Positions 1 to 64,000 of a stretch of 64,000 nt of DNA are shown piece after piece. Both the position numbers and the translations under genes were made by a program. Each line of letters starts with the position of its first letter. The first letter of the stretch is position 1. Source of the stretch: Blattabacterium cuenoti. Lineage in GTDB: Bacteria; Bacteroidota; Bacteroidia; Flavobacteriales; Blattabacteriaceae. The notes under the pieces are model-generated. The model was not told the origin of the DNA and did no database searches. It was given only the letters and a program-made list of their open reading frames with translations. The stretch covers positions 372,001-436,000 of the forward strand of contig NZ_CP059205.1 of assembly GCF_014251995.1 (NCBI RefSeq), given 5' to 3'.

Positions 1-62
1 TTAATACTTTAAAATTTTTTAAAGATATATATGATTTTACATATCAAATATGTTTTATTATC

Positions 63-2087
63 ATGAAATCAGAAAAAAAAAATAAGAAAAAACATAACAA
101 TCATCATAACCATTTTACAACTGGATACATCAATTTTACTAAAAATGGATACGCTTTTGTAAAAATTGAAAAATTTCAAAAAGATATTTTTATTCCAAAA
201 AATAAAACAAATAGAGCTTTAGAAGGAGACTTAGTAAGAATTAAATTCAATGAAAAATATAGAAATAAAAGGGGAATAAAAATGGAGGGAGAGGTTTTGA
301 AAATTGTAAAAAGAAAAACAAAAAAATTTATTGGGATATTAAAAATTAAATCATATTCTAAATATGGATTAGTTGTTATATATAATAAAAGTATTCATGT
401 AGATATATTTATTCCGATAAATGATTCTATCAAACATCATCATAATAATAAAGTTTTAGTTAAAATTATATCATGGCCTAAAAAACTGAAAAATCCTTTA
501 GGAAAAATTATAAAAATATTTGGTAAATCTGGAGAGTACACAACCGAAATGTTTTCTTTATTAGAAGAATATGAAATTTCTTATGAATTTTCGAATAAAA
601 TAAAAAGCGAAATTGAAAAAATTTATTCAGAAACAAAAAAAATTTCATTTTTTAATGGGAATTTAAGAAAAGATATGCGAGATATTAATACTTTCACTAT
701 AGATCCTATAAATGCAAAAGATTTCGACGATGCATTATCAATTAGAAAATTGGACAATAATGTTTGGGAAATAGGAATTCATATTTCTGATGTATCTCAC
801 TATATAAAAGAAGGAAGTTTAATAGACAAAGAAGCATATTCTCGTGCTACTTCCATTTATTTTACTGGAAAAGTAATTCCTATGCTACCAGAAATACTAT
901 CAAATCAACTATTTTCTTTACAACCTAAAAAAGAAAGGTTAAGTTTTTCTTATATTTTTAATATAAACAATCGAGGAAAAATACTAAAGAATTGGTTTGG
1001 AAAAACTATTATAAAATCTAATAGAAAATTTACATATGAAGAAGTCCAACAAATTATAGACAAAAAAAAGGGAGATTTTCACGAAGAAATCAATGATTTA
1101 TTCTTTTTTTCTAAGATTTTAACAAGAAAAAGATTAAAAAATGGAGCAATTTACCTTGATAGGATTGAGGTTAAATTTAATTTAGATAATGAAAATAATC
1201 CAATTTCTTTGGATTTAGAGAAAAATAACGATGCTCATAAATTAATAGAAGAGTTTATGTTATTAGCTAATAATAAAATTTCTGAATTTGTTAGTTTAAA
1301 TTTTAAAGAAAAATCTTCTAATAGAATATTTATTTACAGAGTACATGATAAACCTGATTTTCAAAAAATATTTTTCATAAAGAAAATTATAGAACCTTTA
1401 GGTTACTTTTTAGACTCCAACAACTTAAAAAAATCTATTAATTCTTTATTAAAAAAAATTAAAGGAAAACCAGAACAAAATATGATTGAAAATTTAATTC
1501 TTCGTGCTATGAGCAAAGCTAAATATACTACAAAAAATATAGGGCATTACGGATTATCCTTTTTCTACTACACTCATTTTACATCTCCTATAAGGAGATA
1601 TTCAGACATAATAGCACATCGTTTGTTATATTATTATTTACTAAATGATGATAATTATCTCAACAATAATGCAGATAATAAAACAGCAGTATATAGATTA
1701 AAAAACATGGATTTTTATGAAAAACAATCTCTACACTGTAGCCATAAAGAACGATTAGCTATAGATGTAGAAAGAGAGTTCCTTAAATATATACAAATAA
1801 AATACATAAAAAATTTTTTAGGAAAAGAATTTTATGGAATTATTACGGGATTTACTGATTGGAGTGTTTATGTCGACATTTTATTATTTCAAACAGAAGG
1901 AATGGTTAAATTGCGTGATATAAAAGAAGATTCCTACATTCTTAATTCAAAAAATTATAGCATAATTGGTAAAAAAAAAAGAAAAATTTACCAATTAGGA
2001 GATAAAGTAAAAGTAAAACTTATGGATATAAACATGGAAAAAAAACAAATTATCCTTAGCTGGATGGGTAACAATATGAAAAATTAA
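63..2087 (+). CDS. rnr: Ribonuclease R (exoribonuclease II family)
   Basis: A 3'-5' exoribonuclease that degrades structured RNA and takes part in rRNA/tRNA quality control in the cytoplasm. The 674-residue protein opens with a Lys/His-rich stretch, then OB-type cold-shock domains, then the catalytic RNB domain with the metal-binding motif DPINAKDFDDAL starting near residue 214, and a C-terminal S1 domain (roughly residues 595-670). The start is an ATG. It is somewhat short for RNase R and shows no N-terminal helix-turn-helix. It converges with coaD across a 99-nt spacer. With so few ribonucleases expected in a reduced genome it may be the main processive exonuclease; that is inference. Confidence 0.95.
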   Translation: MKSEKKNKKKHNNHHNHFTTGYINFTKNGYAFVKIEKFQKDIFIPKNKTNRALEGDLVRIKFNEKYRNKRGIKMEGEVLKIVKRKTKKFIGILKIKSYSKYGLVVIYNKSIHVDIFIPINDSIKHHHNNKVLVKIISWPKKLKNPLGKIIKIFGKSGEYTTEMFSLLEEYEISYEFSNKIKSEIEKIYSETKKISFFNGNLRKDMRDINTFTIDPINAKDFDDALSIRKLDNNVWEIGIHISDVSHYIKEGSLIDKEAYSRATSIYFTGKVIPMLPEILSNQLFSLQPKKERLSFSYIFNINNRGKILKNWFGKTIIKSNRKFTYEEVQQIIDKKKGDFHEEINDLFFFSKILTRKRLKNGAIYLDRIEVKFNLDNENNPISLDLEKNNDAHKLIEEFMLLANNKISEFVSLNFKEKSSNRIFIYRVHDKPDFQKIFFIKKIIEPLGYFLDSNNLKKSINSLLKKIKGKPEQNMIENLILRAMSKAKYTTKNIGHYGLSFFYYTHFTSPIRRYSDIIAHRLLYYYLLNDDNYLNNNADNKTAVYRLKNMDFYEKQSLHCSHKERLAIDVEREFLKYIQIKYIKNFLGKEFYGIITGFTDWSVYVDILLFQTEGMVKLRDIKEDSYILNSKNYSIIGKKKRKIYQLGDKVKVKLMDINMEKKQIILSWMGNNMKN

Positions 2088-2143
2088 AAGTATTAGATAT
2101 TTAGAAATATAATCATTTCATTTTCTTCTATACAGATATTTTT

Positions 2144-2165
2144 TAATATCTAATATTAGATATTA
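2144..2165. terminator. 22-bp perfect palindrome between convergent rnr and coaD
   Basis: A perfect palindrome with 11-nt arms (TAATATCTAAT and its complement) lies midway between the stops of rnr (+) and coaD (-). A flanking GATATT...AATATC pair offers an alternative hairpin. The position suits a bidirectional transcription end, but the stem is purely A/T and there is no clear U-run. Confidence 0.35.
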
Positions 2166-2186
2166 GATCATTTTATTTTTATCTTA

Positions 2187-2674
2187 TTATTTTATTCTTA
2201 CAGGAGAAGGAACAAAAGTAGTATAATCTCCTCCATTACTAATAATAGTTCTTACAATAGAAGAACAAATATGAGATTTTTCATAAGAAGAAATAAAATA
2301 AATAGTTTCAATAAAATCTTTATTGTTATTTAATTTATTATTAACAAATAATACATCTTTTTCAAATTCAAGATCAAATTGATTTCTAATTCCTCTCAAT
2401 AAAAAATTTGCTTTTTTTTTTTACAAAAAGAAACAGTTAATCCACCAAATGAATCTACTTCTATTTTTTTTTTAAAAGGACATTTCCAAAATGTTTTTCT
2501 AATCCATTCTTTTCTTTTTCGAATAGAAAACATGGTTTTTTTTCTAAAATTCTTACCAATAGCTATAACAATTTTATCAAATAAGTTCAAAGCTCTAATA
2601 ACAATGTCATAATGTCCTAAAGTAATTGGATCAAAAGAACCGGGAAATACAGCTATTTTTTCATTTTTTATCAT
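2187..2674 (-). pseudogene. coaD: Phosphopantetheine adenylyltransferase, split by a poly(A) frameshift
   Basis: CoaD makes dephospho-CoA from 4'-phosphopantetheine and ATP, the penultimate CoA step. The reading frame opens at the ATG ending at 2674 and carries the nucleotidyltransferase motif PGSFDPITLGH. It then runs into an A11 tract (T's at 2412-2422 on the + strand) and stops at 2396. The remainder continues in another frame from LRGIRNQFDLEFE at 2399 to 2187, including the CSSIVR motif. One added A (A12) or two removed (A9) would rejoin the halves into about 162 residues, the normal CoaD length. Both halves are well conserved, so either the break is very recent, the gene is read through by polymerase slippage, or the base count is a sequencing error. 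CoaD is normally essential. Confidence 0.85.
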
Positions 2675-2709
2675 AATAATTTTTATGTTTTTATATTTAT
2701 GTAATATAA

Positions 2710-2741
2710 TTGATTGTTAAAAATTAATAAAATTACTTTTA
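2710..2741 (+). promoter_or_regulatory. Candidate Bacteroidota-type promoter for ricT
   Basis: TACTTTTA at 2734-2741 resembles the Bacteroidota -7 element TAnnTTTG. TTG trinucleotides at 2710-2712 and 2714-2716 lie 21 and 17 nt upstream, compatible with the -33 element. It sits in the divergent coaD/ricT spacer, 26 nt before the ricT start. The match is weak in such AT-rich sequence. Confidence 0.3.
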
Positions 2742-2766
2742 AACTGTTTAAGATAATATAAATGTA

Positions 2767-3777
2767 ATGAACAGATCGTCGTGTTCTAATTGTTTAAATC
2801 AATGTGTAAAAAAAAAACATATTTTTTTGAAAAAAAAATGTTCCAATTTTTATGGAACAGATTGGTTATCTAATATTAGATCTCCTTTTGGATATCATAA
2901 ATATGATATAGTGGAAGTAAAATTTAAAAAAAATAGAAAAGAATTTTTTATAAATGAAAAAAACTTTCTTCTAAAAAAAGGTGATATCGTTACTGTAGAA
3001 CCTAAATCTGGAATTGGGTACGATATAGGCACAATAACTTTAACAGGTGAACTAGTCAATTTACAAATAAGAAATAAAAATATAGATGTTCTAAAAAAAA
3101 TATATAGAAAATCAACACATAAAGAAATAAATATTTGGAAATCGTTTAGAAAAAAAGAATTTTCAGCTCTTTTTAAATCTAAAAAAATTTCAAAAGATCT
3201 AAATCTTTCTATGAAAATTTGTGATGTTGAATATCAAGGTGATGGAGGTAAAGCTATTTTTTATTATACAGCAGAAAATAGAATTGACTTTAGAAAATTA
3301 GTCAAAGAATTAGCATTGAATTTTCATACACGTATAGAAATGCGTCAAATAGGTTATAGACAAGAAGCTGCAAAAATTGGAGGAATTGGTTCTTGTGGTA
3401 GAGAACTTTGTTGTTCAACCTGGCTAAAAAATTTTAAAAGTGTTACCACTTATTCAGCAAGATATCAACAAATTTCTATAAACGTCCAAAAATTAACTGG
3501 TCAATGCAGTAAATTAAAATGTTGTTTAAACTATGAGTTAGATGCTTATTTAATTTCTTTAAAAGATTTCCCAGATTTTAACAAAAGAATAAATACAAAA
3601 AAAGGAATTGCTAAATGTATGAAAATTGATGTTTTCAAGAAAAAAATGTGGTTTTCTTACGTTAAGAATCCTAATACTTGGTTTGAAATAGAAGTCAAAA
3701 AAATTAAAGAAATTTTAGAAAAAAATAAAATACCACCTTCTTTAGAAGAATTATCCACAGTTAATAATTCTAAATAA
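2767..3777 (+). CDS. ricT: PSP1-domain protein, RicT (YaaT) family
   Basis: A homolog of RicT, the PSP1-domain subunit of the Ric (YlbF-YmcA-YaaT) complex, which in Bacillus binds iron-sulfur clusters and modulates RNase Y-dependent RNA processing. The 336-residue protein begins with a cysteine cluster (SSCSNCLNQC) and has the PSP1 region in the middle. That region carries the signature CGRELCCSTW near residues 214-223 and CSKLKCCLNYE a little further on. The start is an ATG. No RicA or RicF partner is in this window. In Flavobacteriia, from memory, this gene is followed by gldH and PBP1A; here PBP1A follows directly. What it regulates in Bacteroidota is not established to my knowledge. Confidence 0.85.
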   Translation: MNRSSCSNCLNQCVKKKHIFLKKKCSNFYGTDWLSNIRSPFGYHKYDIVEVKFKKNRKEFFINEKNFLLKKGDIVTVEPKSGIGYDIGTITLTGELVNLQIRNKNIDVLKKIYRKSTHKEINIWKSFRKKEFSALFKSKKISKDLNLSMKICDVEYQGDGGKAIFYYTAENRIDFRKLVKELALNFHTRIEMRQIGYRQEAAKIGGIGSCGRELCCSTWLKNFKSVTTYSARYQQISINVQKLTGQCSKLKCCLNYELDAYLISLKDFPDFNKRINTKKGIAKCMKIDVFKKKMWFSYVKNPNTWFEIEVKKIKEILEKNKIPPSLEELSTVNNSK

Positions 3778-3862
3778 TAGAATTCAAACTATTCAATCAA
3801 ATTAAATAAAATAAAAATTATTAATTAAAATTGTCTTAAAATAATTTTTGTTTGTAGAAAAT

Positions 3863-6181
3863 ATGAAGGTAAATTATTATTTTCGTATGTTTATTTTTTA
3901 TTTTTGGTTTCTATTTTTTATAGGAATAATCCTTTTTTTTGCAATTTTTTATGCAGCTTCTAAAGGATACTTAGGTGCTTTACCTAGTACTGAAGATATA
4001 GAAAACCCTGCTATGGAAGTAGGATCAGAAGTTTATGATTCTAATGGAATTTTATTAGGAAAATTTTTTTCTGAAAATAGAACATTAGTTACCTATAATC
4101 AACTTCCAAGTACTCTTGTGAACGCTTTAATCGCTAAAGAAGATATTCGTTTTAAATATCACTCTGGAATTGATGCTAGATCTATTCTTAGAGCAATTTT
4201 TTCTTTAGGTAAAAAAGGAGGGGGTAGTACTATTTCGCAACAATTAGCGAAACTTCTTTTTACAGGTCCATCTGCAAAAAATAAATTGCAAAGAATTCAT
4301 CAGAAACTTTTAGAATGGGTAATGGCTATTGAACTAGAAAAACGTTATACAAAAGAAGAAATTATTACAATGTATTATAATAAATTTGATTTTTTATATA
4401 ATGCAAAAGGCATAGAAACAGCTGCTCATACTTATTTTAATAAAAAAACTTCTGAACTAAATTTAGGAGAAAGCGCTATTTTGGTCGGAATGTTAGAAAA
4501 TCCTTCTTTATATAATCCAAAAAACTATCCTAAAAAAGCAAAAAAACAAAGAAATTTAGTTCTCTTTCAAATGAAGAAGTATAATTTTTTGTCTACATCT
4601 AGATATAAAAAAGAATTAGAAAAACCTATAAAAATTAATTTTAAAATCCAAAAAAAAGATTTTGAATTACTTACTTATTATGGGGAATTTTTAAAGAAAG
4701 AAATTCAAGAATCTTTAGATCAGCATGAAAACCAAACAGGACAGAAATTAAATCTTTATTCTAGTGGATTAAAAATTTATACATCTATAGATGTAAGAAT
4801 GCAAAATTATGCAGAAAAATCTGTTAGAAATCATCTTAAGAAATTACAAGTTTTATTTAACTTTTTTCAAAAAAAAAATAAAAATTTTCCATTTTTAAAT
4901 CTTTCTGAAAAGAAAACAAAAAGAATATTAATATCTGCAATGCGTAGAACTTTACTTTATCAAGATTTGAAACAAAAAGGATTATCAGAAGATCTAATTA
5001 TGGATAAATTTCAAAAGCCACAATTAGTAAAAGTTTTTACATGGAATGGACCTAAAAAAGTATTAATGTCTCCATTAGATTTTATTCGTTATCAAAAAAG
5101 TATTATTCAAGCTGGTTTATTATCTATAGAATCGTCGACTGGATTTATAAAAGCGTGGGTAGGTGGAATAGATTTTAATTACTTTCAGTATGACCATGTA
5201 GCACAAACACAACGTCAAGTTGGTTCTATTTTCAAGCCTATTTTATACGCTGCTGCTATTAAAAAATTACATTATACTCCTTGTACAAGAATTTCAAATG
5301 AAAAATTCCATTTAGGAAAATGGACACCTAGAAACTCTAATGGAAAATATGGAGGATTTATTACATTAAAAGATGGTTTGGCTTTTTCTGTTAATACAAT
5401 TTCAGCTCGTTTAATGTCACAAATAACTCCAGGACCTGTAATTGATTTAGCTAAAGAAATGGGGATAAAATCTATTATTCCTAAACATCCATCTATAGCG
5501 CTTGGTTCTGCAGATTTAACATTATATGAAATGTTAGGAGCATTCAATACATTTAATAATTATGGAATTTATGTAAAACCTAGTATTTTAGTAAAAATTG
5601 AAGATGATAATGGAAATTTGATTAAAGAAAATATGGATCTTAGTAGAAGGCAGGTTTTTAATGAAGATATAGCATATATTATGTTAAAACTAATGCAAGG
5701 AGTTATTAAATATGGGACAGCAAAAAGATTGAACCAATATAATTTTGTAGGAGAAATAGCAGGAAAAACTGGAACAACTAATGAAAATTCAGATGGATGG
5801 TTTATAGGAATGGTTCCTAATTTGACTACTGGAATTTGGGTTGGTTGGGAAGATAGATATTCTCATTTTGAGAGTATTAAGTTAGGACAAGGAGCAAATA
5901 TGGCTTTACCAATATGGGCTTATTATATGAAAAGTTTATATGGAGATACAAATTTTAATTATAATAATCAATTATTTTTTCATAAACCTAGAAATTATCA
6001 ATATAATTGGGATAAATGTGAGGGAATTTCTCATTCTCAAGAAGAAAACGTTATTTCAAATGAAAGTAATAAAGATTTAGAAAATAAAAAAAATGAAAAT
6101 CCTATTAAAGAGAAAGAAATCATAGATTTTAATGAAAATTTAAATAAAGAAAATAATAAGAATAAAGATTATGATAAATAA
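3863..6181 (+). CDS. mrcA: Penicillin-binding protein 1A, bifunctional transglycosylase/transpeptidase
   Basis: Polymerises lipid II and cross-links peptidoglycan at the outer face of the inner membrane. After a short cytoplasmic tail there is one N-terminal membrane segment (FIFYFWFLFFIGIILFFAIF). The GT51 glycosyltransferase domain follows, with EDIRFKYHSG near residue 86. The transpeptidase domain has SIFK (nucleophile serine near residue 454), SVN and KTGTT (near 634). The tail is low-complexity Asn/Lys/Glu. The ATG at 3863 is preferred; an in-frame TTG at 3848 would add five residues. The serA-like gene starts six nt after the stop, so the two are probably co-transcribed. Confidence 0.93.
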   Translation: MKVNYYFRMFIFYFWFLFFIGIILFFAIFYAASKGYLGALPSTEDIENPAMEVGSEVYDSNGILLGKFFSENRTLVTYNQLPSTLVNALIAKEDIRFKYHSGIDARSILRAIFSLGKKGGGSTISQQLAKLLFTGPSAKNKLQRIHQKLLEWVMAIELEKRYTKEEIITMYYNKFDFLYNAKGIETAAHTYFNKKTSELNLGESAILVGMLENPSLYNPKNYPKKAKKQRNLVLFQMKKYNFLSTSRYKKELEKPIKINFKIQKKDFELLTYYGEFLKKEIQESLDQHENQTGQKLNLYSSGLKIYTSIDVRMQNYAEKSVRNHLKKLQVLFNFFQKKNKNFPFLNLSEKKTKRILISAMRRTLLYQDLKQKGLSEDLIMDKFQKPQLVKVFTWNGPKKVLMSPLDFIRYQKSIIQAGLLSIESSTGFIKAWVGGIDFNYFQYDHVAQTQRQVGSIFKPILYAAAIKKLHYTPCTRISNEKFHLGKWTPRNSNGKYGGFITLKDGLAFSVNTISARLMSQITPGPVIDLAKEMGIKSIIPKHPSIALGSADLTLYEMLGAFNTFNNYGIYVKPSILVKIEDDNGNLIKENMDLSRRQVFNEDIAYIMLKLMQGVIKYGTAKRLNQYNFVGEIAGKTGTTNENSDGWFIGMVPNLTTGIWVGWEDRYSHFESIKLGQGANMALPIWAYYMKSLYGDTNFNYNNQLFFHKPRNYQYNWDKCEGISHSQEENVISNESNKDLENKKNENPIKEKEIIDFNENLNKENNKNKDYDK

Positions 6182-6187
6182 ATCATT

Positions 6188-7162
6188 ATGATAATTAAAA
6201 GAATATTATTTTTAGAAAAAGATCATATTTTTATTATACATAAACTAAAAGAAAAAGGATTTATTTGTGATGAAAATTATTATGATTCAACCAATAAGAT
6301 TAATCTTTCTATATATGATGGGGTTGTTTTAAGAAGTAGATTGAAAATAGATAGAGAATTTATTCAAAAAGCTATAAATTTAAAATTTATAGCTAGAGTA
6401 GGATCTGGTATAGAAAATATAGATCAAAATTTTGCTTCTAAAAGAAATATTACTTTAATTTCTTCTCCAGAAGGAAATAAGGATGCTGTAGCAGAACATG
6501 CTATAGGTATGCTTTTATGTTGTATGAATAATATTTTTCGTTCTTATCAAGAAATAAAAAAAGGAAAATGGTGTAGGGAAATAAATAGAGGAGTAGAAAT
6601 TATGGGAAAAACAATAGGAATTATTGGATATGGAAATACAGGAAAATCTTTTGCAAAAAAACTTTCTGGATTTGATGCTAATATATTATGTTATGATATA
6701 TTAACTAACGTTGGTGATTCTTATGCGGAACAAGTTGATATGGAAACAATTTTTCAAAAATCAGATATAATTAGTTTGCATGTTCCTTATACAAAGAAAA
6801 CAAAAGGAATGATTAATTATAGTTTTATTGAAAAGTTTTTTAAACCTTTTTATTTAATCAACACTTCAAGAGGAGGATGTGTTATTACAAATCATTTAAT
6901 AAAATCATTACAAAAAGGAAAAATATATGGAGCTTGTTTAGATGTCTTAGAGTATGAAAACTACTCTTTTAAAAATATTTTCCATCATAAAAAATTATCA
7001 AAAAATTTTTTAAATCTTATTCATTCTGATAAAGTTATATTAACTCCACATATCGCTGGATGGACTAAGGAATCTAAATATAAAATGGATAAAAAAATTG
7101 TCGAAAAAATTATACTGTTAAGTGAACAATTAAATTTAAAAAATAAAGAAAAAAAATTATAA
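6188..7162 (+). CDS. serA: D-2-hydroxyacid dehydrogenase, probably D-3-phosphoglycerate dehydrogenase
   Basis: An NAD-dependent dehydrogenase of the D-isomer 2-hydroxyacid family. The substrate-binding lobe is followed by the Rossmann lobe (GIIGYGNTGKSFAKKL near residues 142-157), the catalytic arginine in NTSRGG, and the catalytic histidine in TPHIAGW. At 324 residues it lacks the C-terminal ACT regulatory domain of long SerA enzymes, as in the short SerA form common in Bacteroidota. If it is SerA, it makes 3-phosphohydroxypyruvate for serine, which would feed the downstream cysE-cysK pathway. Exact substrate specificity cannot be read from the sequence. Confidence 0.8.
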   Translation: MIIKRILFLEKDHIFIIHKLKEKGFICDENYYDSTNKINLSIYDGVVLRSRLKIDREFIQKAINLKFIARVGSGIENIDQNFASKRNITLISSPEGNKDAVAEHAIGMLLCCMNNIFRSYQEIKKGKWCREINRGVEIMGKTIGIIGYGNTGKSFAKKLSGFDANILCYDILTNVGDSYAEQVDMETIFQKSDIISLHVPYTKKTKGMINYSFIEKFFKPFYLINTSRGGCVITNHLIKSLQKGKIYGACLDVLEYENYSFKNIFHHKKLSKNFLNLIHSDKVILTPHIAGWTKESKYKMDKKIVEKIILLSEQLNLKNKEKKL

Positions 7163-7182
7163 TATTTTAAACATAAATAATA

Positions 7183-7208
7183 TATTCTTATGTATAAGAA
7201 AAATATTT
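7183..7208 (+). terminator. Candidate hairpin terminator downstream of the serA-like gene
   Basis: TTCTTA-TGTA-TAAGAA, extended by flanking A/T pairs, forms a short hairpin 20-45 nt after the stop. The rest of the 281-nt gap up to cysJ (7163-7443) is A/T-rich without visible genes. Confidence 0.3.
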
Positions 7209-7443
7209 CATAAAATGAATTACATATTGTTTTTTAATATAAAAACAGATAAAGCATCTAACATTATTCGTTGATAACTATATCAAAAATTTTATTACAT
7301 TTTTATATGTTTTTTATTAAATTGATGAAAAATAAATCTTCTTTTTTAATTTAAAGAACTATATTTATGAATTCTAATTCTAACTAATACTATATATATT
7401 CTGAGATTTTTAATATTTTTGTTTAATTTTATTTTTATTATTA

Positions 7444-9156
7444 TTAATAGACATCTTTCAAATATTTCCTATTTTTTTTCATCTTTTCTATGAAAGATTT
7501 TGGATCGCATTTTCCTACTTCATCTATTAAACGACAAATCATTTTTTCAACGTCCATACTCATAGGTGATTTTTTACCACAAATATAAATATACGCTCCA
7601 TTTTTTATCCATGAAAAAAAATCAATTCGATTTTCCCATATTTTATCTTGTACATATATTTTGTTCTTTTGATCTCTTGAAAAAGAAAGACTTAAACGAT
7701 TAATAATTCCTTTTTCTTTCCAGTTTTGAATTTCTTTTTGGTACAAAAAATCTGAATTAAAATGTTGTCCTCCAAAAAATAACCAATTTTTTCCTCTAGC
7801 TTTCGTAGCTTCTCTTTCATATAAAAATGAACGAAAAGGCGCTATTCCAGTTCCTGTTCCAATTAAAATTATATTGATATCCGAATTTTTCGGTAATTTA
7901 AATAATTGGTTTTTGCAAACAAAAAAAGATATTTGATCTTCATTTTTTATTTTAGATAAATAATCAGAACAGTGACCATATATATTTTTCCCATTTAGTT
8001 GAAAATTGTATCTAGATACAGTGATATGTATTTCATTTATATGAAATTTAGAATAAGAAGATATAGAGTATAACCTTGGTTTTATTGGTTCTAATATTTC
8101 TATCAAATCCTGTAAAAAAAATTCTTTTTTTACAGGAAATTCTTTTAAAAGATCAATAAGTTTCCATTTACGATTAACAGGAATATTTTTTTTCTCTTTT
8201 AAAAAAAGAGAATATTTTTTTAAAAAATTGTTCGATAAACAAAGTATGTTCAATTCTTTTTTAAAAAGATTCCATATTTTATCATTAATTTTTTTTTCTT
8301 TCAAATCATTTTTTTCTCTATTTGTAAAATATTTTACAATATCATTTATTTCATTTGAAGGGTTTTCAGGAAATATTCCTATGGAATCACCTGGACTATA
8401 TTTAATTTTGTCATTTACAGAAATTTCTATATGATGAATTTCTTTATAAGATCCATTTTCTTCTTTTTTACTTAAAAGTATATTATTTTTAACTATTCCA
8501 CATATCTTATTGTCTTTTATTTTTTCTACATTTCTTTCTTTTTTTATATTTTTCTGAAAAAAATATAAAATTTCTAAAAACCATTTATTTGCTTTTTCTT
8601 CATAATCAACATCACATTTATATAATGGAATAATTCTTTTTGCCCCCATATTATATAAACATTTATCTACATCATATCCAGCTTTACAAAAATTAAGATA
8701 AGATTTATCTCCTAACGCTAAAACACTATATTTCAAATTTTTTAGAATAATCTTTTTTTCATTTTCGTGGATAAAATGAAAAAAAGATTTTGCGGAAGTA
8801 GGTGGATCTCCTTCTCCATACGTACTAATTATTATTAATAAATAACTTTCTTTTTTCAAATCTTGCAGATAATATTTATCTAAACTTATTAAGTTTGATT
8901 TGATTTTTTCACCTTTAAATCTTTTATGAAAATCAAAAGCTAAACTTTTAGAATTTCCTGTCTCTGTTCCATAAACTATAGTGATTTTTTCTTTTTTATT
9001 TAATATTTTATCATCTAAAAATTCAGGAAAAGAACATTTTTTAGTTTTTTTTAGGGATAAAAATCCAGATAAATATCCATACATCCAAATAATTTCTTCT
9101 TGAGAAGAATTTTTTATTAACGTTAAAAACATTCTTTTGTTTAACTTAGATAACAT
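7444..9156 (-). CDS. cysJ: Sulfite reductase (NADPH) flavoprotein alpha subunit
   Basis: Moves electrons from NADPH through FAD and FMN to the sulfite reductase hemoprotein, giving sulfide for cysteine. After an N-terminal segment, the flavodoxin domain binds FMN (TVYGTETGNSKSLA near residues 60-73; STYGEGDPP). The FAD-binding domain has RLYSISS and the NADPH domain has IGTGTGIAPFRSFLYE. The 570-residue length suits CysJ. The ATG at 9154-9156 is used. It lies downstream of cysE-cysK, whose products use sulfide, with a 278-nt gap. The partner cysI is not in the window. A perfect 13-bp inverted repeat is embedded in the coding region at 8108-8137. Confidence 0.9.
   Translation of the reverse strand: MLSKLNKRMFLTLIKNSSQEEIIWMYGYLSGFLSLKKTKKCSFPEFLDDKILNKKEKITIVYGTETGNSKSLAFDFHKRFKGEKIKSNLISLDKYYLQDLKKESYLLIIISTYGEGDPPTSAKSFFHFIHENEKKIILKNLKYSVLALGDKSYLNFCKAGYDVDKCLYNMGAKRIIPLYKCDVDYEEKANKWFLEILYFFQKNIKKERNVEKIKDNKICGIVKNNILLSKKEENGSYKEIHHIEISVNDKIKYSPGDSIGIFPENPSNEINDIVKYFTNREKNDLKEKKINDKIWNLFKKELNILCLSNNFLKKYSLFLKEKKNIPVNRKWKLIDLLKEFPVKKEFFLQDLIEILEPIKPRLYSISSYSKFHINEIHITVSRYNFQLNGKNIYGHCSDYLSKIKNEDQISFFVCKNQLFKLPKNSDINIILIGTGTGIAPFRSFLYEREATKARGKNWLFFGGQHFNSDFLYQKEIQNWKEKGIINRLSLSFSRDQKNKIYVQDKIWENRIDFFSWIKNGAYIYICGKKSPMSMDVEKMICRLIDEVGKCDPKSFIEKMKKNRKYLKDVY
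8108..8137. repeat. Perfect inverted repeat inside cysJ
   Basis: Arms TCCTGTAAAAAAA (8108-8120) and its exact complement (8125-8137) flank a 4-nt loop, giving a 13-bp hairpin in the coding sequence. A second, 9-bp stem lies about 60 nt further on, near 8192-8212. Codons for the FPVKKEFFLQD stretch encode the first one. Confidence 0.6.
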
Positions 9157-9264
9157 TTTTTTATATTTTACTCTAATTTTTGTATGTAGAAAAAAACTGA
9201 ATATCCATAATTTTTATTGAAAATAATTAAATAAGAAAAATGGATGATTATCCAATTTTAATAA

Positions 9265-9286
9265 TTTTAATTTATAGAAATTAAAA
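9265..9286. repeat. Hairpin in the cysK-cysJ intergenic gap
   Basis: TTTTAATTT-ATAG-AAATTAAAA forms a 9-bp A/T stem inside the 278-nt gap (9157-9434). A small TGGAT-GATT-ATCCA hairpin sits next to it at 9241-9254. On the minus strand they lie 85-130 nt upstream of cysJ. They could end cysE-cysK transcripts or belong to a cysJ leader; nothing decides between these. Confidence 0.3.
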
Positions 9287-9434
9287 AAATTTTTTAAAAT
9301 TGATCATTTTTTATTTTTAATTCATCCTTAAAATTACTTATATATAAAAATTTTTTTAATTACGTATAAAGATTTTTCTAAAAAAAACTAATAATTTTAT
9401 TTTTATAAATATATTTAGTTTAATAAAACTATAA

Positions 9435-10358
9435 TTATTTTTTATTATTAGAGAAAAGATCATCAACGGATAAGTATCTTTCTCCAGTATCGTAATTAAA
9501 CGTTAATATCACTGATTTTTCAGAAATTTTAGGTAATTTTTGATCTATGGCAGACAAAGATGCTCCTGTAGATATTCCAACGAGAATTCCTTCTTTTTTT
9601 GCGATTTCACGAACTTTATAAAATGCTTCTTTTTTGGAAATTAAAAAAGTTCCATCTAATATTTTAATATCTAAAATAGATGGAATAAATCCTGCTCCTA
9701 ATCCTTGTAAAGAATGAGGATTAGGACATCCTCCAAATATAACTGGAGATTCTAACGGTTCCACAGAAAAAATTTTTATTTTAGGAAACCTTTTTTTTAA
9801 AAATTTTCCTATTCCAGTAATATGCCCCCCGGTGCCAACTCCTGTAATAAAATAATCTATTCCTTTGGGAAAATCTTTTGTAATTTCTTTTGCTGTTGTA
9901 TTTTTATGAATATTAGGATTTGATATATTATCGAATTGTTCAGGCATCCAAGAATTAGGTATAATATCAACAAGTTTTTTTGCCTTTTGAATAGCCCCTT
10001 TCATTCCTTTTTCTTTAGGAGTTAAAACGAATTTTGCTCCAAAAATGGAAAATAATTTCCTTCTTTCAAGGCTCATAGATTCTGGCATTACTAATATTAA
10101 ACGATAATCCTTTACAGCACAAACCATAGCCAATCCTATTCCTGTATTTCCGGAAGTAGGTTCTATAATAATATCTCCTTTATGAAGAATTTTTTTTTTT
10201 TCCGCATCTTCTATCATAGAAAGAGCAATTCTATCTTTTATACTTCCTCCTGGATTATTCCTTTCTAATTTCATCCAAACTTGATGATTAGGGTATAGTT
10301 TATTGAGACGAATATGGGGTGTATTTCCAATAGTTTCTAAAATATTATCAACTTTCAT
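9435..10358 (-). CDS. cysK: Cysteine synthase (O-acetylserine sulfhydrylase)
   Basis: A PLP enzyme that condenses O-acetylserine and sulfide to cysteine. Family hallmarks are intact: the PLP lysine in [13 protein letters not shown] near residue 42, the substrate loop [12 protein letters not shown], and the phosphate-binding GTGGHITG. The 307-residue length is typical. It starts at an ATG 19 nt after cysE and is almost certainly co-transcribed with it, so donor synthesis and use are paired. CysM-type specificity cannot be fully excluded. Confidence 0.93.
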
Positions 10359-10377
10359 TTCTCATTATATTATATCA

Positions 10378-11208
10378 TTATATCATAAAATTAATAGGGT
10401 CATGATCAAGAAGAGGATTATTTCTTTTCATTTTTATTTCATTTTTTTGATAAACTATAGAAAAAGAAGGAATACTTTTTGTCAACCAAACATTTCCTCC
10501 AATAATACTATCATGTCCTATTATAGTATTTCCACCCAAAATAGTAGCCCCAGAGTAAATAGTAACTTTATCCTCTATAGTAGGATGACGTTTTTGATTT
10601 GAAAGTTTTTTATCTACATAAATCGCTCCTAAAGTAACTCCTTGATAAATTTTAACTTTTTTTCCTATTTTTGCACTTTCTCCTATGACTATCCCTGTTC
10701 CATGATCAATTGCAAATGCTTTTCCTATTTCCGCAGCTGCATGAATATCTATTCCGGTTTTACTATGTGCATATTCTGTAATTAGTCTTGGTATGATTGG
10801 AATTTTTTGAATCCATAATTGATGAGCAATTCTATATAATGCAGTAGCAAAAAATCCGGGATAAGAAAGAAAAATTTCCTCTAAAACTGTTGCAGCAGGA
10901 TCAGAATCTAATATAGCATTAGCATCTATTATTAGAGTTTGATAAATACTAGATATATTTTGAAAAAATCTTTTAGAAGACTCATCAGAGTTTTTTTTAG
11001 ACAAGTTTAATTCGAGAAAAATTTCATGTAAAAAATATTTTAATTGGTTGTATTTATTTTTAAATGAAACTATATTTTTTATATTCCGATTAGGAATAAA
11101 TAAAAAATTAAACAATGAATTTACAAATTCTTCAATTTTTTTCTTATTAGGAAATAAATATTTTTTTTTATTATTATCTTTAAAGATAGAATCCAAAAAA
11201 TCTAACAT
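10378..11208 (-). CDS. cysE: Serine O-acetyltransferase (EpsC/CysE type)
   Basis: Acetylates serine with acetyl-CoA, the committed step of cysteine synthesis. The N-terminal half is helical. The C-terminal half is a left-handed hexapeptide-repeat helix with catalytic-region motifs DIHAAAEIGKAFAIDHGTG and KRHPTIED. Its C-terminal tail continues past the hexapeptide region (ending NPLLDHDPINFMI). It is the first gene of cysE-cysK, preceded by the 841-nt gene-free gap that should hold its promoter. Confidence 0.93.
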   Translation of the reverse strand: MLDFLDSIFKDNNKKKYLFPNKKKIEEFVNSLFNFLFIPNRNIKNIVSFKNKYNQLKYFLHEIFLELNLSKKNSDESSKRFFQNISSIYQTLIIDANAILDSDPAATVLEEIFLSYPGFFATALYRIAHQLWIQKIPIIPRLITEYAHSKTGIDIHAAAEIGKAFAIDHGTGIVIGESAKIGKKVKIYQGVTLGAIYVDKKLSNQKRHPTIEDKVTIYSGATILGGNTIIGHDSIIGGNVWLTKSIPSFSIVYQKNEIKMKRNNPLLDHDPINFMI

Positions 11209-11273
11209 TAAATTTTAGTTTATATTATTTAATTATTATTCAATATTGTTAATTTATTAAATTAATTGATTAT

Positions 11274-11297
11274 CCATTATTCTTAAAAAAAGAATGG
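11274..11297 (-). promoter_or_regulatory. Hairpin upstream of cysE
   Basis: On the minus strand CCATTCTTTTTTTAAGAATAATGG folds into an imperfect hairpin (CCATT/AATGG plus CTT/AAG, with a 3-nt bulge) 65-90 nt before the cysE ATG. It could be a leader structure of the cysteine operon or simply an A/T-rich coincidence. Confidence 0.25.
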
Positions 11298-11787
11298 GAA
11301 ACTTATAAAAAGCATTAAAATTTTTTTTCTTTTATTAAAGAATTTTTTTCCCCATTTTATTTTTTGGATAAAATTTATATTCATTATAACAATTAAAATC
11401 TCTAATATTATCATAAAAAAGCTATAGAATATTTGTTTCTTATTAAAAAAAATTTTAATTATTAAAGTGGAAAAAATAAATTTTTAATTTTTCATATTCA
11501 TAAATCTTTTAAAAGATATACAAGATACACAACGAAAATTTGTTATCCTTCCTAAAATTTTTAATTTTGTTTGTCTCATTTTTTTAATTACTTTTATTCT
11601 TAGAATTAATATGAATTATTGTTATAATTTTATAAAATTACTTTATTTATAATATCATATTTATTTACATTTATTATGATATATTATTAATTTCTAAATA
11701 TTTTTTTCTCTGTATAATTAAAACTCAAGAAGTTTAAGAAACTGACTGCAAAAAATAAATAACTATTTTAATTTTTTTAAAAGAAAA

Positions 11788-11873
11788 GAATATTCAATAA
11801 ATAAATGCACATAATTATGATTTTATACATTTTTATAACAAATATAATAATTTCTTTTCATTATTGAATATTC
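11788..11873. repeat. 13-bp inverted repeat in the menE-cysE gap
   Basis: GAATATTCAATAA at 11788-11800 is repeated in exact inverse at 11861-11873, separated by 60 nt. No coding sequence lies between the arms. The spacing is long for a terminator, and no transposase or remnant is visible. Confidence 0.5.
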
Positions 11874-12049
11874 CTAACTAACTAAATTATCTTAACAAAA
11901 GATATATCTATAGTATAAAATTCTAAAATTTTTTCTATTTAAGTAGAAATTAAATATATTGATTAATACAAATAAAAAATTTTATATATAATAATAAATA
12001 AATACAATTATTATATACTACACAAAATCAATATATGATTCGTTTTTTC

Positions 12050-13039
12050 CTAAATTTTTTGAATTAACTTTTTCATAATCATATTTCTATTTATTTTACC
12101 AAGTAAAGTTTCTGTAAAATGTGTTATAAAAAAAATTTTTTTTGGTTTATAAAATTTATTTTTTCCACAGAAAAAATTTTTTGGAATTTTTAATTTAAAA
12201 GGATCTCCTTCAATAACTAATATTAGTTTTTCCCCAAGAATCTTGTCTGAAATCGAGGATATAAAATATCTCCTATCAGGAATAAAAAAACTTATATTTT
12301 TTTCTATTAATTCAGGAATAATTTTTATTCCTCCACTATTTATAATATTATCATATCTACCTATCCAATAAAACTCATTATCAGATTTAATTGAAACAAT
12401 GTCATTTGTTTGTATCCAAGAGTCCATAGAACATGAAGAAAAAATTTTTAAACAATTTCTTTTATCTTTCTTTAAATAAATATCTCCGAAGGATTTATAA
12501 TAAATAGATCTGTTTGATCCATTAATCCTCCTTACAGCTATATGACCTAATGTTTCTGTCATTCCATACGTTGCATAACAAATAGTTGATGAAATATTTT
12601 TTAATTTTTCTTCTAAAAAATTTGGAATAGAACATCCTCCTATTAAAAGGATTTTAATATATTTTAAATATTCTAAACTAGAAAAAACTTGCATAGGAAC
12701 CATTGATGCAATATCAAAATACTCCTTAATGTTTCTCAAAGGATTAGATGAAGGAGGTACACAATATACTTTCCACTTGAAAATAATAGCTCGAACTAAA
12801 AATATTTTTGCAGCAATAAAATTTGGAGACAAACATAATAATCCTTTTATTCCTGGACTTTTAAGCTTTGAAATTTCTACAGTTTTTTTAGCTCTTTCAA
12901 AAAAGTGCTTCTTTTTTACTAAAATTTTTTTAGGAATTCCTGTAGTACCAGAAGTAAAAACAGATAATACAGGATCATCATTATACCAATCTTTTAAAAA
13001 TTGAAAAATAGCATTTTTCCAAAAAAATCTTTCTTTCAA
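12050..13039 (-). CDS. menE: O-succinylbenzoate-CoA ligase, with 5' end displaced by a frameshift
   Basis: Activates o-succinylbenzoate to its CoA ester in menaquinone synthesis. It is an ANL-superfamily adenylate-forming enzyme: the ATP-binding P-loop is FTSGTTGIPKKI, followed by YGMTET and the hinge-region aspartate in WIGRYDNII, with the C-terminal lysine in LLGKINR. The longest open frame begins at a TTG ending at 13039. An ATG ending at 13088, 14 nt after menC, reads MWIDFSS, enters an A10 tract (13058-13067) and then stops. With A9 it would continue as DNFHFLL straight into this frame. That gives a Bacteroidota-like MenE N-terminus, so the original start is probably 13088. Confidence 0.85.
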   Translation of the reverse strand: MKERFFWKNAIFQFLKDWYNDDPVLSVFTSGTTGIPKKILVKKKHFFERAKKTVEISKLKSPGIKGLLCLSPNFIAAKIFLVRAIIFKWKVYCVPPSSNPLRNIKEYFDIASMVPMQVFSSLEYLKYIKILLIGGCSIPNFLEEKLKNISSTICYATYGMTETLGHIAVRRINGSNRSIYYKSFGDIYLKKDKRNCLKIFSSCSMDSWIQTNDIVSIKSDNEFYWIGRYDNIINSGGIKIIPELIEKNISFFIPDRRYFISSISDKILGEKLILVIEGDPFKLKIPKNFFCGKNKFYKPKKIFFITHFTETLLGKINRNMIMKKLIQKI

Positions 13040-13102
13040 TAAAAAATGAAAATTATCTTTTTTTTTTAGATGAAAAATCTATCCACATTTTATATTTTTA
13101 TT

Positions 13103-14131
13103 TTAAAATATTTTCCATTTTAAATACGGATTATACCAAATAGAACCTTTTTTTACCTCTAAAGGAGAAATCCAATTGTTAATATATAATCTACCTGTAT
13201 TTAATCCATGTACTCTTTTGTATTTATTAAAATATTTTTCATCCATAACGAAAGTCCATTGAGCAATTGAATTAAGTCCAATATTACTTTCTAAAGAAGA
13301 ACTAATCCACCATTCTATTTTTCTTTTTATGGCTTCTAATATCCATTCTTTAGTTCCATGAAATCCTCCATTCACACTTGGTTTTAAAACGATATATTTA
13401 GGATGAATAATATCCAATAATTTTTGTTTTTCTTGTAACTTGTAAATTCCTTCTAATTCTTCGTCTAATGCTATAGGTAATTTTGATTTTTTACATATTT
13501 TTGACATTTTCTTCCAATTTTTAGATGGAATAGGTTGTTCTACTGAATGAACTATATTTAGTTGATAAAGTTTATTCAAACAGTGTAAAACTTTTTTAAT
13601 ATTTTCAAAACAACCATTTGCATCTACACGTATTTTTATAAAAGGATATTTCTTTTTTATTTTTTTTAAAATTGAATATTGATATTCAAAATAAATAGAA
13701 TTAATTTTCATTTTTATAAATGAAAAACCATTAGACAAATTCTTACTTATTTCTTTTATTATTTTTTCCTCATCATGATAATGAAAAGAATTAAGCCACA
13801 TTAAAGAATTTATAGAAACACCTTTTTTACCAAGAAAAAACGGAGAATTATATAGTATAGGAAACTGATTTTTCAAACTAATAAAGGCTTGTTCTAAGCC
13901 GAAAAAAATAGATGGATATGAAATATATTTTTGATAAAAAAATATTTTTGTCTTTTTTAAAGAAATCACTTTTCTTAAAATAAGATTTAATTCTTTCTCA
14001 AATTTATTTAAATTACTTAAAGCCAATTTATCCAATATTGGATTACATTCTCCTATTCCTAATTTATTATTTTTCCTTAAAATAATAAACCAAATAGTGT
14101 TATGATAAAATATTCTATTGGAATTAAACAT
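13103..14131 (-). CDS. menC: o-Succinylbenzoate synthase
   Basis: Dehydrates SHCHC to o-succinylbenzoate in the menaquinone pathway. It is an enolase-superfamily enzyme: catalytic lysine in FIKMKIN, metal ligands in RVDANG, SVEQP and ALDEEL, and the second lysine in VLKPSVNGGF. The annotated ATG ends at 14131, but the first beta-strand of the family appears cut short. Upstream codons in this frame read FFFRNP, then enter an A11 tract and meet a TAA. The true 5' end may therefore be shifted, as in menE. It lies between menE and the MBL hydrolase in one transcription unit. Confidence 0.87.
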   Translation of the reverse strand: MFNSNRIFYHNTIWFIILRKNNKLGIGECNPILDKLALSNLNKFEKELNLILRKVISLKKTKIFFYQKYISYPSIFFGLEQAFISLKNQFPILYNSPFFLGKKGVSINSLMWLNSFHYHDEEKIIKEISKNLSNGFSFIKMKINSIYFEYQYSILKKIKKKYPFIKIRVDANGCFENIKKVLHCLNKLYQLNIVHSVEQPIPSKNWKKMSKICKKSKLPIALDEELEGIYKLQEKQKLLDIIHPKYIVLKPSVNGGFHGTKEWILEAIKRKIEWWISSSLESNIGLNSIAQWTFVMDEKYFNKYKRVHGLNTGRLYINNWISPLEVKKGSIWYNPYLKWKIF

Positions 14132-14171
14132 AGGATTTCTGAAGAAAAATTTTTTTTTTTAATATCAACTC

Positions 14172-14867
14172 TCAAATCCATATACATTCTTTCATTTCCA
14201 ATAAAATTAATTCTTTTCCTTTTTCGTGAAATTTCTTTTTAGCTTCATCCTTATTTATTTTAATTTCCTCAAAAGTATTATAATGAACTCCTAATATTTT
14301 TTTACATTGTAGAAAATCTGAAGCAATAATAGCATCCTCTACTCCCATGGTAAATCTACCTCCTATCGGTAAAATAGAAAGGTCCAACTTTCCAAAAATT
14401 GGAAGAATGTTCATTTCATTTGTTAATGAAGTATCTCCTGATATATATATTTTTTTTCCTTCATTTGAATGTAATAAAAATCCTCCTGGATTTCCTCCAT
14501 AAACCCCATCTCGGAAAACACTAGAATGAGCTGACCATGTATATTTTAATTTTCCAAAAGGGAAAAAAATAAAAGAACCATAATTTATTCCATATGTTTT
14601 TATTCCTTTTTTCCCAAAATAATTAGAAATTTCATAATTAGAAATGATTAAAACATCACGAAATTTTTTTGAAAGAAATTCCACATCACATACATGATCA
14701 TAATGAGCATGAGTAAGTAATATATAATCTATTTTTTTTAAAGAAGTTTCAATTAAATTTTCTCCTTCTTTGCAAATAGGATTTGCAGAAAAAAAAGGAT
14801 CTACTAATAAATAGAAATTTCCAATTTCTAACCCTAATGTACTATGAGTAAAAAAAGTTATTTTCAT
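14172..14867 (-). CDS. MBL-fold metal-dependent hydrolase, UPF0173 family
   Basis: A metallo-beta-lactamase-fold hydrolase of 231 residues. The zinc-binding motif THAHYDH is near residues 52-58, the bridging aspartate is in SGDTSL, and a late metal histidine is in GVHYNTF. No secretion signal is present, so it should be cytoplasmic. The substrate of UPF0173 proteins is not established to my knowledge. It lies between menC and menA with gaps of 40 and 6 nt, inside the menaquinone cluster. The glyoxalase-II-like fold is compatible with thioester cleavage, so DHNA-CoA is a candidate substrate; this is inference. Confidence 0.85.
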   Translation of the reverse strand: MKITFFTHSTLGLEIGNFYLLVDPFFSANPICKEGENLIETSLKKIDYILLTHAHYDHVCDVEFLSKKFRDVLIISNYEISNYFGKKGIKTYGINYGSFIFFPFGKLKYTWSAHSSVFRDGVYGGNPGGFLLHSNEGKKIYISGDTSLTNEMNILPIFGKLDLSILPIGGRFTMGVEDAIIASDFLQCKKILGVHYNTFEEIKINKDEAKKKFHEKGKELILLEMKECIWI

Positions 14868-14873
14868 ATATTA

Positions 14874-15803
14874 TTAATTAATAAAATTACTGATTCCTAT
14901 ACTTAATCCATATAAAAATATAATGGAAACTAATCTCCTTAATTCTAAATTAAATAATTTTTTATCCTCTAAAAAGATTATTCTTTTAATATGAAAAACA
15001 AAAAAAAAAATTGATATTATAAAAGGAACCCATTGATAAATATTTTTATTATTTAATAAAATAAAAATCATTCCTGAAAAAATTGCAATCAATATAGAAA
15101 TTATGTGATATAATTTTGCTCTTTTTATCCCTAATAATCCGGCTATAGTATATTTTCCGTTGTCATAATCATTTTCTATATCTCTCATATTGTTAATATT
15201 TAAAACAGATACATTTAACAATCCCATGGATAAAGACAATAAAAAAATGTCCATACAAAAAGTATGTGTATATAGAAAATAGCTTCCTAACACCGAAAAA
15301 AATCCAAAAAAAATAAAAACTGATAAATCGCCCATACCAACTATATATCCATAAGGAATAGACCAAATTCCAATAGAATATTTAATAGAACTGAAAATAC
15401 AAAATAAAATTCCGAGAATACAAAATATAAATATAGAAATATTTTTATAGGAAATACTTTGATAAATTAAATAACTTCCTGACAAAAAAGATAATATAGA
15501 AAATAAAAAAATAGACTTTTTCATCTCTGATAAGGAAATAAGTCCATAATGAATAGGTCTTTTAGGTCCTATTCTCTTATAATTATTATCAATCCCTGTT
15601 ATACAGTCTCCATAATCATTCGAAATATTAGCTAATACTTGTAACAATAAAGCTGTAATAACACAAAAAATATATGTAATTACATTCACATTTTTTTCTC
15701 TAAATTTAGAAACAAGAAAACTTAAAGTTACTCCAGAAAAAGATAAAGGTAAAGTTTCTAAACGAATCGTATTAATCCAATATTTTATATTTGATTTTTT
15801 CAT
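14874..15803 (-). CDS. menA: 1,4-Dihydroxy-2-naphthoate polyprenyltransferase
   Basis: Attaches the polyprenyl tail to DHNA in the inner membrane to make demethylmenaquinone. It is a UbiA-family protein of about eight to nine membrane segments. The two Asp-rich prenyl-diphosphate/Mg motifs are intact: [12 protein letters not shown] near residues 63-74 and [15 protein letters not shown] in the second half. Its ATG overlaps the menB stop by four nt, which suggests translational coupling. Confidence 0.93.
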
Positions 15804-16630
15804 AAAAACTTTTTAAACTTTTTGAAATTTGGATCTCTTTTTTCTAAAAAAGCTTTCTTACCTTCCTGAGATTCTTCCATCAAATAAAACATTAAAGTTG
15901 CATCTCCTGCTAACTGCATTAATCCATGTTGTCCATCTAATTCTGCATTTAAACAACGTTTTATCATTCTTAAACACATAGGACTTCTCTTTTGTATTAT
16001 TTTACACCATTTTATGGTTTCTTGTTCTAACTTTTCTATAGTTACAACTTTATTAATTAGTCCCATTTTTAATGCTTCTTCTGCTGTATACTTTTTACAT
16101 AAAAACCACATTTCTCGTGTTTTTTTCTGACCAATATGACGAGCCAAATAAGAACATCCTAATCCTCCGTCAAAAGACCCTACTTTTGGTCCAACTTGAC
16201 CAAAAATAGAATTTTCGGAAGCAATAGTTAGATCACATACTACATGTAGAACATGACCTCCTCCAATAGAATAACCATTTACCATAGCTATAACAGGTTT
16301 TGGAATTTCTTTTATCTTCTTATAAAAATCTAATATATTTAATCTTGGAATTCCATCTTTTCCAAAGTAACCTCCTGGACCTCTTGTAGTTTGATCTCCT
16401 CCAGAACAAAAAGATTTTTTTCCAGATCCAGTTATAATTAAAACATCTATATCAGTTCTAACACTACAAATACTTATTGCATCTATCATTTCATTAACCG
16501 TTTCTACACGAAATGCATTATGGCACCATGGTCTGTTTATTTCTATTTTAGATATTCCTTCCCAAAAAAGAAATAATATATCTTTATATTTTTTAATCGG
16601 AATCCAATCTATTTTTAAATTAGAATTCAT
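15800..16630 (-). CDS. menB: 1,4-Dihydroxy-2-naphthoyl-CoA synthase
   Basis: A crotonase-fold enzyme that closes the second naphthoquinone ring from o-succinylbenzoyl-CoA. Diagnostic motifs are present: [13 protein letters not shown], the oxyanion-hole stretch [10 protein letters not shown], and [18 protein letters not shown]. The 276-residue length is normal. It heads the men cluster menB-menA-MBL-menC-menE. MenD, MenF and the final methyltransferase are not in this window. Confidence 0.95.
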
Positions 16631-16733
16631 AGAAATTTAAAATTTTGAACATTTTTTTATAGAAAATTAATACTAATTGTGTTCTAAATTAAGAAAATTT
16701 AATGCTTTATTTGTTACACTTAACTAATTAGAT

Positions 16734-17981
16734 TTAGATTAATAAAAAAATAAATCCAGATATATAACCAATCAAAGCTATCCAACTAATTTTTTTTAGG
16801 TACCAAAAAAAATCTATTTTTTCCATTCCCATAGCTGCTACTCCAGCAGCAGATCCTATGAGAAAAATACTCCCTCCTGTTCCTGAAACATAAGCTATAA
16901 AATGCCATAATTCATGATCAATTGGATAAAAAGAAAACATAGCAATGGTAGCAGCAACTAAAGGAACATTATCTATAATAGAAGAAATTAATCCAAATAT
17001 AAGTGTTGTAATTTTCCATGTATAAACAGTTTCATTTATCCAATGAGATAAATTATACAATACTCCCAAAGAGTCTAAAGAAGAAACAGAAAGTAAAATT
17101 CCAAAGAAAAATAAAATACTAGAAAAATCTATTTTTTTAAAAATATCATCTAAAAGATGTTCTGTATTATACTTTCTTATCATGCATAAGAAAATTCCCA
17201 GAGATAACATTATACCCATATATGGAGGAACTCCTGTTAAAGTTTTATAAATAGGAACAAGTAACATTAATAATAAACCTGTTTTCAACATAAAAAAACC
17301 CCTACTTAATTTACTTTTTGAAAGTTTATCTTTTTCTACCTGAAAATATCCATTAAAAATAGGCATAAAAGATGCTATTAAAGTAGAAGAAAACATACAT
17401 AATACGGAAGATATAAATATCTTTTTGAAGAGAAGTAAAGTAGTTACTTTATGTGAAATCCATAACATTGTAGTAGTTATATCTCCAATTGGAGACCAAA
17501 CTCCCCCTGCATTAGCAGATATTATAACTATTCCTAAATAATACAGACGCTCTTTATAATTAGAAACTATTTTTCTCAAGAGAGAAATCAAAACAATAGT
17601 TGCTGTTAAATTATCTATTATAGCAGATAATAAGAAAGAAATTAAACTTATCATCCATAAAAACTTACGTTTCGTTTTTGCACGAAAAAGCTCTTTTAAA
17701 GCCTCAAATCCAGAATATTTTTCAATAATAGAAATAATAGACATAGCTCCTATTAGAAAAAAAATAATTTCAGAAGCCTTTCCTAAATGAAGTAACAATA
17801 AGTGATTAGGATTTTTCCTAATCATTAGATTTTGATCTAATTCATAAACGGGAAAATTAAATAACATAATTGATGACCAACAAAAAACAGCCATCAAAAT
17901 AGATGGAATAACCTTATTTAAGGAAAATAAATTTTCAAAAGTAATAAATAAATATCCAAGTATAAAAATTAAAATTACCAT
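16734..17981 (-). CDS. nhaD: Na+/H+ antiporter, NhaD type
   Basis: An inner-membrane antiporter of the ion-transporter (ArsB/NhaD) superfamily that exports Na+ in exchange for H+. Around eleven to twelve hydrophobic segments fill the 415 residues. Conserved polar stretches inside the membrane include SAIIDNLTATIVL, SANAGGVWSPIGDITTTML and SSIIDNVPLVAATIAMF, the paired IDN motifs of the family. It starts at an ATG 59 nt after eno and is followed by a 103-nt gap before menB, so it may have its own transcript. Confidence 0.9.
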   Translation of the reverse strand: MVILIFILGYLFITFENLFSLNKVIPSILMAVFCWSSIMLFNFPVYELDQNLMIRKNPNHLLLLHLGKASEIIFFLIGAMSIISIIEKYSGFEALKELFRAKTKRKFLWMISLISFLLSAIIDNLTATIVLISLLRKIVSNYKERLYYLGIVIISANAGGVWSPIGDITTTMLWISHKVTTLLLFKKIFISSVLCMFSSTLIASFMPIFNGYFQVEKDKLSKSKLSRGFFMLKTGLLLMLLVPIYKTLTGVPPYMGIMLSLGIFLCMIRKYNTEHLLDDIFKKIDFSSILFFFGILLSVSSLDSLGVLYNLSHWINETVYTWKITTLIFGLISSIIDNVPLVAATIAMFSFYPIDHELWHFIAYVSGTGGSIFLIGSAAGVAAMGMEKIDFFWYLKKISWIALIGYISGFIFLLI

Positions 17982-18040
17982 TGATTATTATTATTCTTCT
18001 TAATTCATTATTGATTAAGATGATGAGGAATATTTATTTA

Positions 18041-19339
18041 TCACTTATTATTATTCTTCCATCCTGAATAAAAAGAATATTTTCCCATAATTTCCTCAAT
18101 TCGTAATAATTGATTATATTTTGAAATCCTTTCAGAACGACAAATAGAACCTGTTTTTATTTTTCCAATATTTAATGCAACAGTAAAATCTGCTATAAAA
18201 GAATCTTCCGTTTCTCCAGATCGATGAGATATGATATTTTCATATCTATTTTTTTTAGCCAAATTAATTGTTTCAATTGTTTCAGTTAATGTTCCTACTT
18301 GATTTAATTTTATAAGAATAGAATTTGCTACCTTTTTTTTAATTCCTTTGTCTAATTTAGACACTTGTGTTACAAAAAGATCATCTCCAACCAGCTGAAC
18401 ATCATTTCCAATTTCGTCTGTCAATAACCTCCATCCTTCCCAATCATTTTGATCTATTCCATCTTCAATAGATATAATTGGATATTTTTTAGTTAAAAAA
18501 GATAAATAATCAATATGTTCTTCTCTAGATTTTTTCGAATTATTTATTTCTTTTTCAAATTTGGAATAATCATAAAACTTATTTTCTCTATTATAAAATT
18601 CGGAAGCCGCACAATCTATAGCTATTCCCATTTGATCGTAAGGTTCATAATTTGCCATATGTATAGCTTCTAATATATAATCTAAAACATTTTCTATTCC
18701 ATTAATGTTAGGAGAAAATCCACCTTCATCACCAACACTTGTTGTGTATCCTTTTTCTTGTAAAAGATCTTTTAATTGATAAAAAACTTTATGACCCATT
18801 TGAAGTGCTTCCAAAAAAGTATTAGCTTTTACAGGAACTATCATAAACTCTTGAAAGGCTATAGAAGAATTTGAATGTCTACCTCCATTCACAATATTAA
18901 TTAAGGGGACTGGTAAGGCATTAGTATATACTCCTCCTATATATTTATATAGAGGAATTTCGAGTTCATTAGAAGCGGCTTTAGATACTGCTTGAGAAAC
19001 AGCTAAAATAGAATTAGACCCAAGTCTTTTTTTATTAGTTGTACCATCTAATTCTAACATCAATTTATCAATATAAATTTGATCAAATACGGATATTCCA
19101 ATCAATTCAGGAGATATAACATTGTTAACATTATGTACTGCTTTCAAAACACCTTTCCCAGAAAAAAAATCTTTTTTATTATCACGTAATTCAAATGCTT
19201 CATATTCTCCTCTTGAAATTCCAGATGGAACAGAAGAACGTCCTAAAATATTTTTCTCCGTTACTATGTCTACCTCAAGAGTAGGATTTCCTCTTGAATC
19301 TAGTATTTGTCTTGCCTGAATATTTTTAATTTTGCTCAT
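18041..19339 (-). CDS. eno: Enolase
   Basis: Converts 2-phosphoglycerate to phosphoenolpyruvate; with gpmI in this window it gives two consecutive lower-glycolysis steps. The N-terminal RQILDSRGNPTLEVD and the active-site SHRSGETEDSFIAD near residue 370 are intact, as are the metal aspartate/glutamate positions (SIEDGIDQNDW, LVGDDLF). The 432-residue length is standard. Its ATG (19337-19339) lies inside the end of rplQ, a 14-nt overlap, so it is tied to the ribosomal transcript. Confidence 0.96.
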   Translation of the reverse strand: MSKIKNIQARQILDSRGNPTLEVDIVTEKNILGRSSVPSGISRGEYEAFELRDNKKDFFSGKGVLKAVHNVNNVISPELIGISVFDQIYIDKLMLELDGTTNKKRLGSNSILAVSQAVSKAASNELEIPLYKYIGGVYTNALPVPLINIVNGGRHSNSSIAFQEFMIVPVKANTFLEALQMGHKVFYQLKDLLQEKGYTTSVGDEGGFSPNINGIENVLDYILEAIHMANYEPYDQMGIAIDCAASEFYNRENKFYDYSKFEKEINNSKKSREEHIDYLSFLTKKYPIISIEDGIDQNDWEGWRLLTDEIGNDVQLVGDDLFVTQVSKLDKGIKKKVANSILIKLNQVGTLTETIETINLAKKNRYENIISHRSGETEDSFIADFTVALNIGKIKTGSICRSERISKYNQLLRIEEIMGKYSFYSGWKNNNK

Positions 19340-19919
19340 GATCCTTTTTTTCTTCTATGCTATCCTTACTATCCTTTTTTTCTTCTATTTTTTCTTCTAT
19401 GCTATCCTTACTATCCTTTTTTTCTTCTATTTTTTCTTCTATGCTATCCTTACTATCCTTTTTTTCTTCTATTTTTTCTTCTATGCTAATAATTTTTTTC
19501 TTTTTACTTCTTCTTACAGATTTCAATAGTTTTTGACTTTTATTTTTATTATGATAAAATTCATTGAAATCTACTAATTCAATTAAAGAAATTGGAGATT
19601 GATCTCCAAGTCTAACTTCCGTCTTTATAATTCTCGTATATCCACCAGGACGAACACGAACTTTATCAAAAATACTTTTAAATAATTCTGAAACCGCAAT
19701 TTTGTCTCTTAAATATGAAAAAACATTTCTCTTAGAGTGAGTAGTTTTTACTTTAGATTTTGTAATAATAGGTTCGATATATTTTTTTAAGGATTTAGCT
19801 TTGGCTAAAGTTGTAAAAATTTTCTTTTCTTTAATCAGAGATGATGCTAAATTAGAGAGAATAGACTTACGGTGACCATATTTCCTTCCCAAATGATTAT
19901 TTTTATTCCTATGATTCAT
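19326..19919 (-). CDS. rplQ: 50S ribosomal protein L17 with repetitive acidic/basic tail
   Basis: The conserved L17 core (MNHRNKNNHLGRKYGHRKSI onward) covers about the first 120 residues. A charged C-terminal extension brings the protein to 197. Extensions of this kind are common in Bacteroidota L17, but here the last third is a tandem repeat of a 14-residue unit (SIEEKIEEKKDSKD, three times). It overlaps rpoA by 11 nt at its start and eno by 14 nt at its end. Confidence 0.95.
   Translation of the reverse strand: MNHRNKNNHLGRKYGHRKSILSNLASSLIKEKKIFTTLAKAKSLKKYIEPIITKSKVKTTHSKRNVFSYLRDKIAVSELFKSIFDKVRVRPGGYTRIIKTEVRLGDQSPISLIELVDFNEFYHNKNKSQKLLKSVRRSKKKKIISIEEKIEEKKDSKDSIEEKIEEKKDSKDSIEEKIEEKKDSKDSIEEKKDHEQN
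19348..19485 (-). repeat. 42-bp in-frame tandem repeat in rplQ
   Basis: About three nearly identical 42-bp units, each encoding 14 residues, sit just before the rplQ stop and end within about 25 nt of it. The unit length is a multiple of three, so copy-number change would lengthen or shorten the tail without breaking the frame. Boundaries are approximate. Confidence 0.9.
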
Positions 19920-20934
19920 CTATTTCTCTTTTCTTATTTAAATATTTTGAAAATTCTGATACATCCATTCCAAAATATAACCCTTTTTCTTTCATTTTAC
20001 TTTCTAATTCATCCAAAGATTTTTTTCCAAAATTTCTCATCTTTAACATATTATTTCTATTACAACTAACTAAATCGAATATAGTCTCTATGGAAGAAGA
20101 TTTTAAACAATTCTTTGTTCGAACAGATAAATCCATATTATTCAATTTAGATTTCAACAAATTACGCATTCGAAGAAATGCTTCATCATATTTCTTTTCT
20201 TTATTTACCTCTTCTTTTTTCTTTTTTCCTATCTTTTCATAAGAAAAAATAGAAAAATATTGAATTAATATCTTAGATGCTTCTATTAAAGCTGATTTAG
20301 GACAAATAGAACCATCTGTATTAATTTCTAAGGAAAGATTTTCAAAATCAGTTTTTTGACCTACTCTACAATTCTCTATTTTGTAATTTACTTTTCTAAT
20401 TGGAGTATAAATAGAATCAATAGGTATTGTTCCAATTATGAAATCGTCATTATTTTTTTTGTTTTCTTCTGCTGGAACATAACCTCTTCCTTCCTCAATT
20501 GAAAAACTTATTTCTAATTGAGTTGATTCATTTTTATTACAAATAACTAAATCATCATTCAGAATTTGAAATCCAGAAATAAATTGATTTAAAATTTTTC
20601 CTGTAACTTTTTTATCACTATGAATAAAAGCATTAACTATTTCCTTATTAACTCCCGGAATTTTTCGTTTAAAACGAATTTTTTTAAAATTTAATACTAT
20701 TTCGGTAACGTCTTCCACTACACCTTCTATAGTAGAAAATTCATATTTAACTCCTTTAATTCTAATAAAAGTTACTGCGAAACCTTTTAAGGATCCTAAT
20801 AAAACTCTTCTTAATGCATTTCCTAATGTAATCCCATATCCAGGTTCTAATGGTTTTAAATGAAAAATACCTTTATTATCTGATAATTCAGATATTATAA
20901 TTTTATCAGGTTTAACAAAATCTAAAATAGCCAT
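19909..20934 (-). CDS. rpoA: RNA polymerase subunit alpha
   Basis: Nucleates RNA polymerase assembly and contacts promoters and activators. The N-terminal domain has EPGYGITLGNALRRVLL near residues 28-44, and the C-terminal domain has the helix-hairpin-helix stretch MRNFGKKSLDELESKMKEKG. The two are joined by a Lys-rich linker. The 341 residues are complete, so the activator-contacting domain is retained. It is in the usual alpha-operon position between rpsD and rplQ. Confidence 0.96.
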   Translation of the reverse strand: MAILDFVKPDKIIISELSDNKGIFHLKPLEPGYGITLGNALRRVLLGSLKGFAVTFIRIKGVKYEFSTIEGVVEDVTEIVLNFKKIRFKRKIPGVNKEIVNAFIHSDKKVTGKILNQFISGFQILNDDLVICNKNESTQLEISFSIEEGRGYVPAEENKKNNDDFIIGTIPIDSIYTPIRKVNYKIENCRVGQKTDFENLSLEINTDGSICPKSALIEASKILIQYFSIFSYEKIGKKKKEEVNKEKKYDEAFLRMRNLLKSKLNNMDLSVRTKNCLKSSSIETIFDLVSCNRNNMLKMRNFGKKSLDELESKMKEKGLYFGMDVSEFSKYLNKKREIDES

Positions 20935-20965
20935 ATATAAAATGAAAGTGTATAATCAAATTTTG

Positions 20966-21574
20966 TTATTTTGAATACAATTCAACAATGAATTGTTCTT
21001 TAATATTTTCAGGAATCTGTGTTCTTTTTGGCATTACTCTAAAAATACCTAACATATTATCTTCATCTAAAATTAACCATTCAACTAAAGGTCCTGATTT
21101 TTTTTTAATAGATTCTAATATAACTGGATGATTTTTAGATTTTTTTCTTACTCCTATTTTATCTCCAGGTTTTAATCTAAATGATGGAATATTTACCATA
21201 CGATTATTTACCATAATATGCCTATGAGAAACTATCTGACGTGCAGAAGATCTAGATGGAGCAAATTTTAATCGGAAAACTATATTGTCAAGACGGCTTT
21301 CACATGCTTGCAATAACAATTCTCCTGTAATTCCTTTTTTTTTAGAAGATTCTAAAAATAGATTTTCAAACTGACGTTCCAATATCCCATAAATATATTT
21401 CGCTTTTTGTTTCTCTATTAATTGCAGAAAATATTCTGAACGTTTCATTCTTCGACGACTGTTTCCATGTTGTCCAGATGGATATCTTCTCCTTTCAAAA
21501 TATTTATCTTCTCCATATATACATTCTCCAAATCTTCTAGAAATTCTAGTTTTAGGACCTATATATTTTGCCAT
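20966..21574 (-). CDS. rpsD: 30S ribosomal protein S4
   Basis: A primary 16S rRNA binder that helps nucleate the small subunit. The ATG ending at 21574 gives the family start [20 protein letters not shown]. Longer readings from 21619 run into rpsK and are rejected. The S4 RNA-binding domain is visible as [21 protein letters not shown]. The gap to rpsK is 10 nt. Confidence 0.95.
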
Positions 21575-21584
21575 ACAAAAATAT

Positions 21585-21968
21585 TTATACTCTTCTTCTT
21601 TTTGGAGGACGACATCCATTATGTGGTAAAGGTGTTATATCTTTTATCATTGTTACAATAATTCCTGAATTACTTAAAGCTCGTATAGCGGCATCTCTTC
21701 CAGCACCAGGTCCTTTTACCTTTACCTCCACCTTTTTAATTCCTGCATTGATAGCTTTTTTTGCCACATTTTCAGCTGCCATTTGAGCAGCATAAGGTGT
21801 ATTTTTTTTAGATCCTTTAAAATTCATTTTTCCAGCAGAAGACCATGCAACTACTTCGCCTTTTTTATTTGTTAAAGTTATAATAATATTATTAAAAGTG
21901 GATTGAATATGAGCCTCTCCTACAGGATCAACAACTACAGATCTTTTTTTACTTGATAATTTTACCAT
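21585..21968 (-). CDS. rpsK: 30S ribosomal protein S11
   Basis: Platform protein of the small subunit near the mRNA exit. The core motif TYNNTIITLT-like segment ([20 protein letters not shown]) and the C-terminal [17 protein letters not shown] are typical. The 127-residue length is normal. It follows rpsM by 13 nt. Confidence 0.96.
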
Positions 21969-21981
21969 AGAAATTATTTTA

Positions 21982-22362
21982 TCACTTTGTAACTTTTTTC
22001 TTATTCGCTACAGTTTTCTTTTTCCCTTTTCTAGTTCTACAATTATTCTTTGTCTTTTGTCCTCTTAATGGTAATCCTTTTCTATGTCTTGTTCCAACGT
22101 AACATCCAATATCCATTAATCGTTTTATATTGAATTGTATTTCAGACCTCAATTCACCTTCAATTTTGATATTATTAGATATAAATTTCCTTATTTTACT
22201 AATGTCACTATCAGACCAATCTTTAACTTTTTTATTTTCATTTATTTTAACAGAAAATAAAATTTTTTTCGAAATACTTTTTCCTATTCCATATAAATGA
22301 GTGAGAGCTATAACTCCTCTTTTAGAAAGAGGAATATCTACTCCCGAAATTCTAACGGCCAT
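21982..22362 (-). CDS. rpsM: 30S ribosomal protein S13
   Basis: Head protein of the small subunit that bridges to the 50S. It opens [16 protein letters not shown] and has the rRNA-binding [18 protein letters not shown] near the C-terminus, with a Lys-rich tail. The gap to rpmJ is 51 nt. Confidence 0.96.
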
Positions 22363-22413
22363 ATCTTTTCATAAAATTATACTTTTTTTAAATTATTATA
22401 CAATTATTAAATT

Positions 22414-22530
22414 TTAACCTTGTTTCTGCTTAAACCTAGGATTTTTCTTATTAATAATTCGTAAACGTCCTTTTCTACTTACAATTTTACAATTTGCAGT
22501 TCTTTTTTTTAAAGAAGCTCTTACTTTCAT
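22414..22530 (-). CDS. rpmJ: 50S ribosomal protein L36
   Basis: A 38-residue frame reads [16 protein letters not shown], then [19 protein letters not shown], then KQG. It is L36, in its expected place between infA and rpsM. Only one cysteine is present, so this is the zinc-free form usual in Bacteroidota rather than the four-ligand form. Confidence 0.95.
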
Positions 22531-22555
22531 AATTAAAAATATTTATTATCTAATA

Positions 22556-22771
22556 TCAATATCTATAAGTTATTCTACCTCTTTCTAAATCATAGGATGA
22601 CATTTCCAATCTTACTTTATCTCCTGGTAATATTTTTATATAATGCATTCTCATTTTCCCGGATATATGAGCTTTTACAATACATCCATTTTCTAATTCA
22701 ACACGAAACATTGCATTTGGAGAAGATTCTATAATCACTCCATCAACTTCAATATGTTTTTGCTTAGCCAT
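22556..22771 (-). CDS. infA: Translation initiation factor IF-1
   Basis: Binds the 30S A site during initiation. A single OB-fold of 71 residues opens [20 protein letters not shown] and ends [10 protein letters not shown], the usual IF-1 end. It lies between secY and rpmJ in the standard alpha-operon order. The 68-nt gap upstream is the longest in this part of the block and could hold a minor promoter. Confidence 0.96.
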
Positions 22772-22839
22772 ATAATAATTTCCAATAACGTATATTTATA
22801 TTACATACAACAACAATACATAATAATATACACAAAAAA

Positions 22840-24228
22840 TTATAATTTAGTACATTTATAACGATTTTTCATTACCATCAAACCGTCATAATGATAATTC
22901 AACAAATAAATGTTGATTTGTTGTGAAACATCTAAGAAAACTCCTACCACAATTAATAATGAAGTTCCTCCATAAAATAAAGCGAAATTTTGAGTAATCC
23001 CCAACCGAAAAACTATAGATGGTAAAATGGCAATTATTGCTAATAAAATTCCTCCTGGAAATGTAATTACAGACAAAATATGATCTATATATTTAGCTGT
23101 TTCTTTTCCAGGTTTTTTACTTGGAATATATCCTCCGTTTCTTTTTAAATCATCGGCCATTTGATTTACTGGAATTGTAATAGCTGTATAAAAAAAAGTA
23201 AAAACTATTACTAATAGAAAAATTGCTAGATTATACCAAAATCCATAAATATCTTGAAATAGATGAAGAAAATTTTTAATATTGATATTATTCACATATT
23301 CAAAAAAAGTTAATGGAAAAAGCATGATAGCTTGAGAAAATATAATAGGCATAACTCCAGCAGAAATTATTTTTAACGGAATGAATTGATGTTTTTTATA
23401 AATCGATGGAGACTCAAAATTAAAAGATCTATAATGAGAAACATATTGAACTGGTATTTTCCTAATAGCCTGAATTATTAAAATAGTAAATAAAATAACT
23501 AACATCCATAATAAAAATTCTATAAGTAAAATTATTAATCCTCCATTATTAATTTCTATTTTAGAAAGAATTTCTTTAGTTATAGCATCAGGAAAACGTG
23601 CTATTATTCCAGACATAATAATTAAAGAGACTCCATTTCCTATCCCTTTATCTGTAATTTTATCCCCTAACCACATAGTGAACAAGGTTCCGGAAGTTAA
23701 GATTATTATTCCTATAGTCCAAAAAATACTTTTTCCATAAACTGTATCTATATCAATTAAATAAGTATTTTTAAAAGAATCTGATGAAAAAGGAATAAAT
23801 TGTTTTGTTAAAGAAACAAGATATATAGGTGCTTGTATTAAGCATATCATTACTGTTAACCATCTTGTAATAAGATTAATTTGTTTTCTACCACTTTCTC
23901 CATCTCTTTGTAATCTTTGTAAAGAAGGTATAATTATACACATTAATTGAACAATGATAGAAGCAGATATATAAGGCATAATCCCTAGAGCAAAAATTGA
24001 AGCACGATTAAAAGCACCACCAGTAAAAGAAGATAATATTTGCATCAATCCTTTGGATCCTGAATTAAATTTCTCCATAAAATCACTAATTCCTAACGGA
24101 TTAATTCCAGGAATAGGTATATAAGATCCAAAACGATATATTAATAATAAACTTACAGTTATTATTATTTTTTTCCTTAATTCTTTAATATTCCAAATTT
24201 TAGGAAAGAACATTAAAAAATTATTCAT
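22840..24228 (-). CDS. secY: Protein translocase subunit SecY
   Basis: The pore-forming channel of the Sec translocon in the inner membrane, ten membrane segments in 462 residues. Recognisable stretches are the plug region FMEKFNSGSKGLMQILSSFTGGA, GIMPYISASIIVQL, and the cytoplasmic loop DGESGRKQINLITRW. It follows rplO by 30 nt. SecE and SecG are not in the window. Confidence 0.95.
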   Translation of the reverse strand: MNNFLMFFPKIWNIKELRKKIIITVSLLLIYRFGSYIPIPGINPLGISDFMEKFNSGSKGLMQILSSFTGGAFNRASIFALGIMPYISASIIVQLMCIIIPSLQRLQRDGESGRKQINLITRWLTVMICLIQAPIYLVSLTKQFIPFSSDSFKNTYLIDIDTVYGKSIFWTIGIIILTSGTLFTMWLGDKITDKGIGNGVSLIIMSGIIARFPDAITKEILSKIEINNGGLIILLIEFLLWMLVILFTILIIQAIRKIPVQYVSHYRSFNFESPSIYKKHQFIPLKIISAGVMPIIFSQAIMLFPLTFFEYVNNINIKNFLHLFQDIYGFWYNLAIFLLVIVFTFFYTAITIPVNQMADDLKRNGGYIPSKKPGKETAKYIDHILSVITFPGGILLAIIAILPSIVFRLGITQNFALFYGGTSLLIVVGVFLDVSQQINIYLLNYHYDGLMVMKNRYKCTKL

Positions 24229-24258
24229 AACAATAATTTTTTATCATTAATTACTAAA

Positions 24259-24732
24259 TTATTCATATATAGCTTCTCCCCCAGATTCTTTTATATTTAA
24301 TAAAGCTTTCTTACTAAATTTTGATGCAAATATTTTTAATGAAGTATGAAGTTTTCCCCTTCCTAAAATTTTTATCAATTTCTTTTTTCCAATTAAATTT
24401 TTTTCTATTAAAATATCTTTGTTAACAATATTTTTAATTTTTCCTTGATTTACAAAGTTTTGAATTGTATCTAAATTAATTAAAGAAAATTTTTTCTTCA
24501 AGTGATGCCTTTTAAAACCAAATTTTGGAGTTCTTCTTTGAATAGGCATCTGTCCTCCTTCAAATCCTATTTTTTTAGAAAATCCAGATCTGGATTTTGC
24601 ACCTTTATGCCCTCTACCACAGGTTCCTCCTTTTCCAGATCCTTGACCTCTTCCCAATCTTAACTTTTTTTTATTAGCCCCAAATTTTGGGGATATTTGA
24701 TTGATATTAAATATTGAAATATTATTATCCAT
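24259..24732 (-). CDS. rplO: 50S ribosomal protein L15
   Basis: A late-assembly large-subunit protein. The Gly/Arg-rich N-terminal tail ([21 protein letters not shown]) and the [17 protein letters not shown] motif are typical. Its start overlaps the rpsE end by eight nt. The rpmD (L30) gene that normally lies between them is absent. Confidence 0.95.
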
Positions 24733-25228
24733 TATACACCTTTTTTATAGTAATTCCCCTTTGCTTTGCAATAATATAAACATCCCTCATCTTACTTAAA
24801 GCTTTGATTGTAGCTTTGATAATATTATGATGATTAGAAGATCCTTTAGATTTTGACATAACATTTCTTAATCCTACAGCTTCAAGAACCGCCTTCAAAG
24901 CTCCACCGGCTATAATTCCAGTTCCTTCAGATGCCGGTCTAATAAGAACATGCGCTCCTCCATATTTAGCTTCCTGAGAATGAGGAATAGTTCCATTACA
25001 AATACAAACTTTGCAAAGATTCCTTTTTGCTTGTTCTCCTGCTTTACGAATTGCATCAGGAGCTTCTTTTGATTTTCCAAATCCATATCCTACTACCCCA
25101 CTTTCATTTCCTTTTACAATAATAGCACTGAAACTAAAATATCTTCTTCCCTTAGTTACTTTACAAACTCTTGTAACGCCAACTAACTTTTCTTTTAATT
25201 CCAATTCCGTATGTTTTATTTTGGACAT
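24725..25228 (-). CDS. rpsE: 30S ribosomal protein S5
   Basis: Contributes to decoding fidelity and mRNA unwinding. The double-stranded-RNA-binding-like N-terminal domain ([20 protein letters not shown]) is followed by [22 protein letters not shown]. The 167-residue length is normal. It overlaps rplO and follows rplR by 10 nt. Confidence 0.96.
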
Positions 25229-25238
25229 GTTATTTTAA

Positions 25239-25562
25239 TTAAAATTCTAATCCAACTTCCCTAATTCCATCAGCCAAAGATTTAACTCTTCCATGATATA
25301 AATATTTTCCTCTATCAAAAACTAATTTATTTATTTTCAGTTTCTTTAATTTATTTCCAAGTAGCTTTCCAACTTCAACAGATAATTCCTTTTTTGTTTT
25401 TTTATAATTACTAAATACTTTTTCTCTTGAAGATGATGATGCTAAAGTTTTTCTATTAACATCATCTATAACTTGAACATAAATTCCTTTATTACTTCTG
25501 AAAACAGAAATTCTAGGTCTATTTAATTTTCCAAAAATCTTTTTACATTTCCTTTTTTTCAT
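25239..25562 (-). CDS. rplR: 50S ribosomal protein L18
   Basis: A 5S rRNA-binding protein. Starting at the ATG ending at 25562 gives MKKRKCKKIFGKLNRPRISV, matching the family; a longer reading from 25595 would touch rplF and has no family support. The N-terminus is trimmed relative to typical L18. The C-terminal YLYHGRVKSLADGIREVGLEF is intact. Confidence 0.93.
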   Translation of the reverse strand: MKKRKCKKIFGKLNRPRISVFRSNKGIYVQVIDDVNRKTLASSSSREKVFSNYKKTKKELSVEVGKLLGNKLKKLKINKLVFDRGKYLYHGRVKSLADGIREVGLEF

Positions 25563-25594
25563 AAAAAAATATTTAATATTAAAATTAAAAACCA

Positions 25595-26140
25595 TTAAGC
25601 TGATTTCCCTACTTTTTTTCGAACTTCTTCTTTCAAATATCTTATTCCTTTTCCTTTATACGGTTCTGGAATTCTAAAAGATCTAATTTTTGCTGCTATT
25701 ATTCCTAATAATTGTTTATTATATGATTTCAAAATTAAGACAGTATTTTTACCTTTTTCCGATTTTATTTCTAAAAAAATATCTTCAGGAATTTGTACCA
25801 TAATGTTATGAGAATAACCTAAATTTAGATCTAAAATATTTTCTTTGTAAGAAGCTCTATACCCAACTCCTACTAATTCCAATTCTTTCATAAATCCTGT
25901 TGTTACTCCAATGATCATATTTTGAATTATAACACGATATAACCCATGTAAAGACTTAGATTTTTTATCTTCCTGATTTCTAGTAATTATTAATTTTTTA
26001 TTACGTAAGCTTAATTCTAAGTTCCTAGAAATTCTTTGACTTAAAGATCCTAAATTCCCTTTTATAGATATTTCATTATCAAATATTTTTATCTTTACAT
26101 TATCAGGAATAAAAATAGGTTTTTTTCCAATTCGAGACAT
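25595..26140 (-). CDS. rplF: 50S ribosomal protein L6
   Basis: A large-subunit protein near the factor-binding site. The double L6 domain is present, opening MSRIGKKPIFIPDNVKIKI and ending PEPYKGKGIRYLKEEVRKKVGK. The 181-residue length is normal. It follows rpsH by 21 nt. Confidence 0.96.
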   Translation of the reverse strand: MSRIGKKPIFIPDNVKIKIFDNEISIKGNLGSLSQRISRNLELSLRNKKLIITRNQEDKKSKSLHGLYRVIIQNMIIGVTTGFMKELELVGVGYRASYKENILDLNLGYSHNIMVQIPEDIFLEIKSEKGKNTVLILKSYNKQLLGIIAAKIRSFRIPEPYKGKGIRYLKEEVRKKVGKSA

Positions 26141-26161
26141 AATATCATTATTAATTATTAA

Positions 26162-26545
26162 TCAATATACATAGCATAATATTTCTCCTCCTATTTTTTT
26201 CTTTTTTGCTTGTTTATCTGTTATTACTCCATAAGAAGTTGAAATTATAGCAATTCCTAATCCATTTAATACACGAGGTATGTTCTTGTATTTACAATAT
26301 TTTCTAAGTCCAGGTTTACTTACTCTTATTATTTTTTGTATAACAGACGTCTCTTTTTCACAATATTTTAAAGCTATTTTAATAAATTTTTTATTTTCTA
26401 TTATTTTATAACCTAGAATATATCCATTTTGAAATAAAACTTTAGAAATTTCTTCTTTTATTTTAGAAAAAGAAACTTCCAAAATCTTGTGTTTCGCTAG
26501 GCTAGCATTTCTAATTCTGGTTAAAAAATCAGCAATCGTGTCCAT
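26162..26545 (-). CDS. rpsH: 30S ribosomal protein S8
   Basis: A 16S rRNA-binding central-domain protein. It opens [19 protein letters not shown] and ends [22 protein letters not shown], both family hallmarks. In E. coli S8 is the spc-operon feedback repressor; no obvious target hairpin was found here. Confidence 0.96.
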
Positions 26546-26590
26546 AAATTAAAAATATCTCCAATTTTAAAATTGATTTATAATAAGTAA

Positions 26591-26860
26591 TTACCAACTC
26601 GCTTTTTTTACCCCAGGAATAAGCCCCTGAGAAACTAAATTTCTAAAAACAATACGAGAAATTCCAAATTGCCGCATATATCCTCTACATCTTCCAGTAA
26701 TAGAACATCTATTTCTCAAACGTACAGGAGATGAATTTTTAGGCAATCTTTGTAAGAGATCATAATTTTTTGATTTCTTTAACATTTTTCTTTTACTTTC
26801 GTATTTCATTACTAATTTTTCCCTTTTCTTTTGTCTTGCTTTAACTGATTCTTTAGCCAT
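26591..26860 (-). CDS. rpsN: 30S ribosomal protein S14
   Basis: The 89-residue zinc-independent form of S14. [20 protein letters not shown] is followed by the C-terminal [20 protein letters not shown]. There is no CxxC pair of the zinc form. It lies between rplE and rpsH in standard order. Confidence 0.96.
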
Positions 26861-26871
26861 TTTTTTATTTT

Positions 26872-27420
26872 CTATTTTCTTTTAAAAGGTACTCCAAAAA
26901 AAGATAAAAGAGTTTTAGCTTCTATATCATTTTTAGAAGAAGTTACAAATGTAATATTCATTCCCATATTTTTTCTTATCTCATCAATATTTATTTCCGG
27001 ATAAATTACTTGTTCAACAATACCAATATTATAATTTCCTTGTCCATCGAAACTACTTTCTTTAACTCCATTAAAATCCCTTACTCTAGGTAAAGAAACA
27101 AAAATCAATCTTTCTAAAAATTCAAACATTTTTGTTCTTCGTAAAGTTACCTTAACACCTATAGGTGTTCCTTTTCTTAACTTAAATCCAGACTCATCAT
27201 GTTTAGAATAACAAAAAATAGCTTTTTGCCCCGTTATATTTGTTATTTCTTTAATGGAAAAATCTATTATTTTTTTGTCTAAAATAGATAATCCAATTCC
27301 TTGATGAACTACTATTTTTATTAATCTAGGAACTTCCATTACAGACTTATATCCAAATTTTTCTACTAAATTTGGAATTATTTTCTCCTTATATAATTTT
27401 TGTAGATTAGGTTGATGCAT
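26872..27420 (-). CDS. rplE: 50S ribosomal protein L5
   Basis: Binds 5S rRNA and contacts the P-site tRNA. Motifs include [20 protein letters not shown] and [20 protein letters not shown]. The 182-residue length is normal. It starts three nt after rplX. Confidence 0.96.
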
Positions 27421-27423
27421 TTT

Positions 27424-27651
27424 TCATTCTTTTAACTTTTTCAAATTTGATATATGAATAGGGGCTTCTTTCTCTACAATCCCTCCTTTAGGAAGTTTAA
27501 CATTAGGTTTTGAATGTTTTCTTACCATATTTAAACCACTAACAATTGCTTTATTTTTTTTAGATAATATTTTTATAACAAAACTTTTATTTCCTTTATA
27601 ATTTCCTGAAATAACTAATACTTTATCTTTTTTTCTTATTTTTTTCTTCAT
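27424..27651 (-). CDS. rplX: 50S ribosomal protein L24, short form
   Basis: An assembly-initiating large-subunit protein. The KOW motif region (KKDKVLVISGNYKGNKSFVI) and GLNMVRKHSKPN are present. The protein ends at ISNLKKLKE after 75 residues, where most bacterial L24 proteins carry some 25 more. The C-terminal tail therefore appears to have been lost. The stop is clean. Confidence 0.94.
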   Translation of the reverse strand: MKKKIRKKDKVLVISGNYKGNKSFVIKILSKKNKAIVSGLNMVRKHSKPNVKLPKGGIVEKEAPIHISNLKKLKE

Positions 27652-27677
27652 AATGTTTACAAAAAATAAAAATTTTT

Positions 27678-28049
27678 TTATAAAACTTCCTGTGCTAAAG
27701 ATATAATTTTCATATATTCTTTTTCTCTAAGTTCTCTTGCTACAGGCCCAAAAACTCTCGTTCCTATCATTTCTCCAGAATCATTAATTAAAACGCAAGC
27801 GTTATCATCAAAACTTATATAAGAACCATCTTTTCTTCTTTTTTTATATTTTGTTCTAATAACAACAGCTCTACAAACTTGTCCTTTTTTTACTGTACTA
27901 CCTCCAGGAACAGCTATTTTTATAGTAACAACTATAGAATCTCCTAAAGAAGCATATCTCTTTTTAGTTCCGCCTAAGACTCTAATTACTAGAGCTTCTT
28001 TAGCTCCAGTATTATCTGATACTTTACAAATCGATTCTTGTTGCAACAT
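27678..28049 (-). CDS. rplN: 50S ribosomal protein L14
   Basis: Subunit-interface protein of the 50S. It opens [20 protein letters not shown] and carries [20 protein letters not shown] at the end. The 123-residue length is standard. It follows rpsQ by nine nt. Confidence 0.97.
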
Positions 28050-28058
28050 AAATAATAA

Positions 28059-28343
28059 TTATTTAGATTTTTTCAAAATAGAGATTAATCTCCAACATTT
28101 ATTTTTACTCAAAGGACGTGTTTCCATAATTTTAACTTCATCTCCATTTTTAGAAATATTTTTTTCATCGTGAGCCATATATTTTTTTTTCTTTATAATA
28201 CTTTTTCCGTAATACTTATGTTTTATTCTCTTAGTTTCAGAAACTAAAATAGTTTTATTCATTTTATCACTTATAACTATTCCTTTTTTTTGTTTTCTAC
28301 TTTTTCTAAATTTTTCTTTAACAATGTTTTTATCTTCTCTCAT
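28059..28343 (-). CDS. rpsQ: 30S ribosomal protein S17
   Basis: A 16S rRNA-binding OB-fold protein. [20 protein letters not shown] is the family signature, with [19 protein letters not shown] near the end. The start overlaps rpmC by 14 nt, giving a slightly longer basic N-terminus than usual. Confidence 0.95.
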
Positions 28344-28539
28344 TACTTTTTTCCTTTATTTTTTTATTTAACTCAGTTTTTAACTGAGCTATTTTCCTTC
28401 TTAAGATTCTAATTAAAATAGGATTTTTATGACTTTTTATATAGTGAGAAAATTTTATATTTTGATAATCACTTTTATTGGACTTAATTTTTTTAGTTAA
28501 ATCATCAATTGATAAATCACTAATTTTCAATTTATTCAT
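28330..28539 (-). CDS. rpmC: 50S ribosomal protein L29
   Basis: A small helical protein at the peptide-exit region where SRP and trigger factor dock. It opens [19 protein letters not shown] and has the conserved [20 protein letters not shown]. It overlaps rplP by four nt and rpsQ by 14 nt. Confidence 0.95.
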
Positions 28540-28955
28540 GTTTTTATTTCATTAGAAACAATAAATTTTACTTTAATAGGAAGTTTTTGAGCAGCTAATC
28601 TTAAAGCTTCTTTTGCTATTTTCATTTCTATTCCATCAATCTCGAATAAAATTCTTCCAGGCTTAACTACAGAAACCCAGAATTCAACAGGTCCTTTTCC
28701 TTTTCCCATACGCACTTCTTGTGGTTTTTTTGTAGCAGGTTTATCTGGAAAAATATTAATCCATAATTTTCCCTCTCTTTTCATATATCTAGTAGCGGCT
28801 ATTCTAGCTGCTTCCAATTGTCTAGAAGTAATCCAAGAACCTTCCAAAGATTTTATTCCATACAATCCTCTAGAAAGAAAAATTCCTTTTTTAGAATTTC
28901 CCCTAATTCTTCCTTTTTGTTTTTTTTTATATTTTGTTCTTTTTGGCTGAAGCAT
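28536..28955 (-). CDS. rplP: 50S ribosomal protein L16
   Basis: Positions A-site tRNA in the peptidyl-transferase region. It opens [20 protein letters not shown] and contains [20 protein letters not shown] and [19 protein letters not shown]. The 139-residue length is standard. It follows rpsC by 18 nt. Confidence 0.97.
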
Positions 28956-28973
28956 GATGAAAATATGTAGAAT

Positions 28974-29669
28974 TTATTTTTTTTTTCTATGAATATTTCT
29001 ATTTCCCCTTTGTTTTTTCTTTATTCCTAATAAAGGTGATAATTCTCTTTTTCCATAAATTTCTCCTTTCATAATCCATACTTTAATCCCTATACTTCCA
29101 TAAACAGTATGAGCTACAGCTACATGATAATCTACATCGGCTCGAAAAGTTCCAAGAGAAATTCTACCTTCCTTATAACTTTCACACCTAGCCATTTCTG
29201 ATCCATTTAATCTTCCGGAAATTTGAATTTTTATTCCTTGAGCATTCATTCTCATAGCAGAAATAATAGACAATTTAATTATTTTTTTATATGAAACTCT
29301 GTTTTCTAATTGTTTTACTAAATTCTTTGCTACCAATGGCGCATCTAATTCAGGACGTTTGACTTCTGATATATTTATATGAATTTCTTTTTTAGTAAGC
29401 TTTTTCAATTCTTTTCTAACTGTTTCTACTTCATCTCCTCCCTTTCCTATAACAAGAGCTGGTCGTGACGTACGAATAGTAACAGTTATAAATTTTAAAG
29501 TTCTCTCAATAATGACACGAGAAATTATCCCTTTAGGTAGTCGAGCTTCTAAATATCTCCTTACTTTAAAATCTTCTTGTATTCTATCTTTATAATTATT
29601 ACACCAACTCGATTGCCATCCTATGATAATCCCAAGACGATTAACAATTGGATTTGTTTTTTGTCCCAT
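28974..29669 (-). CDS. rpsC: 30S ribosomal protein S3
   Basis: mRNA-entry protein of the small subunit with a KH domain. The ATG ending at 29669 gives the family start [21 protein letters not shown] reading from 29711 would overlap rplV and is rejected. [14 protein letters not shown] is the KH GxxG loop. The Lys-rich C-terminal tail is typical of the phylum. Confidence 0.96.
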
Positions 29670-29679
29670 ATAATGAAAA

Positions 29680-30060
29680 TTAATTTTTTTTTCTTTTTGA
29701 TAAAAAAGCAATAATATTACTAGATCTTTTTCTTATTCTATGCCCTCTACCCTGAGGAACAGGACGTAACCTTTTTAAGGTTTTTCCTTGATTAACTTGT
29801 ATTTTCTTAACATATAAAGAATATTCTTCATCATTTTTCTTAAAATATGGATCATTATTTTTTTTCTCCCAATTATCTAATAAAGACATAAGTAATTTTT
29901 TTAAACATAAAGAGATTCTTTTTTTGCTACTATATTCTAATATATCTAACGCTTTATAAATCTCTTTATTTCGGATTAAATTAACTACCAATCTCATTTT
30001 TCTTGGAGAACTTCTAACTCCATTTAAAGAAGCTGAAACCAAATTAGTTTCATGTTTCAT
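29680..30060 (-). CDS. rplV: 50S ribosomal protein L22
   Basis: Lines the peptide exit tunnel. [20 protein letters not shown] opens the fold, and the tunnel-loop region ends [20 protein letters not shown]. It follows rpsS by seven nt. The 126-residue length is close to normal. Confidence 0.95.
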
Positions 30061-30067
30061 AACTGTA

Positions 30068-30361
30068 TCAATTTTTTCCTCCTTTCGTTTTTAATTTATT
30101 TTTAGCTCCGGAATGTCCTCTAAAAGTACGAGTAGGAGCAAATTCTCCCAATTTATGTCCAATCATATTTTCAGTAACATATACATTAATAAATTGTTTT
30201 CCATTATGAACAGAAAATGTTTGACCAACAAAATCAGGTAATATAGTAGATGGACGGGACCAAGTCTTGATAATAGTCTTTTTATCTGATTTTATATTTT
30301 TTAATACTTTTTTATGTAATTTGTATGATACATATGGTCCTTTTTTTAAAGATCTTGCCAT
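30068..30361 (-). CDS. rpsS: 30S ribosomal protein S19
   Basis: Head protein of the small subunit. The ATG ending at 30361 gives [20 protein letters not shown], the family start; the longer frame to 30496 lies inside rplB and is rejected. The [18 protein letters not shown] motif is intact. It follows rplB by seven nt. Confidence 0.96.
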
Positions 30362-30368
30362 ATAAACT

Positions 30369-31193
30369 TTATTTTTTTCTTCTTTGTAAAATGTACTTAT
30401 TGGAAAATCGTTTTTTAGAACGAGTTCTAAATCCTTTAGAAGGTTTTCCTGTTCTACTTCTTGGTATTCCTCCAGAAGCTTTTCCTTCACCTCCACCCAT
30501 TGGATGATCTACAGGATTCATTGCGACTCCTCTAGTTCTAGGTCTTCTTCCAAAATTTCTTTTTTTTCCAGCTTTTCCATATTTCTCTAATTGATGATCA
30601 GCATTTGAAATTTCTCCAATTGTAGCCATGCATTTCACCATTATCATTCGTATTTCTCCAGAAGGAAGTTTAATAGTTGCGTATTTTTCATCTTTAGCAA
30701 ATAATTGGGCAAAAGAACCTGCACTTCTTGCTATTTTTGCCCCTTGTCCTGGTTTGATTTCTATACAAGAAATATTAGTCCCTAAAGGAATTTTGCTTAA
30801 AAAAGTTGAATTCCCTATTCTAAGAGGAACATTCTCACCAGAAATAATTTCTTGTCCTACCTTAAAACCATTTATAGAAATAATATATCTTTTTTCTCCA
30901 TCTTTATAATGAAGTAAAGATATAAAAGAAGATCGATTAGGATCGTATTCTATAGATTTTATAATAGCAGGAACTCCAAATTTTTTTCTTTTAAAATCTA
31001 TTTTTCTATATTTTCTTTTATGTCCTCCTCCAAAATAACGCATAGTCATTTTCCCAGTATTGTTACGTCCTCCAGATTTACATTTTCCTTTAACTAGAGT
31101 TTTCTCAGGATTACAATTTGTAATTTGATCAAAACGATTTACTATTCTAAAACGTTGTCCAGGTGTAATTGGTTTTAATTTTTTAATCGACAT
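30369..31193 (-). CDS. rplB: 50S ribosomal protein L2
   Basis: Needed for subunit association and peptidyl-transferase assembly. Motifs include [20 protein letters not shown] and the C-terminal [20 protein letters not shown] holding the key histidine. The 274-residue length is standard. It follows rplW by five nt. Confidence 0.97.
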
Positions 31194-31198
31194 TAAAA

Positions 31199-31495
31199 TT
31201 AATTTTCTTTTTCTTTTTTTCTATAAAAATCAATTTTTTGATTTTCTTCAAATTTAATAATAGCTTTTTTTATTTTATTAGTTTTTCCAAAAATAAATCC
31301 TTTTTTTGTATATTTAGATTTATCCTTTCTAGGATAAATCATAGTTCTTACATCCTTTACAAAAATTCCAAATATTTTTTCTATTTCTTTCTTTATTTGA
31401 ATTTTATTACAATTTATATGAACAGAAAAAATATAAAAATTATTTCTATTCATTCTATTAGATTTTTCTGTAAAAATGGGTTTAATTAAAATCAT
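31199..31495 (-). CDS. rplW: 50S ribosomal protein L23
   Basis: Docking site for trigger factor and SRP at the tunnel exit. It opens [19 protein letters not shown], and the central [18 protein letters not shown] is typical. Its codons are strongly A/T-biased even for this genome. It lies between rplD and rplB. Confidence 0.94.
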
Positions 31496-31524
31496 AACAT
31501 TCTAATTTTAAGCTGTAACTAAAA

Positions 31525-32163
31525 CTAACTTACACTAACGGATAGAAAATTTTTAATTTTTTTTATTGAATCTTCGGAAAAAATAATATTCGGAAAATTT
31601 AACAAAGAAAAACAATCTAATTCATTTACATTTAATAATTTAAAATTTTCTAAATTCCTAGAAGATAAATATAAATTATTATTCTTTTCTCCAAGAATCA
31701 TCAATGATTTTTTATTTTTTAATTTTAATGATTCTAAAAATTTAGAAAAAAACTTAGTTTTCGGAGTTTCTAAATTGAAATTTTCAACAATTTTTACTTG
31801 ATTTTGTATCAATTTTTGTTCAATGATATATTTTTTTACTCTGTTTTTTATTTGTTTATTTATTTTAAAAGAGTACTTCCTTGGCTTTGGGCCAAATACT
31901 CTTCCTCCTCCTCTAAAAATAGGATTTTTGATATCTCCTTTTCTAGACCCACCAGTTCCTTTTTGCCTATGTAATTTCCTTGTACTTCCAGATAGTTCAC
32001 TTCTTTCTTTAGATTTGTGAGTCCCTTGACGTTGAGCCGATAAATATCTTTTTATTTCTAAATATATAGAATGACTATACGACTTTTTAAAAAAAATATT
32101 TTCATCAAACTCCACCTTTTTATTAGTTGAATTCCCTTTAAAATCTAAAATTATTAATTCCAT
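31525..32163 (-). CDS. rplD: 50S ribosomal protein L4
   Basis: Tunnel-lining protein; in E. coli it is also the S10-operon feedback regulator. [20 protein letters not shown] and [20 protein letters not shown] form the extended loop. The 212-residue length is normal. Its start overlaps rplC by 10 nt. Confidence 0.96.
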
Positions 32164-32786
32164 TTTTTCTTTTTAATCATTAAATATGAATTTTTATTTC
32201 CTGGAACCGATCCTTTTAAAATTATTAAATTTTTATGAAAATCTATTTTTAATATTAGTAAATTTTTAATAGTAACATTTATTTTCCCCATTCTTCCAGC
32301 CATTTTTTTGCCTTTAAAAACACGTGAAGGATCAGATCCTGCTCCTATAGATCCAGGAGATCTTAAACGATTATGTTGACCATGAGTTCTTTCCCCCACT
32401 CCTGAAAAATTATGTCTTTTAACTACTCCTTGAAATCCTTTTCCTTTTGAAACCCCTTTAATATCAACTAATTCTCCTTCTTTAAAAATATCCATATTTA
32501 TTTTTTCCCCCAAAATAAAAGAAGAAAAAGAACTTTCTCTAAACTCTAACAACTTTTTTTTTGGAGACAGTCCGGCTTTTTTAAAATGACCTAATAAAGG
32601 TTTATTAGTTTTGTTTACCTTTTTATCATCTGTTCCAATTTGTACTGAAAAATATCCATCATTTTCTATTTTCTTTATTTGAACAACATAACAAGGATTT
32701 ACCTGAATAACAGTACAAGGAACATTTTTTCCATCATCTAAAAAAATAGATGTCATTCCTATATTTTTTCCAATTAATCCAAACAT
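32154..32786 (-). CDS. rplC: 50S ribosomal protein L3
   Basis: Early-assembly large-subunit protein. It opens [19 protein letters not shown], and [20 protein letters not shown] with [20 protein letters not shown] covers the conserved loop. It follows rpsJ by three nt. Confidence 0.97.
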
Positions 32787-32789
32787 TTT

Positions 32790-33095
32790 TTACACTTTTA
32801 TTTCCGCTTCAACACCACTAGGTAATTCTAATTTCATTAATGCATCTACTGTTTTAGATGAAGCATTATGAATTTGCAAAAGTCTTTTATGAGTAGGAAG
32901 AAAAAATTGTTCCCTAGATTTCTTGTTTACATGAGGAGAACGCAAAACCGTAAATACTTTTTTTTCGGTTGGTAAAGGAACGGGGCCATTTAATATTACA
33001 CCCGTAGGAAGAACCGAATTAACAATTCTTTCAGCAGACTTATCTAACAGGTTATAATCATAAGATTTCAATTTTATTTTTATATCATGACTCAT
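32790..33095 (-). CDS. rpsJ: 30S ribosomal protein S10
   Basis: Small-subunit head protein and, in other bacteria, the NusE antitermination partner. It contains [20 protein letters not shown] and [20 protein letters not shown]. The 101-residue length is standard. It follows fusA by 12 nt, so the str and S10 blocks are joined here. Confidence 0.97.
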
Positions 33096-33107
33096 AATTT
33101 AAGATAT

Positions 33108-35213
33108 TTATTTTTTTAACTTTTTATTCCTATTATTTGTAATAATATTGTTAATTACATTAGAAGGAACTATATCATAATGAGAAAATTCCATAACTGA
33201 TGTTCCTCTACCAGAAGAAAGTGTCCTTAGTATTGTTACATACCCAAACATTTCAGACAAAGGCGCTAAAGCTTGAATTACTTTTACATTATTACGGGTT
33301 ATCATATTTTGAATCGTTCCTCTTCTTCGATTTATATCTCCTATTATTTCACCCATATTTTCTTCTGGAATAATTACTTCTAATTTCATAATAGGTTCTA
33401 ACAAAACAGGATTAGTTTTTTTAGAGGCTTCTTTAAAACCTAGTCTACCTGCTATTTCAAAAGAAAGTTGATCTGAATCAACAGAATGATATGATCCATC
33501 TAAAATTGTCACCTTGGCACTATCTATTTCATATCCAGATAGAGGTCCATTTTTCATCATTTCTCTACATCCTTTTTCTATAGAAGGAATATATTCTTTA
33601 GGAATATTTCCTCCTTTTATTTTATTGATAAACGTTAATCCAGATTTTCCAATTTCTCCAGGTTCTAATCTAAATAATATATCTGCATATTTTCCTCTTC
33701 CTCCTGTTTGTTTTTTGTAAATTTCTCTATGTTCTACTGAATTAGTTAAAGCTTCCTTATATTCTACTTGTGGATTCCCTTGATTAACTTCAACTTTAAA
33801 TTCTCTTTTCATACGATCCACAATAATTTCTAAATGAAGTTCTCCCATTCCAGAAATAATGGTTTGTCCTGTATAATAATCAGTTCTAACCTGTAATGTT
33901 GGATCTTCTTCCATCAGTTTAGATAATGCTAAACTCATTTTATCAATATCTGATTTGAATTTAGGTTCAATAGCTAATCCAATAACTGGATCAGGAAATG
34001 ATATTTTTTCCAATAAAATTGGATATTTTTCATCGCATAAAGTATCGCCTGTTTTTATATCTTTAAATCCAACTATTGCAGCTATATCTCCTGCCCCAAT
34101 TTTTTCTACTGGATTTTGCTTATTTGCATGCATTTGATATATTCTAGAAATGCGTTCTTTATTACCAGATCTTGCGTTAAAACTATAAGAACCAGATTTT
34201 ATTTTTCCGGAATATACTCTAAAAAAAGCTAACCGACCTACAAAAGGATCACTCGCTATTTTAAAAGCTAATGCAGAAAAAGGATCATTTTCATTAGGCT
34301 TTCTTATTTCTTTTTTTTGATTAATAGGATTAATTCCAATTATATCCTTTACTTCTAAAGGAGAAGGTAAATATCTACATACAGCATCTAATACAGATTG
34401 TACCCCCTTATTCTTAAAAGAAGAACCACATAAAATAGGAATTATTTTCATTTTTATTGTATTCTTTTGCAAAGAATGAATAATATCACTTTCTGATATA
34501 GAATAATTATTATATAAAAATTTTTCCATAATTACATCATCATGTTCAGACAAAGTTTCAATAAGTTGATTATGATAATCGTTGACTAAACTCTTCATTT
34601 CATTTGGAATAGGATGTTCTTTATATGTCATTCCATAATTTTTTTCATCCCATTTTATTGCTTTGTTTGCTATCAAATCCACTACCCCTACAAAATCATC
34701 TCCACTTTTAATAGGAAGTTGTAATGGAACAGAATTTCCTCCTAAAATTTTTTTTATTTGGTAACAAACATTAAAAAAATCAGCACCTTGTCTATCCATT
34801 TTGTTCACAAAAGCTATCCTAGGTATTTCATACTTATCTGCTTGTCTCCATACTGTTTCAGATTGAGGTTCTACACCATCAACAGCACTAAATAAAACTA
34901 TCATACCATCTAAAACCCTCATTGATCGTTCAACTTCTACAGTAAAATCTACATGACCTGGAGTATCAATGATATTAATTTGATATTTTTTATTATTATA
35001 TATCCATTCACAAAATGTAGCTGCAGAAGTTATAGTTATTCCGCGTTCTTGTTCCTGTAACATCCAATCCATAGTAGCTGCCCCATCATGAACTTCTCCT
35101 ATTTTATGATTAATTCCTGTATAGAATAAAATTCTTTCTGTAGTAGTTGTTTTTCCTGCATCGATATGTGCAGCAATACCTATATTTCTTGTATATCTTA
35201 AATCTTTTTTCAT
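33108..35213 (-). CDS. fusA: Elongation factor G
   Basis: Translocation GTPase that moves tRNA and mRNA through the ribosome. G-domain motifs are [25 protein letters not shown] and NKMDRQGAD; domains II-V follow. The ATG ending at 35213 gives [12 protein letters not shown]; the frame could reach a TTG at 35225 next to the rpsG stop, which is less likely. 701 residues from this start. Confidence 0.97.
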
Positions 35214-35225
35214 AAAGTTGAACAA

Positions 35226-35705
35226 CTAAAATCTAAAATGTGAAAAAGCTTTATTTGCTTCAGCCATTTTGTGTATATTTTCCTTTCTTTTAACAGCTTC
35301 TCCTTGTTCTTGAAATGCGTCCCATATCTCAGATGCTAATTTATTTGCCATAGTTTTTTCACTTCTAATAGAAGCACAAGATATCAATAATTTCATAGCT
35401 TTCGTTATTCTACTATTAGATGAAATAGGAACAGGTACTTGAATATTAGACCCCCCCATACGACGACTTCTGACTTCTACATAAGGCATCGCGTTTTTTA
35501 ATCCTTTTTTCCATATTTCTAATGATGATTTTTCTTCTTTTTCTTTTTTTATTGAATCTATTTTTTTTAAAGCATCATAAAATATTTTATAGGCCACATT
35601 TTTTTTCCCATTTTTCATTATGTGATTTACAAAACGAGTCACAAGAGGATCATTAAATTTTGGATCAGGTAAATATATTTTTCTTCTTTTTTTAACTTTT
35701 CTCAT
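35226..35705 (-). CDS. rpsG: 30S ribosomal protein S7
   Basis: Primary binder of the 16S 3' major domain. The ATG ending at 35705 gives MRKVKKRRKIYLPDPKFNDP; a TTG at 35714 would overlap rpsL. The VEVRSRRMGGSNIQVPVPIS segment is typical. The stop is adjacent to fusA. Confidence 0.96.
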   Translation of the reverse strand: MRKVKKRRKIYLPDPKFNDPLVTRFVNHIMKNGKKNVAYKIFYDALKKIDSIKKEKEEKSSLEIWKKGLKNAMPYVEVRSRRMGGSNIQVPVPISSNSRITKAMKLLISCASIRSEKTMANKLASEIWDAFQEQGEAVKRKENIHKMAEANKAFSHFRF

Positions 35706-35710
35706 TATAC

Positions 35711-36088
35711 TCAATCTTTTTTTACTACTTTAGCCCCATATTTACTTCTACTTTTTTTTCTCCCATTTACTCCAGCTGTATCACGAGCTCCTCTAACTAT
35801 TTTGTATTTTACTCCTGGTAAGTCTTTGACTCTACCTCCTTTAACTAAAACTATAGAATGTTCTTGAAGATTATGTCCTTCTCCTGTTATATAACTAATT
35901 ACTTCTCTTCCATTTGTAAAACGAACACGAGCTACTTTTCGCATAGCTGAATTTGGTTTTTTTGGAGTTGTGGTATAAACTCTTGTACACACACCTCTTC
36001 TTTGAGGACAAAATCCTAATGCAATAGATTTTCTTTTTTTAGGCACGGAAACACGACCTTTTCTAATCAATTGTTGTATAGTAGGCAT
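35711..36088 (-). CDS. rpsL: 30S ribosomal protein S12
   Basis: Decoding-centre protein. [20 protein letters not shown] and the [18 protein letters not shown] loop carry the lysine positions whose substitutions give streptomycin resistance elsewhere; both are wild-type here. The 125-residue length is normal. It heads the rpsL-rpsG-fusA-S10 run and is preceded by a 101-nt spacer (36089-36189), the most likely promoter site for the block. Confidence 0.97.
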
Positions 36089-36124
36089 ATTCTAGTCTTC
36101 TTCTATTTCTAAATATTTAAGACG

Positions 36125-36154
36125 CAAATTATGTTATTTAATAAAATAATACAA
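36125..36154 (-). promoter_or_regulatory. Candidate promoter of the rpsL-S10-spc-alpha block
   Basis: On the minus strand TAATTTG (36125-36131) resembles the Bacteroidota -7 element TAnnTTTG, one base short. A TTG at 36152-36154 lies 20 nt upstream, as expected for -33. It sits about 40 nt before the rpsL start, in the only sizeable gap upstream of the block. Confidence 0.3.
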
Positions 36155-36189
36155 TTAATACAATATAAAAATTAATAATTTTTTTAATA

Positions 36190-37008
36190 TTAAAAATTAA
36201 TTTTTTTGTTTTGAAATAACTCTTCTTCGGAAGATTGAATATTCAATTCTTTATAAATAAAACTAAATGTAGAAAGTAAGCAAGGAGATCCATCAACAAT
36301 AGCTACATTGTGTTCATAATGAGAAGAAATTTTTTTGTCTAAAGTAGTTATAGTCCATCCATCTTTATGATGAACAATTTCTGAATTTCCTAAATTTACC
36401 ATAGGTTCTATGGAAAGCACTAATCCATTTTTTAATAACATTCCTTCTCCCTTTTTCCCAAAATTAGGAACTTGAGGATCCTCATGCATTTTTTTCCCAA
36501 TTCCATGTCCTACAAAATCTTTTACAACGCTATATCCATGTTTTTCAACATAAGATTGTATAGAACTACTTATATCTCCAATTTTATTTCCATTTTTACA
36601 TTTGGAAATTCCAATGTATAAAGACTGTTTAGAACAATTTAAAAATTGCTTCGTTTTTTCAGAAACTGTACCTACTTCAAAAGTGTAAGCATGTTCTCCA
36701 TAAAACCCATTCATGTAAACACCACAATCAACAGATAATATATCTCCTTCTCGCAAAAAAGATTTATTAGGAATTCCATGAACTACCTGATAATTTGGAG
36801 AAACACATAATGTATTTGGAAAGTCGTACAGACCTAAAAAAGCGGGTTTTCCTCCATGATCCCGTATAAAGTCTTCCGCAAGTTTATCCAAATAAATAGT
36901 ACTTACACCAGGTTTAATTTCCTTAGCTAGGAAACCTAATGTTTTAGAAGCTAAAAAAGCGCTTTTTTTAATTAAAATTATTTCCTCAGTACTCTTTAAA
37001 TGTATCAA
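36190..37008 (-). CDS. map: Methionine aminopeptidase, type I
   Basis: Removes the N-terminal methionine from nascent proteins. VHGIPN, DCGVYMNGFYGEH, FVGHGIGKKMHEDPQ, SIEPMVNLG and YEHNVAI mark the pita-bread fold and metal site. No ATG start is available: the TTG ending at 37008 gives a family-like MIHLKSTEEI, and a TTG at 37014 would add two residues. The second metal ligand, Asp in most enzymes (GxxGD), is Glu here. It follows gpmI by 13 nt. Confidence 0.92.
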   Translation of the reverse strand: MIHLKSTEEIILIKKSAFLASKTLGFLAKEIKPGVSTIYLDKLAEDFIRDHGGKPAFLGLYDFPNTLCVSPNYQVVHGIPNKSFLREGDILSVDCGVYMNGFYGEHAYTFEVGTVSEKTKQFLNCSKQSLYIGISKCKNGNKIGDISSSIQSYVEKHGYSVVKDFVGHGIGKKMHEDPQVPNFGKKGEGMLLKNGLVLSIEPMVNLGNSEIVHHKDGWTITTLDKKISSHYEHNVAIVDGSPCLLSTFSFIYKELNIQSSEEELFQNKKINF

Positions 37009-37021
37009 AATCAAATTTTTT

Positions 37022-38566
37022 CTATATTTTCTGTTTTTCTATCATAGAAATTCCATTCATTACATTTGGAATAGGAAGTTTCATCAATTGAAGAATAGTG
37101 GGAGCTACATCTGATAAAGATCCTATTTTTTTTAAAATAGTATTTTGTTTTTTTATTTTTTTGTCTAAAAGAATAAAGGGTACTAAAGAAGTAGTATGAG
37201 ATGTATTAGGAGTTCCATCAAGATTAATCATATAATCTGCATTTCCATGATCTCCCACTATAATAACTGTATATGAATTTTTTATTGCTTCTTCAGAACA
37301 AAATTTTGTATATAGATCAACATATTCACAGGCTTTTATAGTTTCTTTCATTTTTCCAGTATGACCTACCATATCTGGATTTGCAAAATTTAAACAAATG
37401 AAATCAAAACTATTTTTCTTCAATTCAGGAATAATTTTCTCCATAATATTTCTTGCACTCATTTCAGGTTTTAAATCATAAGTAGATACTTTTGGAGAAG
37501 GACAAAGAATCCGAGTTTCTCCTTGAAAAGGAGTTTCTTTACCTCCGGAAAAAAAATAAGTTACATGTGGATACTTTTCTGTTTCAGCTATTCGTATTTG
37601 TTTTTTTCCTTCTTTTTCTAAAACTTCTCCCAATGTTTCTCTCAGATAATTTGTTTTAAAAATAACATGAACTTTTTCATACTTAGAATTAAAACAAGTC
37701 ATAGTTACATAATTTGATAAATTAGTTTTTTTTATATTCTTAAACGATTTTTTTCCAGTTAAAAGTTCTGTTATTTGTCTAGAACGATCTGATCGAAAGT
37801 TAAAACACAAAACAATATCACCATTTTTTATTTTTGAGATAGGATCTCCATTATCATCAGTAATTATCAGTGGAGGAAAAAATTCATCTGTTATTCCATT
37901 TTTATAAAAAGATTCTATAGAAGAAAAAACATTTTTAGTATAAATTCCTTTTGAAAAAACCATTGCATCATACGCTTGTTTGGTTCGTTCCCACCTATAA
38001 TCTCTATCCATTGAATAATATCTTCCAATAACAGTAGATAATTTACCCCCGTATTTTTTAATTTTTTCTAAAAGTTTTTTTATGTAAAAAATGCTTCTTT
38101 TTGGAGAAGTATCTCTTCCATCCGTAAAAACATGTATATAAATATTCTTTATTTTTTTTTCATATGCTATTTTAAGTATATAAAAAAGATGATTTATATG
38201 TGAATGAATTCCTCCATCAGACAATAACCCAATAAAATGAATTTTTTTTCTGGGAAAAGACAATTCATCAAAAATAGAATTCAATTTCTTTTTAAAAGAA
38301 CCATTTTCAATTGAGAGGTTTATTCTTTCTAAATTTTGAATAATTTTTTGACCAGATCCTAAATTCATATGTCCTACTTCAGAATTCCCCATTTGACCTT
38401 TAGGTAATCCCACATAAATCCCTGAGGCTTGTAATTTGCTAAAAAGATGGTTATTACAACAATAATCTATAAATGGTGTATTAGCTTTTTTTATAGCAGA
38501 AGAAAAAGAATTATCAGATGTAGAAATTCCCCATCCATCCAAAATTATTAACATTAATTTTTTCAT
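37022..38566 (-). CDS. gpmI: 2,3-Bisphosphoglycerate-independent phosphoglycerate mutase
   Basis: Interconverts 3- and 2-phosphoglycerate, the step before enolase. Alkaline-phosphatase-superfamily metal motifs are present: MLIILDGWG at the start, the active serine in QMGNSEVGHMNLGSG near residue 61, HVFTDGRDTSPKRS, and VVGDHGNADYM-like IIVGDHGNADYM near the end. The 514-residue length is standard. It lies between tsf and map, 19 nt after tsf. Confidence 0.96.
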   Translation of the reverse strand: MKKLMLIILDGWGISTSDNSFSSAIKKANTPFIDYCCNNHLFSKLQASGIYVGLPKGQMGNSEVGHMNLGSGQKIIQNLERINLSIENGSFKKKLNSIFDELSFPRKKIHFIGLLSDGGIHSHINHLFYILKIAYEKKIKNIYIHVFTDGRDTSPKRSIFYIKKLLEKIKKYGGKLSTVIGRYYSMDRDYRWERTKQAYDAMVFSKGIYTKNVFSSIESFYKNGITDEFFPPLIITDDNGDPISKIKNGDIVLCFNFRSDRSRQITELLTGKKSFKNIKKTNLSNYVTMTCFNSKYEKVHVIFKTNYLRETLGEVLEKEGKKQIRIAETEKYPHVTYFFSGGKETPFQGETRILCPSPKVSTYDLKPEMSARNIMEKIIPELKKNSFDFICLNFANPDMVGHTGKMKETIKACEYVDLYTKFCSEEAIKNSYTVIIVGDHGNADYMINLDGTPNTSHTTSLVPFILLDKKIKKQNTILKKIGSLSDVAPTILQLMKLPIPNVMNGISMIEKQKI

Positions 38567-38585
38567 TCATTTAAGTCTCTTAAGA

Positions 38586-39404
38586 TCAAATTTTTACTCT
38601 TTTAAAAAAATTTATTTTTATTTTATTATCAAATTGATTTAAATACTCTTTAACATTTATTTTATTATTCCTTATAAATTTTTGATTTAAAAGAGTATTA
38701 TTAAAGATAAATTTTTGTATTTTACCTTCTACAATTTTTTGTTTTATATCTTCTGATCTTATTTTTTCTTTTTTTATTTGATCCTTAATAAAATTTATTT
38801 CTTTTTCTACTATTGTATTCGGTATATCATCTTCATCAATAGATAATGGGTTCATTGCTGTAACATGCATTGCTATATTTCTAGCTGGAGATTTATTAAT
38901 TTTAGAAGAGAATCCAATTAATGTTGAAATTTTATGGTTATTATGAGTATAATCTATAACAAATGGGGAATCTACTCTTTCAAAGATTTTTAATTCTAAT
39001 TTTTCTTTTACTATTGCCATTTTTCTAAAAATTGCATCTTTAACAAGTTCTTTTTTAGAAAAAAAACTTTCTAAAAAACCTTCCTTAGAAAAGGAATTTA
39101 AAGATTTTTTAGAGAGCTCTAATAAAAAATTTAAAAATTCATGACTTTTAGATAAAAAATCAGTTTCACAACTAATCCCTATAATTGTTCCAGAAGTATA
39201 ATCAGCGTTCACAGAAGAAATAACAGCTCCATCTTTCATTTGAAACGAAGAACGTGTAATCGAAATTTCTTTCCCTTTTTTTCTTAAAAAATAAATAGCC
39301 TCATCTATATTTCCCTTAGTAAGGGTTAAGGCTTTTTTACAATCCATTATCCCAATTCCTGTTAACTTTCTAAGTTTATTAATTTGATGAATAGAAATTT
39401 TCAT
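38586..39404 (-). CDS. tsf: Elongation factor Ts
   Basis: Nucleotide-exchange factor for EF-Tu. The N-terminal UBA-like signature LRKLTGIGIMDCKKALTLTK and the core GISCETDFLSKS are present, along with AMHVTAMNPL. The 272-residue protein has a strongly Lys/Ile/Asn-biased C-terminus. Its start overlaps the rpsB stop by four nt, the classic rpsB-tsf pair. Confidence 0.95.
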   Translation of the reverse strand: MKISIHQINKLRKLTGIGIMDCKKALTLTKGNIDEAIYFLRKKGKEISITRSSFQMKDGAVISSVNADYTSGTIIGISCETDFLSKSHEFLNFLLELSKKSLNSFSKEGFLESFFSKKELVKDAIFRKMAIVKEKLELKIFERVDSPFVIDYTHNNHKISTLIGFSSKINKSPARNIAMHVTAMNPLSIDEDDIPNTIVEKEINFIKDQIKKEKIRSEDIKQKIVEGKIQKFIFNNTLLNQKFIRNNKINVKEYLNQFDNKIKINFFKRVKI

Positions 39405-40126
39405 AATTTTTTATTTATGTAATTTTTTTCTTCACGTTCATTTCTTCCAATTAAAATTCCATCTTGAATAGATTTTGTTATAAATTTTAAAATAATATCT
39501 ATAGATTTGGAAGAATCATCATTAGATGGAATAGGGTACTGAATTCCATGTGGATTTGTATTGGTATCTACCATCGCAAATATAGGAATATGTAACCTTT
39601 TAGCTTCTGTTAAGGCTATTTTCTCTTTATTTGGATCCACTAGAAAAATACCTCCTGGTATATGATTCATGTTTGAAATACTTCCTAAAGTTTTATGTAA
39701 TTTTCCATATAATCGATCAAATAATAATCTTTCTTTTTTTGACAATGTATTAAATGTTCCATTTTTTTTCATTTTTTCTATTCCATTCATCTTTTTAACA
39801 GATTTTCTAATAGTTGCAAAATTTGTTAAAAACCCTCCTAACCATCTTTCTGTTACACAAGGCATATTTACACTTTTTGCATAGAAAAGAACCTTTTCTT
39901 TAGCTTGAGCTTTAGTTCCAACTAATAATATTTTTTTTCCGTTTATTACTATTTTTTGTAATCCTTTACAAGCTTCTTGTAACTTTTCAATTGTTTTTGA
40001 CAAATCTATAATATGAATCCCTTTTTTCTTCATAAAAATGAAAGGACGCATATTGGGATTCCATTTTCGTGCAATATGCCCAAAATGAACACCAGCTTTT
40101 AAAAGATCCTGAGTATTAATTTTCAT
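39401..40126 (-). CDS. rpsB: 30S ribosomal protein S2
   Basis: Late-assembly small-subunit protein at the S1 docking site. LLKAGVHFGHIARKWNPNMR opens it, and TERWLGGFLTNFATIRKSVK with FAMVDTNTNPHGIQYPIPSN follow. The 241-residue length is normal. It is coupled to tsf and follows rpsI by 55 nt. Confidence 0.97.
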   Translation of the reverse strand: MKINTQDLLKAGVHFGHIARKWNPNMRPFIFMKKKGIHIIDLSKTIEKLQEACKGLQKIVINGKKILLVGTKAQAKEKVLFYAKSVNMPCVTERWLGGFLTNFATIRKSVKKMNGIEKMKKNGTFNTLSKKERLLFDRLYGKLHKTLGSISNMNHIPGGIFLVDPNKEKIALTEAKRLHIPIFAMVDTNTNPHGIQYPIPSNDDSSKSIDIILKFITKSIQDGILIGRNEREEKNYINKKL

Positions 40127-40181
40127 AAATTAATTTTTTTTAAAAAAATTTATATATCTATAATCATCATAAAAATAATGT

Positions 40182-40562
40182 CTATCGTTTTGAAAACTGA
40201 TATTTTTTTCTTGCTTTCTTTTGACCAAATTTTTTTCTCTCAACTTCTTTAGAATTTCGAGTTAATAAACCTTCTGATTTTAATTTTTTTCTATAATCTA
40301 AATTCAATTTACAGAGAGAACGGGATATTGCAAGACTAATGGACTCAGCTTGTCCATTAAATCCTCCACCTAGTACTTTTATATTTATATCAAATTGATT
40401 TAGTTTATCAATAATCTTAATCGGATATAAAATTTTATGATGCACATATTTTGGAAAATATTTATCTAAATTTTTATGATTAATAGTTATTAACCCATTT
40501 CCTGGTTTCAAATATACACGAGCAATAGATCTTTTTCTTCTTCCTATAGTATGATAAATCAT
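40182..40562 (-). CDS. rpsI: 30S ribosomal protein S9
   Basis: Its C-terminal tail reaches the P-site tRNA. It opens MIYHTIGRRKRSIARVYLKP, has VLGGGFNGQAESISLAISRS in the middle and ends KFGQKKARKKYQFSKR. The terminal SKR matches the family. It follows rplM by 31 nt. Confidence 0.96.
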   Translation of the reverse strand: MIYHTIGRRKRSIARVYLKPGNGLITINHKNLDKYFPKYVHHKILYPIKIIDKLNQFDINIKVLGGGFNGQAESISLAISRSLCKLNLDYRKKLKSEGLLTRNSKEVERKKFGQKKARKKYQFSKR

Positions 40563-40593
40563 GATTTTTGATTTTTATATTATTTTAAAATTT

Positions 40594-41031
40594 TTATAAA
40601 AATTTAGGTTTTTGAGAGTGATGATTATGTGTTGATTTATGATATATATGTAAATTCTTCATAATCAAACGTCTTAAACGATTTTTAGGAAGCATTCCTC
40701 TTACAGATTTATATATTAGAATACTAGAATCTTTGTCAAATAAATTTTTTGCAGTAGTTATTTTTTTTCCACCTGGATAACCAGTATAATGAATATATTT
40801 TTTATTAATCCATTTTTTTCCTGTAAGTTTGATATTGTTTGAATTAATTACAATAACATGATCTCCACAATTAACATTTGGAGAAAAAAATGGTTTGTGT
40901 TTTCCTTGTATTAGATAAGCTATTTTGGAAGAAAATCTTCCAAGAATTTGATTAGTTGCATCCATTATTATCCATGATCTTATTATTAATTTCTTTTTGA
41001 TCGAAGTTGTTTTTAAACTTAAAAAATCCAT
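40594..41031 (-). CDS. rplM: 50S ribosomal protein L13
   Basis: Early large-subunit assembly protein. IIMDATNQILGRFSSKIAYL and the central NCGDHVIVINSNNIKLTGKK are typical, with VRGMLPKNRLRRLIMKNLHI near the end. It is the first gene of the minus-strand block and is transcribed divergently from dnaK. Confidence 0.96.
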   Translation of the reverse strand: MDFLSLKTTSIKKKLIIRSWIIMDATNQILGRFSSKIAYLIQGKHKPFFSPNVNCGDHVIVINSNNIKLTGKKWINKKYIHYTGYPGGKKITTAKNLFDKDSSILIYKSVRGMLPKNRLRRLIMKNLHIYHKSTHNHHSQKPKFL

Positions 41032-41234
41032 AAATTTTTATCTTTATTAATATAAAAAATTTAAAAATACTTATAATAAATGACTTTTTGTCATGAAAAA
41101 ATTTTTTCCTTGTGAAATTTTATTATTATATAATATATTCTATTATTTTAGGTTATTTTTTTATTATGGCATAATGATTGAAAGACTAATTTGAATAACT
41201 ATTTAACTATTTATATAGAAAAAACGAAATAAAA
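41032..41234. promoter_or_regulatory. Divergent rplM/dnaK intergenic region
   Basis: These 203 nt must hold the promoters of both rplM (-) and dnaK (+). They contain an inverted repeat ATGAC-TTTTT-GTCAT at 41080-41094, directly followed by the 14-bp palindrome GAAAAAATTTTTTC (41095-41108). A TTGTGA/TAATAT pair at 41110-41136 is a poorly spaced -35/-10 candidate toward dnaK. I see no CIRCE-like heat-shock operator. Confidence 0.45.
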
Positions 41235-43145
41235 ATGAGTAAAATTATAGGAATAGATTTAGGAACAACAAATTCTTGTGTGGCTGTTATGGAAATTAAT
41301 GATCCAGTTGTTATACCTAATTCAGAAGGGAAAAGAACAACTCCATCTATAGTTGCTTTTGTAAAAGAAGGAGAAAGAAAAATAGGAGATCCAGCAAAAA
41401 GACAAGCAGTAACCAATCCACAAAAAACTATATTTTCAATTAAACGATTTATGGGAAGAATGTATTCTGAAGTAACAGAAGAATTAAAACATATTCCCTA
41501 TAAAATTATAAAAGGAGGGAATAACATTCCACGAGTAGATATAGATAAAAGGTTGTATGCTCCTCAAGAAATATCAGCAATGATTTTACAAAAAATGAAA
41601 AAAACAGCTGAAGATTATTTAGGAGAAGAAGTTAATAAAGCTGTAATTACAGTTCCTGCTTATTTTAACGATGCGCAAAGGCAAGCTACTAAAGAAGCTG
41701 GAGAAATAGCAGGATTAAAAGTAGAAAGAATTATTAATGAACCTACTGCAGCTGCATTAGCTTATGGATTAGATAAGAGTAATCAAAATAAAAAAATAGT
41801 TGTATATGATTTAGGTGGAGGAACTTTTGATGTTTCTATTCTAGAACTAGGAGATGGTGTTTTTGAAGTTCTTTCCACAAATGGAGATACTCATTTAGGC
41901 GGAGATGATTTCGATCAAGTAATAATTGATTATCTAGCAAATGAATTTGAATCTAAAGAAAAACTAGATCTTAGAAAAGATCCCATGGCTTTACAACGTT
42001 TAAAAGAAGCTTCTGAAAAAGCAAAAATAGAACTATCTTCTTCTAATCAAACAGAAATCAATTTACCGTATATTACGGCAACAGATTCCGGACCTAAACA
42101 TTTAGTTATTACATTAACTCGTTCAAAATTCGAACAATTATCAGAAAAACTAATACGACGTTCTATCACTCCTTGTTCAAAAGCTTTGAAAGATGCAAAT
42201 TTAACCACTAATAATATAGATGAGGTTATTCTAGTAGGAGGATCCACACGCATTCCAAAAGTGCAAGAAGAAGTAGAAAATTTCTTCAAAAAGAAACCAT
42301 CCAAAGGAGTTAATCCTGATGAAGTAGTTGCTATTGGTGCAGCTATACAAGGAGGTGTTTTAACCGGAGATGTACAAAATGTATTATTATTAGATGTAAC
42401 TCCTTTATCTTTAGGAATTGAAACTTTAGGAGGAGTTTTCACAAAGCTTATAGAATCAAATACTACAATTCCCACTAAAAAATCAGAAGTTTTTTCTACA
42501 GCCGCTGATAACCAATCAGCAGTAACCATACGTGTTGGACAAGGAGAAAGACCTATGTTTAATGATAACAAAGAAATAGGCCGATTTGATTTAATAGATA
42601 TTCCACCAGCTCCAAGAGGAATTCCTCAAATAGAGGTTACATTTGATATAGATGCAAATGGAATATTAAATGTTTCTGCAAAAGATAAAGGGACTGGAAA
42701 AGAACAATCAATACGTATTGAAACTTCTTCAGGATTGAATCAAGAAGAAATAGAAAAAATGAAGAGAGAAGCGGAAGAAAATGCTCAGAAAGATGAAAAA
42801 ATAAAAAGAGAAATAGAAAAGTTAAATGCAGCAGATAATCAGATTTTTCAATCCGAAAAACAACTAAAAGATCATGGAGATAAATTGTCAGAAAACAATA
42901 GAGAAAATATAAAAATTTCTCTAGAAGAATTAAAAGAAGCTTATTCTAAAAAAGATTTATCTTCTATTGAAGAAAAAACAAAAAAACTTAATGAAGCTTG
43001 GGCTAATGCATCTCAAGAACTTTATTCAAAAAATAAGGATAATAGCAAATCAGATAAAAATGAAAAGGAAAATAATGAAAAAATAAATAATAAAGATAAA
43101 GGAAATGAAAATGTACAAGACGTAGATTATGAAGAAGTAAAATAA
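41235..43145 (+). CDS. dnaK: Molecular chaperone DnaK (Hsp70)
   Basis: ATP-driven chaperone for nascent and misfolded proteins. The ATPase domain opens [20 protein letters not shown] and has [19 protein letters not shown]. The linker [17 protein letters not shown] leads into the substrate-binding domain and a helical lid. The C-terminus ends DVDYEEVK, the conserved co-chaperone-binding tail. At 636 residues it is complete. DnaJ and GrpE are not in the window. It stands alone on the + strand. Confidence 0.97.
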
Positions 43146-43176
43146 TAAAAAAATTATTTTATGTCTGTTATAACGA

Positions 43177-43848
43177 TTATGACGATGGAAGAATAGAAAT
43201 TTTGGTTTCTCCTCCATAAACTTTTGCTCCCTCTTTCACTAATAGAGAAGAATTTAGAGGTAAAAAAATATCTACCCTAGATCCAAATTTAATAAACCCA
43301 AATTCTTCTCCTCTTTTTGCCAAAGAATTTTTCTTTGCATAAAGAATAATACGTCTAGCTAAGAATCCAGCTATTTGTCTAAGTAAAATTCTTTTCCCTT
43401 TATTTGTTTCTATAACAACAGTCGTTCTTTCATTTTTTAATGATGATTTATCAACCCAAGCCAAAAAATGTTTACCAGGATAATATTTAGTATATATTAT
43501 TTTCCCAGATACAGGGAATCTATTAACATGAACATTTAAAGGAGACATAAAAATAGAAATGCATATACAATTTTTTTTTAAAAATTCAGGTTCAAAAACA
43601 TTTTTTATTTTAACTATTTTTCCATCAGCAGGAGAAATAACCATTTCTTTACTAGAAGGATTTTTATCATAAAAATATCTTTTAGGATTTCTAAAAAAAG
43701 AAATCAAAAAAATATAAAATATTATTAATAAAGTCGTTATACAACAAGAAGTTACGATAGAAAATATCGATAAAGATATGAATATCAATAATAATATTAT
43801 CATAAAAGAATAAAATAAAAATAAAAATCCTTCTTTATGAATAATCAT
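43177..43848 (-). CDS. psd: Phosphatidylserine decarboxylase proenzyme
   Basis: Makes phosphatidylethanolamine. It is a short, pyruvoyl-dependent Psd of 223 residues with an N-terminal membrane hairpin and the conserved SPLNVHVNRFPVSGKI. Self-cleavage at the Gly-Ser in KFGSRVDIF near residue 195 should create the pyruvoyl group, so the frame encodes both chains. It follows cdsA by 15 nt; CdsA supplies the CDP-diacylglycerol for this branch. Confidence 0.93.
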   Translation of the reverse strand: MIIHKEGFLFLFYSFMIILLLIFISLSIFSIVTSCCITTLLIIFYIFLISFFRNPKRYFYDKNPSSKEMVISPADGKIVKIKNVFEPEFLKKNCICISIFMSPLNVHVNRFPVSGKIIYTKYYPGKHFLAWVDKSSLKNERTTVVIETNKGKRILLRQIAGFLARRIILYAKKNSLAKRGEEFGFIKFGSRVDIFLPLNSSLLVKEGAKVYGGETKISILPSS

Positions 43849-43863
43849 TGTTAATGTCTTTTT

Positions 43864-44673
43864 TCAAAAAAAATATACTACACTAATTATTATTGTTGTT
43901 ATAACTGGAATAACAATAATAAAACTATCCAATCTATCTAAAAATCCTCCATGTCCCGGAAAAAAAATGCTTGAGTTTTTTACATTATAAGATCTCTTAA
44001 TAAGAGATTCAATAAGATCTCCAATAGTAGAAAAAATAGAAACTATAAAAGATAAAATTATCCAATATTCTTTATCCCATATTTTATATAAAAAAAAACC
44101 TGTAGCGGAACAAAATAAAAATCCTCCAATAAATCCTTCTACAGATTTTTTAGGAGAAATAGACGTAGCTATTTTTATTCTACCCCATCTTTTTCCAACT
44201 AAATAGGATAATGAATCATTTATCCATATTAAAATAAAAATTCCTAAAATTAATTTTTTTCCATATGTATATATATAAGAAGCTAAATAAAAAGGAATTA
44301 TAATATAAACAAAACCAAAAATTAAATTTCCAATTTGTACTATTCTTTCTTTATAAGATTTTTTTTTTAAAAAAAGTTGGATAATAAAAAAAGTTACAGA
44401 ATAAGGGATAAAACATATAATATATAAAATATGACCTTTTTCTAAGAAAAAATCCATAATTATAGAAGATAAAAAAAATAAAGAAACTATTTTAGTTAAT
44501 ATAGTATCAGTTCCTGATATTATTAGGAATTCGAATAAACATAAAAAAGATAATATCATCATCATAATTCTAAACGTTTTTTCTCCTTTTTCAATAGAAA
44601 AAATAACCAAAGAAATATAAATTAATCCGGTAAAAAGCCTTGTTAGAAGATTAAATTTTTTTTTTTTTTTCAT
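43864..44673 (-). CDS. cdsA: Phosphatidate cytidylyltransferase (CDP-diglyceride synthase)
   Basis: Makes CDP-diacylglycerol from phosphatidate and CTP in the inner membrane. About eight membrane segments lead to the C-terminal signature SPKKSVEGFIGG ... GHGGFLDRLDS. The gene opens ATG followed by 15 A's (44656-44670), five lysine codons and an exceptional slippage site. Any indel there that is not a multiple of three would abolish the protein. Gap to ftsH is 25 nt. Confidence 0.94.
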   Translation of the reverse strand: MKKKKKFNLLTRLFTGLIYISLVIFSIEKGEKTFRIMMMILSFLCLFEFLIISGTDTILTKIVSLFFLSSIIMDFFLEKGHILYIICFIPYSVTFFIIQLFLKKKSYKERIVQIGNLIFGFVYIIIPFYLASYIYTYGKKLILGIFILIWINDSLSYLVGKRWGRIKIATSISPKKSVEGFIGGFLFCSATGFFLYKIWDKEYWIILSFIVSIFSTIGDLIESLIKRSYNVKNSSIFFPGHGGFLDRLDSFIIVIPVITTIIISVVYFF

Positions 44674-44698
44674 TGATTAAATTTTATTTAAAAATGAA

Positions 44699-46648
44699 TT
44701 AAGAAATATTGCTTAACATATCTCCAATTTCATCGGGATAAGGTCTATCTCCAAATATTTTTTTTAAATCTTCTCTGAAAATTACTTCTTTCTCTAATAA
44801 TTCGTTAGCTAAAATAGATAACTTTTTCTCATTATCTTTTAATATATCTTTAGCTCTTTGATATTGCTCTGTTATAATTTTAGATATTTCCTCATCTATA
44901 ATTTGAGCTGTTTTTTCACTATAAGGTTTAGAAAAAGAAAATTCATTTTGTCCAGTTGAATCATAATAAGAAATATTTCCAATCCTTTCATTTAATCCAA
45001 AAATAGCCACCATAGATTGAGCTTGTTTAGTAACCCTTTCTAAATCATTTAATGCTCCTGTAGAAATACTACTGAAAATAATTTCTTCAGCTGATCTTCC
45101 TGCTAATAACGCACAAATTTCATCTTTCATTTGTTCTGGTGTAGTAAGTTGTCTTTCTTCTGGGAGATACCAAGCGGATCCTAAGGATCTTCCTCTTGGT
45201 ACTATAGTAACCTTTACTAGAGGAGCAGCATGTTCTAATAACCAACTTATTGTTGCATGGCCTGCTTCATGATAAGCTATTCTTCTTTTTTCATTTGGTT
45301 TAATAACTTTATTCCTCTTTTCTAAACCTCCTATAATACGATCTATTGCATCTAGAAAATCCTGATTTTCTATTTTAGATCTATTTTTTCTTGCTGCAAT
45401 CAGTGCCGATTCATTACAAACATTTGCTATATCTGCTCCACTAAATCCTGGAGTTTGTCTAGATAAAAAATCTATATCAACATCAGTAGATAATATCAAT
45501 TTTTGAAGATGAACTCTGAATATTTCTTTCCTTTCATTTAACTCAGGAGGATCTACTAATATGGTCCTATCAAAACGTCCGGGACGAAGTAATGCTTTAT
45601 CTAAAATATCTGATCTATTTGTTGCTGCCAGTACAATGACATTTGTATTAGTTCCAAATCCATCCATTTCTGTTAACAATTGATTCAAAGTATTTTCCCT
45701 TTCATCATTTGATCCAGCTATACTGCTTTTTCCTCTTGCTCTTCCTATAGCGTCAATTTCATCAATGAATATTATACATGGTGATTTTTCTTTAGCTTTT
45801 TCAAATAAATCTCTTACTCTAGAAGCTCCTACTCCTACAAACATTTCTACAAAATCTGATCCCGATAAAGAAAAAAACGGAACCTTAGCTTCTCCAGCCA
45901 CCGCTTTTGCTAATAAAGTTTTTCCAGTTCCTGGTGGACCTATAAGTAAAGCCCCCTTAGGGATTTTTCCTCCAAGTTTAGTATATCTTTGAGGACTTTT
46001 TAAAAATTCTACTATTTCTTGAACTTCTTCTTTTGCTCCTTCAAGCCCTGCAACATCTTTAAATGTAATTTTTACATTATCATTTTCATCAAATAATCTT
46101 GCTCTAGATTTTCCTATATTAAATATTTGACCTCCGGGACCTCCACTTGCAGAACCTATTCTTCTAAAAAGAAAAATCCAAAATATAATTAACAATATAA
46201 AAAATATACCATAATCGAAAAAAAATTTTGATATTGTATATTCTTGTTGATTTTTAAAATCAATGATAGTGTCTAGACTATACTTTTTTTTATATTCCTC
46301 AAATTTTTTTTGGAAAAATTGTAAATCTCCTATTTCAAATTCATATTGTAATGATTTAGGAATAAATTTCTTTTCATTTCCTTTATCAAGAAGAGGAATA
46401 TTTATTGAATCTTTTTTATTAGAAGAATATAAAAATTGTTTTTTTAAAAAAACATGCACGATTTCTTTATGCTTAACTATAATTTTTTTAACTTCTCCTC
46501 GAGATAAAATATCAAAAAAAGTATCCTGATCTATTTTTTTCGGATCTGAAAAAGAGGATTTAAAAAAAAATATACCAATAAATATAGCAAATATAACTGC
46601 ATATATCCAAAAAAAATTATTTTTGTTTTTGGCTTTTTTATCTATCAT
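44699..46648 (-). CDS. ftsH: ATP-dependent zinc metalloprotease FtsH
   Basis: Membrane-anchored AAA+ protease for quality control and regulated turnover. Two N-terminal membrane segments flank a periplasmic domain. Then come Walker [19 protein letters not shown], Walker [12 protein letters not shown], the second region of homology [19 protein letters not shown], and the zinc site HEAGH. At 649 residues it is complete. It is preceded by rsfS. Confidence 0.97.
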
Positions 46649-46688
46649 ATAATTTTTTCAATTTAAATAAAAACCAAATTTTCTGTTG

Positions 46689-47009
46689 TTATAAACTTTG
46701 ATTCCAGATATTTTCTATATTATAATATAATCTTACTTTTTTTTGAAAAATATGAACTACAATAGAAATATAATCTATTAATATCCATTCTTTATTTATT
46801 AATCCTTCCACATGCCAAGGTTTTTTTTTTAGTTTTTTAATTGTATTTTTTTTTATAGATTGAGAAATTGCAAAAATTTGATTTCTGGAATTTCCATCAC
46901 AAATAACAAAATAATCACAAATAAAATTTTCTCTATTTTTTAGATTTATAACAGATATATTTTCTCCTTTAACCATTTGAATTCCTTCTATAATTTTTTT
47001 TAATAACAA
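46689..47009 (-). CDS. rsfS: Ribosomal silencing factor RsfS
   Basis: Binds L14 and blocks subunit joining when nutrients are short. It is a small Iojap-family protein of 106 residues, with CDYFVICDGNSRNQI and PWHVEGLINKEWILIDYISI, ending YYNIENIW. Its position between birA and ftsH is, from memory, conserved in Flavobacteriia. It is transcribed divergently from birA. Confidence 0.92.
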   Translation of the reverse strand: MLLKKIIEGIQMVKGENISVINLKNRENFICDYFVICDGNSRNQIFAISQSIKKNTIKKLKKKPWHVEGLINKEWILIDYISIVVHIFQKKVRLYYNIENIWNQSL

Positions 47010-47131
47010 AATGAAATATTTTTTAATATTTTTATGACATATGACATATTAATATCTTTTGATATTTTAATTTTAAAACAAAAATAAAGGTTTCATCTTA
47101 AAGAAAATTAATTTTTCAATATAAAAATATT

Positions 47132-47896
47132 TTGATAAAACTTTTTTGGCCTGTATTTATAATTTTCCTAAAAAAAGTCAATTCTACAAATCAATATGCT
47201 AGAAAATGCAATTTTAAGAAAAAAAATTGGATCATTATTTGGTCTCTGAATCAGACTAAAGGTATAGGATCAGGAAAAAATTTTTGGAATACAAAAAAAA
47301 ATGAAAATCTAACTTTTAGTATTATTTTTAAACCAATTAATCCATTGGATATAAGAAAGCAATATATAATTAATACCATTGTAAGTAATGGAATTCATAA
47401 AGCATTATTAGAAATAAATGATAATAAACACAATAAAAAATTCTGGATTAAATGGCCTAATGATATTTTCTCATTCAAAAAAAAAGTAGGTGGAATTTTA
47501 ATAGAAAATAGCATTTTTTTCAAAAAGATTCATACTTCTATTATTGGAATTGGTTTAAATGTCAATCAAACAGAATTTGAAAAAAAATGGAATGCCTCTT
47601 CTTTAAAAAAAATTTTAAGTTTAGATTTTAAGTTGAATGATTTGCTTTATAAAATTATATATTTTATTCAAAACGAATATTTATATTTTCTTATTTATGG
47701 AGAAAATTATATTCGTAAATATTATATTAAATATCTTTATTTAAAGGATAAAATATCTTTTTTTTATATTTTCAAGAGTAAAAAAATTTTTAAAGGAGTC
47801 ATACGATCTGTAACAGATCAAGGATTTTTGATAGTAGAATTTAATAAAAAATTCTATTTTTTTCGACAAAAAGAAATAAAATTCATTGAGAAATAA
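47132..47896 (+). CDS. birA: Biotin--[acetyl-CoA-carboxylase] ligase
   Basis: Attaches biotin to carrier proteins. It is the catalytic domain only, with no N-terminal DNA-binding domain, so it should not act as a repressor. The substrate motif KKVNSTNQYAR, the biotin loop QTKGIGSGKNFW, KWPNDIF and KKVGGILIE are present. No ATG exists in this frame: the upstream in-frame stop is at 47099-47101 and the best start is TTG at 47132. It ends just before yidC, convergently. Confidence 0.88.
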   Translation: MIKLFWPVFIIFLKKVNSTNQYARKCNFKKKNWIIIWSLNQTKGIGSGKNFWNTKKNENLTFSIIFKPINPLDIRKQYIINTIVSNGIHKALLEINDNKHNKKFWIKWPNDIFSFKKKVGGILIENSIFFKKIHTSIIGIGLNVNQTEFEKKWNASSLKKILSLDFKLNDLLYKIIYFIQNEYLYFLIYGENYIRKYYIKYLYLKDKISFFYIFKSKKIFKGVIRSVTDQGFLIVEFNKKFYFFRQKEIKFIEK

Positions 47897-47899
47897 AAA

Positions 47900-49612
47900 T
47901 TATATATCATTAATTTTTTTATCTTGAATTCTTACAATAATTTTTTTCTCGTCTAACATAAATTTTTTAATAAAGAATAAAAAACAAATATTTATTACAT
48001 TAGAAACAAAATAATATAAAGATAAAGCGGATGCATAACTATTTATAAATAATAACATCATGATGGGCATTAAATATAATATAAAATTCATGTTAGAAAT
48101 TGGGCTATTTTCAATTTCAGAAGGATTTTTTTTTTCATTATTACTTAATTTTGTATAAATCAGCAATGCTAAAGAATACAATAAAGTTAATAGACTTACA
48201 TGATTTCCATAAAAAGGAATAAAAAAAGGTAATTCAAAAATTGAATCATACGAAGTAAGATCTTCCACCCATAAAAAAGATTTTCCTCTTAAATTGATTA
48301 TAGTCGGAAAAAATTTAAATAAAGAATAAAAAATAGGAACTTGAATTAATGTAGAAATACATCCAGACATTGGATTTATACCTATTTTTTTATATAATTC
48401 CATCATAGCTTTCTGTTTCTTAAATGTATCTTTTTTATTTTCATATTTTTTATTTAGTTTTTCTATTTCTGGACGAATTAATTTCATTATAGCACTTAAT
48501 TTATATTGTTTGTAGGTAATTGGAGACAATATTAATTTTACAACTATAGTCATGAAAATAATAATAATACCATAATTCAGATTAGTTTTTTCTAAAAATT
48601 GAAAAATTATTAGAAAAAAATATTTATTTATCCATTTTAAGAACCCCCATCCAAATGGAATTATATTTTCAAATCCATTTTTATATTTTTTCAACAAATT
48701 AAAGTCTAAAGGACCAAAATAAAAACGAAAAGAGAAATTAAATTCCTCATCTTTGTTTTTTTTTATTAAAGTTTTAAACTGAATCTTTTTAAGAAATTTC
48801 CCTGATGAAAGGTTATTAGATTTAATAAAAATATTTTTTAATATTTTTTCTGGTTTAAATATAGATGCAAAAAATTGCTGTTTATAAGCAAACCAATTTA
48901 TTCCAGGTAAATATTTTTCTTCTGTTTTTTTTTCAGATAAATATTCTATAGATTTAGAATTTTTGCTAAAATATGCTTGAGTATAAGAATTTTCCCAATT
49001 TCTATCCTTCTCTAAAGAAATAAGTTTTTGATCTATCTTGATAGAGATTAATTTTTTAAAAGGAAAAAAATTTATTGTTCTTATATAGAATCCAATGTCA
49101 TATTGATTATTTTTTCCAATTGTGTAAACGTAATCTAAAAATCCTTTTCCATAAGGACTTTTAGCTCTCATTAAAAGAATTTTTATCCCTTTTTTTTCAT
49201 TATTAAAAACAAAAGACTTAAAAAGTAAATTTTCTGTATTAATTATGTCTTTTTCGTTTGAAAAAGACATTTTATACAAGAAACTGGAGTTTTTTACTAA
49301 AAAAAGATTTTTTGTATGATATGATAATAAAGAATTATATGCCCGATATTTTTTTAAAAGTACTTCATCTATTCCTCCTCCTACATTAGATATTTTCAAT
49401 TTTAAGACATTATTTTCTAAAAAAGAAAAATTTTTTTTTTCTACATTTTCTTTCTTAAGAAAGAAATTTTTCTCATTACTTTTGAAAAAATTTTTCTTCT
49501 CATTAATCTCTTCTTTTTCCTTATCATTAAAAAAATATGTAAAAACAGTTAAAACAAATAATATAAGGAATAACCCTATTATGGAATTATAATCCAAACT
49601 TTTGTCCTTCAT
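47900..49612 (-). CDS. yidC: Membrane protein insertase YidC
   Basis: Inserts inner-membrane proteins with or without SecY. An N-terminal signal-anchor is followed by a long periplasmic domain. The C-terminal YidC/Oxa1 core contains five or so membrane segments including GIIIIFMTIVVKLILSPITY, and MSGCISTLIQVPIFYSLFKF carries the loop signature. The positively charged tail ends IKKFMLDEKK. At 570 residues it is close to normal. It overlaps pyrG by four nt. Confidence 0.95.
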   Translation of the reverse strand: MKDKSLDYNSIIGLFLILFVLTVFTYFFNDKEKEEINEKKNFFKSNEKNFFLKKENVEKKNFSFLENNVLKLKISNVGGGIDEVLLKKYRAYNSLLSYHTKNLFLVKNSSFLYKMSFSNEKDIINTENLLFKSFVFNNEKKGIKILLMRAKSPYGKGFLDYVYTIGKNNQYDIGFYIRTINFFPFKKLISIKIDQKLISLEKDRNWENSYTQAYFSKNSKSIEYLSEKKTEEKYLPGINWFAYKQQFFASIFKPEKILKNIFIKSNNLSSGKFLKKIQFKTLIKKNKDEEFNFSFRFYFGPLDFNLLKKYKNGFENIIPFGWGFLKWINKYFFLIIFQFLEKTNLNYGIIIIFMTIVVKLILSPITYKQYKLSAIMKLIRPEIEKLNKKYENKKDTFKKQKAMMELYKKIGINPMSGCISTLIQVPIFYSLFKFFPTIINLRGKSFLWVEDLTSYDSIFELPFFIPFYGNHVSLLTLLYSLALLIYTKLSNNEKKNPSEIENSPISNMNFILYLMPIMMLLFINSYASALSLYYFVSNVINICFLFFIKKFMLDEKKIIVRIQDKKINDI

Positions 49613-51252
49613 ATATAAGAAGAATTATGATTTCGATAATCAAAAGATTTATAGTTTTTAGAAACTTTTATAAAATTAATAAATAAAGGATGTGGATTTG
49701 TCACTGTACTTTGATATTCTGGATGATATTGAACTCCTAAGAAAAAAATATGATTTTCTAATTCTATTGCTTCTATTAATCCGGTTTCTGGATTTATTCC
49801 TACTGGCTTCATTTCAGAATTGGAAAAAAATTTTAAGTAATTATTATTAAACTCATATCTGTGACGGTGTCTTTCAACAATTTCTTTTCTACCCCCATAA
49901 ATAGAAGATATTTTTGAACCTTTTACAAGAATACATTTCCAATTTCCTAAACGCATAGTTCCTCCTTTATACAGCAATTTTTTTTGTTTTTCCATTAAGC
50001 AAATGACTGGATGAGAAGTATATGGATTTGTCTCAAAACTTTCCGCTTTTTTTAATCCCAAAACATTTCTAGCAAATTCTATTACGGCAATTTGCATTCC
50101 CAAACATATTCCAAAAAATGGAATTTGATTTTCTCTTGCATATTTTGTCGCAAGAATCTTACCTTCTATACCCCTTTTTCCAAATCCTGGAGCTACTAAT
50201 ATTCCTGAAATTCCTTTAAAATATTTTTGTATATTATTTTCTTTTATCATTTCTGAATAAATCCATTTTATATGAACAAAAGTTTCATTTTCAGTTCCTG
50301 CATGAATTAATGCTTCAGTAATAGACTTATAAGAATCACGTAAAGACACATATTTTCCAACTAATGCTATTTTAGTTTCATATTTTGGATTTTTATATTT
50401 CTTAATAAAAATTTTCCATTTTTTTAATTTAGGAGAAATAATAGTAGATAAATTTAAATGATTTAATACTACATCATCAAAATTTTGAAAATGTAACAAA
50501 CAAGGAATTTCATATATAATTTTAGTATCAATTGATTCTATAACATGTTTAGGTTCTACATTACAAAATAATGCCAATTTTTCTCTAATTTCTTTAGAAA
50601 TATGTTTTTCTGTTCTACAAATAATAATATCTGCCTGTATTCCATTTTCCATCAAATTCCGAACGGAATGTTGTGTCGGTTTTGTTTTTATTTCTCCAGT
50701 TACTGTAATATATGGAAGTAATGTTAAATGAATTACCAACCCATTAAATTTTCCTAATTCCCACTTCATTTGACGTACCGATTCGATATAAGGAAGGCTT
50801 TCTATATCTCCTACTGTTCCTCCTATTTCAGTAATAATAATATCATAATTTTTCGATTCTCCAAGTATCTTTATTCGTCTCTTAATTTCATTAGTAATAT
50901 GAGGAATTACTTGTACTGTTTTCCCTAAATAACTTCCTTTTCTTTCATTATCTATAACTGTTTTATATATCAGTCCAGACGTTACATTATTTTCCTTAGT
51001 GGTAGGCTGATTCAAAAATCTTTCATAATGTCCTAAATCTAAATCTGCTTCTGCCCCATCTTCAGTAACAAAACACTCTCCATGTTCATAAGGGTTTAAA
51101 GTTCCTGGATCTATATTAAAATAAGGATCTAATTTCAAAATTGAAACTTTATATCCTCTAGCTTTTAATAACATACCTAATGATGCTGAAACTATCCCTT
51201 TTCCTAAAGAAGACGTAACTCCCCCTGTAACAAAAATGTATTTCTTTTCCAT
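49609..51252 (-). CDS. pyrG: CTP synthase
   Basis: Makes CTP from UTP with glutamine nitrogen. The synthase domain opens with KKYIFVTGGVTSSLGKGIV and has EIGGTVGDIESLPYIE. The glutamine amidotransferase domain has the nucleophile cysteine in FGICLGMQ and the GVQYHPEYQS histidine/glutamate pair. The ATG ending at 51252 gives MEKKYIF; a TTG at 51270 would add six residues. pyrG-yidC is a tight pair with a four-nt overlap. Confidence 0.96.
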   Translation of the reverse strand: MEKKYIFVTGGVTSSLGKGIVSASLGMLLKARGYKVSILKLDPYFNIDPGTLNPYEHGECFVTEDGAEADLDLGHYERFLNQPTTKENNVTSGLIYKTVIDNERKGSYLGKTVQVIPHITNEIKRRIKILGESKNYDIIITEIGGTVGDIESLPYIESVRQMKWELGKFNGLVIHLTLLPYITVTGEIKTKPTQHSVRNLMENGIQADIIICRTEKHISKEIREKLALFCNVEPKHVIESIDTKIIYEIPCLLHFQNFDDVVLNHLNLSTIISPKLKKWKIFIKKYKNPKYETKIALVGKYVSLRDSYKSITEALIHAGTENETFVHIKWIYSEMIKENNIQKYFKGISGILVAPGFGKRGIEGKILATKYARENQIPFFGICLGMQIAVIEFARNVLGLKKAESFETNPYTSHPVICLMEKQKKLLYKGGTMRLGNWKCILVKGSKISSIYGGRKEIVERHRHRYEFNNNYLKFFSNSEMKPVGINPETGLIEAIELENHIFFLGVQYHPEYQSTVTNPHPLFINFIKVSKNYKSFDYRNHNSSYI

Positions 51253-51380
51253 TGTAATAATGAAAATCAACTAATTTTAATAAAATTTATAAATTCTGTA
51301 ATACATATAACTAATGAAAATTTTAACACAAGAAATATAATTATTGATTTATAAAAAACGAGAATTTATGATTTTTTTTT

Positions 51381-51388
51381 TATATTTA
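51381..51388 (+). promoter_or_regulatory. Candidate -7 element of the SRP RNA
   Basis: TATATTTA, one base off TAnnTTTG, ends eight nt before the inferred 5' end of the SRP RNA, the spacing expected for a -7 element. No clear TTG -33 element accompanies it; the best is a TTTATG-like stretch near 51365. Confidence 0.35.
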
Positions 51389-51396
51389 CCAATACT

Positions 51397-51497
51397 CGGA
51401 GCAAGTTCTGCACAATCAGCTCCCTAATAACCCTCCAGGGCGGGAACGCAGCAAAGGTACTTAGGTTGAGCGATGTGATGTAGATCGGCTTGCTCCG
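51397..51497 (+). ncRNA. ffs: Signal recognition particle RNA (4.5S-like)
   Basis: The closing helix CGGAGCAAG (51397-51405) pairs exactly with CTTGCTCCG (51489-51497). Between them lies the apical SRP domain with the Ffh-binding symmetric loop, CCAGGGCGGGAACGCAGCA near 51434-51452. The stretch is strikingly G+C-rich for this genome and about 101 nt long, the small bacterial type. A T-run follows at 51498-51501. It lies between pyrG and clpX. Ends are inferred from base pairing. Confidence 0.92.
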
Positions 51498-51532
51498 TTT
51501 TATTATGCAAAAATGAAATGGAACAATAATTT

Positions 51533-52789
51533 ATGGAAGATTCATTAAAATGTAATTTTTGTGGAAGAGAAAAAAATGAAATAACTTTTCTTATATCTGG
51601 AATTAGTGGGCATATTTGTAATTTTTGCATAGAAAAAACTTACTCTATCATTCACAAAAAGTATTTTGATAAGAAATCCGAAAAAAAAGAAAAATTCGAA
51701 GAAATAAAAATAAAAAAGCCTAGAGAAATTAAATTATTTTTAGATAAATATGTTGTTGGACAAAACGAAGCTAAAAGAATTATCTCTGTATCGGTTTATA
51801 ATCATTACAAAAGAATTCTTCAAAAAAAGAATCAATTTGACAATAAAAATCAAAAAAATAAGAATATAGAAATAGAGAAATCCAATATATTATTAATTGG
51901 TAATACTGGAACTGGAAAAACCTTATTAGCAAAAAGTATTTCAAAACTTTTAAAAGTTCCCTTTGCTATAGCAGATGCAACTACTTTAACTGAAGCTGGA
52001 TATGTTGGAGAAGATGTGGAATCGATATTAACAAAATTATTGCAATCAGTCAATTACAACATAAATTACGCTGAAAAAGGTATTATTTTTTTAGATGAAA
52101 TAGATAAAATTTCTAGAAAAAGTAATAACCCTTCTATTACTAGAGATGTGTCTGGAGAAGGAGTCCAACAATCTTTGTTAAAAATATTAGAAGGATCAAT
52201 AATCAATGTTCCCCCTCAAGGGGGAAGAAAACATCCAGATCAAAAGATGATTCAAATAAATACTGAAAATATATTATTTATAGCTGGAGGAACTTTTGAT
52301 GGAATAGAAAAAATAATTTCTAACAGAATAGAACAGATTAGTATAGGATTTCCAACTAATTATAATAAAAATGGTAATAACATAAGAGATGGAGATGAAA
52401 ATAAAAAAAATAACTATTTAAAAAAAATTATTCCTGACGATCTAAAAAATTTTGGGTTGATTCCAGAACTTATAGGAAGATTTCCTATTGTTACTTATTT
52501 AAATCCATTAAATAAACAAATGTTAAAAAAAATATTATTAGAACCCAAAAATGCTTTGATTAAACAATACCAAAAATTATTTGAGATGGATAATATCTCC
52601 ATGAATATTACAGATGAAGCTTTGGACATTATAGTAGAAAAAACTTTCCGAATTGGATTAGGAGCTAGAGGTCTACGAACTCTTTGCGAAAAAATATTTA
52701 TAGATTATATGTATGATATAGAAAACATCAAAACTGTTTTAAATATAGACAAAAATATTGTTATGGAAAAACTTGGTGATTTTTATTAA
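51533..52789 (+). CDS. clpX: ATP-dependent Clp protease ATP-binding subunit ClpX
   Basis: AAA+ unfoldase that feeds substrates to ClpP. The N-terminal zinc-binding domain has two Cys pairs (CNFCGRE; CNFCIEK). Walker A is [12 protein letters not shown] near residue 123, the pore loop GYVGEDVE, Walker B IIFLDEIDKI. The IGF loop (ISIGFP) needed for docking ClpP is present, so a ClpP partner is expected elsewhere. Its stop shares TTAA with the obgE stop, end to end. Confidence 0.96.
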   Translation: MEDSLKCNFCGREKNEITFLISGISGHICNFCIEKTYSIIHKKYFDKKSEKKEKFEEIKIKKPREIKLFLDKYVVGQNEAKRIISVSVYNHYKRILQKKNQFDNKNQKNKNIEIEKSNILLIGNTGTGKTLLAKSISKLLKVPFAIADATTLTEAGYVGEDVESILTKLLQSVNYNINYAEKGIIFLDEIDKISRKSNNPSITRDVSGEGVQQSLLKILEGSIINVPPQGGRKHPDQKMIQINTENILFIAGGTFDGIEKIISNRIEQISIGFPTNYNKNGNNIRDGDENKKNNYLKKIIPDDLKNFGLIPELIGRFPIVTYLNPLNKQMLKKILLEPKNALIKQYQKLFEMDNISMNITDEALDIIVEKTFRIGLGARGLRTLCEKIFIDYMYDIENIKTVLNIDKNIVMEKLGDFY

Positions 52790-53778
52790 TTTTTATTTTT
52801 AATTAATTTCCACAATTTTTCTTTTAGCTCAAATATTCCTTCCTTAGTAAAAGAAGAAATAAAAATAACATGTTCTTTTAATTTTAAAAAACTTTTTATT
52901 ATCTCATTTTTTTTGATATCATTAATTAAATCTGATTTTGAAATAGCTAATAAATATTTTTTATTTGAAAATTTTGAACTAAATTTTTCCAGTTCATTTA
53001 ATAGAGTAAAATATTCTTTAATTTTATTTTCTGAATCTGATGATATTAAAAATAATAAAATAGAATTTCTTTCTGCATGTCTCAGAAAATGAAGCCCTAA
53101 TCCTTTACCTTCAGATGCTTTTTCAACAATTCCTGGAATATCCGCTATTAAAAAAGAATCAAAATTCTTTTTCACTACTCCTAAATTTGGATATTTAGTT
53201 GTAAAGGAATAGTTTCCTATCTTAGGTCTTGCTTTTGTAATGACAGAAAGAAGAGTAGATTTTCCGGTGTTAGGAAATCCTATTAATCCTACATCCGCTA
53301 AAATCTTTAATTCTAAAGAAATCCAAAATCCTTTTGTTTTAATACCTGGTTGTGCTTGATAAGGAGTTCGGCACATTGAACTTCTGAAAAAAAAATTTCC
53401 TTTTCCACCTTTTCCTCCCTCAAATAAAATTTTTTTTTCAGAATTTTTTGTAATTTCTGTTATTACATTTTTTTTTTCATCTTTGACAATAGTTCCTACA
53501 GGAACTTCTATTAATAAATCTTTTCCATTTGATCCAGTAATATTATTTCTTTTTCCTGGAGATCCTGATTCTGCAATCCAATATTTATGATATCTCAAAT
53601 GAAAAAAAGTATTAATACTAGAATTTCCTTGAAAAATGATATTCCCTCCTCTACCTCCTGATCCTCCATCAGGTCCTCCCTTTTTGATATGTTTATTTCT
53701 ATGAAAATGAATACATCCAGATCCTCCATCTCCACTTTTACAAAAAATTCTTATAAAATCAACAAAACAATTTTCCAT
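52786..53778 (-). CDS. obgE: GTPase ObgE/CgtA
   Basis: Ribosome-associated GTPase in 50S assembly. The Gly-rich Obg domain (CKSGDGGSGCIHFHRNKHI; GGPDGGSGGRGGNIIFQG) is followed by the G domain with P-loop GFPNTGKSTLLSV near residue 166, DIPGIVEKAS and SKSD. The 330-residue length is that of the core protein without a long C-terminal extension. It follows adk by 13 nt and converges with clpX. Confidence 0.96.
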   Translation of the reverse strand: MENCFVDFIRIFCKSGDGGSGCIHFHRNKHIKKGGPDGGSGGRGGNIIFQGNSSINTFFHLRYHKYWIAESGSPGKRNNITGSNGKDLLIEVPVGTIVKDEKKNVITEITKNSEKKILFEGGKGGKGNFFFRSSMCRTPYQAQPGIKTKGFWISLELKILADVGLIGFPNTGKSTLLSVITKARPKIGNYSFTTKYPNLGVVKKNFDSFLIADIPGIVEKASEGKGLGLHFLRHAERNSILLFLISSDSENKIKEYFTLLNELEKFSSKFSNKKYLLAISKSDLINDIKKNEIIKSFLKLKEHVIFISSFTKEGIFELKEKLWKLIKNKN

Positions 53779-53791
53779 TTTTTTATAAAAA

Positions 53792-54388
53792 TTAATTTTT
53801 GTTTAATAACAAACTTTCTATTTTTTTTTCTATAAATAAAGAAATTTCTTCTATGGATAAAGATGCATTTAATTTAATTATGTTATTTACCCATTTAGAA
53901 GAATTATTATTCCAAATTTTAGCTGTTTCTCTTTCATATTCTTCTATTCTCCTTTTAACTGTTGTAATATTAGTATCGTCATTTCTTTGACTTTTTTCCC
54001 CCCTCTTTAACAATCTATTCATTATTGTCCTTTTTTGAATAGAAAAATAAAAAATCAAATCCATTTTTCCTAAAACAAACTTTTTTAGAATTTCCTCTAA
54101 AGAAAAAATCTGATTTTTCGTTCTAGGATATCCATCAAAAATAATACCCTTAGTAAAAAAATATTTTTGAATTTCTACATTTAACATATTTGTTGTAATT
54201 GTATCAGGAACTAATATTCCATTATTGATGTAATAACTAGCTATTTTGCCTAAATCTGTTTTTTTCATCATATGATTTCTAAATATCATTCCAGTAGATA
54301 AATGAATAAATCCAAATTTTTTAGCAATAATTTTTGCTTGAGTTCCTTTTCCACACCCTGGAGGGCCAAATAATATAATATTTACCAT
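53792..54388 (-). CDS. adk: Adenylate kinase
   Basis: Balances ATP, ADP and AMP. The P-loop GPPGCGKGTQAKIIAKKFG, the AMP site STGMIFRNHM, and FDGYPRTKNQ are intact. The lid is the short zinc-free type (RLLKRGEKSQRNDDT). At 198 residues it is the short form usual in Bacteroidota. obgE follows it on the same strand. Confidence 0.96.
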   Translation of the reverse strand: MVNIILFGPPGCGKGTQAKIIAKKFGFIHLSTGMIFRNHMMKKTDLGKIASYYINNGILVPDTITTNMLNVEIQKYFFTKGIIFDGYPRTKNQIFSLEEILKKFVLGKMDLIFYFSIQKRTIMNRLLKRGEKSQRNDDTNITTVKRRIEEYERETAKIWNNNSSKWVNNIIKLNASLSIEEISLFIEKKIESLLLNKN

Positions 54389-54558
54389 AAATAATAATAA
54401 AATTGCGAATTTTATATGTTAAAGAAAATATGACATTATTTTGTTTCAATTATATATATAGGTATTATATAACTACATAAAATGATAATCAAATACAATA
54501 ATGTTCAGAAGGTTTAAGGTAATAATTACTGAATATAAAGCAATTGTAACAATTTATT

Positions 54559-54580
54559 TATTACTTAATTAAAAGTAATA
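54559..54580 (-). terminator. Candidate hairpin downstream of lpdA
   Basis: TATTACTT-TTAATT-AAGTAATA (minus strand) forms an 8-bp stem about 70 nt after the lpdA stop. The neighbouring AATTGTAACAATT (54542-54554) is a second small inverted repeat. No strong U-run follows. The rest of the 258-nt lpdA-adk gap is A/T-rich without genes. Confidence 0.3.
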
Positions 54581-54646
54581 TTATTTATATTATATTCTAT
54601 AATATGTTATGTTATTTATTTTCTATTGCTATATATACTATAAATA

Positions 54647-56056
54647 CTATATAATATTATGAATAGATTTTCCATAAGCACTGGACACAGATTCTAATAT
54701 TGATTCGCTCAATGAAGGATGAGGGTGTACACTACTCATAATTTCATAGCTAGTAGCTTCTAATTTCCTTGCAACTACAACTTCAGAAATTAAATCTGTA
54801 ACACTATTTCCAATCATGTGACAACCCAACCATTCATCATATTTATTATCAAAAATAACTTTAATAAATCCTTCTGTATTTTCATCAGCAATAGATCTTC
54901 CAAGAGAACTAAATGGAAACTTAGCTACTTTTATTTTGAATCCTCTTTCTTTAGATTCTTTCTCGGTATATCCTACTGAAGATATTTCAGGAAAAGAATA
55001 AACACATTTTGGAATATTATTATAATCTATTTTTTGACAATTTAATCCTTTTATATTTTCAACACAATTTATTGCTTCATGTGAAGCTACATGGGCTAGA
55101 GAAGGAGTTTTAATAACATCTCCAATAGCATAATATCCATTTATATTTGTACGATAATTTTCATCTACTTGAATAAATCCTTTTTCAATTTGTATTCCTA
55201 TTTCTTCTAATCCAATAGATTGAATATTTGGAACAATTCCAATAGAACAAAGGACTATATCTGCTGTTAAAGTAACAGAACTTTTATCCCTCAAAGACTC
55301 AATTTCGATCGAAATTGAGTCTTTTTCTTGAAACACTTTATTTATGGAGTAATATGTGTAAATTTTAATTCCCATTTTTTCAAAAGAAAATTTTAAATGA
55401 TCAGATATTTCATGATCTCCACTTGGAAAAAGTTTTTCACAAATTTCTATTATTATAACATCTGTTCCCATAGAATGATAAAAATAAGCAAATTCTAACC
55501 CTATAGATCCAGAACCTATAATAATCATTCTCTTTGGTAAAGAAGTTAATGAAAGAGCTTCTTTATATGTTACAATTTTTTTACCATCATATTGAAATTT
55601 ATTTTCAATCTTAGGAATTGCCCCAGTAGATATAATAATATTCGGAGAAGAATATTCTTTCATACTTTTTCCATCTTTAAAAACCTCAACTTTTTTTCCT
55701 TTTTTTAATATTGCATTTCCATAAATTACATGAATTCCATTTTTTTTCATTAAAAACGAAATTCCTTTTCTCATTTTCTCTACTATATCTTTACTTTTAG
55801 TAACAATTTTATGATAATCTATTTCAATTTGATTACTTTTTATTCCAAATAATTTTCCATGTTTTTTTATATAATGTAAAATTTTTGCACTGTTTAAAAG
55901 GGATTTTGTAGGAATACACCCCAAATTTAAACAAACACCACCAAGATTATTTTTTTCAATTATAGCTGTTTTCATTCCTAATTGTGCTGCACGTATAGAA
56001 GCCACGTATCCCCCTGGTCCACTTCCTAAAATAATGATATCAAAATCTGTTGTCAT
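54647..56056 (-). CDS. lpdA: Dihydrolipoyl dehydrogenase (E3)
   Basis: Reoxidises lipoamide of 2-oxoacid dehydrogenase complexes with NAD+. The FAD motif IIILGSGPGGYVASIRAAQ, the redox-active pair GGVCLNLGCIPTKS near residues 40-53, the NAD motif IIGSGSIGLEFAYF and the catalytic histidine in SSVHPHPSLSE are intact. The ATG ending at 56056 gives MTTDFDIII; a TTG at 56062 would add two residues. A perfect 32-bp palindrome lies within the coding sequence at 55293-55324. Confidence 0.96.
   Translation of the reverse strand: MTTDFDIIILGSGPGGYVASIRAAQLGMKTAIIEKNNLGGVCLNLGCIPTKSLLNSAKILHYIKKHGKLFGIKSNQIEIDYHKIVTKSKDIVEKMRKGISFLMKKNGIHVIYGNAILKKGKKVEVFKDGKSMKEYSSPNIIISTGAIPKIENKFQYDGKKIVTYKEALSLTSLPKRMIIIGSGSIGLEFAYFYHSMGTDVIIIEICEKLFPSGDHEISDHLKFSFEKMGIKIYTYYSINKVFQEKDSISIEIESLRDKSSVTLTADIVLCSIGIVPNIQSIGLEEIGIQIEKGFIQVDENYRTNINGYYAIGDVIKTPSLAHVASHEAINCVENIKGLNCQKIDYNNIPKCVYSFPEISSVGYTEKESKERGFKIKVAKFPFSSLGRSIADENTEGFIKVIFDNKYDEWLGCHMIGNSVTDLISEVVVARKLEATSYEIMSSVHPHPSLSESILESVSSAYGKSIHNII
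55293..55324. repeat. Perfect 32-bp palindrome inside lpdA
   Basis: Sixteen nucleotides (AAAGACTCAATTTCGA) are followed immediately by their exact reverse complement, centred on GATC between 55308 and 55309. On the coding strand it spells KDSISIEIES and can fold into a hairpin of up to 14 bp with a 4-nt loop. The one-off symmetry breaks at the next base on each side. Confidence 0.9.
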
Positions 56057-56212
56057 ACGCAAACAAAATATATATAATAAATAAATTTACAGATTTTTCT
56101 TATCAAGAAATATTTTTATAAAAAACAATAAAAAAAGTTCAATTTTTCTATTTTATATCAGAAAAATTTTAAATAAATTTGTATTTATACTAAAACAATG
56201 ATATTACAAATT

Positions 56213-56869
56213 ATGAAATTTTTTTTAGATACAGCAAATTTAAAGGAAATTAATGAAGCTAGATCACTTGGAATATTAGATGGAGTTACTACAAATCCAT
56301 CTTTAATAGCTAAAGAAACAATTAATAAAAAAGAAATTAAAAACCATTATATATCTATATGTAATATCATGAGAAATGAAGAAGATGTAAGTGCAGAAGT
56401 TATCAGTACTAATTATGAGGATATGATTAAAGAAGGAGAAAAATTATCTCTTCTTCATCCAAGAATTGTAGTAAAAATTCCCATGATCCATGATGGAATT
56501 AAAGCCATCAAATATTTATCAAATAAAAATATAAAAACTAATTGCACTCTCATTTTTTCTCCAGGACAAGCTCTATTAGCATCCAAGGTAGGAGCTTATT
56601 ATGTTTCTCCATTTGTAGGAAGAATAGATGATGTTTCTTATAACGGATTAAATCTAATAAAAGAAATTAAAAAAATATATGATAATTACAATTTTAAAAC
56701 AAAAATTTTAGCCGCATCTATACGTCATCCTTTGCATATTACAGAATGTTCAAAAATTGGAATTTATGCAATTACATCTCCTATAAGCGTTATTAAATCT
56801 CTTTTGAATCATCCATTGACAAAAATAGGATTAGATAAATTTCTAATGGACTATCAAAAAATTAGATAA
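56213..56869 (+). CDS. tal: Transaldolase, TalC/fructose-6-phosphate aldolase-like family
   Basis: A small single-domain (beta/alpha)8 aldolase of the TalC subfamily for the non-oxidative pentose phosphate pathway. MKFFLDTANLKEINEA opens it, then DGVTTNPSLIAKE, the Schiff-base lysine in VVKIPM near residue 86, NCTLIFSPGQALLA and ILAASIRHP. The ATG at 56213 matches the family; one at 56198 would add five residues. Transaldolase versus F6P aldolase activity cannot be told by eye. It ends six nt before rpoZ, convergently. Confidence 0.9.
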   Translation: MKFFLDTANLKEINEARSLGILDGVTTNPSLIAKETINKKEIKNHYISICNIMRNEEDVSAEVISTNYEDMIKEGEKLSLLHPRIVVKIPMIHDGIKAIKYLSNKNIKTNCTLIFSPGQALLASKVGAYYVSPFVGRIDDVSYNGLNLIKEIKKIYDNYNFKTKILAASIRHPLHITECSKIGIYAITSPISVIKSLLNHPLTKIGLDKFLMDYQKIR

Positions 56870-56875
56870 TAACAA

Positions 56876-57190
56876 TTAAATTTTTATTATTCCATCTAGT
56901 AAATATTGAACAGCTATCGATGTAGCCTTCGGAAGCTTTTCATAACTTTTTGAAAGTTCTATCTGTTCTTTATTTTCAAAAATTTCTTCTAAATTATTTT
57001 TACTAATAATATTAAATTCTTCTAATTTTTTATTTAAATCTTCTTTAATACGAACTCCAATTATTTCACTTATTTTCTCTAAAATACATATGCTCTCATA
57101 TATATTTTTTCCTGATTTTTTTTCTAATTCTATTCGATCTATAGTTTCAGTGTTTTTTGGAACATTTGTGTAACTATTTAAAACATTCAT
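56876..57190 (-). CDS. rpoZ: RNA polymerase subunit omega, Bacteroidota type
   Basis: A small accessory RNA polymerase subunit. It does not look like E. coli omega but matches the Bacteroidota form: NIYESICILEKISEI, then NNLEEIFENKEQIELSKSYE and the PKATSIAVQYLLDG end. At 104 residues it is about the expected size. It overlaps bamD by four nt, the neighbour it also has, from memory, in free-living Flavobacteriia. Confidence 0.82.
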   Translation of the reverse strand: MNVLNSYTNVPKNTETIDRIELEKKSGKNIYESICILEKISEIIGVRIKEDLNKKLEEFNIISKNNLEEIFENKEQIELSKSYEKLPKATSIAVQYLLDGIIKI

Positions 57191-57744
57191 AATTTTTCTA
57201 ATTTTTTATATAAAATCTTCAATTTTTTTGAATTAGAATGAAATTTAAAATGTTTCAAATATTCATAATATGAGTTAAAAAAATCTTTTTTTCTACGAAG
57301 TTTGTATTGAGATACACAAATTTTGTACAAAACTTTTTCTTTGAAAATACTTCTTGGAAAATTTTTTATAAGATTTTGAAAATAGATCAAGGACGCCTGG
57401 TATCTACCCATTAAAAAGTAAGAATCCGCTATGCAATAATTCTTTCTTTCTATTTTAAAAAATAAATTATTCAACAAATCATAAACCTCTTTAACTTTTG
57501 GACTATTAGGATAATTTTTTATAAACTGATTAAGTTTATTAATTGCAATATCAGTTTTTTCTTGATCTAAATTATAACTTAGAGAAGAATTATAATATTC
57601 TTTACCACTCTTAAATAAATCTTCTTCTTCTTTTGATTCATTTAACCCCTCGGTAAGAACATTTTTTTTTCCGGTAAAAAGAAAACAGCTTTCTAAAAGC
57701 ATGAAAAAAGAAATGAATATTACCTTTAAATAAATATTTTTCAA
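57187..57744 (-). CDS. bamD: Outer-membrane assembly lipoprotein BamD, N-terminally reduced
   Basis: A lipoprotein of the BAM complex that inserts beta-barrel proteins into the outer membrane. The signal peptide ends at a lipobox (FFMLLESC, lipid-modified cysteine near residue 20). Tetratricopeptide-like helices follow: LSYNLDQEKTDIAINKLNQF, YPNSPKVKEVYDLLNNLF, GRYQASLIYFQNLIKNFP. At 185 residues it is far shorter than the 260-270 expected. Compared with the family as I recall it, the first two TPRs after the lipobox are missing. rpoZ follows, overlapping. Confidence 0.8.
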   Translation of the reverse strand: MKNIYLKVIFISFFMLLESCFLFTGKKNVLTEGLNESKEEEDLFKSGKEYYNSSLSYNLDQEKTDIAINKLNQFIKNYPNSPKVKEVYDLLNNLFFKIERKNYCIADSYFLMGRYQASLIYFQNLIKNFPRSIFKEKVLYKICVSQYKLRRKKDFFNSYYEYLKHFKFHSNSKKLKILYKKLEKL

Positions 57745-57747
57745 AAC

Positions 57748-58266
57748 TCAAAATTTTTTGTTTTTCTTATTATTATGAATATCTTTTATATCTTTATCAA
57801 ATAAATAAAGTCCTCCTTTATCTTCTCCTATCAACTCAATTTTATCTAAAATCATTTTAATTAAAGTTTCTTCTTCTACTTGTTCTTCAATATACCATTG
57901 AAGAAAATTATATGTAAAGAAATCTTTATCTCCCAAAGATAATTCTACTAAATTATTAATTTCATGAGATATTTTTTTTTCGTGTTCAAACAATTTTCGA
58001 AATAATTGTTTCAAACATTTATATTTTATCTCTTCATGAGACAAATCTATTTTATTCAAAATAGAATCCCCTCCTCTTTTGTTGATATATCTCATTAATT
58101 TCAACATATGTGTTCTTTCTTCATTAGAATGATCGTATAAGAACTCACATACTCCTTCAAACCCTCTTTTTTCTACCCAAGAAGCCATAGATAAATATAA
58201 TTGAGAAGATTCCGATTCTCTATTTAATTGATCCTTTAAACCTATTTGCATCTTTTTGCTAAGCAT
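57748..58266 (-). CDS. ftnA: Ferritin
   Basis: A non-heme iron-storage ferritin of 172 residues forming a 24-mer cage. Ferroxidase ligands are visible: the first-helix Glu in NRESESSQLYLSMASWVEKR, and Glu/His in YDHSNEERTHMLKLM near residues 45-59. Gln/Glu residues in WYIEEQVEEETLIKMIL follow. It starts 18 nt after dapA and is next to bamD on the same strand. Iron recycling in a symbiont with respiratory and Fe-S enzymes is a plausible role. Confidence 0.93.
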   Translation of the reverse strand: MLSKKMQIGLKDQLNRESESSQLYLSMASWVEKRGFEGVCEFLYDHSNEERTHMLKLMRYINKRGGDSILNKIDLSHEEIKYKCLKQLFRKLFEHEKKISHEINNLVELSLGDKDFFTYNFLQWYIEEQVEEETLIKMILDKIELIGEDKGGLYLFDKDIKDIHNNKKNKKF

Positions 58267-58284
58267 ATTAATTTAATATTTAAT

Positions 58285-59184
58285 TTACTTATTACTTACA
58301 TGAAATTTTATCTTTTCCAATAAATTTAACATTTTCTTTTTTAAAAAAATACTTCCAGTCAATAATGGCAGTCTCAAATATGGATTGCACATTTTTTTTA
58401 TACTTAAAAAAGTTTTAATTCCAGTTGGATTTCCTTCTTCATAAATGAGATCTATTATTCTAATAATTTCATAAAAAATAGAAAAAGATTTTTGAACTTG
58501 ATTATTTCTAGCTAAATTAACCATTTTAGAAATTTTATCTGGTAATCCTTGAGCAATTACAGAAATTACACCTTCACCACCCCCCAATATAATTGGTAAA
58601 GAAATAAAATCATCTCCTGATATAACATTAAAATTTTTTGGTTTTTTTTCAATAATCTTATAAGATTGTAAAATATTTCCTGATGCTTCTTTTATTCCTA
58701 TTATATTACTGAAATTATTAGCTAATCGCAAAACAGTATCTGGGAGAATATTGACTCCTGTTCTTTTAGGTACATTATATATAACAATTTTTGCTTCAGT
58801 ACAATTAACAATAGATTCAAAATGTTTATATAAACCTTCTTGAGAAGGCTTATTATAATAAGGAGTAACTGAAAGAATAGAATGAAAACTAGACAAATTT
58901 TTTATTTTATTTATTTGACCAATAATCTCTTTAGTATTATTTCCTCCTACTCCTAATATTATGGGAACTTTTTTATAATTTGCGTTTTGAATACATTCCA
59001 CAACGTCTCTTTTTTCTTCTACCTTTAATGTAGCTGTTTCAGCCGTGGTTCCCAATGCTACTAAATAATCAACATCATTATCTAAAACATACTTTATAAG
59101 CTTTTCAAGACTATTAAAATCAATTTTTTCATCCTTTTTAAAAGGAGTAACTAACGCTACACCTGTTCCATATAATTTTTTCAT
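58285..59184 (-). CDS. dapA: 4-Hydroxy-tetrahydrodipicolinate synthase
   Basis: First committed step of lysine and diaminopimelate synthesis, from pyruvate and aspartate semialdehyde. GTTAETATLKVEEK, SVTPYYNKPSQEG, the tyrosine in IYNVPKRTGVN, and the Schiff-base lysine in IIGIKEASGN near residue 165 are all intact. The 299-residue length is normal. It links amino-acid provisioning with peptidoglycan precursors for PBP1A. Confidence 0.96.
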   Translation of the reverse strand: MKKLYGTGVALVTPFKKDEKIDFNSLEKLIKYVLDNDVDYLVALGTTAETATLKVEEKRDVVECIQNANYKKVPIILGVGGNNTKEIIGQINKIKNLSSFHSILSVTPYYNKPSQEGLYKHFESIVNCTEAKIVIYNVPKRTGVNILPDTVLRLANNFSNIIGIKEASGNILQSYKIIEKKPKNFNVISGDDFISLPIILGGGEGVISVIAQGLPDKISKMVNLARNNQVQKSFSIFYEIIRIIDLIYEEGNPTGIKTFLSIKKMCNPYLRLPLLTGSIFLKKKMLNLLEKIKFHVSNK

Positions 59185-59303
59185 ACAAAGATTAGTTTGA
59201 TATTTTGATATTCAAAAAATACCGTTAATTATTTAATCATAACTAAATATATTATCATTCAATTGTTTTTCAAAAAACAGATGTAAGCGAAAGCGTATTA
59301 ATA

Positions 59304-59579
59304 TTAATAATCTTTTTTAGTAGTCCTAGGTCTAGCTGCAGATACAATAATATTTCTTCCCATTAATTCAGTTCCATTTAATTTTTCTATAGCTTGTTTT
59401 GCATGATCTTCATTAGACATCTCAATAAATCCAAAACCTTTACTCCTTTTATTCGATGTAGATTCATCAAAAATAATTTTTGCATGAGTCACTTCTCCTA
59501 CAGACTCAAAATATTTTTTCAATTCTTGTTCTGTCATATCATATGATAAGTTTCCCACGTATAATTTCGTATTGTCCAT
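59304..59579 (-). CDS. RNA-recognition-motif (RRM) RNA-binding protein
   Basis: A single-RRM protein of 91 residues like the cold-induced RNA-binding proteins of cyanobacteria and Bacteroidota. RNP2 is KLYVGNLSY at the N-terminus and RNP1 is RSKGFGFIEM in the middle, followed by a basic Arg/Thr tail (SAARPRTTKKDY). The ATG ending at 59579 gives MDNTKLYVGN; the frame can be read up to 59648, but without family support. Its RNA targets are unknown. Confidence 0.93.
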   Translation of the reverse strand: MDNTKLYVGNLSYDMTEQELKKYFESVGEVTHAKIIFDESTSNKRSKGFGFIEMSNEDHAKQAIEKLNGTELMGRNIIVSAARPRTTKKDY

Positions 59580-59719
59580 ATTAAAAATAAATTGTTTTAA
59601 AAGCAAATTTAGAGAAATATTTTTTCTAAAAAAGTATTTATTTACCAAAATAGAAATTTTCCATTTTTTATGTTAAATTAAAAATTTTTTGTGAATTAGT
59701 TTTTTAAGAATCCTTGATA

Positions 59720-60892
59720 ATGAATAATTATTCTATTATATCATCATTATTGGATAATGATTTTTATAAATTTACCATGCAAAATGCTGTTATTAAACTA
59801 TTTCCATCAGCAATAGCTAAATATGAATTTATTAATAGAGGAAACCATTCTTTCCCAAATAATTTTGCAGAAATATTAAAAGAAATATTGAATCAAATGG
59901 CCCTATTAAAACTTTCTAATAAAGAAAAAGTTTTTCTAGAAAAAAATTGTCCTTATTTAGATTCTTCTTATATAGACTTTCTTGATAAATATCAATATAA
60001 TCCAAATGAGGTAAATATATATCAAAAAGGTAGAAATATAAAAATGAACATAGAAGGATTATGGAGTAGAACCATACTGTGGGAAGTTCCTTTAATGGCT
60101 ATTATTTCTGAATTATATTATAAATTGACAGATAAAAAACGAATTTCCGATAAGAAAATAATATTTTTAATCAAAAGAAAACTAAAAAAATACAAAAAAT
60201 TAAATGCCAAAATTGGGGAATTTGGAACAAGAAGAAGGTATTCATATCAAGTTCATAAATTAGTGTTCAAAGTTTTAATGGAAGAAGGTTATCCATTTTT
60301 TTTGGGAAGCAGTAATGTTCATTTATCTCAAATATTTTCTATTAAACCAATAGGAACTCAGGGGCACGAATGGGTTATGTTTCACGCAGCAAAATACGGA
60401 TTTAAAACGGCAGATCGAATTGCTATGGAAAACTGGTTAAACGTTTACAATGGTAATTTAGGAATAGCTTTATCTGATACATATACATCCTCAATTTTCT
60501 TTAAAAACTTTAACAAGAAACTTTCTAATGCTTTTAAAGGAATTAGACATGATAGTGGTGATCCTATTTTTTTTACCAAAAAAGCAATAGAACATTACAA
60601 GAAGTTTAAAATAAATCCTATTCAAAAAAAAATTATATTTTCTGATAATCTTACTCCAGATAAAGTGGCTCGCATTTCTTCTTTTTGTAAAAATAAAATT
60701 ACTCCTTTTTTTGGAATAGGCACTAACTTCACTAATGATGTAGGCGTTCATTCTATGAATATTGTGATAAAAATGATTAAAGCTATCCCAAAAAAAGAAT
60801 GGATTTCAGTTGTAAAATTATCTAACGTTAAAGAAAAATCAACTGGAAAAAAAAACATGATTTTTCTAGCAAAGAAAGACCTTCATTTATGA
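59720..60892 (+). CDS. pncB: Nicotinate phosphoribosyltransferase
   Basis: Makes nicotinate mononucleotide from nicotinate for NAD, a salvage step. Family motifs are DNDFYKFTMQ at the start, GEFGTRRRYSYQVH near residue 170, GTQGHEWVMFHAA carrying the phosphorylated-histidine region, GIRHDSGDPIFF and IFSDNLTPDK. The ATG at 59720 is used; a TTG at 59714 would add two residues. Retaining salvage suggests nicotinate comes from the host. Confidence 0.93.
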   Translation: MNNYSIISSLLDNDFYKFTMQNAVIKLFPSAIAKYEFINRGNHSFPNNFAEILKEILNQMALLKLSNKEKVFLEKNCPYLDSSYIDFLDKYQYNPNEVNIYQKGRNIKMNIEGLWSRTILWEVPLMAIISELYYKLTDKKRISDKKIIFLIKRKLKKYKKLNAKIGEFGTRRRYSYQVHKLVFKVLMEEGYPFFLGSSNVHLSQIFSIKPIGTQGHEWVMFHAAKYGFKTADRIAMENWLNVYNGNLGIALSDTYTSSIFFKNFNKKLSNAFKGIRHDSGDPIFFTKKAIEHYKKFKINPIQKKIIFSDNLTPDKVARISSFCKNKITPFFGIGTNFTNDVGVHSMNIVIKMIKAIPKKEWISVVKLSNVKEKSTGKKNMIFLAKKDLHL

Positions 60893-60961
60893 CATTATGT
60901 CATTATTATTTTTACCTTTATTTTTTACACATTACATTATATTCCAAAATATTATATAATT

Positions 60962-62293
60962 ATGGATAAGAATAAAAATAAAAAAAGATTAAATAAAAGC
61001 TTTTTTATTGAAAATTATGGTTGTAAAATGAATGTATCAGATAGTGAAATAGTAACTTCTATTTTACTAAAAAATGGCTTTTTATTATCCGAGAATTTAG
61101 AAAAAGCAAATATAATATTATTTAATTCTTGTTCTGTTAGAGAAAAAGCAGAATTAACCTTAAGAAACAGGTTGGATGAATTACAATCTCTTAAAAAGAA
61201 AAAGAATCTTCTACTTGGAGTTATAGGATGTCTATCAAAAAAAAATAGAGATTTTTTTTTAGAAGAAAAAAAAATAGATTTTTTTGTAGATCCTAGTTCT
61301 TATAATGAATTAACTAATTACATTCATTATTCCACAATTGGAAAAAAATATTCTCATTCTACTCAAAGAAAAGGAAAAGAATCTTACACAAATATAAGTC
61401 CATTTCGGATAAAAAAAAGAGTAACAACCTTTTTAAGCATTACTAGAGGATGTAATAATATGTGTACTTTTTGTATCGTTCCATTTACGAGAGGAAGAGA
61501 AATAAGCAGTGATCCTAATTATATAATTCAAGAATGCGAAAAATTATATAAAAATGGATGTAAGGAAATTACCCTTTTAGGACAAAATGTTGATTCTTAT
61601 CAATGGAATGATATTAATTTTTCTGATCTTTTAAATATTTTAGCTAAAAAAATTCCTATGATGAGAATAAGATTTTCTACATCTAATCCTCATGATATGT
61701 CAGACGACGTTCTGACAGCAATTTCCAAAAATCCAAATATTTGTAAACATATACATTTACCTGTTCAATCAGGAAGCAACAAAATACTAAAATTGATGAA
61801 TAGAAAATATACGCGTGAAAAATATATTTCTCTAATAAAAAGGATAAGAAAAATAATTCCAGAATGTTCCATTTCACATGATATCATAACTGGATTTTGT
61901 AACGAAAATGAAAATGATCATAAAGAAACCATCAATTTAATGAACCAAATTAAATATAATTATGGCTATATGTTTTCTTATTCACCTAGACCTGGTACTT
62001 ATGCATATAGAAAATTACAAGATAATGTTCCACAAGAAGTGAAAAAAACAAGATTGAAAGAAATTATTGATTTACAAAGAAAACATTCGTTGCTCAGAAT
62101 GAAAGAATATTTAGGAAAAATACAAGAAATTTTAATAGAAGGTGAATCTAAAAAAAACAATCAATATTGGTATGGAAGAAATACTCAAAATTTAGTTGCA
62201 GTTTTTCCTAAAGGTTTCTATAAAATAGGAGATATTGCACATATAAAAATTATAGAAACTACTTCAGCTACTTTAATTGGAAAAACTATATAA
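60962..62293 (+). CDS. miaB: tRNA-2-methylthio-N6-dimethylallyladenosine synthase
   Basis: A radical-SAM enzyme that methylthiolates i6A37 of tRNAs. The N-terminal domain supplies a second [4Fe-4S] cluster (ENYGCKMN, NSCSVREK, GC). The radical-SAM motif RGCNNMCTFCIVPFTRGRE is near residues 165-183, and the C-terminal TRAM domain is present. The 443-residue length is standard. It implies a functional MiaA. The sigma-54 activator starts 19 nt after its stop. Confidence 0.95.
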   Translation: MDKNKNKKRLNKSFFIENYGCKMNVSDSEIVTSILLKNGFLLSENLEKANIILFNSCSVREKAELTLRNRLDELQSLKKKKNLLLGVIGCLSKKNRDFFLEEKKIDFFVDPSSYNELTNYIHYSTIGKKYSHSTQRKGKESYTNISPFRIKKRVTTFLSITRGCNNMCTFCIVPFTRGREISSDPNYIIQECEKLYKNGCKEITLLGQNVDSYQWNDINFSDLLNILAKKIPMMRIRFSTSNPHDMSDDVLTAISKNPNICKHIHLPVQSGSNKILKLMNRKYTREKYISLIKRIRKIIPECSISHDIITGFCNENENDHKETINLMNQIKYNYGYMFSYSPRPGTYAYRKLQDNVPQEVKKTRLKEIIDLQRKHSLLRMKEYLGKIQEILIEGESKKNNQYWYGRNTQNLVAVFPKGFYKIGDIAHIKIIETTSATLIGKTI

Positions 62294-62312
62294 AAATTGA
62301 TATGTAAATAAC

Positions 62313-63557
62313 ATGGAATTTATCCAAAAAATAAAACAAAAATTTGGAATTGTTGGATCTGATTATGCCCTACATAGATCCTTAGAAAGAGCTATGCAAG
62401 TAGCTCCTACAGACATATCTGTATTAGTACTTGGAGAAAGTGGAGTAGGAAAAGAATTCATTCCAAAAATTATTCATCAATTATCTTCTAGAAAACATCA
62501 TTCTTATATTGCTGTAAATTGTGGGGCTATTCCTGAAGGAACTATTGACAGTGAACTTTTTGGGCATGAAAAAGGATCTTTCACGGGAGCTACAAGTATG
62601 AGAAAAGGTTATTTTGAAGGAGCCAATGGTGGAACTATATTTTTAGATGAAATAGGAGAACTACCTTTAAGTACACAAGTACGTCTCCTCAGGATATTGG
62701 AATCAGGAGAATTTATAAAAGTAGGATCTTCAAAAATTCAAAAAACTAATATACGAATTGTTTCTGCTACTAATTTGAATATGATAGAGTCTATACAAAA
62801 AGGTAAATTTAGAGAAGATTTATACTATAGACTTAACACAGTTCAGATTAATGTTCCTCCTTTACGATTTCGTAAAAATGATATCAAATTTTTATTCAAA
62901 AAATTTGCTAATGATTTCGCTGAAAAATATCATATGCCATCAGTGATCTTAACGGAAGAATCTTTAAAATATTTAGAAGATTACCCTTGGCCAGGAAATA
63001 TAAGACAATTAAAAAATCTTGTAGAACAAATTTCTGTAGTAGAAAAAAAACGTGAGATTTCTGTAGAAAAATTAAAAGAATACATTCCAGAAAATATTCC
63101 TTCAATATCACTTTCTAAAACATTTTTCCAAGATCTACCTAGGGAAAGAGATTTCCTTTACAAAATTCTTTTTGATATGAAAAAAAATTTAAACAATTTA
63201 AAAAACATAACATTTAAAATGATTAAAAATCATACTGATACAAGATTTATTAAAGAAAATCAACAACTTATGGAAAAAGTTTTCGGAAAAACAATTTATG
63301 ATAGAGATAATTCTATTTTTCAATTAAAGGATTCATCTAGATATAATAAAGATTCAAATCAACTTTATTATGAAGAAGTAGAAGAAGACCAATCTAAATC
63401 ATCGGATAAATTATCTTCTTTTTCTTTACAAACAAAAGAAATAGAATTTATTCAAAAAACTTTAAAAAAAAATAATGGGAAAAGAAGAAAAACTGCCAAA
63501 GAATTAGGAATTTCTGAAAGAACTCTTTATAGAAAAATAAAACAGTATGGTTTGTAA
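62313..63557 (+). CDS. Sigma-54-dependent transcriptional activator (AAA+ / Fis HTH), no receiver domain
   Basis: A bacterial enhancer-binding protein. The AAA+ domain begins almost at the N-terminus: Walker A LGESGVGKEF, the sigma-54 contact loop GSFTGA (normally GAFTGA), Walker B GGTIFLDEIGELP, and the arginine-finger region REDLYYRLN. A linker of about 130 residues leads to a Fis-type helix-turn-helix (RRKTAKELGISERTLYRKIK). No response-regulator or sensor domain precedes the AAA+ core. It needs RpoN, not in this window. It is probably co-transcribed with miaB. Confidence 0.92.
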   Translation: MEFIQKIKQKFGIVGSDYALHRSLERAMQVAPTDISVLVLGESGVGKEFIPKIIHQLSSRKHHSYIAVNCGAIPEGTIDSELFGHEKGSFTGATSMRKGYFEGANGGTIFLDEIGELPLSTQVRLLRILESGEFIKVGSSKIQKTNIRIVSATNLNMIESIQKGKFREDLYYRLNTVQINVPPLRFRKNDIKFLFKKFANDFAEKYHMPSVILTEESLKYLEDYPWPGNIRQLKNLVEQISVVEKKREISVEKLKEYIPENIPSISLSKTFFQDLPRERDFLYKILFDMKKNLNNLKNITFKMIKNHTDTRFIKENQQLMEKVFGKTIYDRDNSIFQLKDSSRYNKDSNQLYYEEVEEDQSKSSDKLSSFSLQTKEIEFIQKTLKKNNGKRRKTAKELGISERTLYRKIKQYGL

Positions 63558-64000
63558 TAACAATATTCAATATTTTTTTATTATAAAACTATCCAACATA
63601 AAAAACTACTATACATAAACTATAATATTACATAATATTATAATTAAATGTTACTAAATTCTAAATAAATAACCTGTATTTGAAAAATATTTTTAACAAA
63701 TAACAATAATTTTTTTGAGAAAATTATTGTTTTCATTAATCTAAATCAATCTCAAAAAAATATTATTTCCTCAGTTTTTTTGATAAACTAAAAAAGTTAA
63801 AAATATTGGTATATTATTGTACATATGTTTGGGAATTTTATAAACAAGGAATGCATACGTTAGAACTTTAAGAATAAAAAATATTCAATGAAAATTAAAA
63901 ACATATCCTGTAAAATTATTTCTGAAAATATATTTTTTTAATAAAAAATTGAATACAATATTTAAAGAATTAAATAATCTTAAAGTTTATATTAGATTTA
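63558..64000. other. 443-nt gene-free end of the window
   Basis: No convincing coding sequence, tRNA or repeat family is seen. A 12-bp hairpin lies at 63702-63731, and a tiny 17-codon frame near 63888-63941 has no recognisable product. The window ends before the next gene. Confidence 0.6.
63702..63731 (+). terminator. Hairpin downstream of the sigma-54 activator
   Basis: AACAATAATTTT (63702-63713) and its exact complement (63720-63731) close a 6-nt loop. It lies 145 nt after the stop, so it may end the miaB-activator transcript. TTTTTTGAGA in the loop region can alternatively pair with TCTCAAAAAA at 63750-63759, giving two mutually exclusive folds. Confidence 0.4.

Follow-up and report, generated by a model that had tools for sequence, protein, structure and literature searches.

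The palindrome and its host gene

The window analysed here, a 64-kb stretch of the genome of Blattabacterium cuenoti (G000), carries lpdA, the gene for dihydrolipoyl dehydrogenase (E3), and a perfect palindrome within it. The features of the locus are as follows.

54647–56062, minus strand: lpdA, dihydrolipoyl dehydrogenase (E3), an intact 471-aa ORF, identified from the ORF, TIGR01350 and the fold model
55293–55324, no strand: perfect 32-bp palindrome, covering lpdA codons 247–256 plus the first two bases of 257
55309–55324, minus strand: coding-strand 5' arm, AAAGACTCAATTTCGA, less relative-like and probably the rewritten copy
55293–55308, minus strand: coding-strand 3' arm, TCGAAATTGAGTCTTT (GAAATTAAATCT in the relatives), more relative-like and probably the template

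The identity of E3 is evident from a full-length match to TIGR01350 over residues 7–468 (542 bits against a cut-off of 408.8), and the AlphaFold2 model of the enzyme has a pLDDT of 85.8. The peptide KDSISIEIES, encoded by the palindrome, forms in this model a turn and the strand 250–256, flanked by the strands 238–245 and 262–267. The palindrome site is among the most variable stretches of E3 within the genus, with a mean entropy of 1.91 as compared to 0.89 and a smoothed rank of 9 out of 471. Two genomes of the genus, G043 and G047, are without a close DNA match to this lpdA (their best E values of 2.6e-6 and 2.4e-13 fall at other places), and this copy of E3 may have been lost or replaced in them.

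The sequence AAAGACTCAATTTCGATCGAAATTGAGTCTTT at 55293–55324 is, both by eye and by script, its own exact reverse complement over 32 bp, with a spacer of 0 and CGATCG at its centre, which confirms the perfect palindrome that an earlier note on this DNA had described inside lpdA. The peptide given in that note is also correct, the palindrome reading KDSISIEIES in the frame of ORF 54647–56062(−) and ending two bases into the Leu codon that follows. The runner-up perfect palindrome in the window measures 22 bp. Spacerless arms of at least 16 have a chance expectation of about 5e-4 per 64 kb, and Markov simulations (orders 1–4, 60 each) never exceeded an arm of 14, in agreement with the earlier view that such symmetry is very unlikely to arise by chance in 64 kb. 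A search of the genome for the palindrome, akin to the 16-mer search that had been proposed as a check, recorded no second copy at up to three mismatches in G000 (628,453 bp, one contig). Elsewhere in G000, a spacerless palindrome of 36 bp (at 205875) exceeds it in length, and hairpins with small spacers and arms of 19–23 are also present, so that the lpdA palindrome is not the only one of its class.

Within the palindrome, wobble bases face wobble bases. Out of 559,872 encodings of KDSISIEIES, 144 are palindromic, and their total probability under the codon usage of the genome is 1.3%, which suggests that much of the symmetry already exists at the amino-acid level. The actual encoding is nevertheless an unlikely one, with rare codons placed opposite each other: GAC (10%) with GAG (9%), and TCG (3%) with ATC (6%). 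Five of the 16 base pairs are G-C in a genome of 25% GC. Independent drift at this GC content would favour A:T pairs, whereas copying of one arm directly explains the matched rare codons; they would also be expected under selection for a strong stem.

Comparison with relatives and alternative readings

The close relatives identified by a collection search are B. cuenoti strains. A close lpdA is present in 47 of the 49 genomes of the genus, its own included, and in the homologous arms of the 46 relatives so compared 2–9 of the 16 positions pair. Divergent and unpaired sequence in sister strains is what the earlier note had named as telling against its proposal, and the symmetry is kept in none of the 46. 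The palindrome is absent from the 48 other Blattabacterium genomes (26-bp core, up to three mismatches), and a search of a second genome collection gave no further genome with the exact 32-mer. The lpdA palindrome is real, non-random and lineage-specific.

Aligned with G017, G011, G021 and G059, all close relatives, the 5' arm shows no gap, and the sequence near the palindrome differs in net length by a few codons only, the columns of the arms being present in the orthologues. Both the gap-free alignment and the small net change favour the rewriting of one arm in place. A 32-bp block insertion was also considered and rejected, as the alignment with the relatives does not show one. The inverted-duplication scar comes closest among the three roles suggested earlier, although the site looks like one rewritten arm rather than an inserted block of 16 bp.

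Rickettsia palindromic elements form repeated families of in-frame insertions within genes. The lpdA palindrome resembles them in being palindromic, in frame within a conserved gene and carried by an intracellular bacterium, and a mobile element of this type inserted in frame might be considered on these grounds. It is, however, extremely improbable, as the palindrome is single-copy at up to three mismatches, is absent from the 48 relatives, is not an insertion in the lpdA alignment and has no phage match over it; the Rickettsia elements are repeated insertion families, whereas this is a single-copy non-insertion. A fold-back artefact of assembly or sequencing is very unlikely too. Palindromes did hamper sequencing and assembly in Blochmannia (PMC3017870), but the sequences on either side of the lpdA palindrome run on within a single intact ORF of 471 aa, which speaks against a chimeric assembly junction, and inverted repeats in coding sequence are seen again in three further genomes of the genus.

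The RNA of the palindrome segment is predicted to form a strong hairpin on either strand, folding into a 14-bp stem with a z of −4.4 on the coding strand. This fold, together with the proportion of G-C pairs, would be consistent with a lineage-specific functional element that adjusts E3 expression, either as a hairpin in the mRNA or as a palindromic site for protein binding. Such an element is, however, unlikely, as the stem is kept in no relative, occurs once in the genome and lies in the middle of the gene. No terminator-like site, by the definition of the scan, was detected between 54400 and 56300, and an RNA family search of the palindrome gave only sub-threshold matches. The T-rich tract that follows the palindrome on the plus strand is antisense to lpdA. 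Absence from the relatives and the variability of the site speak against its conservation as an mRNA hairpin or as a binding site, and the corresponding roles put forward in the earlier note are left unsupported by an unconserved, single-copy palindrome that matches no terminator. A genus-conserved hairpin looks different, as evident from the one that lies 5' of an E1-beta-like gene and whose outer stem occurs in 30 of 49 genomes.

This conserved hairpin belongs to the 36-bp perfect intergenic palindrome of G000, which lies outside the window at G000:C1:205875-205910 (L115:5875-5910), between the stop of an upstream ORF and a transketolase-like gene of the pyruvate dehydrogenase E1-beta type. 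The outer stem of this palindrome, CGGAAAAG...CTTTTCCG, occurs once per genome where present, and the inner bases vary and are often still paired. It is a candidate terminator or regulatory hairpin.

Inverted repeats inside genes of the genus

Perfect inverted repeats with arms of at least 14 and spacers of up to 20, lying inside conserved genes, were counted in G000, G021 and G017, the latter two over their first 600 kb only. The counts were 19, 30 and 21, respectively, as compared to 3.5, 6.0 and 2.4 in codon shuffles and to 2, 6 and 3 mirror repeats. A per-gene recount gave 19, 32 and 21 against 4.2, 7.2 and 4.0 in synonymous-codon shuffles. With a simpler ORF definition, 21, 29 and 22 repeats were recorded, and 19 in 400 kb of the distant G010, against 2, 6, 6 and 9 mirror repeats, so the contrast of inverted with mirror repeats is weaker in G010. 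These data show that coding inverted repeats exceed the codon-shuffle and mirror controls, with about 20–30 per Blattabacterium genome. Mirror repeats also occur fairly often in G010 and, in G017, outside genes, which suggests that low-complexity sequence may account for a part of the excess.

The GC content of the arms is higher in the coding repeats than in chance hairpins, being 0.16 against 0.07 in G000, 0.12 against 0.05 in G021 and, only slightly, 0.17 against 0.14 in G017. The free-living relative G027 (30% GC) has 26 such repeats in the 400 kb to which this less AT-rich control was limited, and 0 of them fall within ORFs; many are terminator-like in appearance.

These counts bear on chance as the origin of the lpdA palindrome, that is, on the possibility that perfect arms arose by point mutation, the stretch being variable, AT-rich and beta-strand-coding. 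The 1.3% of synonymous encodings that are palindromic favours this origin, and shuffles still yield about one repeat with arms of at least 16 per genome in conserved genes. Chance is improbable, however, as the expectation for spacerless arms of this length is only 5e-4 per window, 9–13 coding repeats with arms of at least 16 are present per genome against about 1 in the shuffles, and the codon shuffles of G000 contain zero repeats with an arm GC of at least 0.2.

Other coding hairpins of G000 were also recorded. A perfect hairpin with 17-nt arms and a 7-nt spacer lies inside a conserved ORF at 8749–8789 of the window (G000:380749-380789); one orthologue matches its arms at 16/17 and 9/17, the latter with a 3-base gap. 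Two further hairpins in conserved ORFs, at G000:C1:106752-106799 and G000:C1:582528-582575, have perfect arms of 23 and 22 nt with spacers of 2 and 4, respectively, and exceed the lpdA palindrome in length.

Template switching as a probable origin

The lpdA palindrome is probably a template-switch scar specific to this lineage, and probably a neutral one, in a part of E3 that tolerates change. Most likely, the nascent strand would have met an imperfect inverted repeat during replication and there folded back on itself or changed template; perfect arms would have resulted from the copying of one into the other, with the coding-strand 3' arm as the probable template (a quasipalindrome or template-switch mutation). 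The scar may have persisted since the stretch is variable and KDSISIEIES is still predicted to form a turn and a beta strand there. The palindrome agrees with a template-switch product in being a perfect repeat with a short spacer and in being derived in one lineage.

The suggested direction of copying follows from the arms themselves. The mean identity of the 5' arm to eight close relatives is 6.9/16, as compared to 9.5/16 among those relatives, and the corresponding values for the 3' arm are 10.25/16 and 11.5/16. Against the relatives' own baseline, the 5' arm thus appears to have diverged more than the 3' arm, which is suggestive only, the asymmetry being small and the 5' arm being the more variable place in any case. 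The nearest relative compared has a DNA identity of 85%, so the comparison includes no before-and-after pair. Genome-wide, the one-sidedness of orthologue differences in the repeats does not exceed that in windows drawn at random from the same genes, so we infer the template-switch mechanism, as we do the event at lpdA, its direction and its neutrality. The pairing fraction of orthologues (0.70–0.74) was dropped as evidence, as an identity of 84% by itself would lead one to expect about this value.

Template switching is the likeliest cause of the coding inverted repeats in Blattabacterium. RecA and MutS are present. The models for SbcD and XseA (exonuclease VII) are silent in 19 of the 19 genus genomes tested and also in the control G027; loss of SbcD or exonuclease VII was rejected as a cause, as both are equally silent in G027, which has zero coding hairpins. 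The mutS frames of G017 and G007 contain internal TAA stops, two at G017:C1:484304-486709 and one at G007:C2:161481-163889, for which decaying mismatch repair and sequence errors are both possible.

Taken alone, the lpdA palindrome is an ordinary tolerated mutational scar, and the genus-wide pattern matters more. Mutational products of this kind, to which the lpdA palindrome would add a member of an already known class, appear common in Blattabacterium. It is tentatively proposed, on less than even expectation, that such mutagenesis is frequent enough to shape Blattabacterium proteins, dozens of genes per genome carrying stretches in which the complement of a neighbouring stretch dictates the residues. 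If so, a part of the protein divergence among cockroach symbionts would consist of multi-residue palindromic jumps rather than point mutations, with lpdA as a clear illustration. Should template switching be responsible, models based on point mutation could mistake the resulting multi-residue protein change for positive selection, and Blattabacterium, with its many sequenced genomes, would lend itself well to measuring it.

In the literature library searched, no paper joins Blattabacterium with 'template switch'. A published survey (PMC10434271) gives this same genus as an outlier, among endosymbiont genomes with a very high frequency of inverted repeats; it differs in counting short repeats genome-wide, apparently without singling out long perfect within-gene repeats or applying codon-preserving controls.

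Template switching at imperfect inverted repeats is known to perfect their arms in E. coli, as seen with lacZ reporters (PMC7202029), and quasipalindrome template switching in S. cerevisiae also includes protein-coding genes (PMC8604942). The lpdA palindrome is similar to these in its perfect arms in a coding gene, its restriction to one lineage and its change of several adjacent residues. Those events were, however, seen directly or between a parent node and a strain, whereas that of lpdA is deduced with the nearest relative at 85% identity. Perfect stems of RNA hairpins have likewise been proposed to arise in one step by template switching (PMC8794818), a case that differs in concerning RNA genes and ancestral reconstructions. 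Coding palindromes also occur in mitochondrial genes of Nematomorpha, for which template switching has been proposed as the origin in a paper that mentions the loss of repeat identity of Rickettsia palindromic elements as well (PMC6649704). The Nematomorpha palindromes reach 284 bp over conserved residues, whereas that of lpdA measures 32 bp in a variable stretch; the two systems are alike in having many perfect repeats in the protein genes of a reduced genome, gained and lost between species and with no known function.
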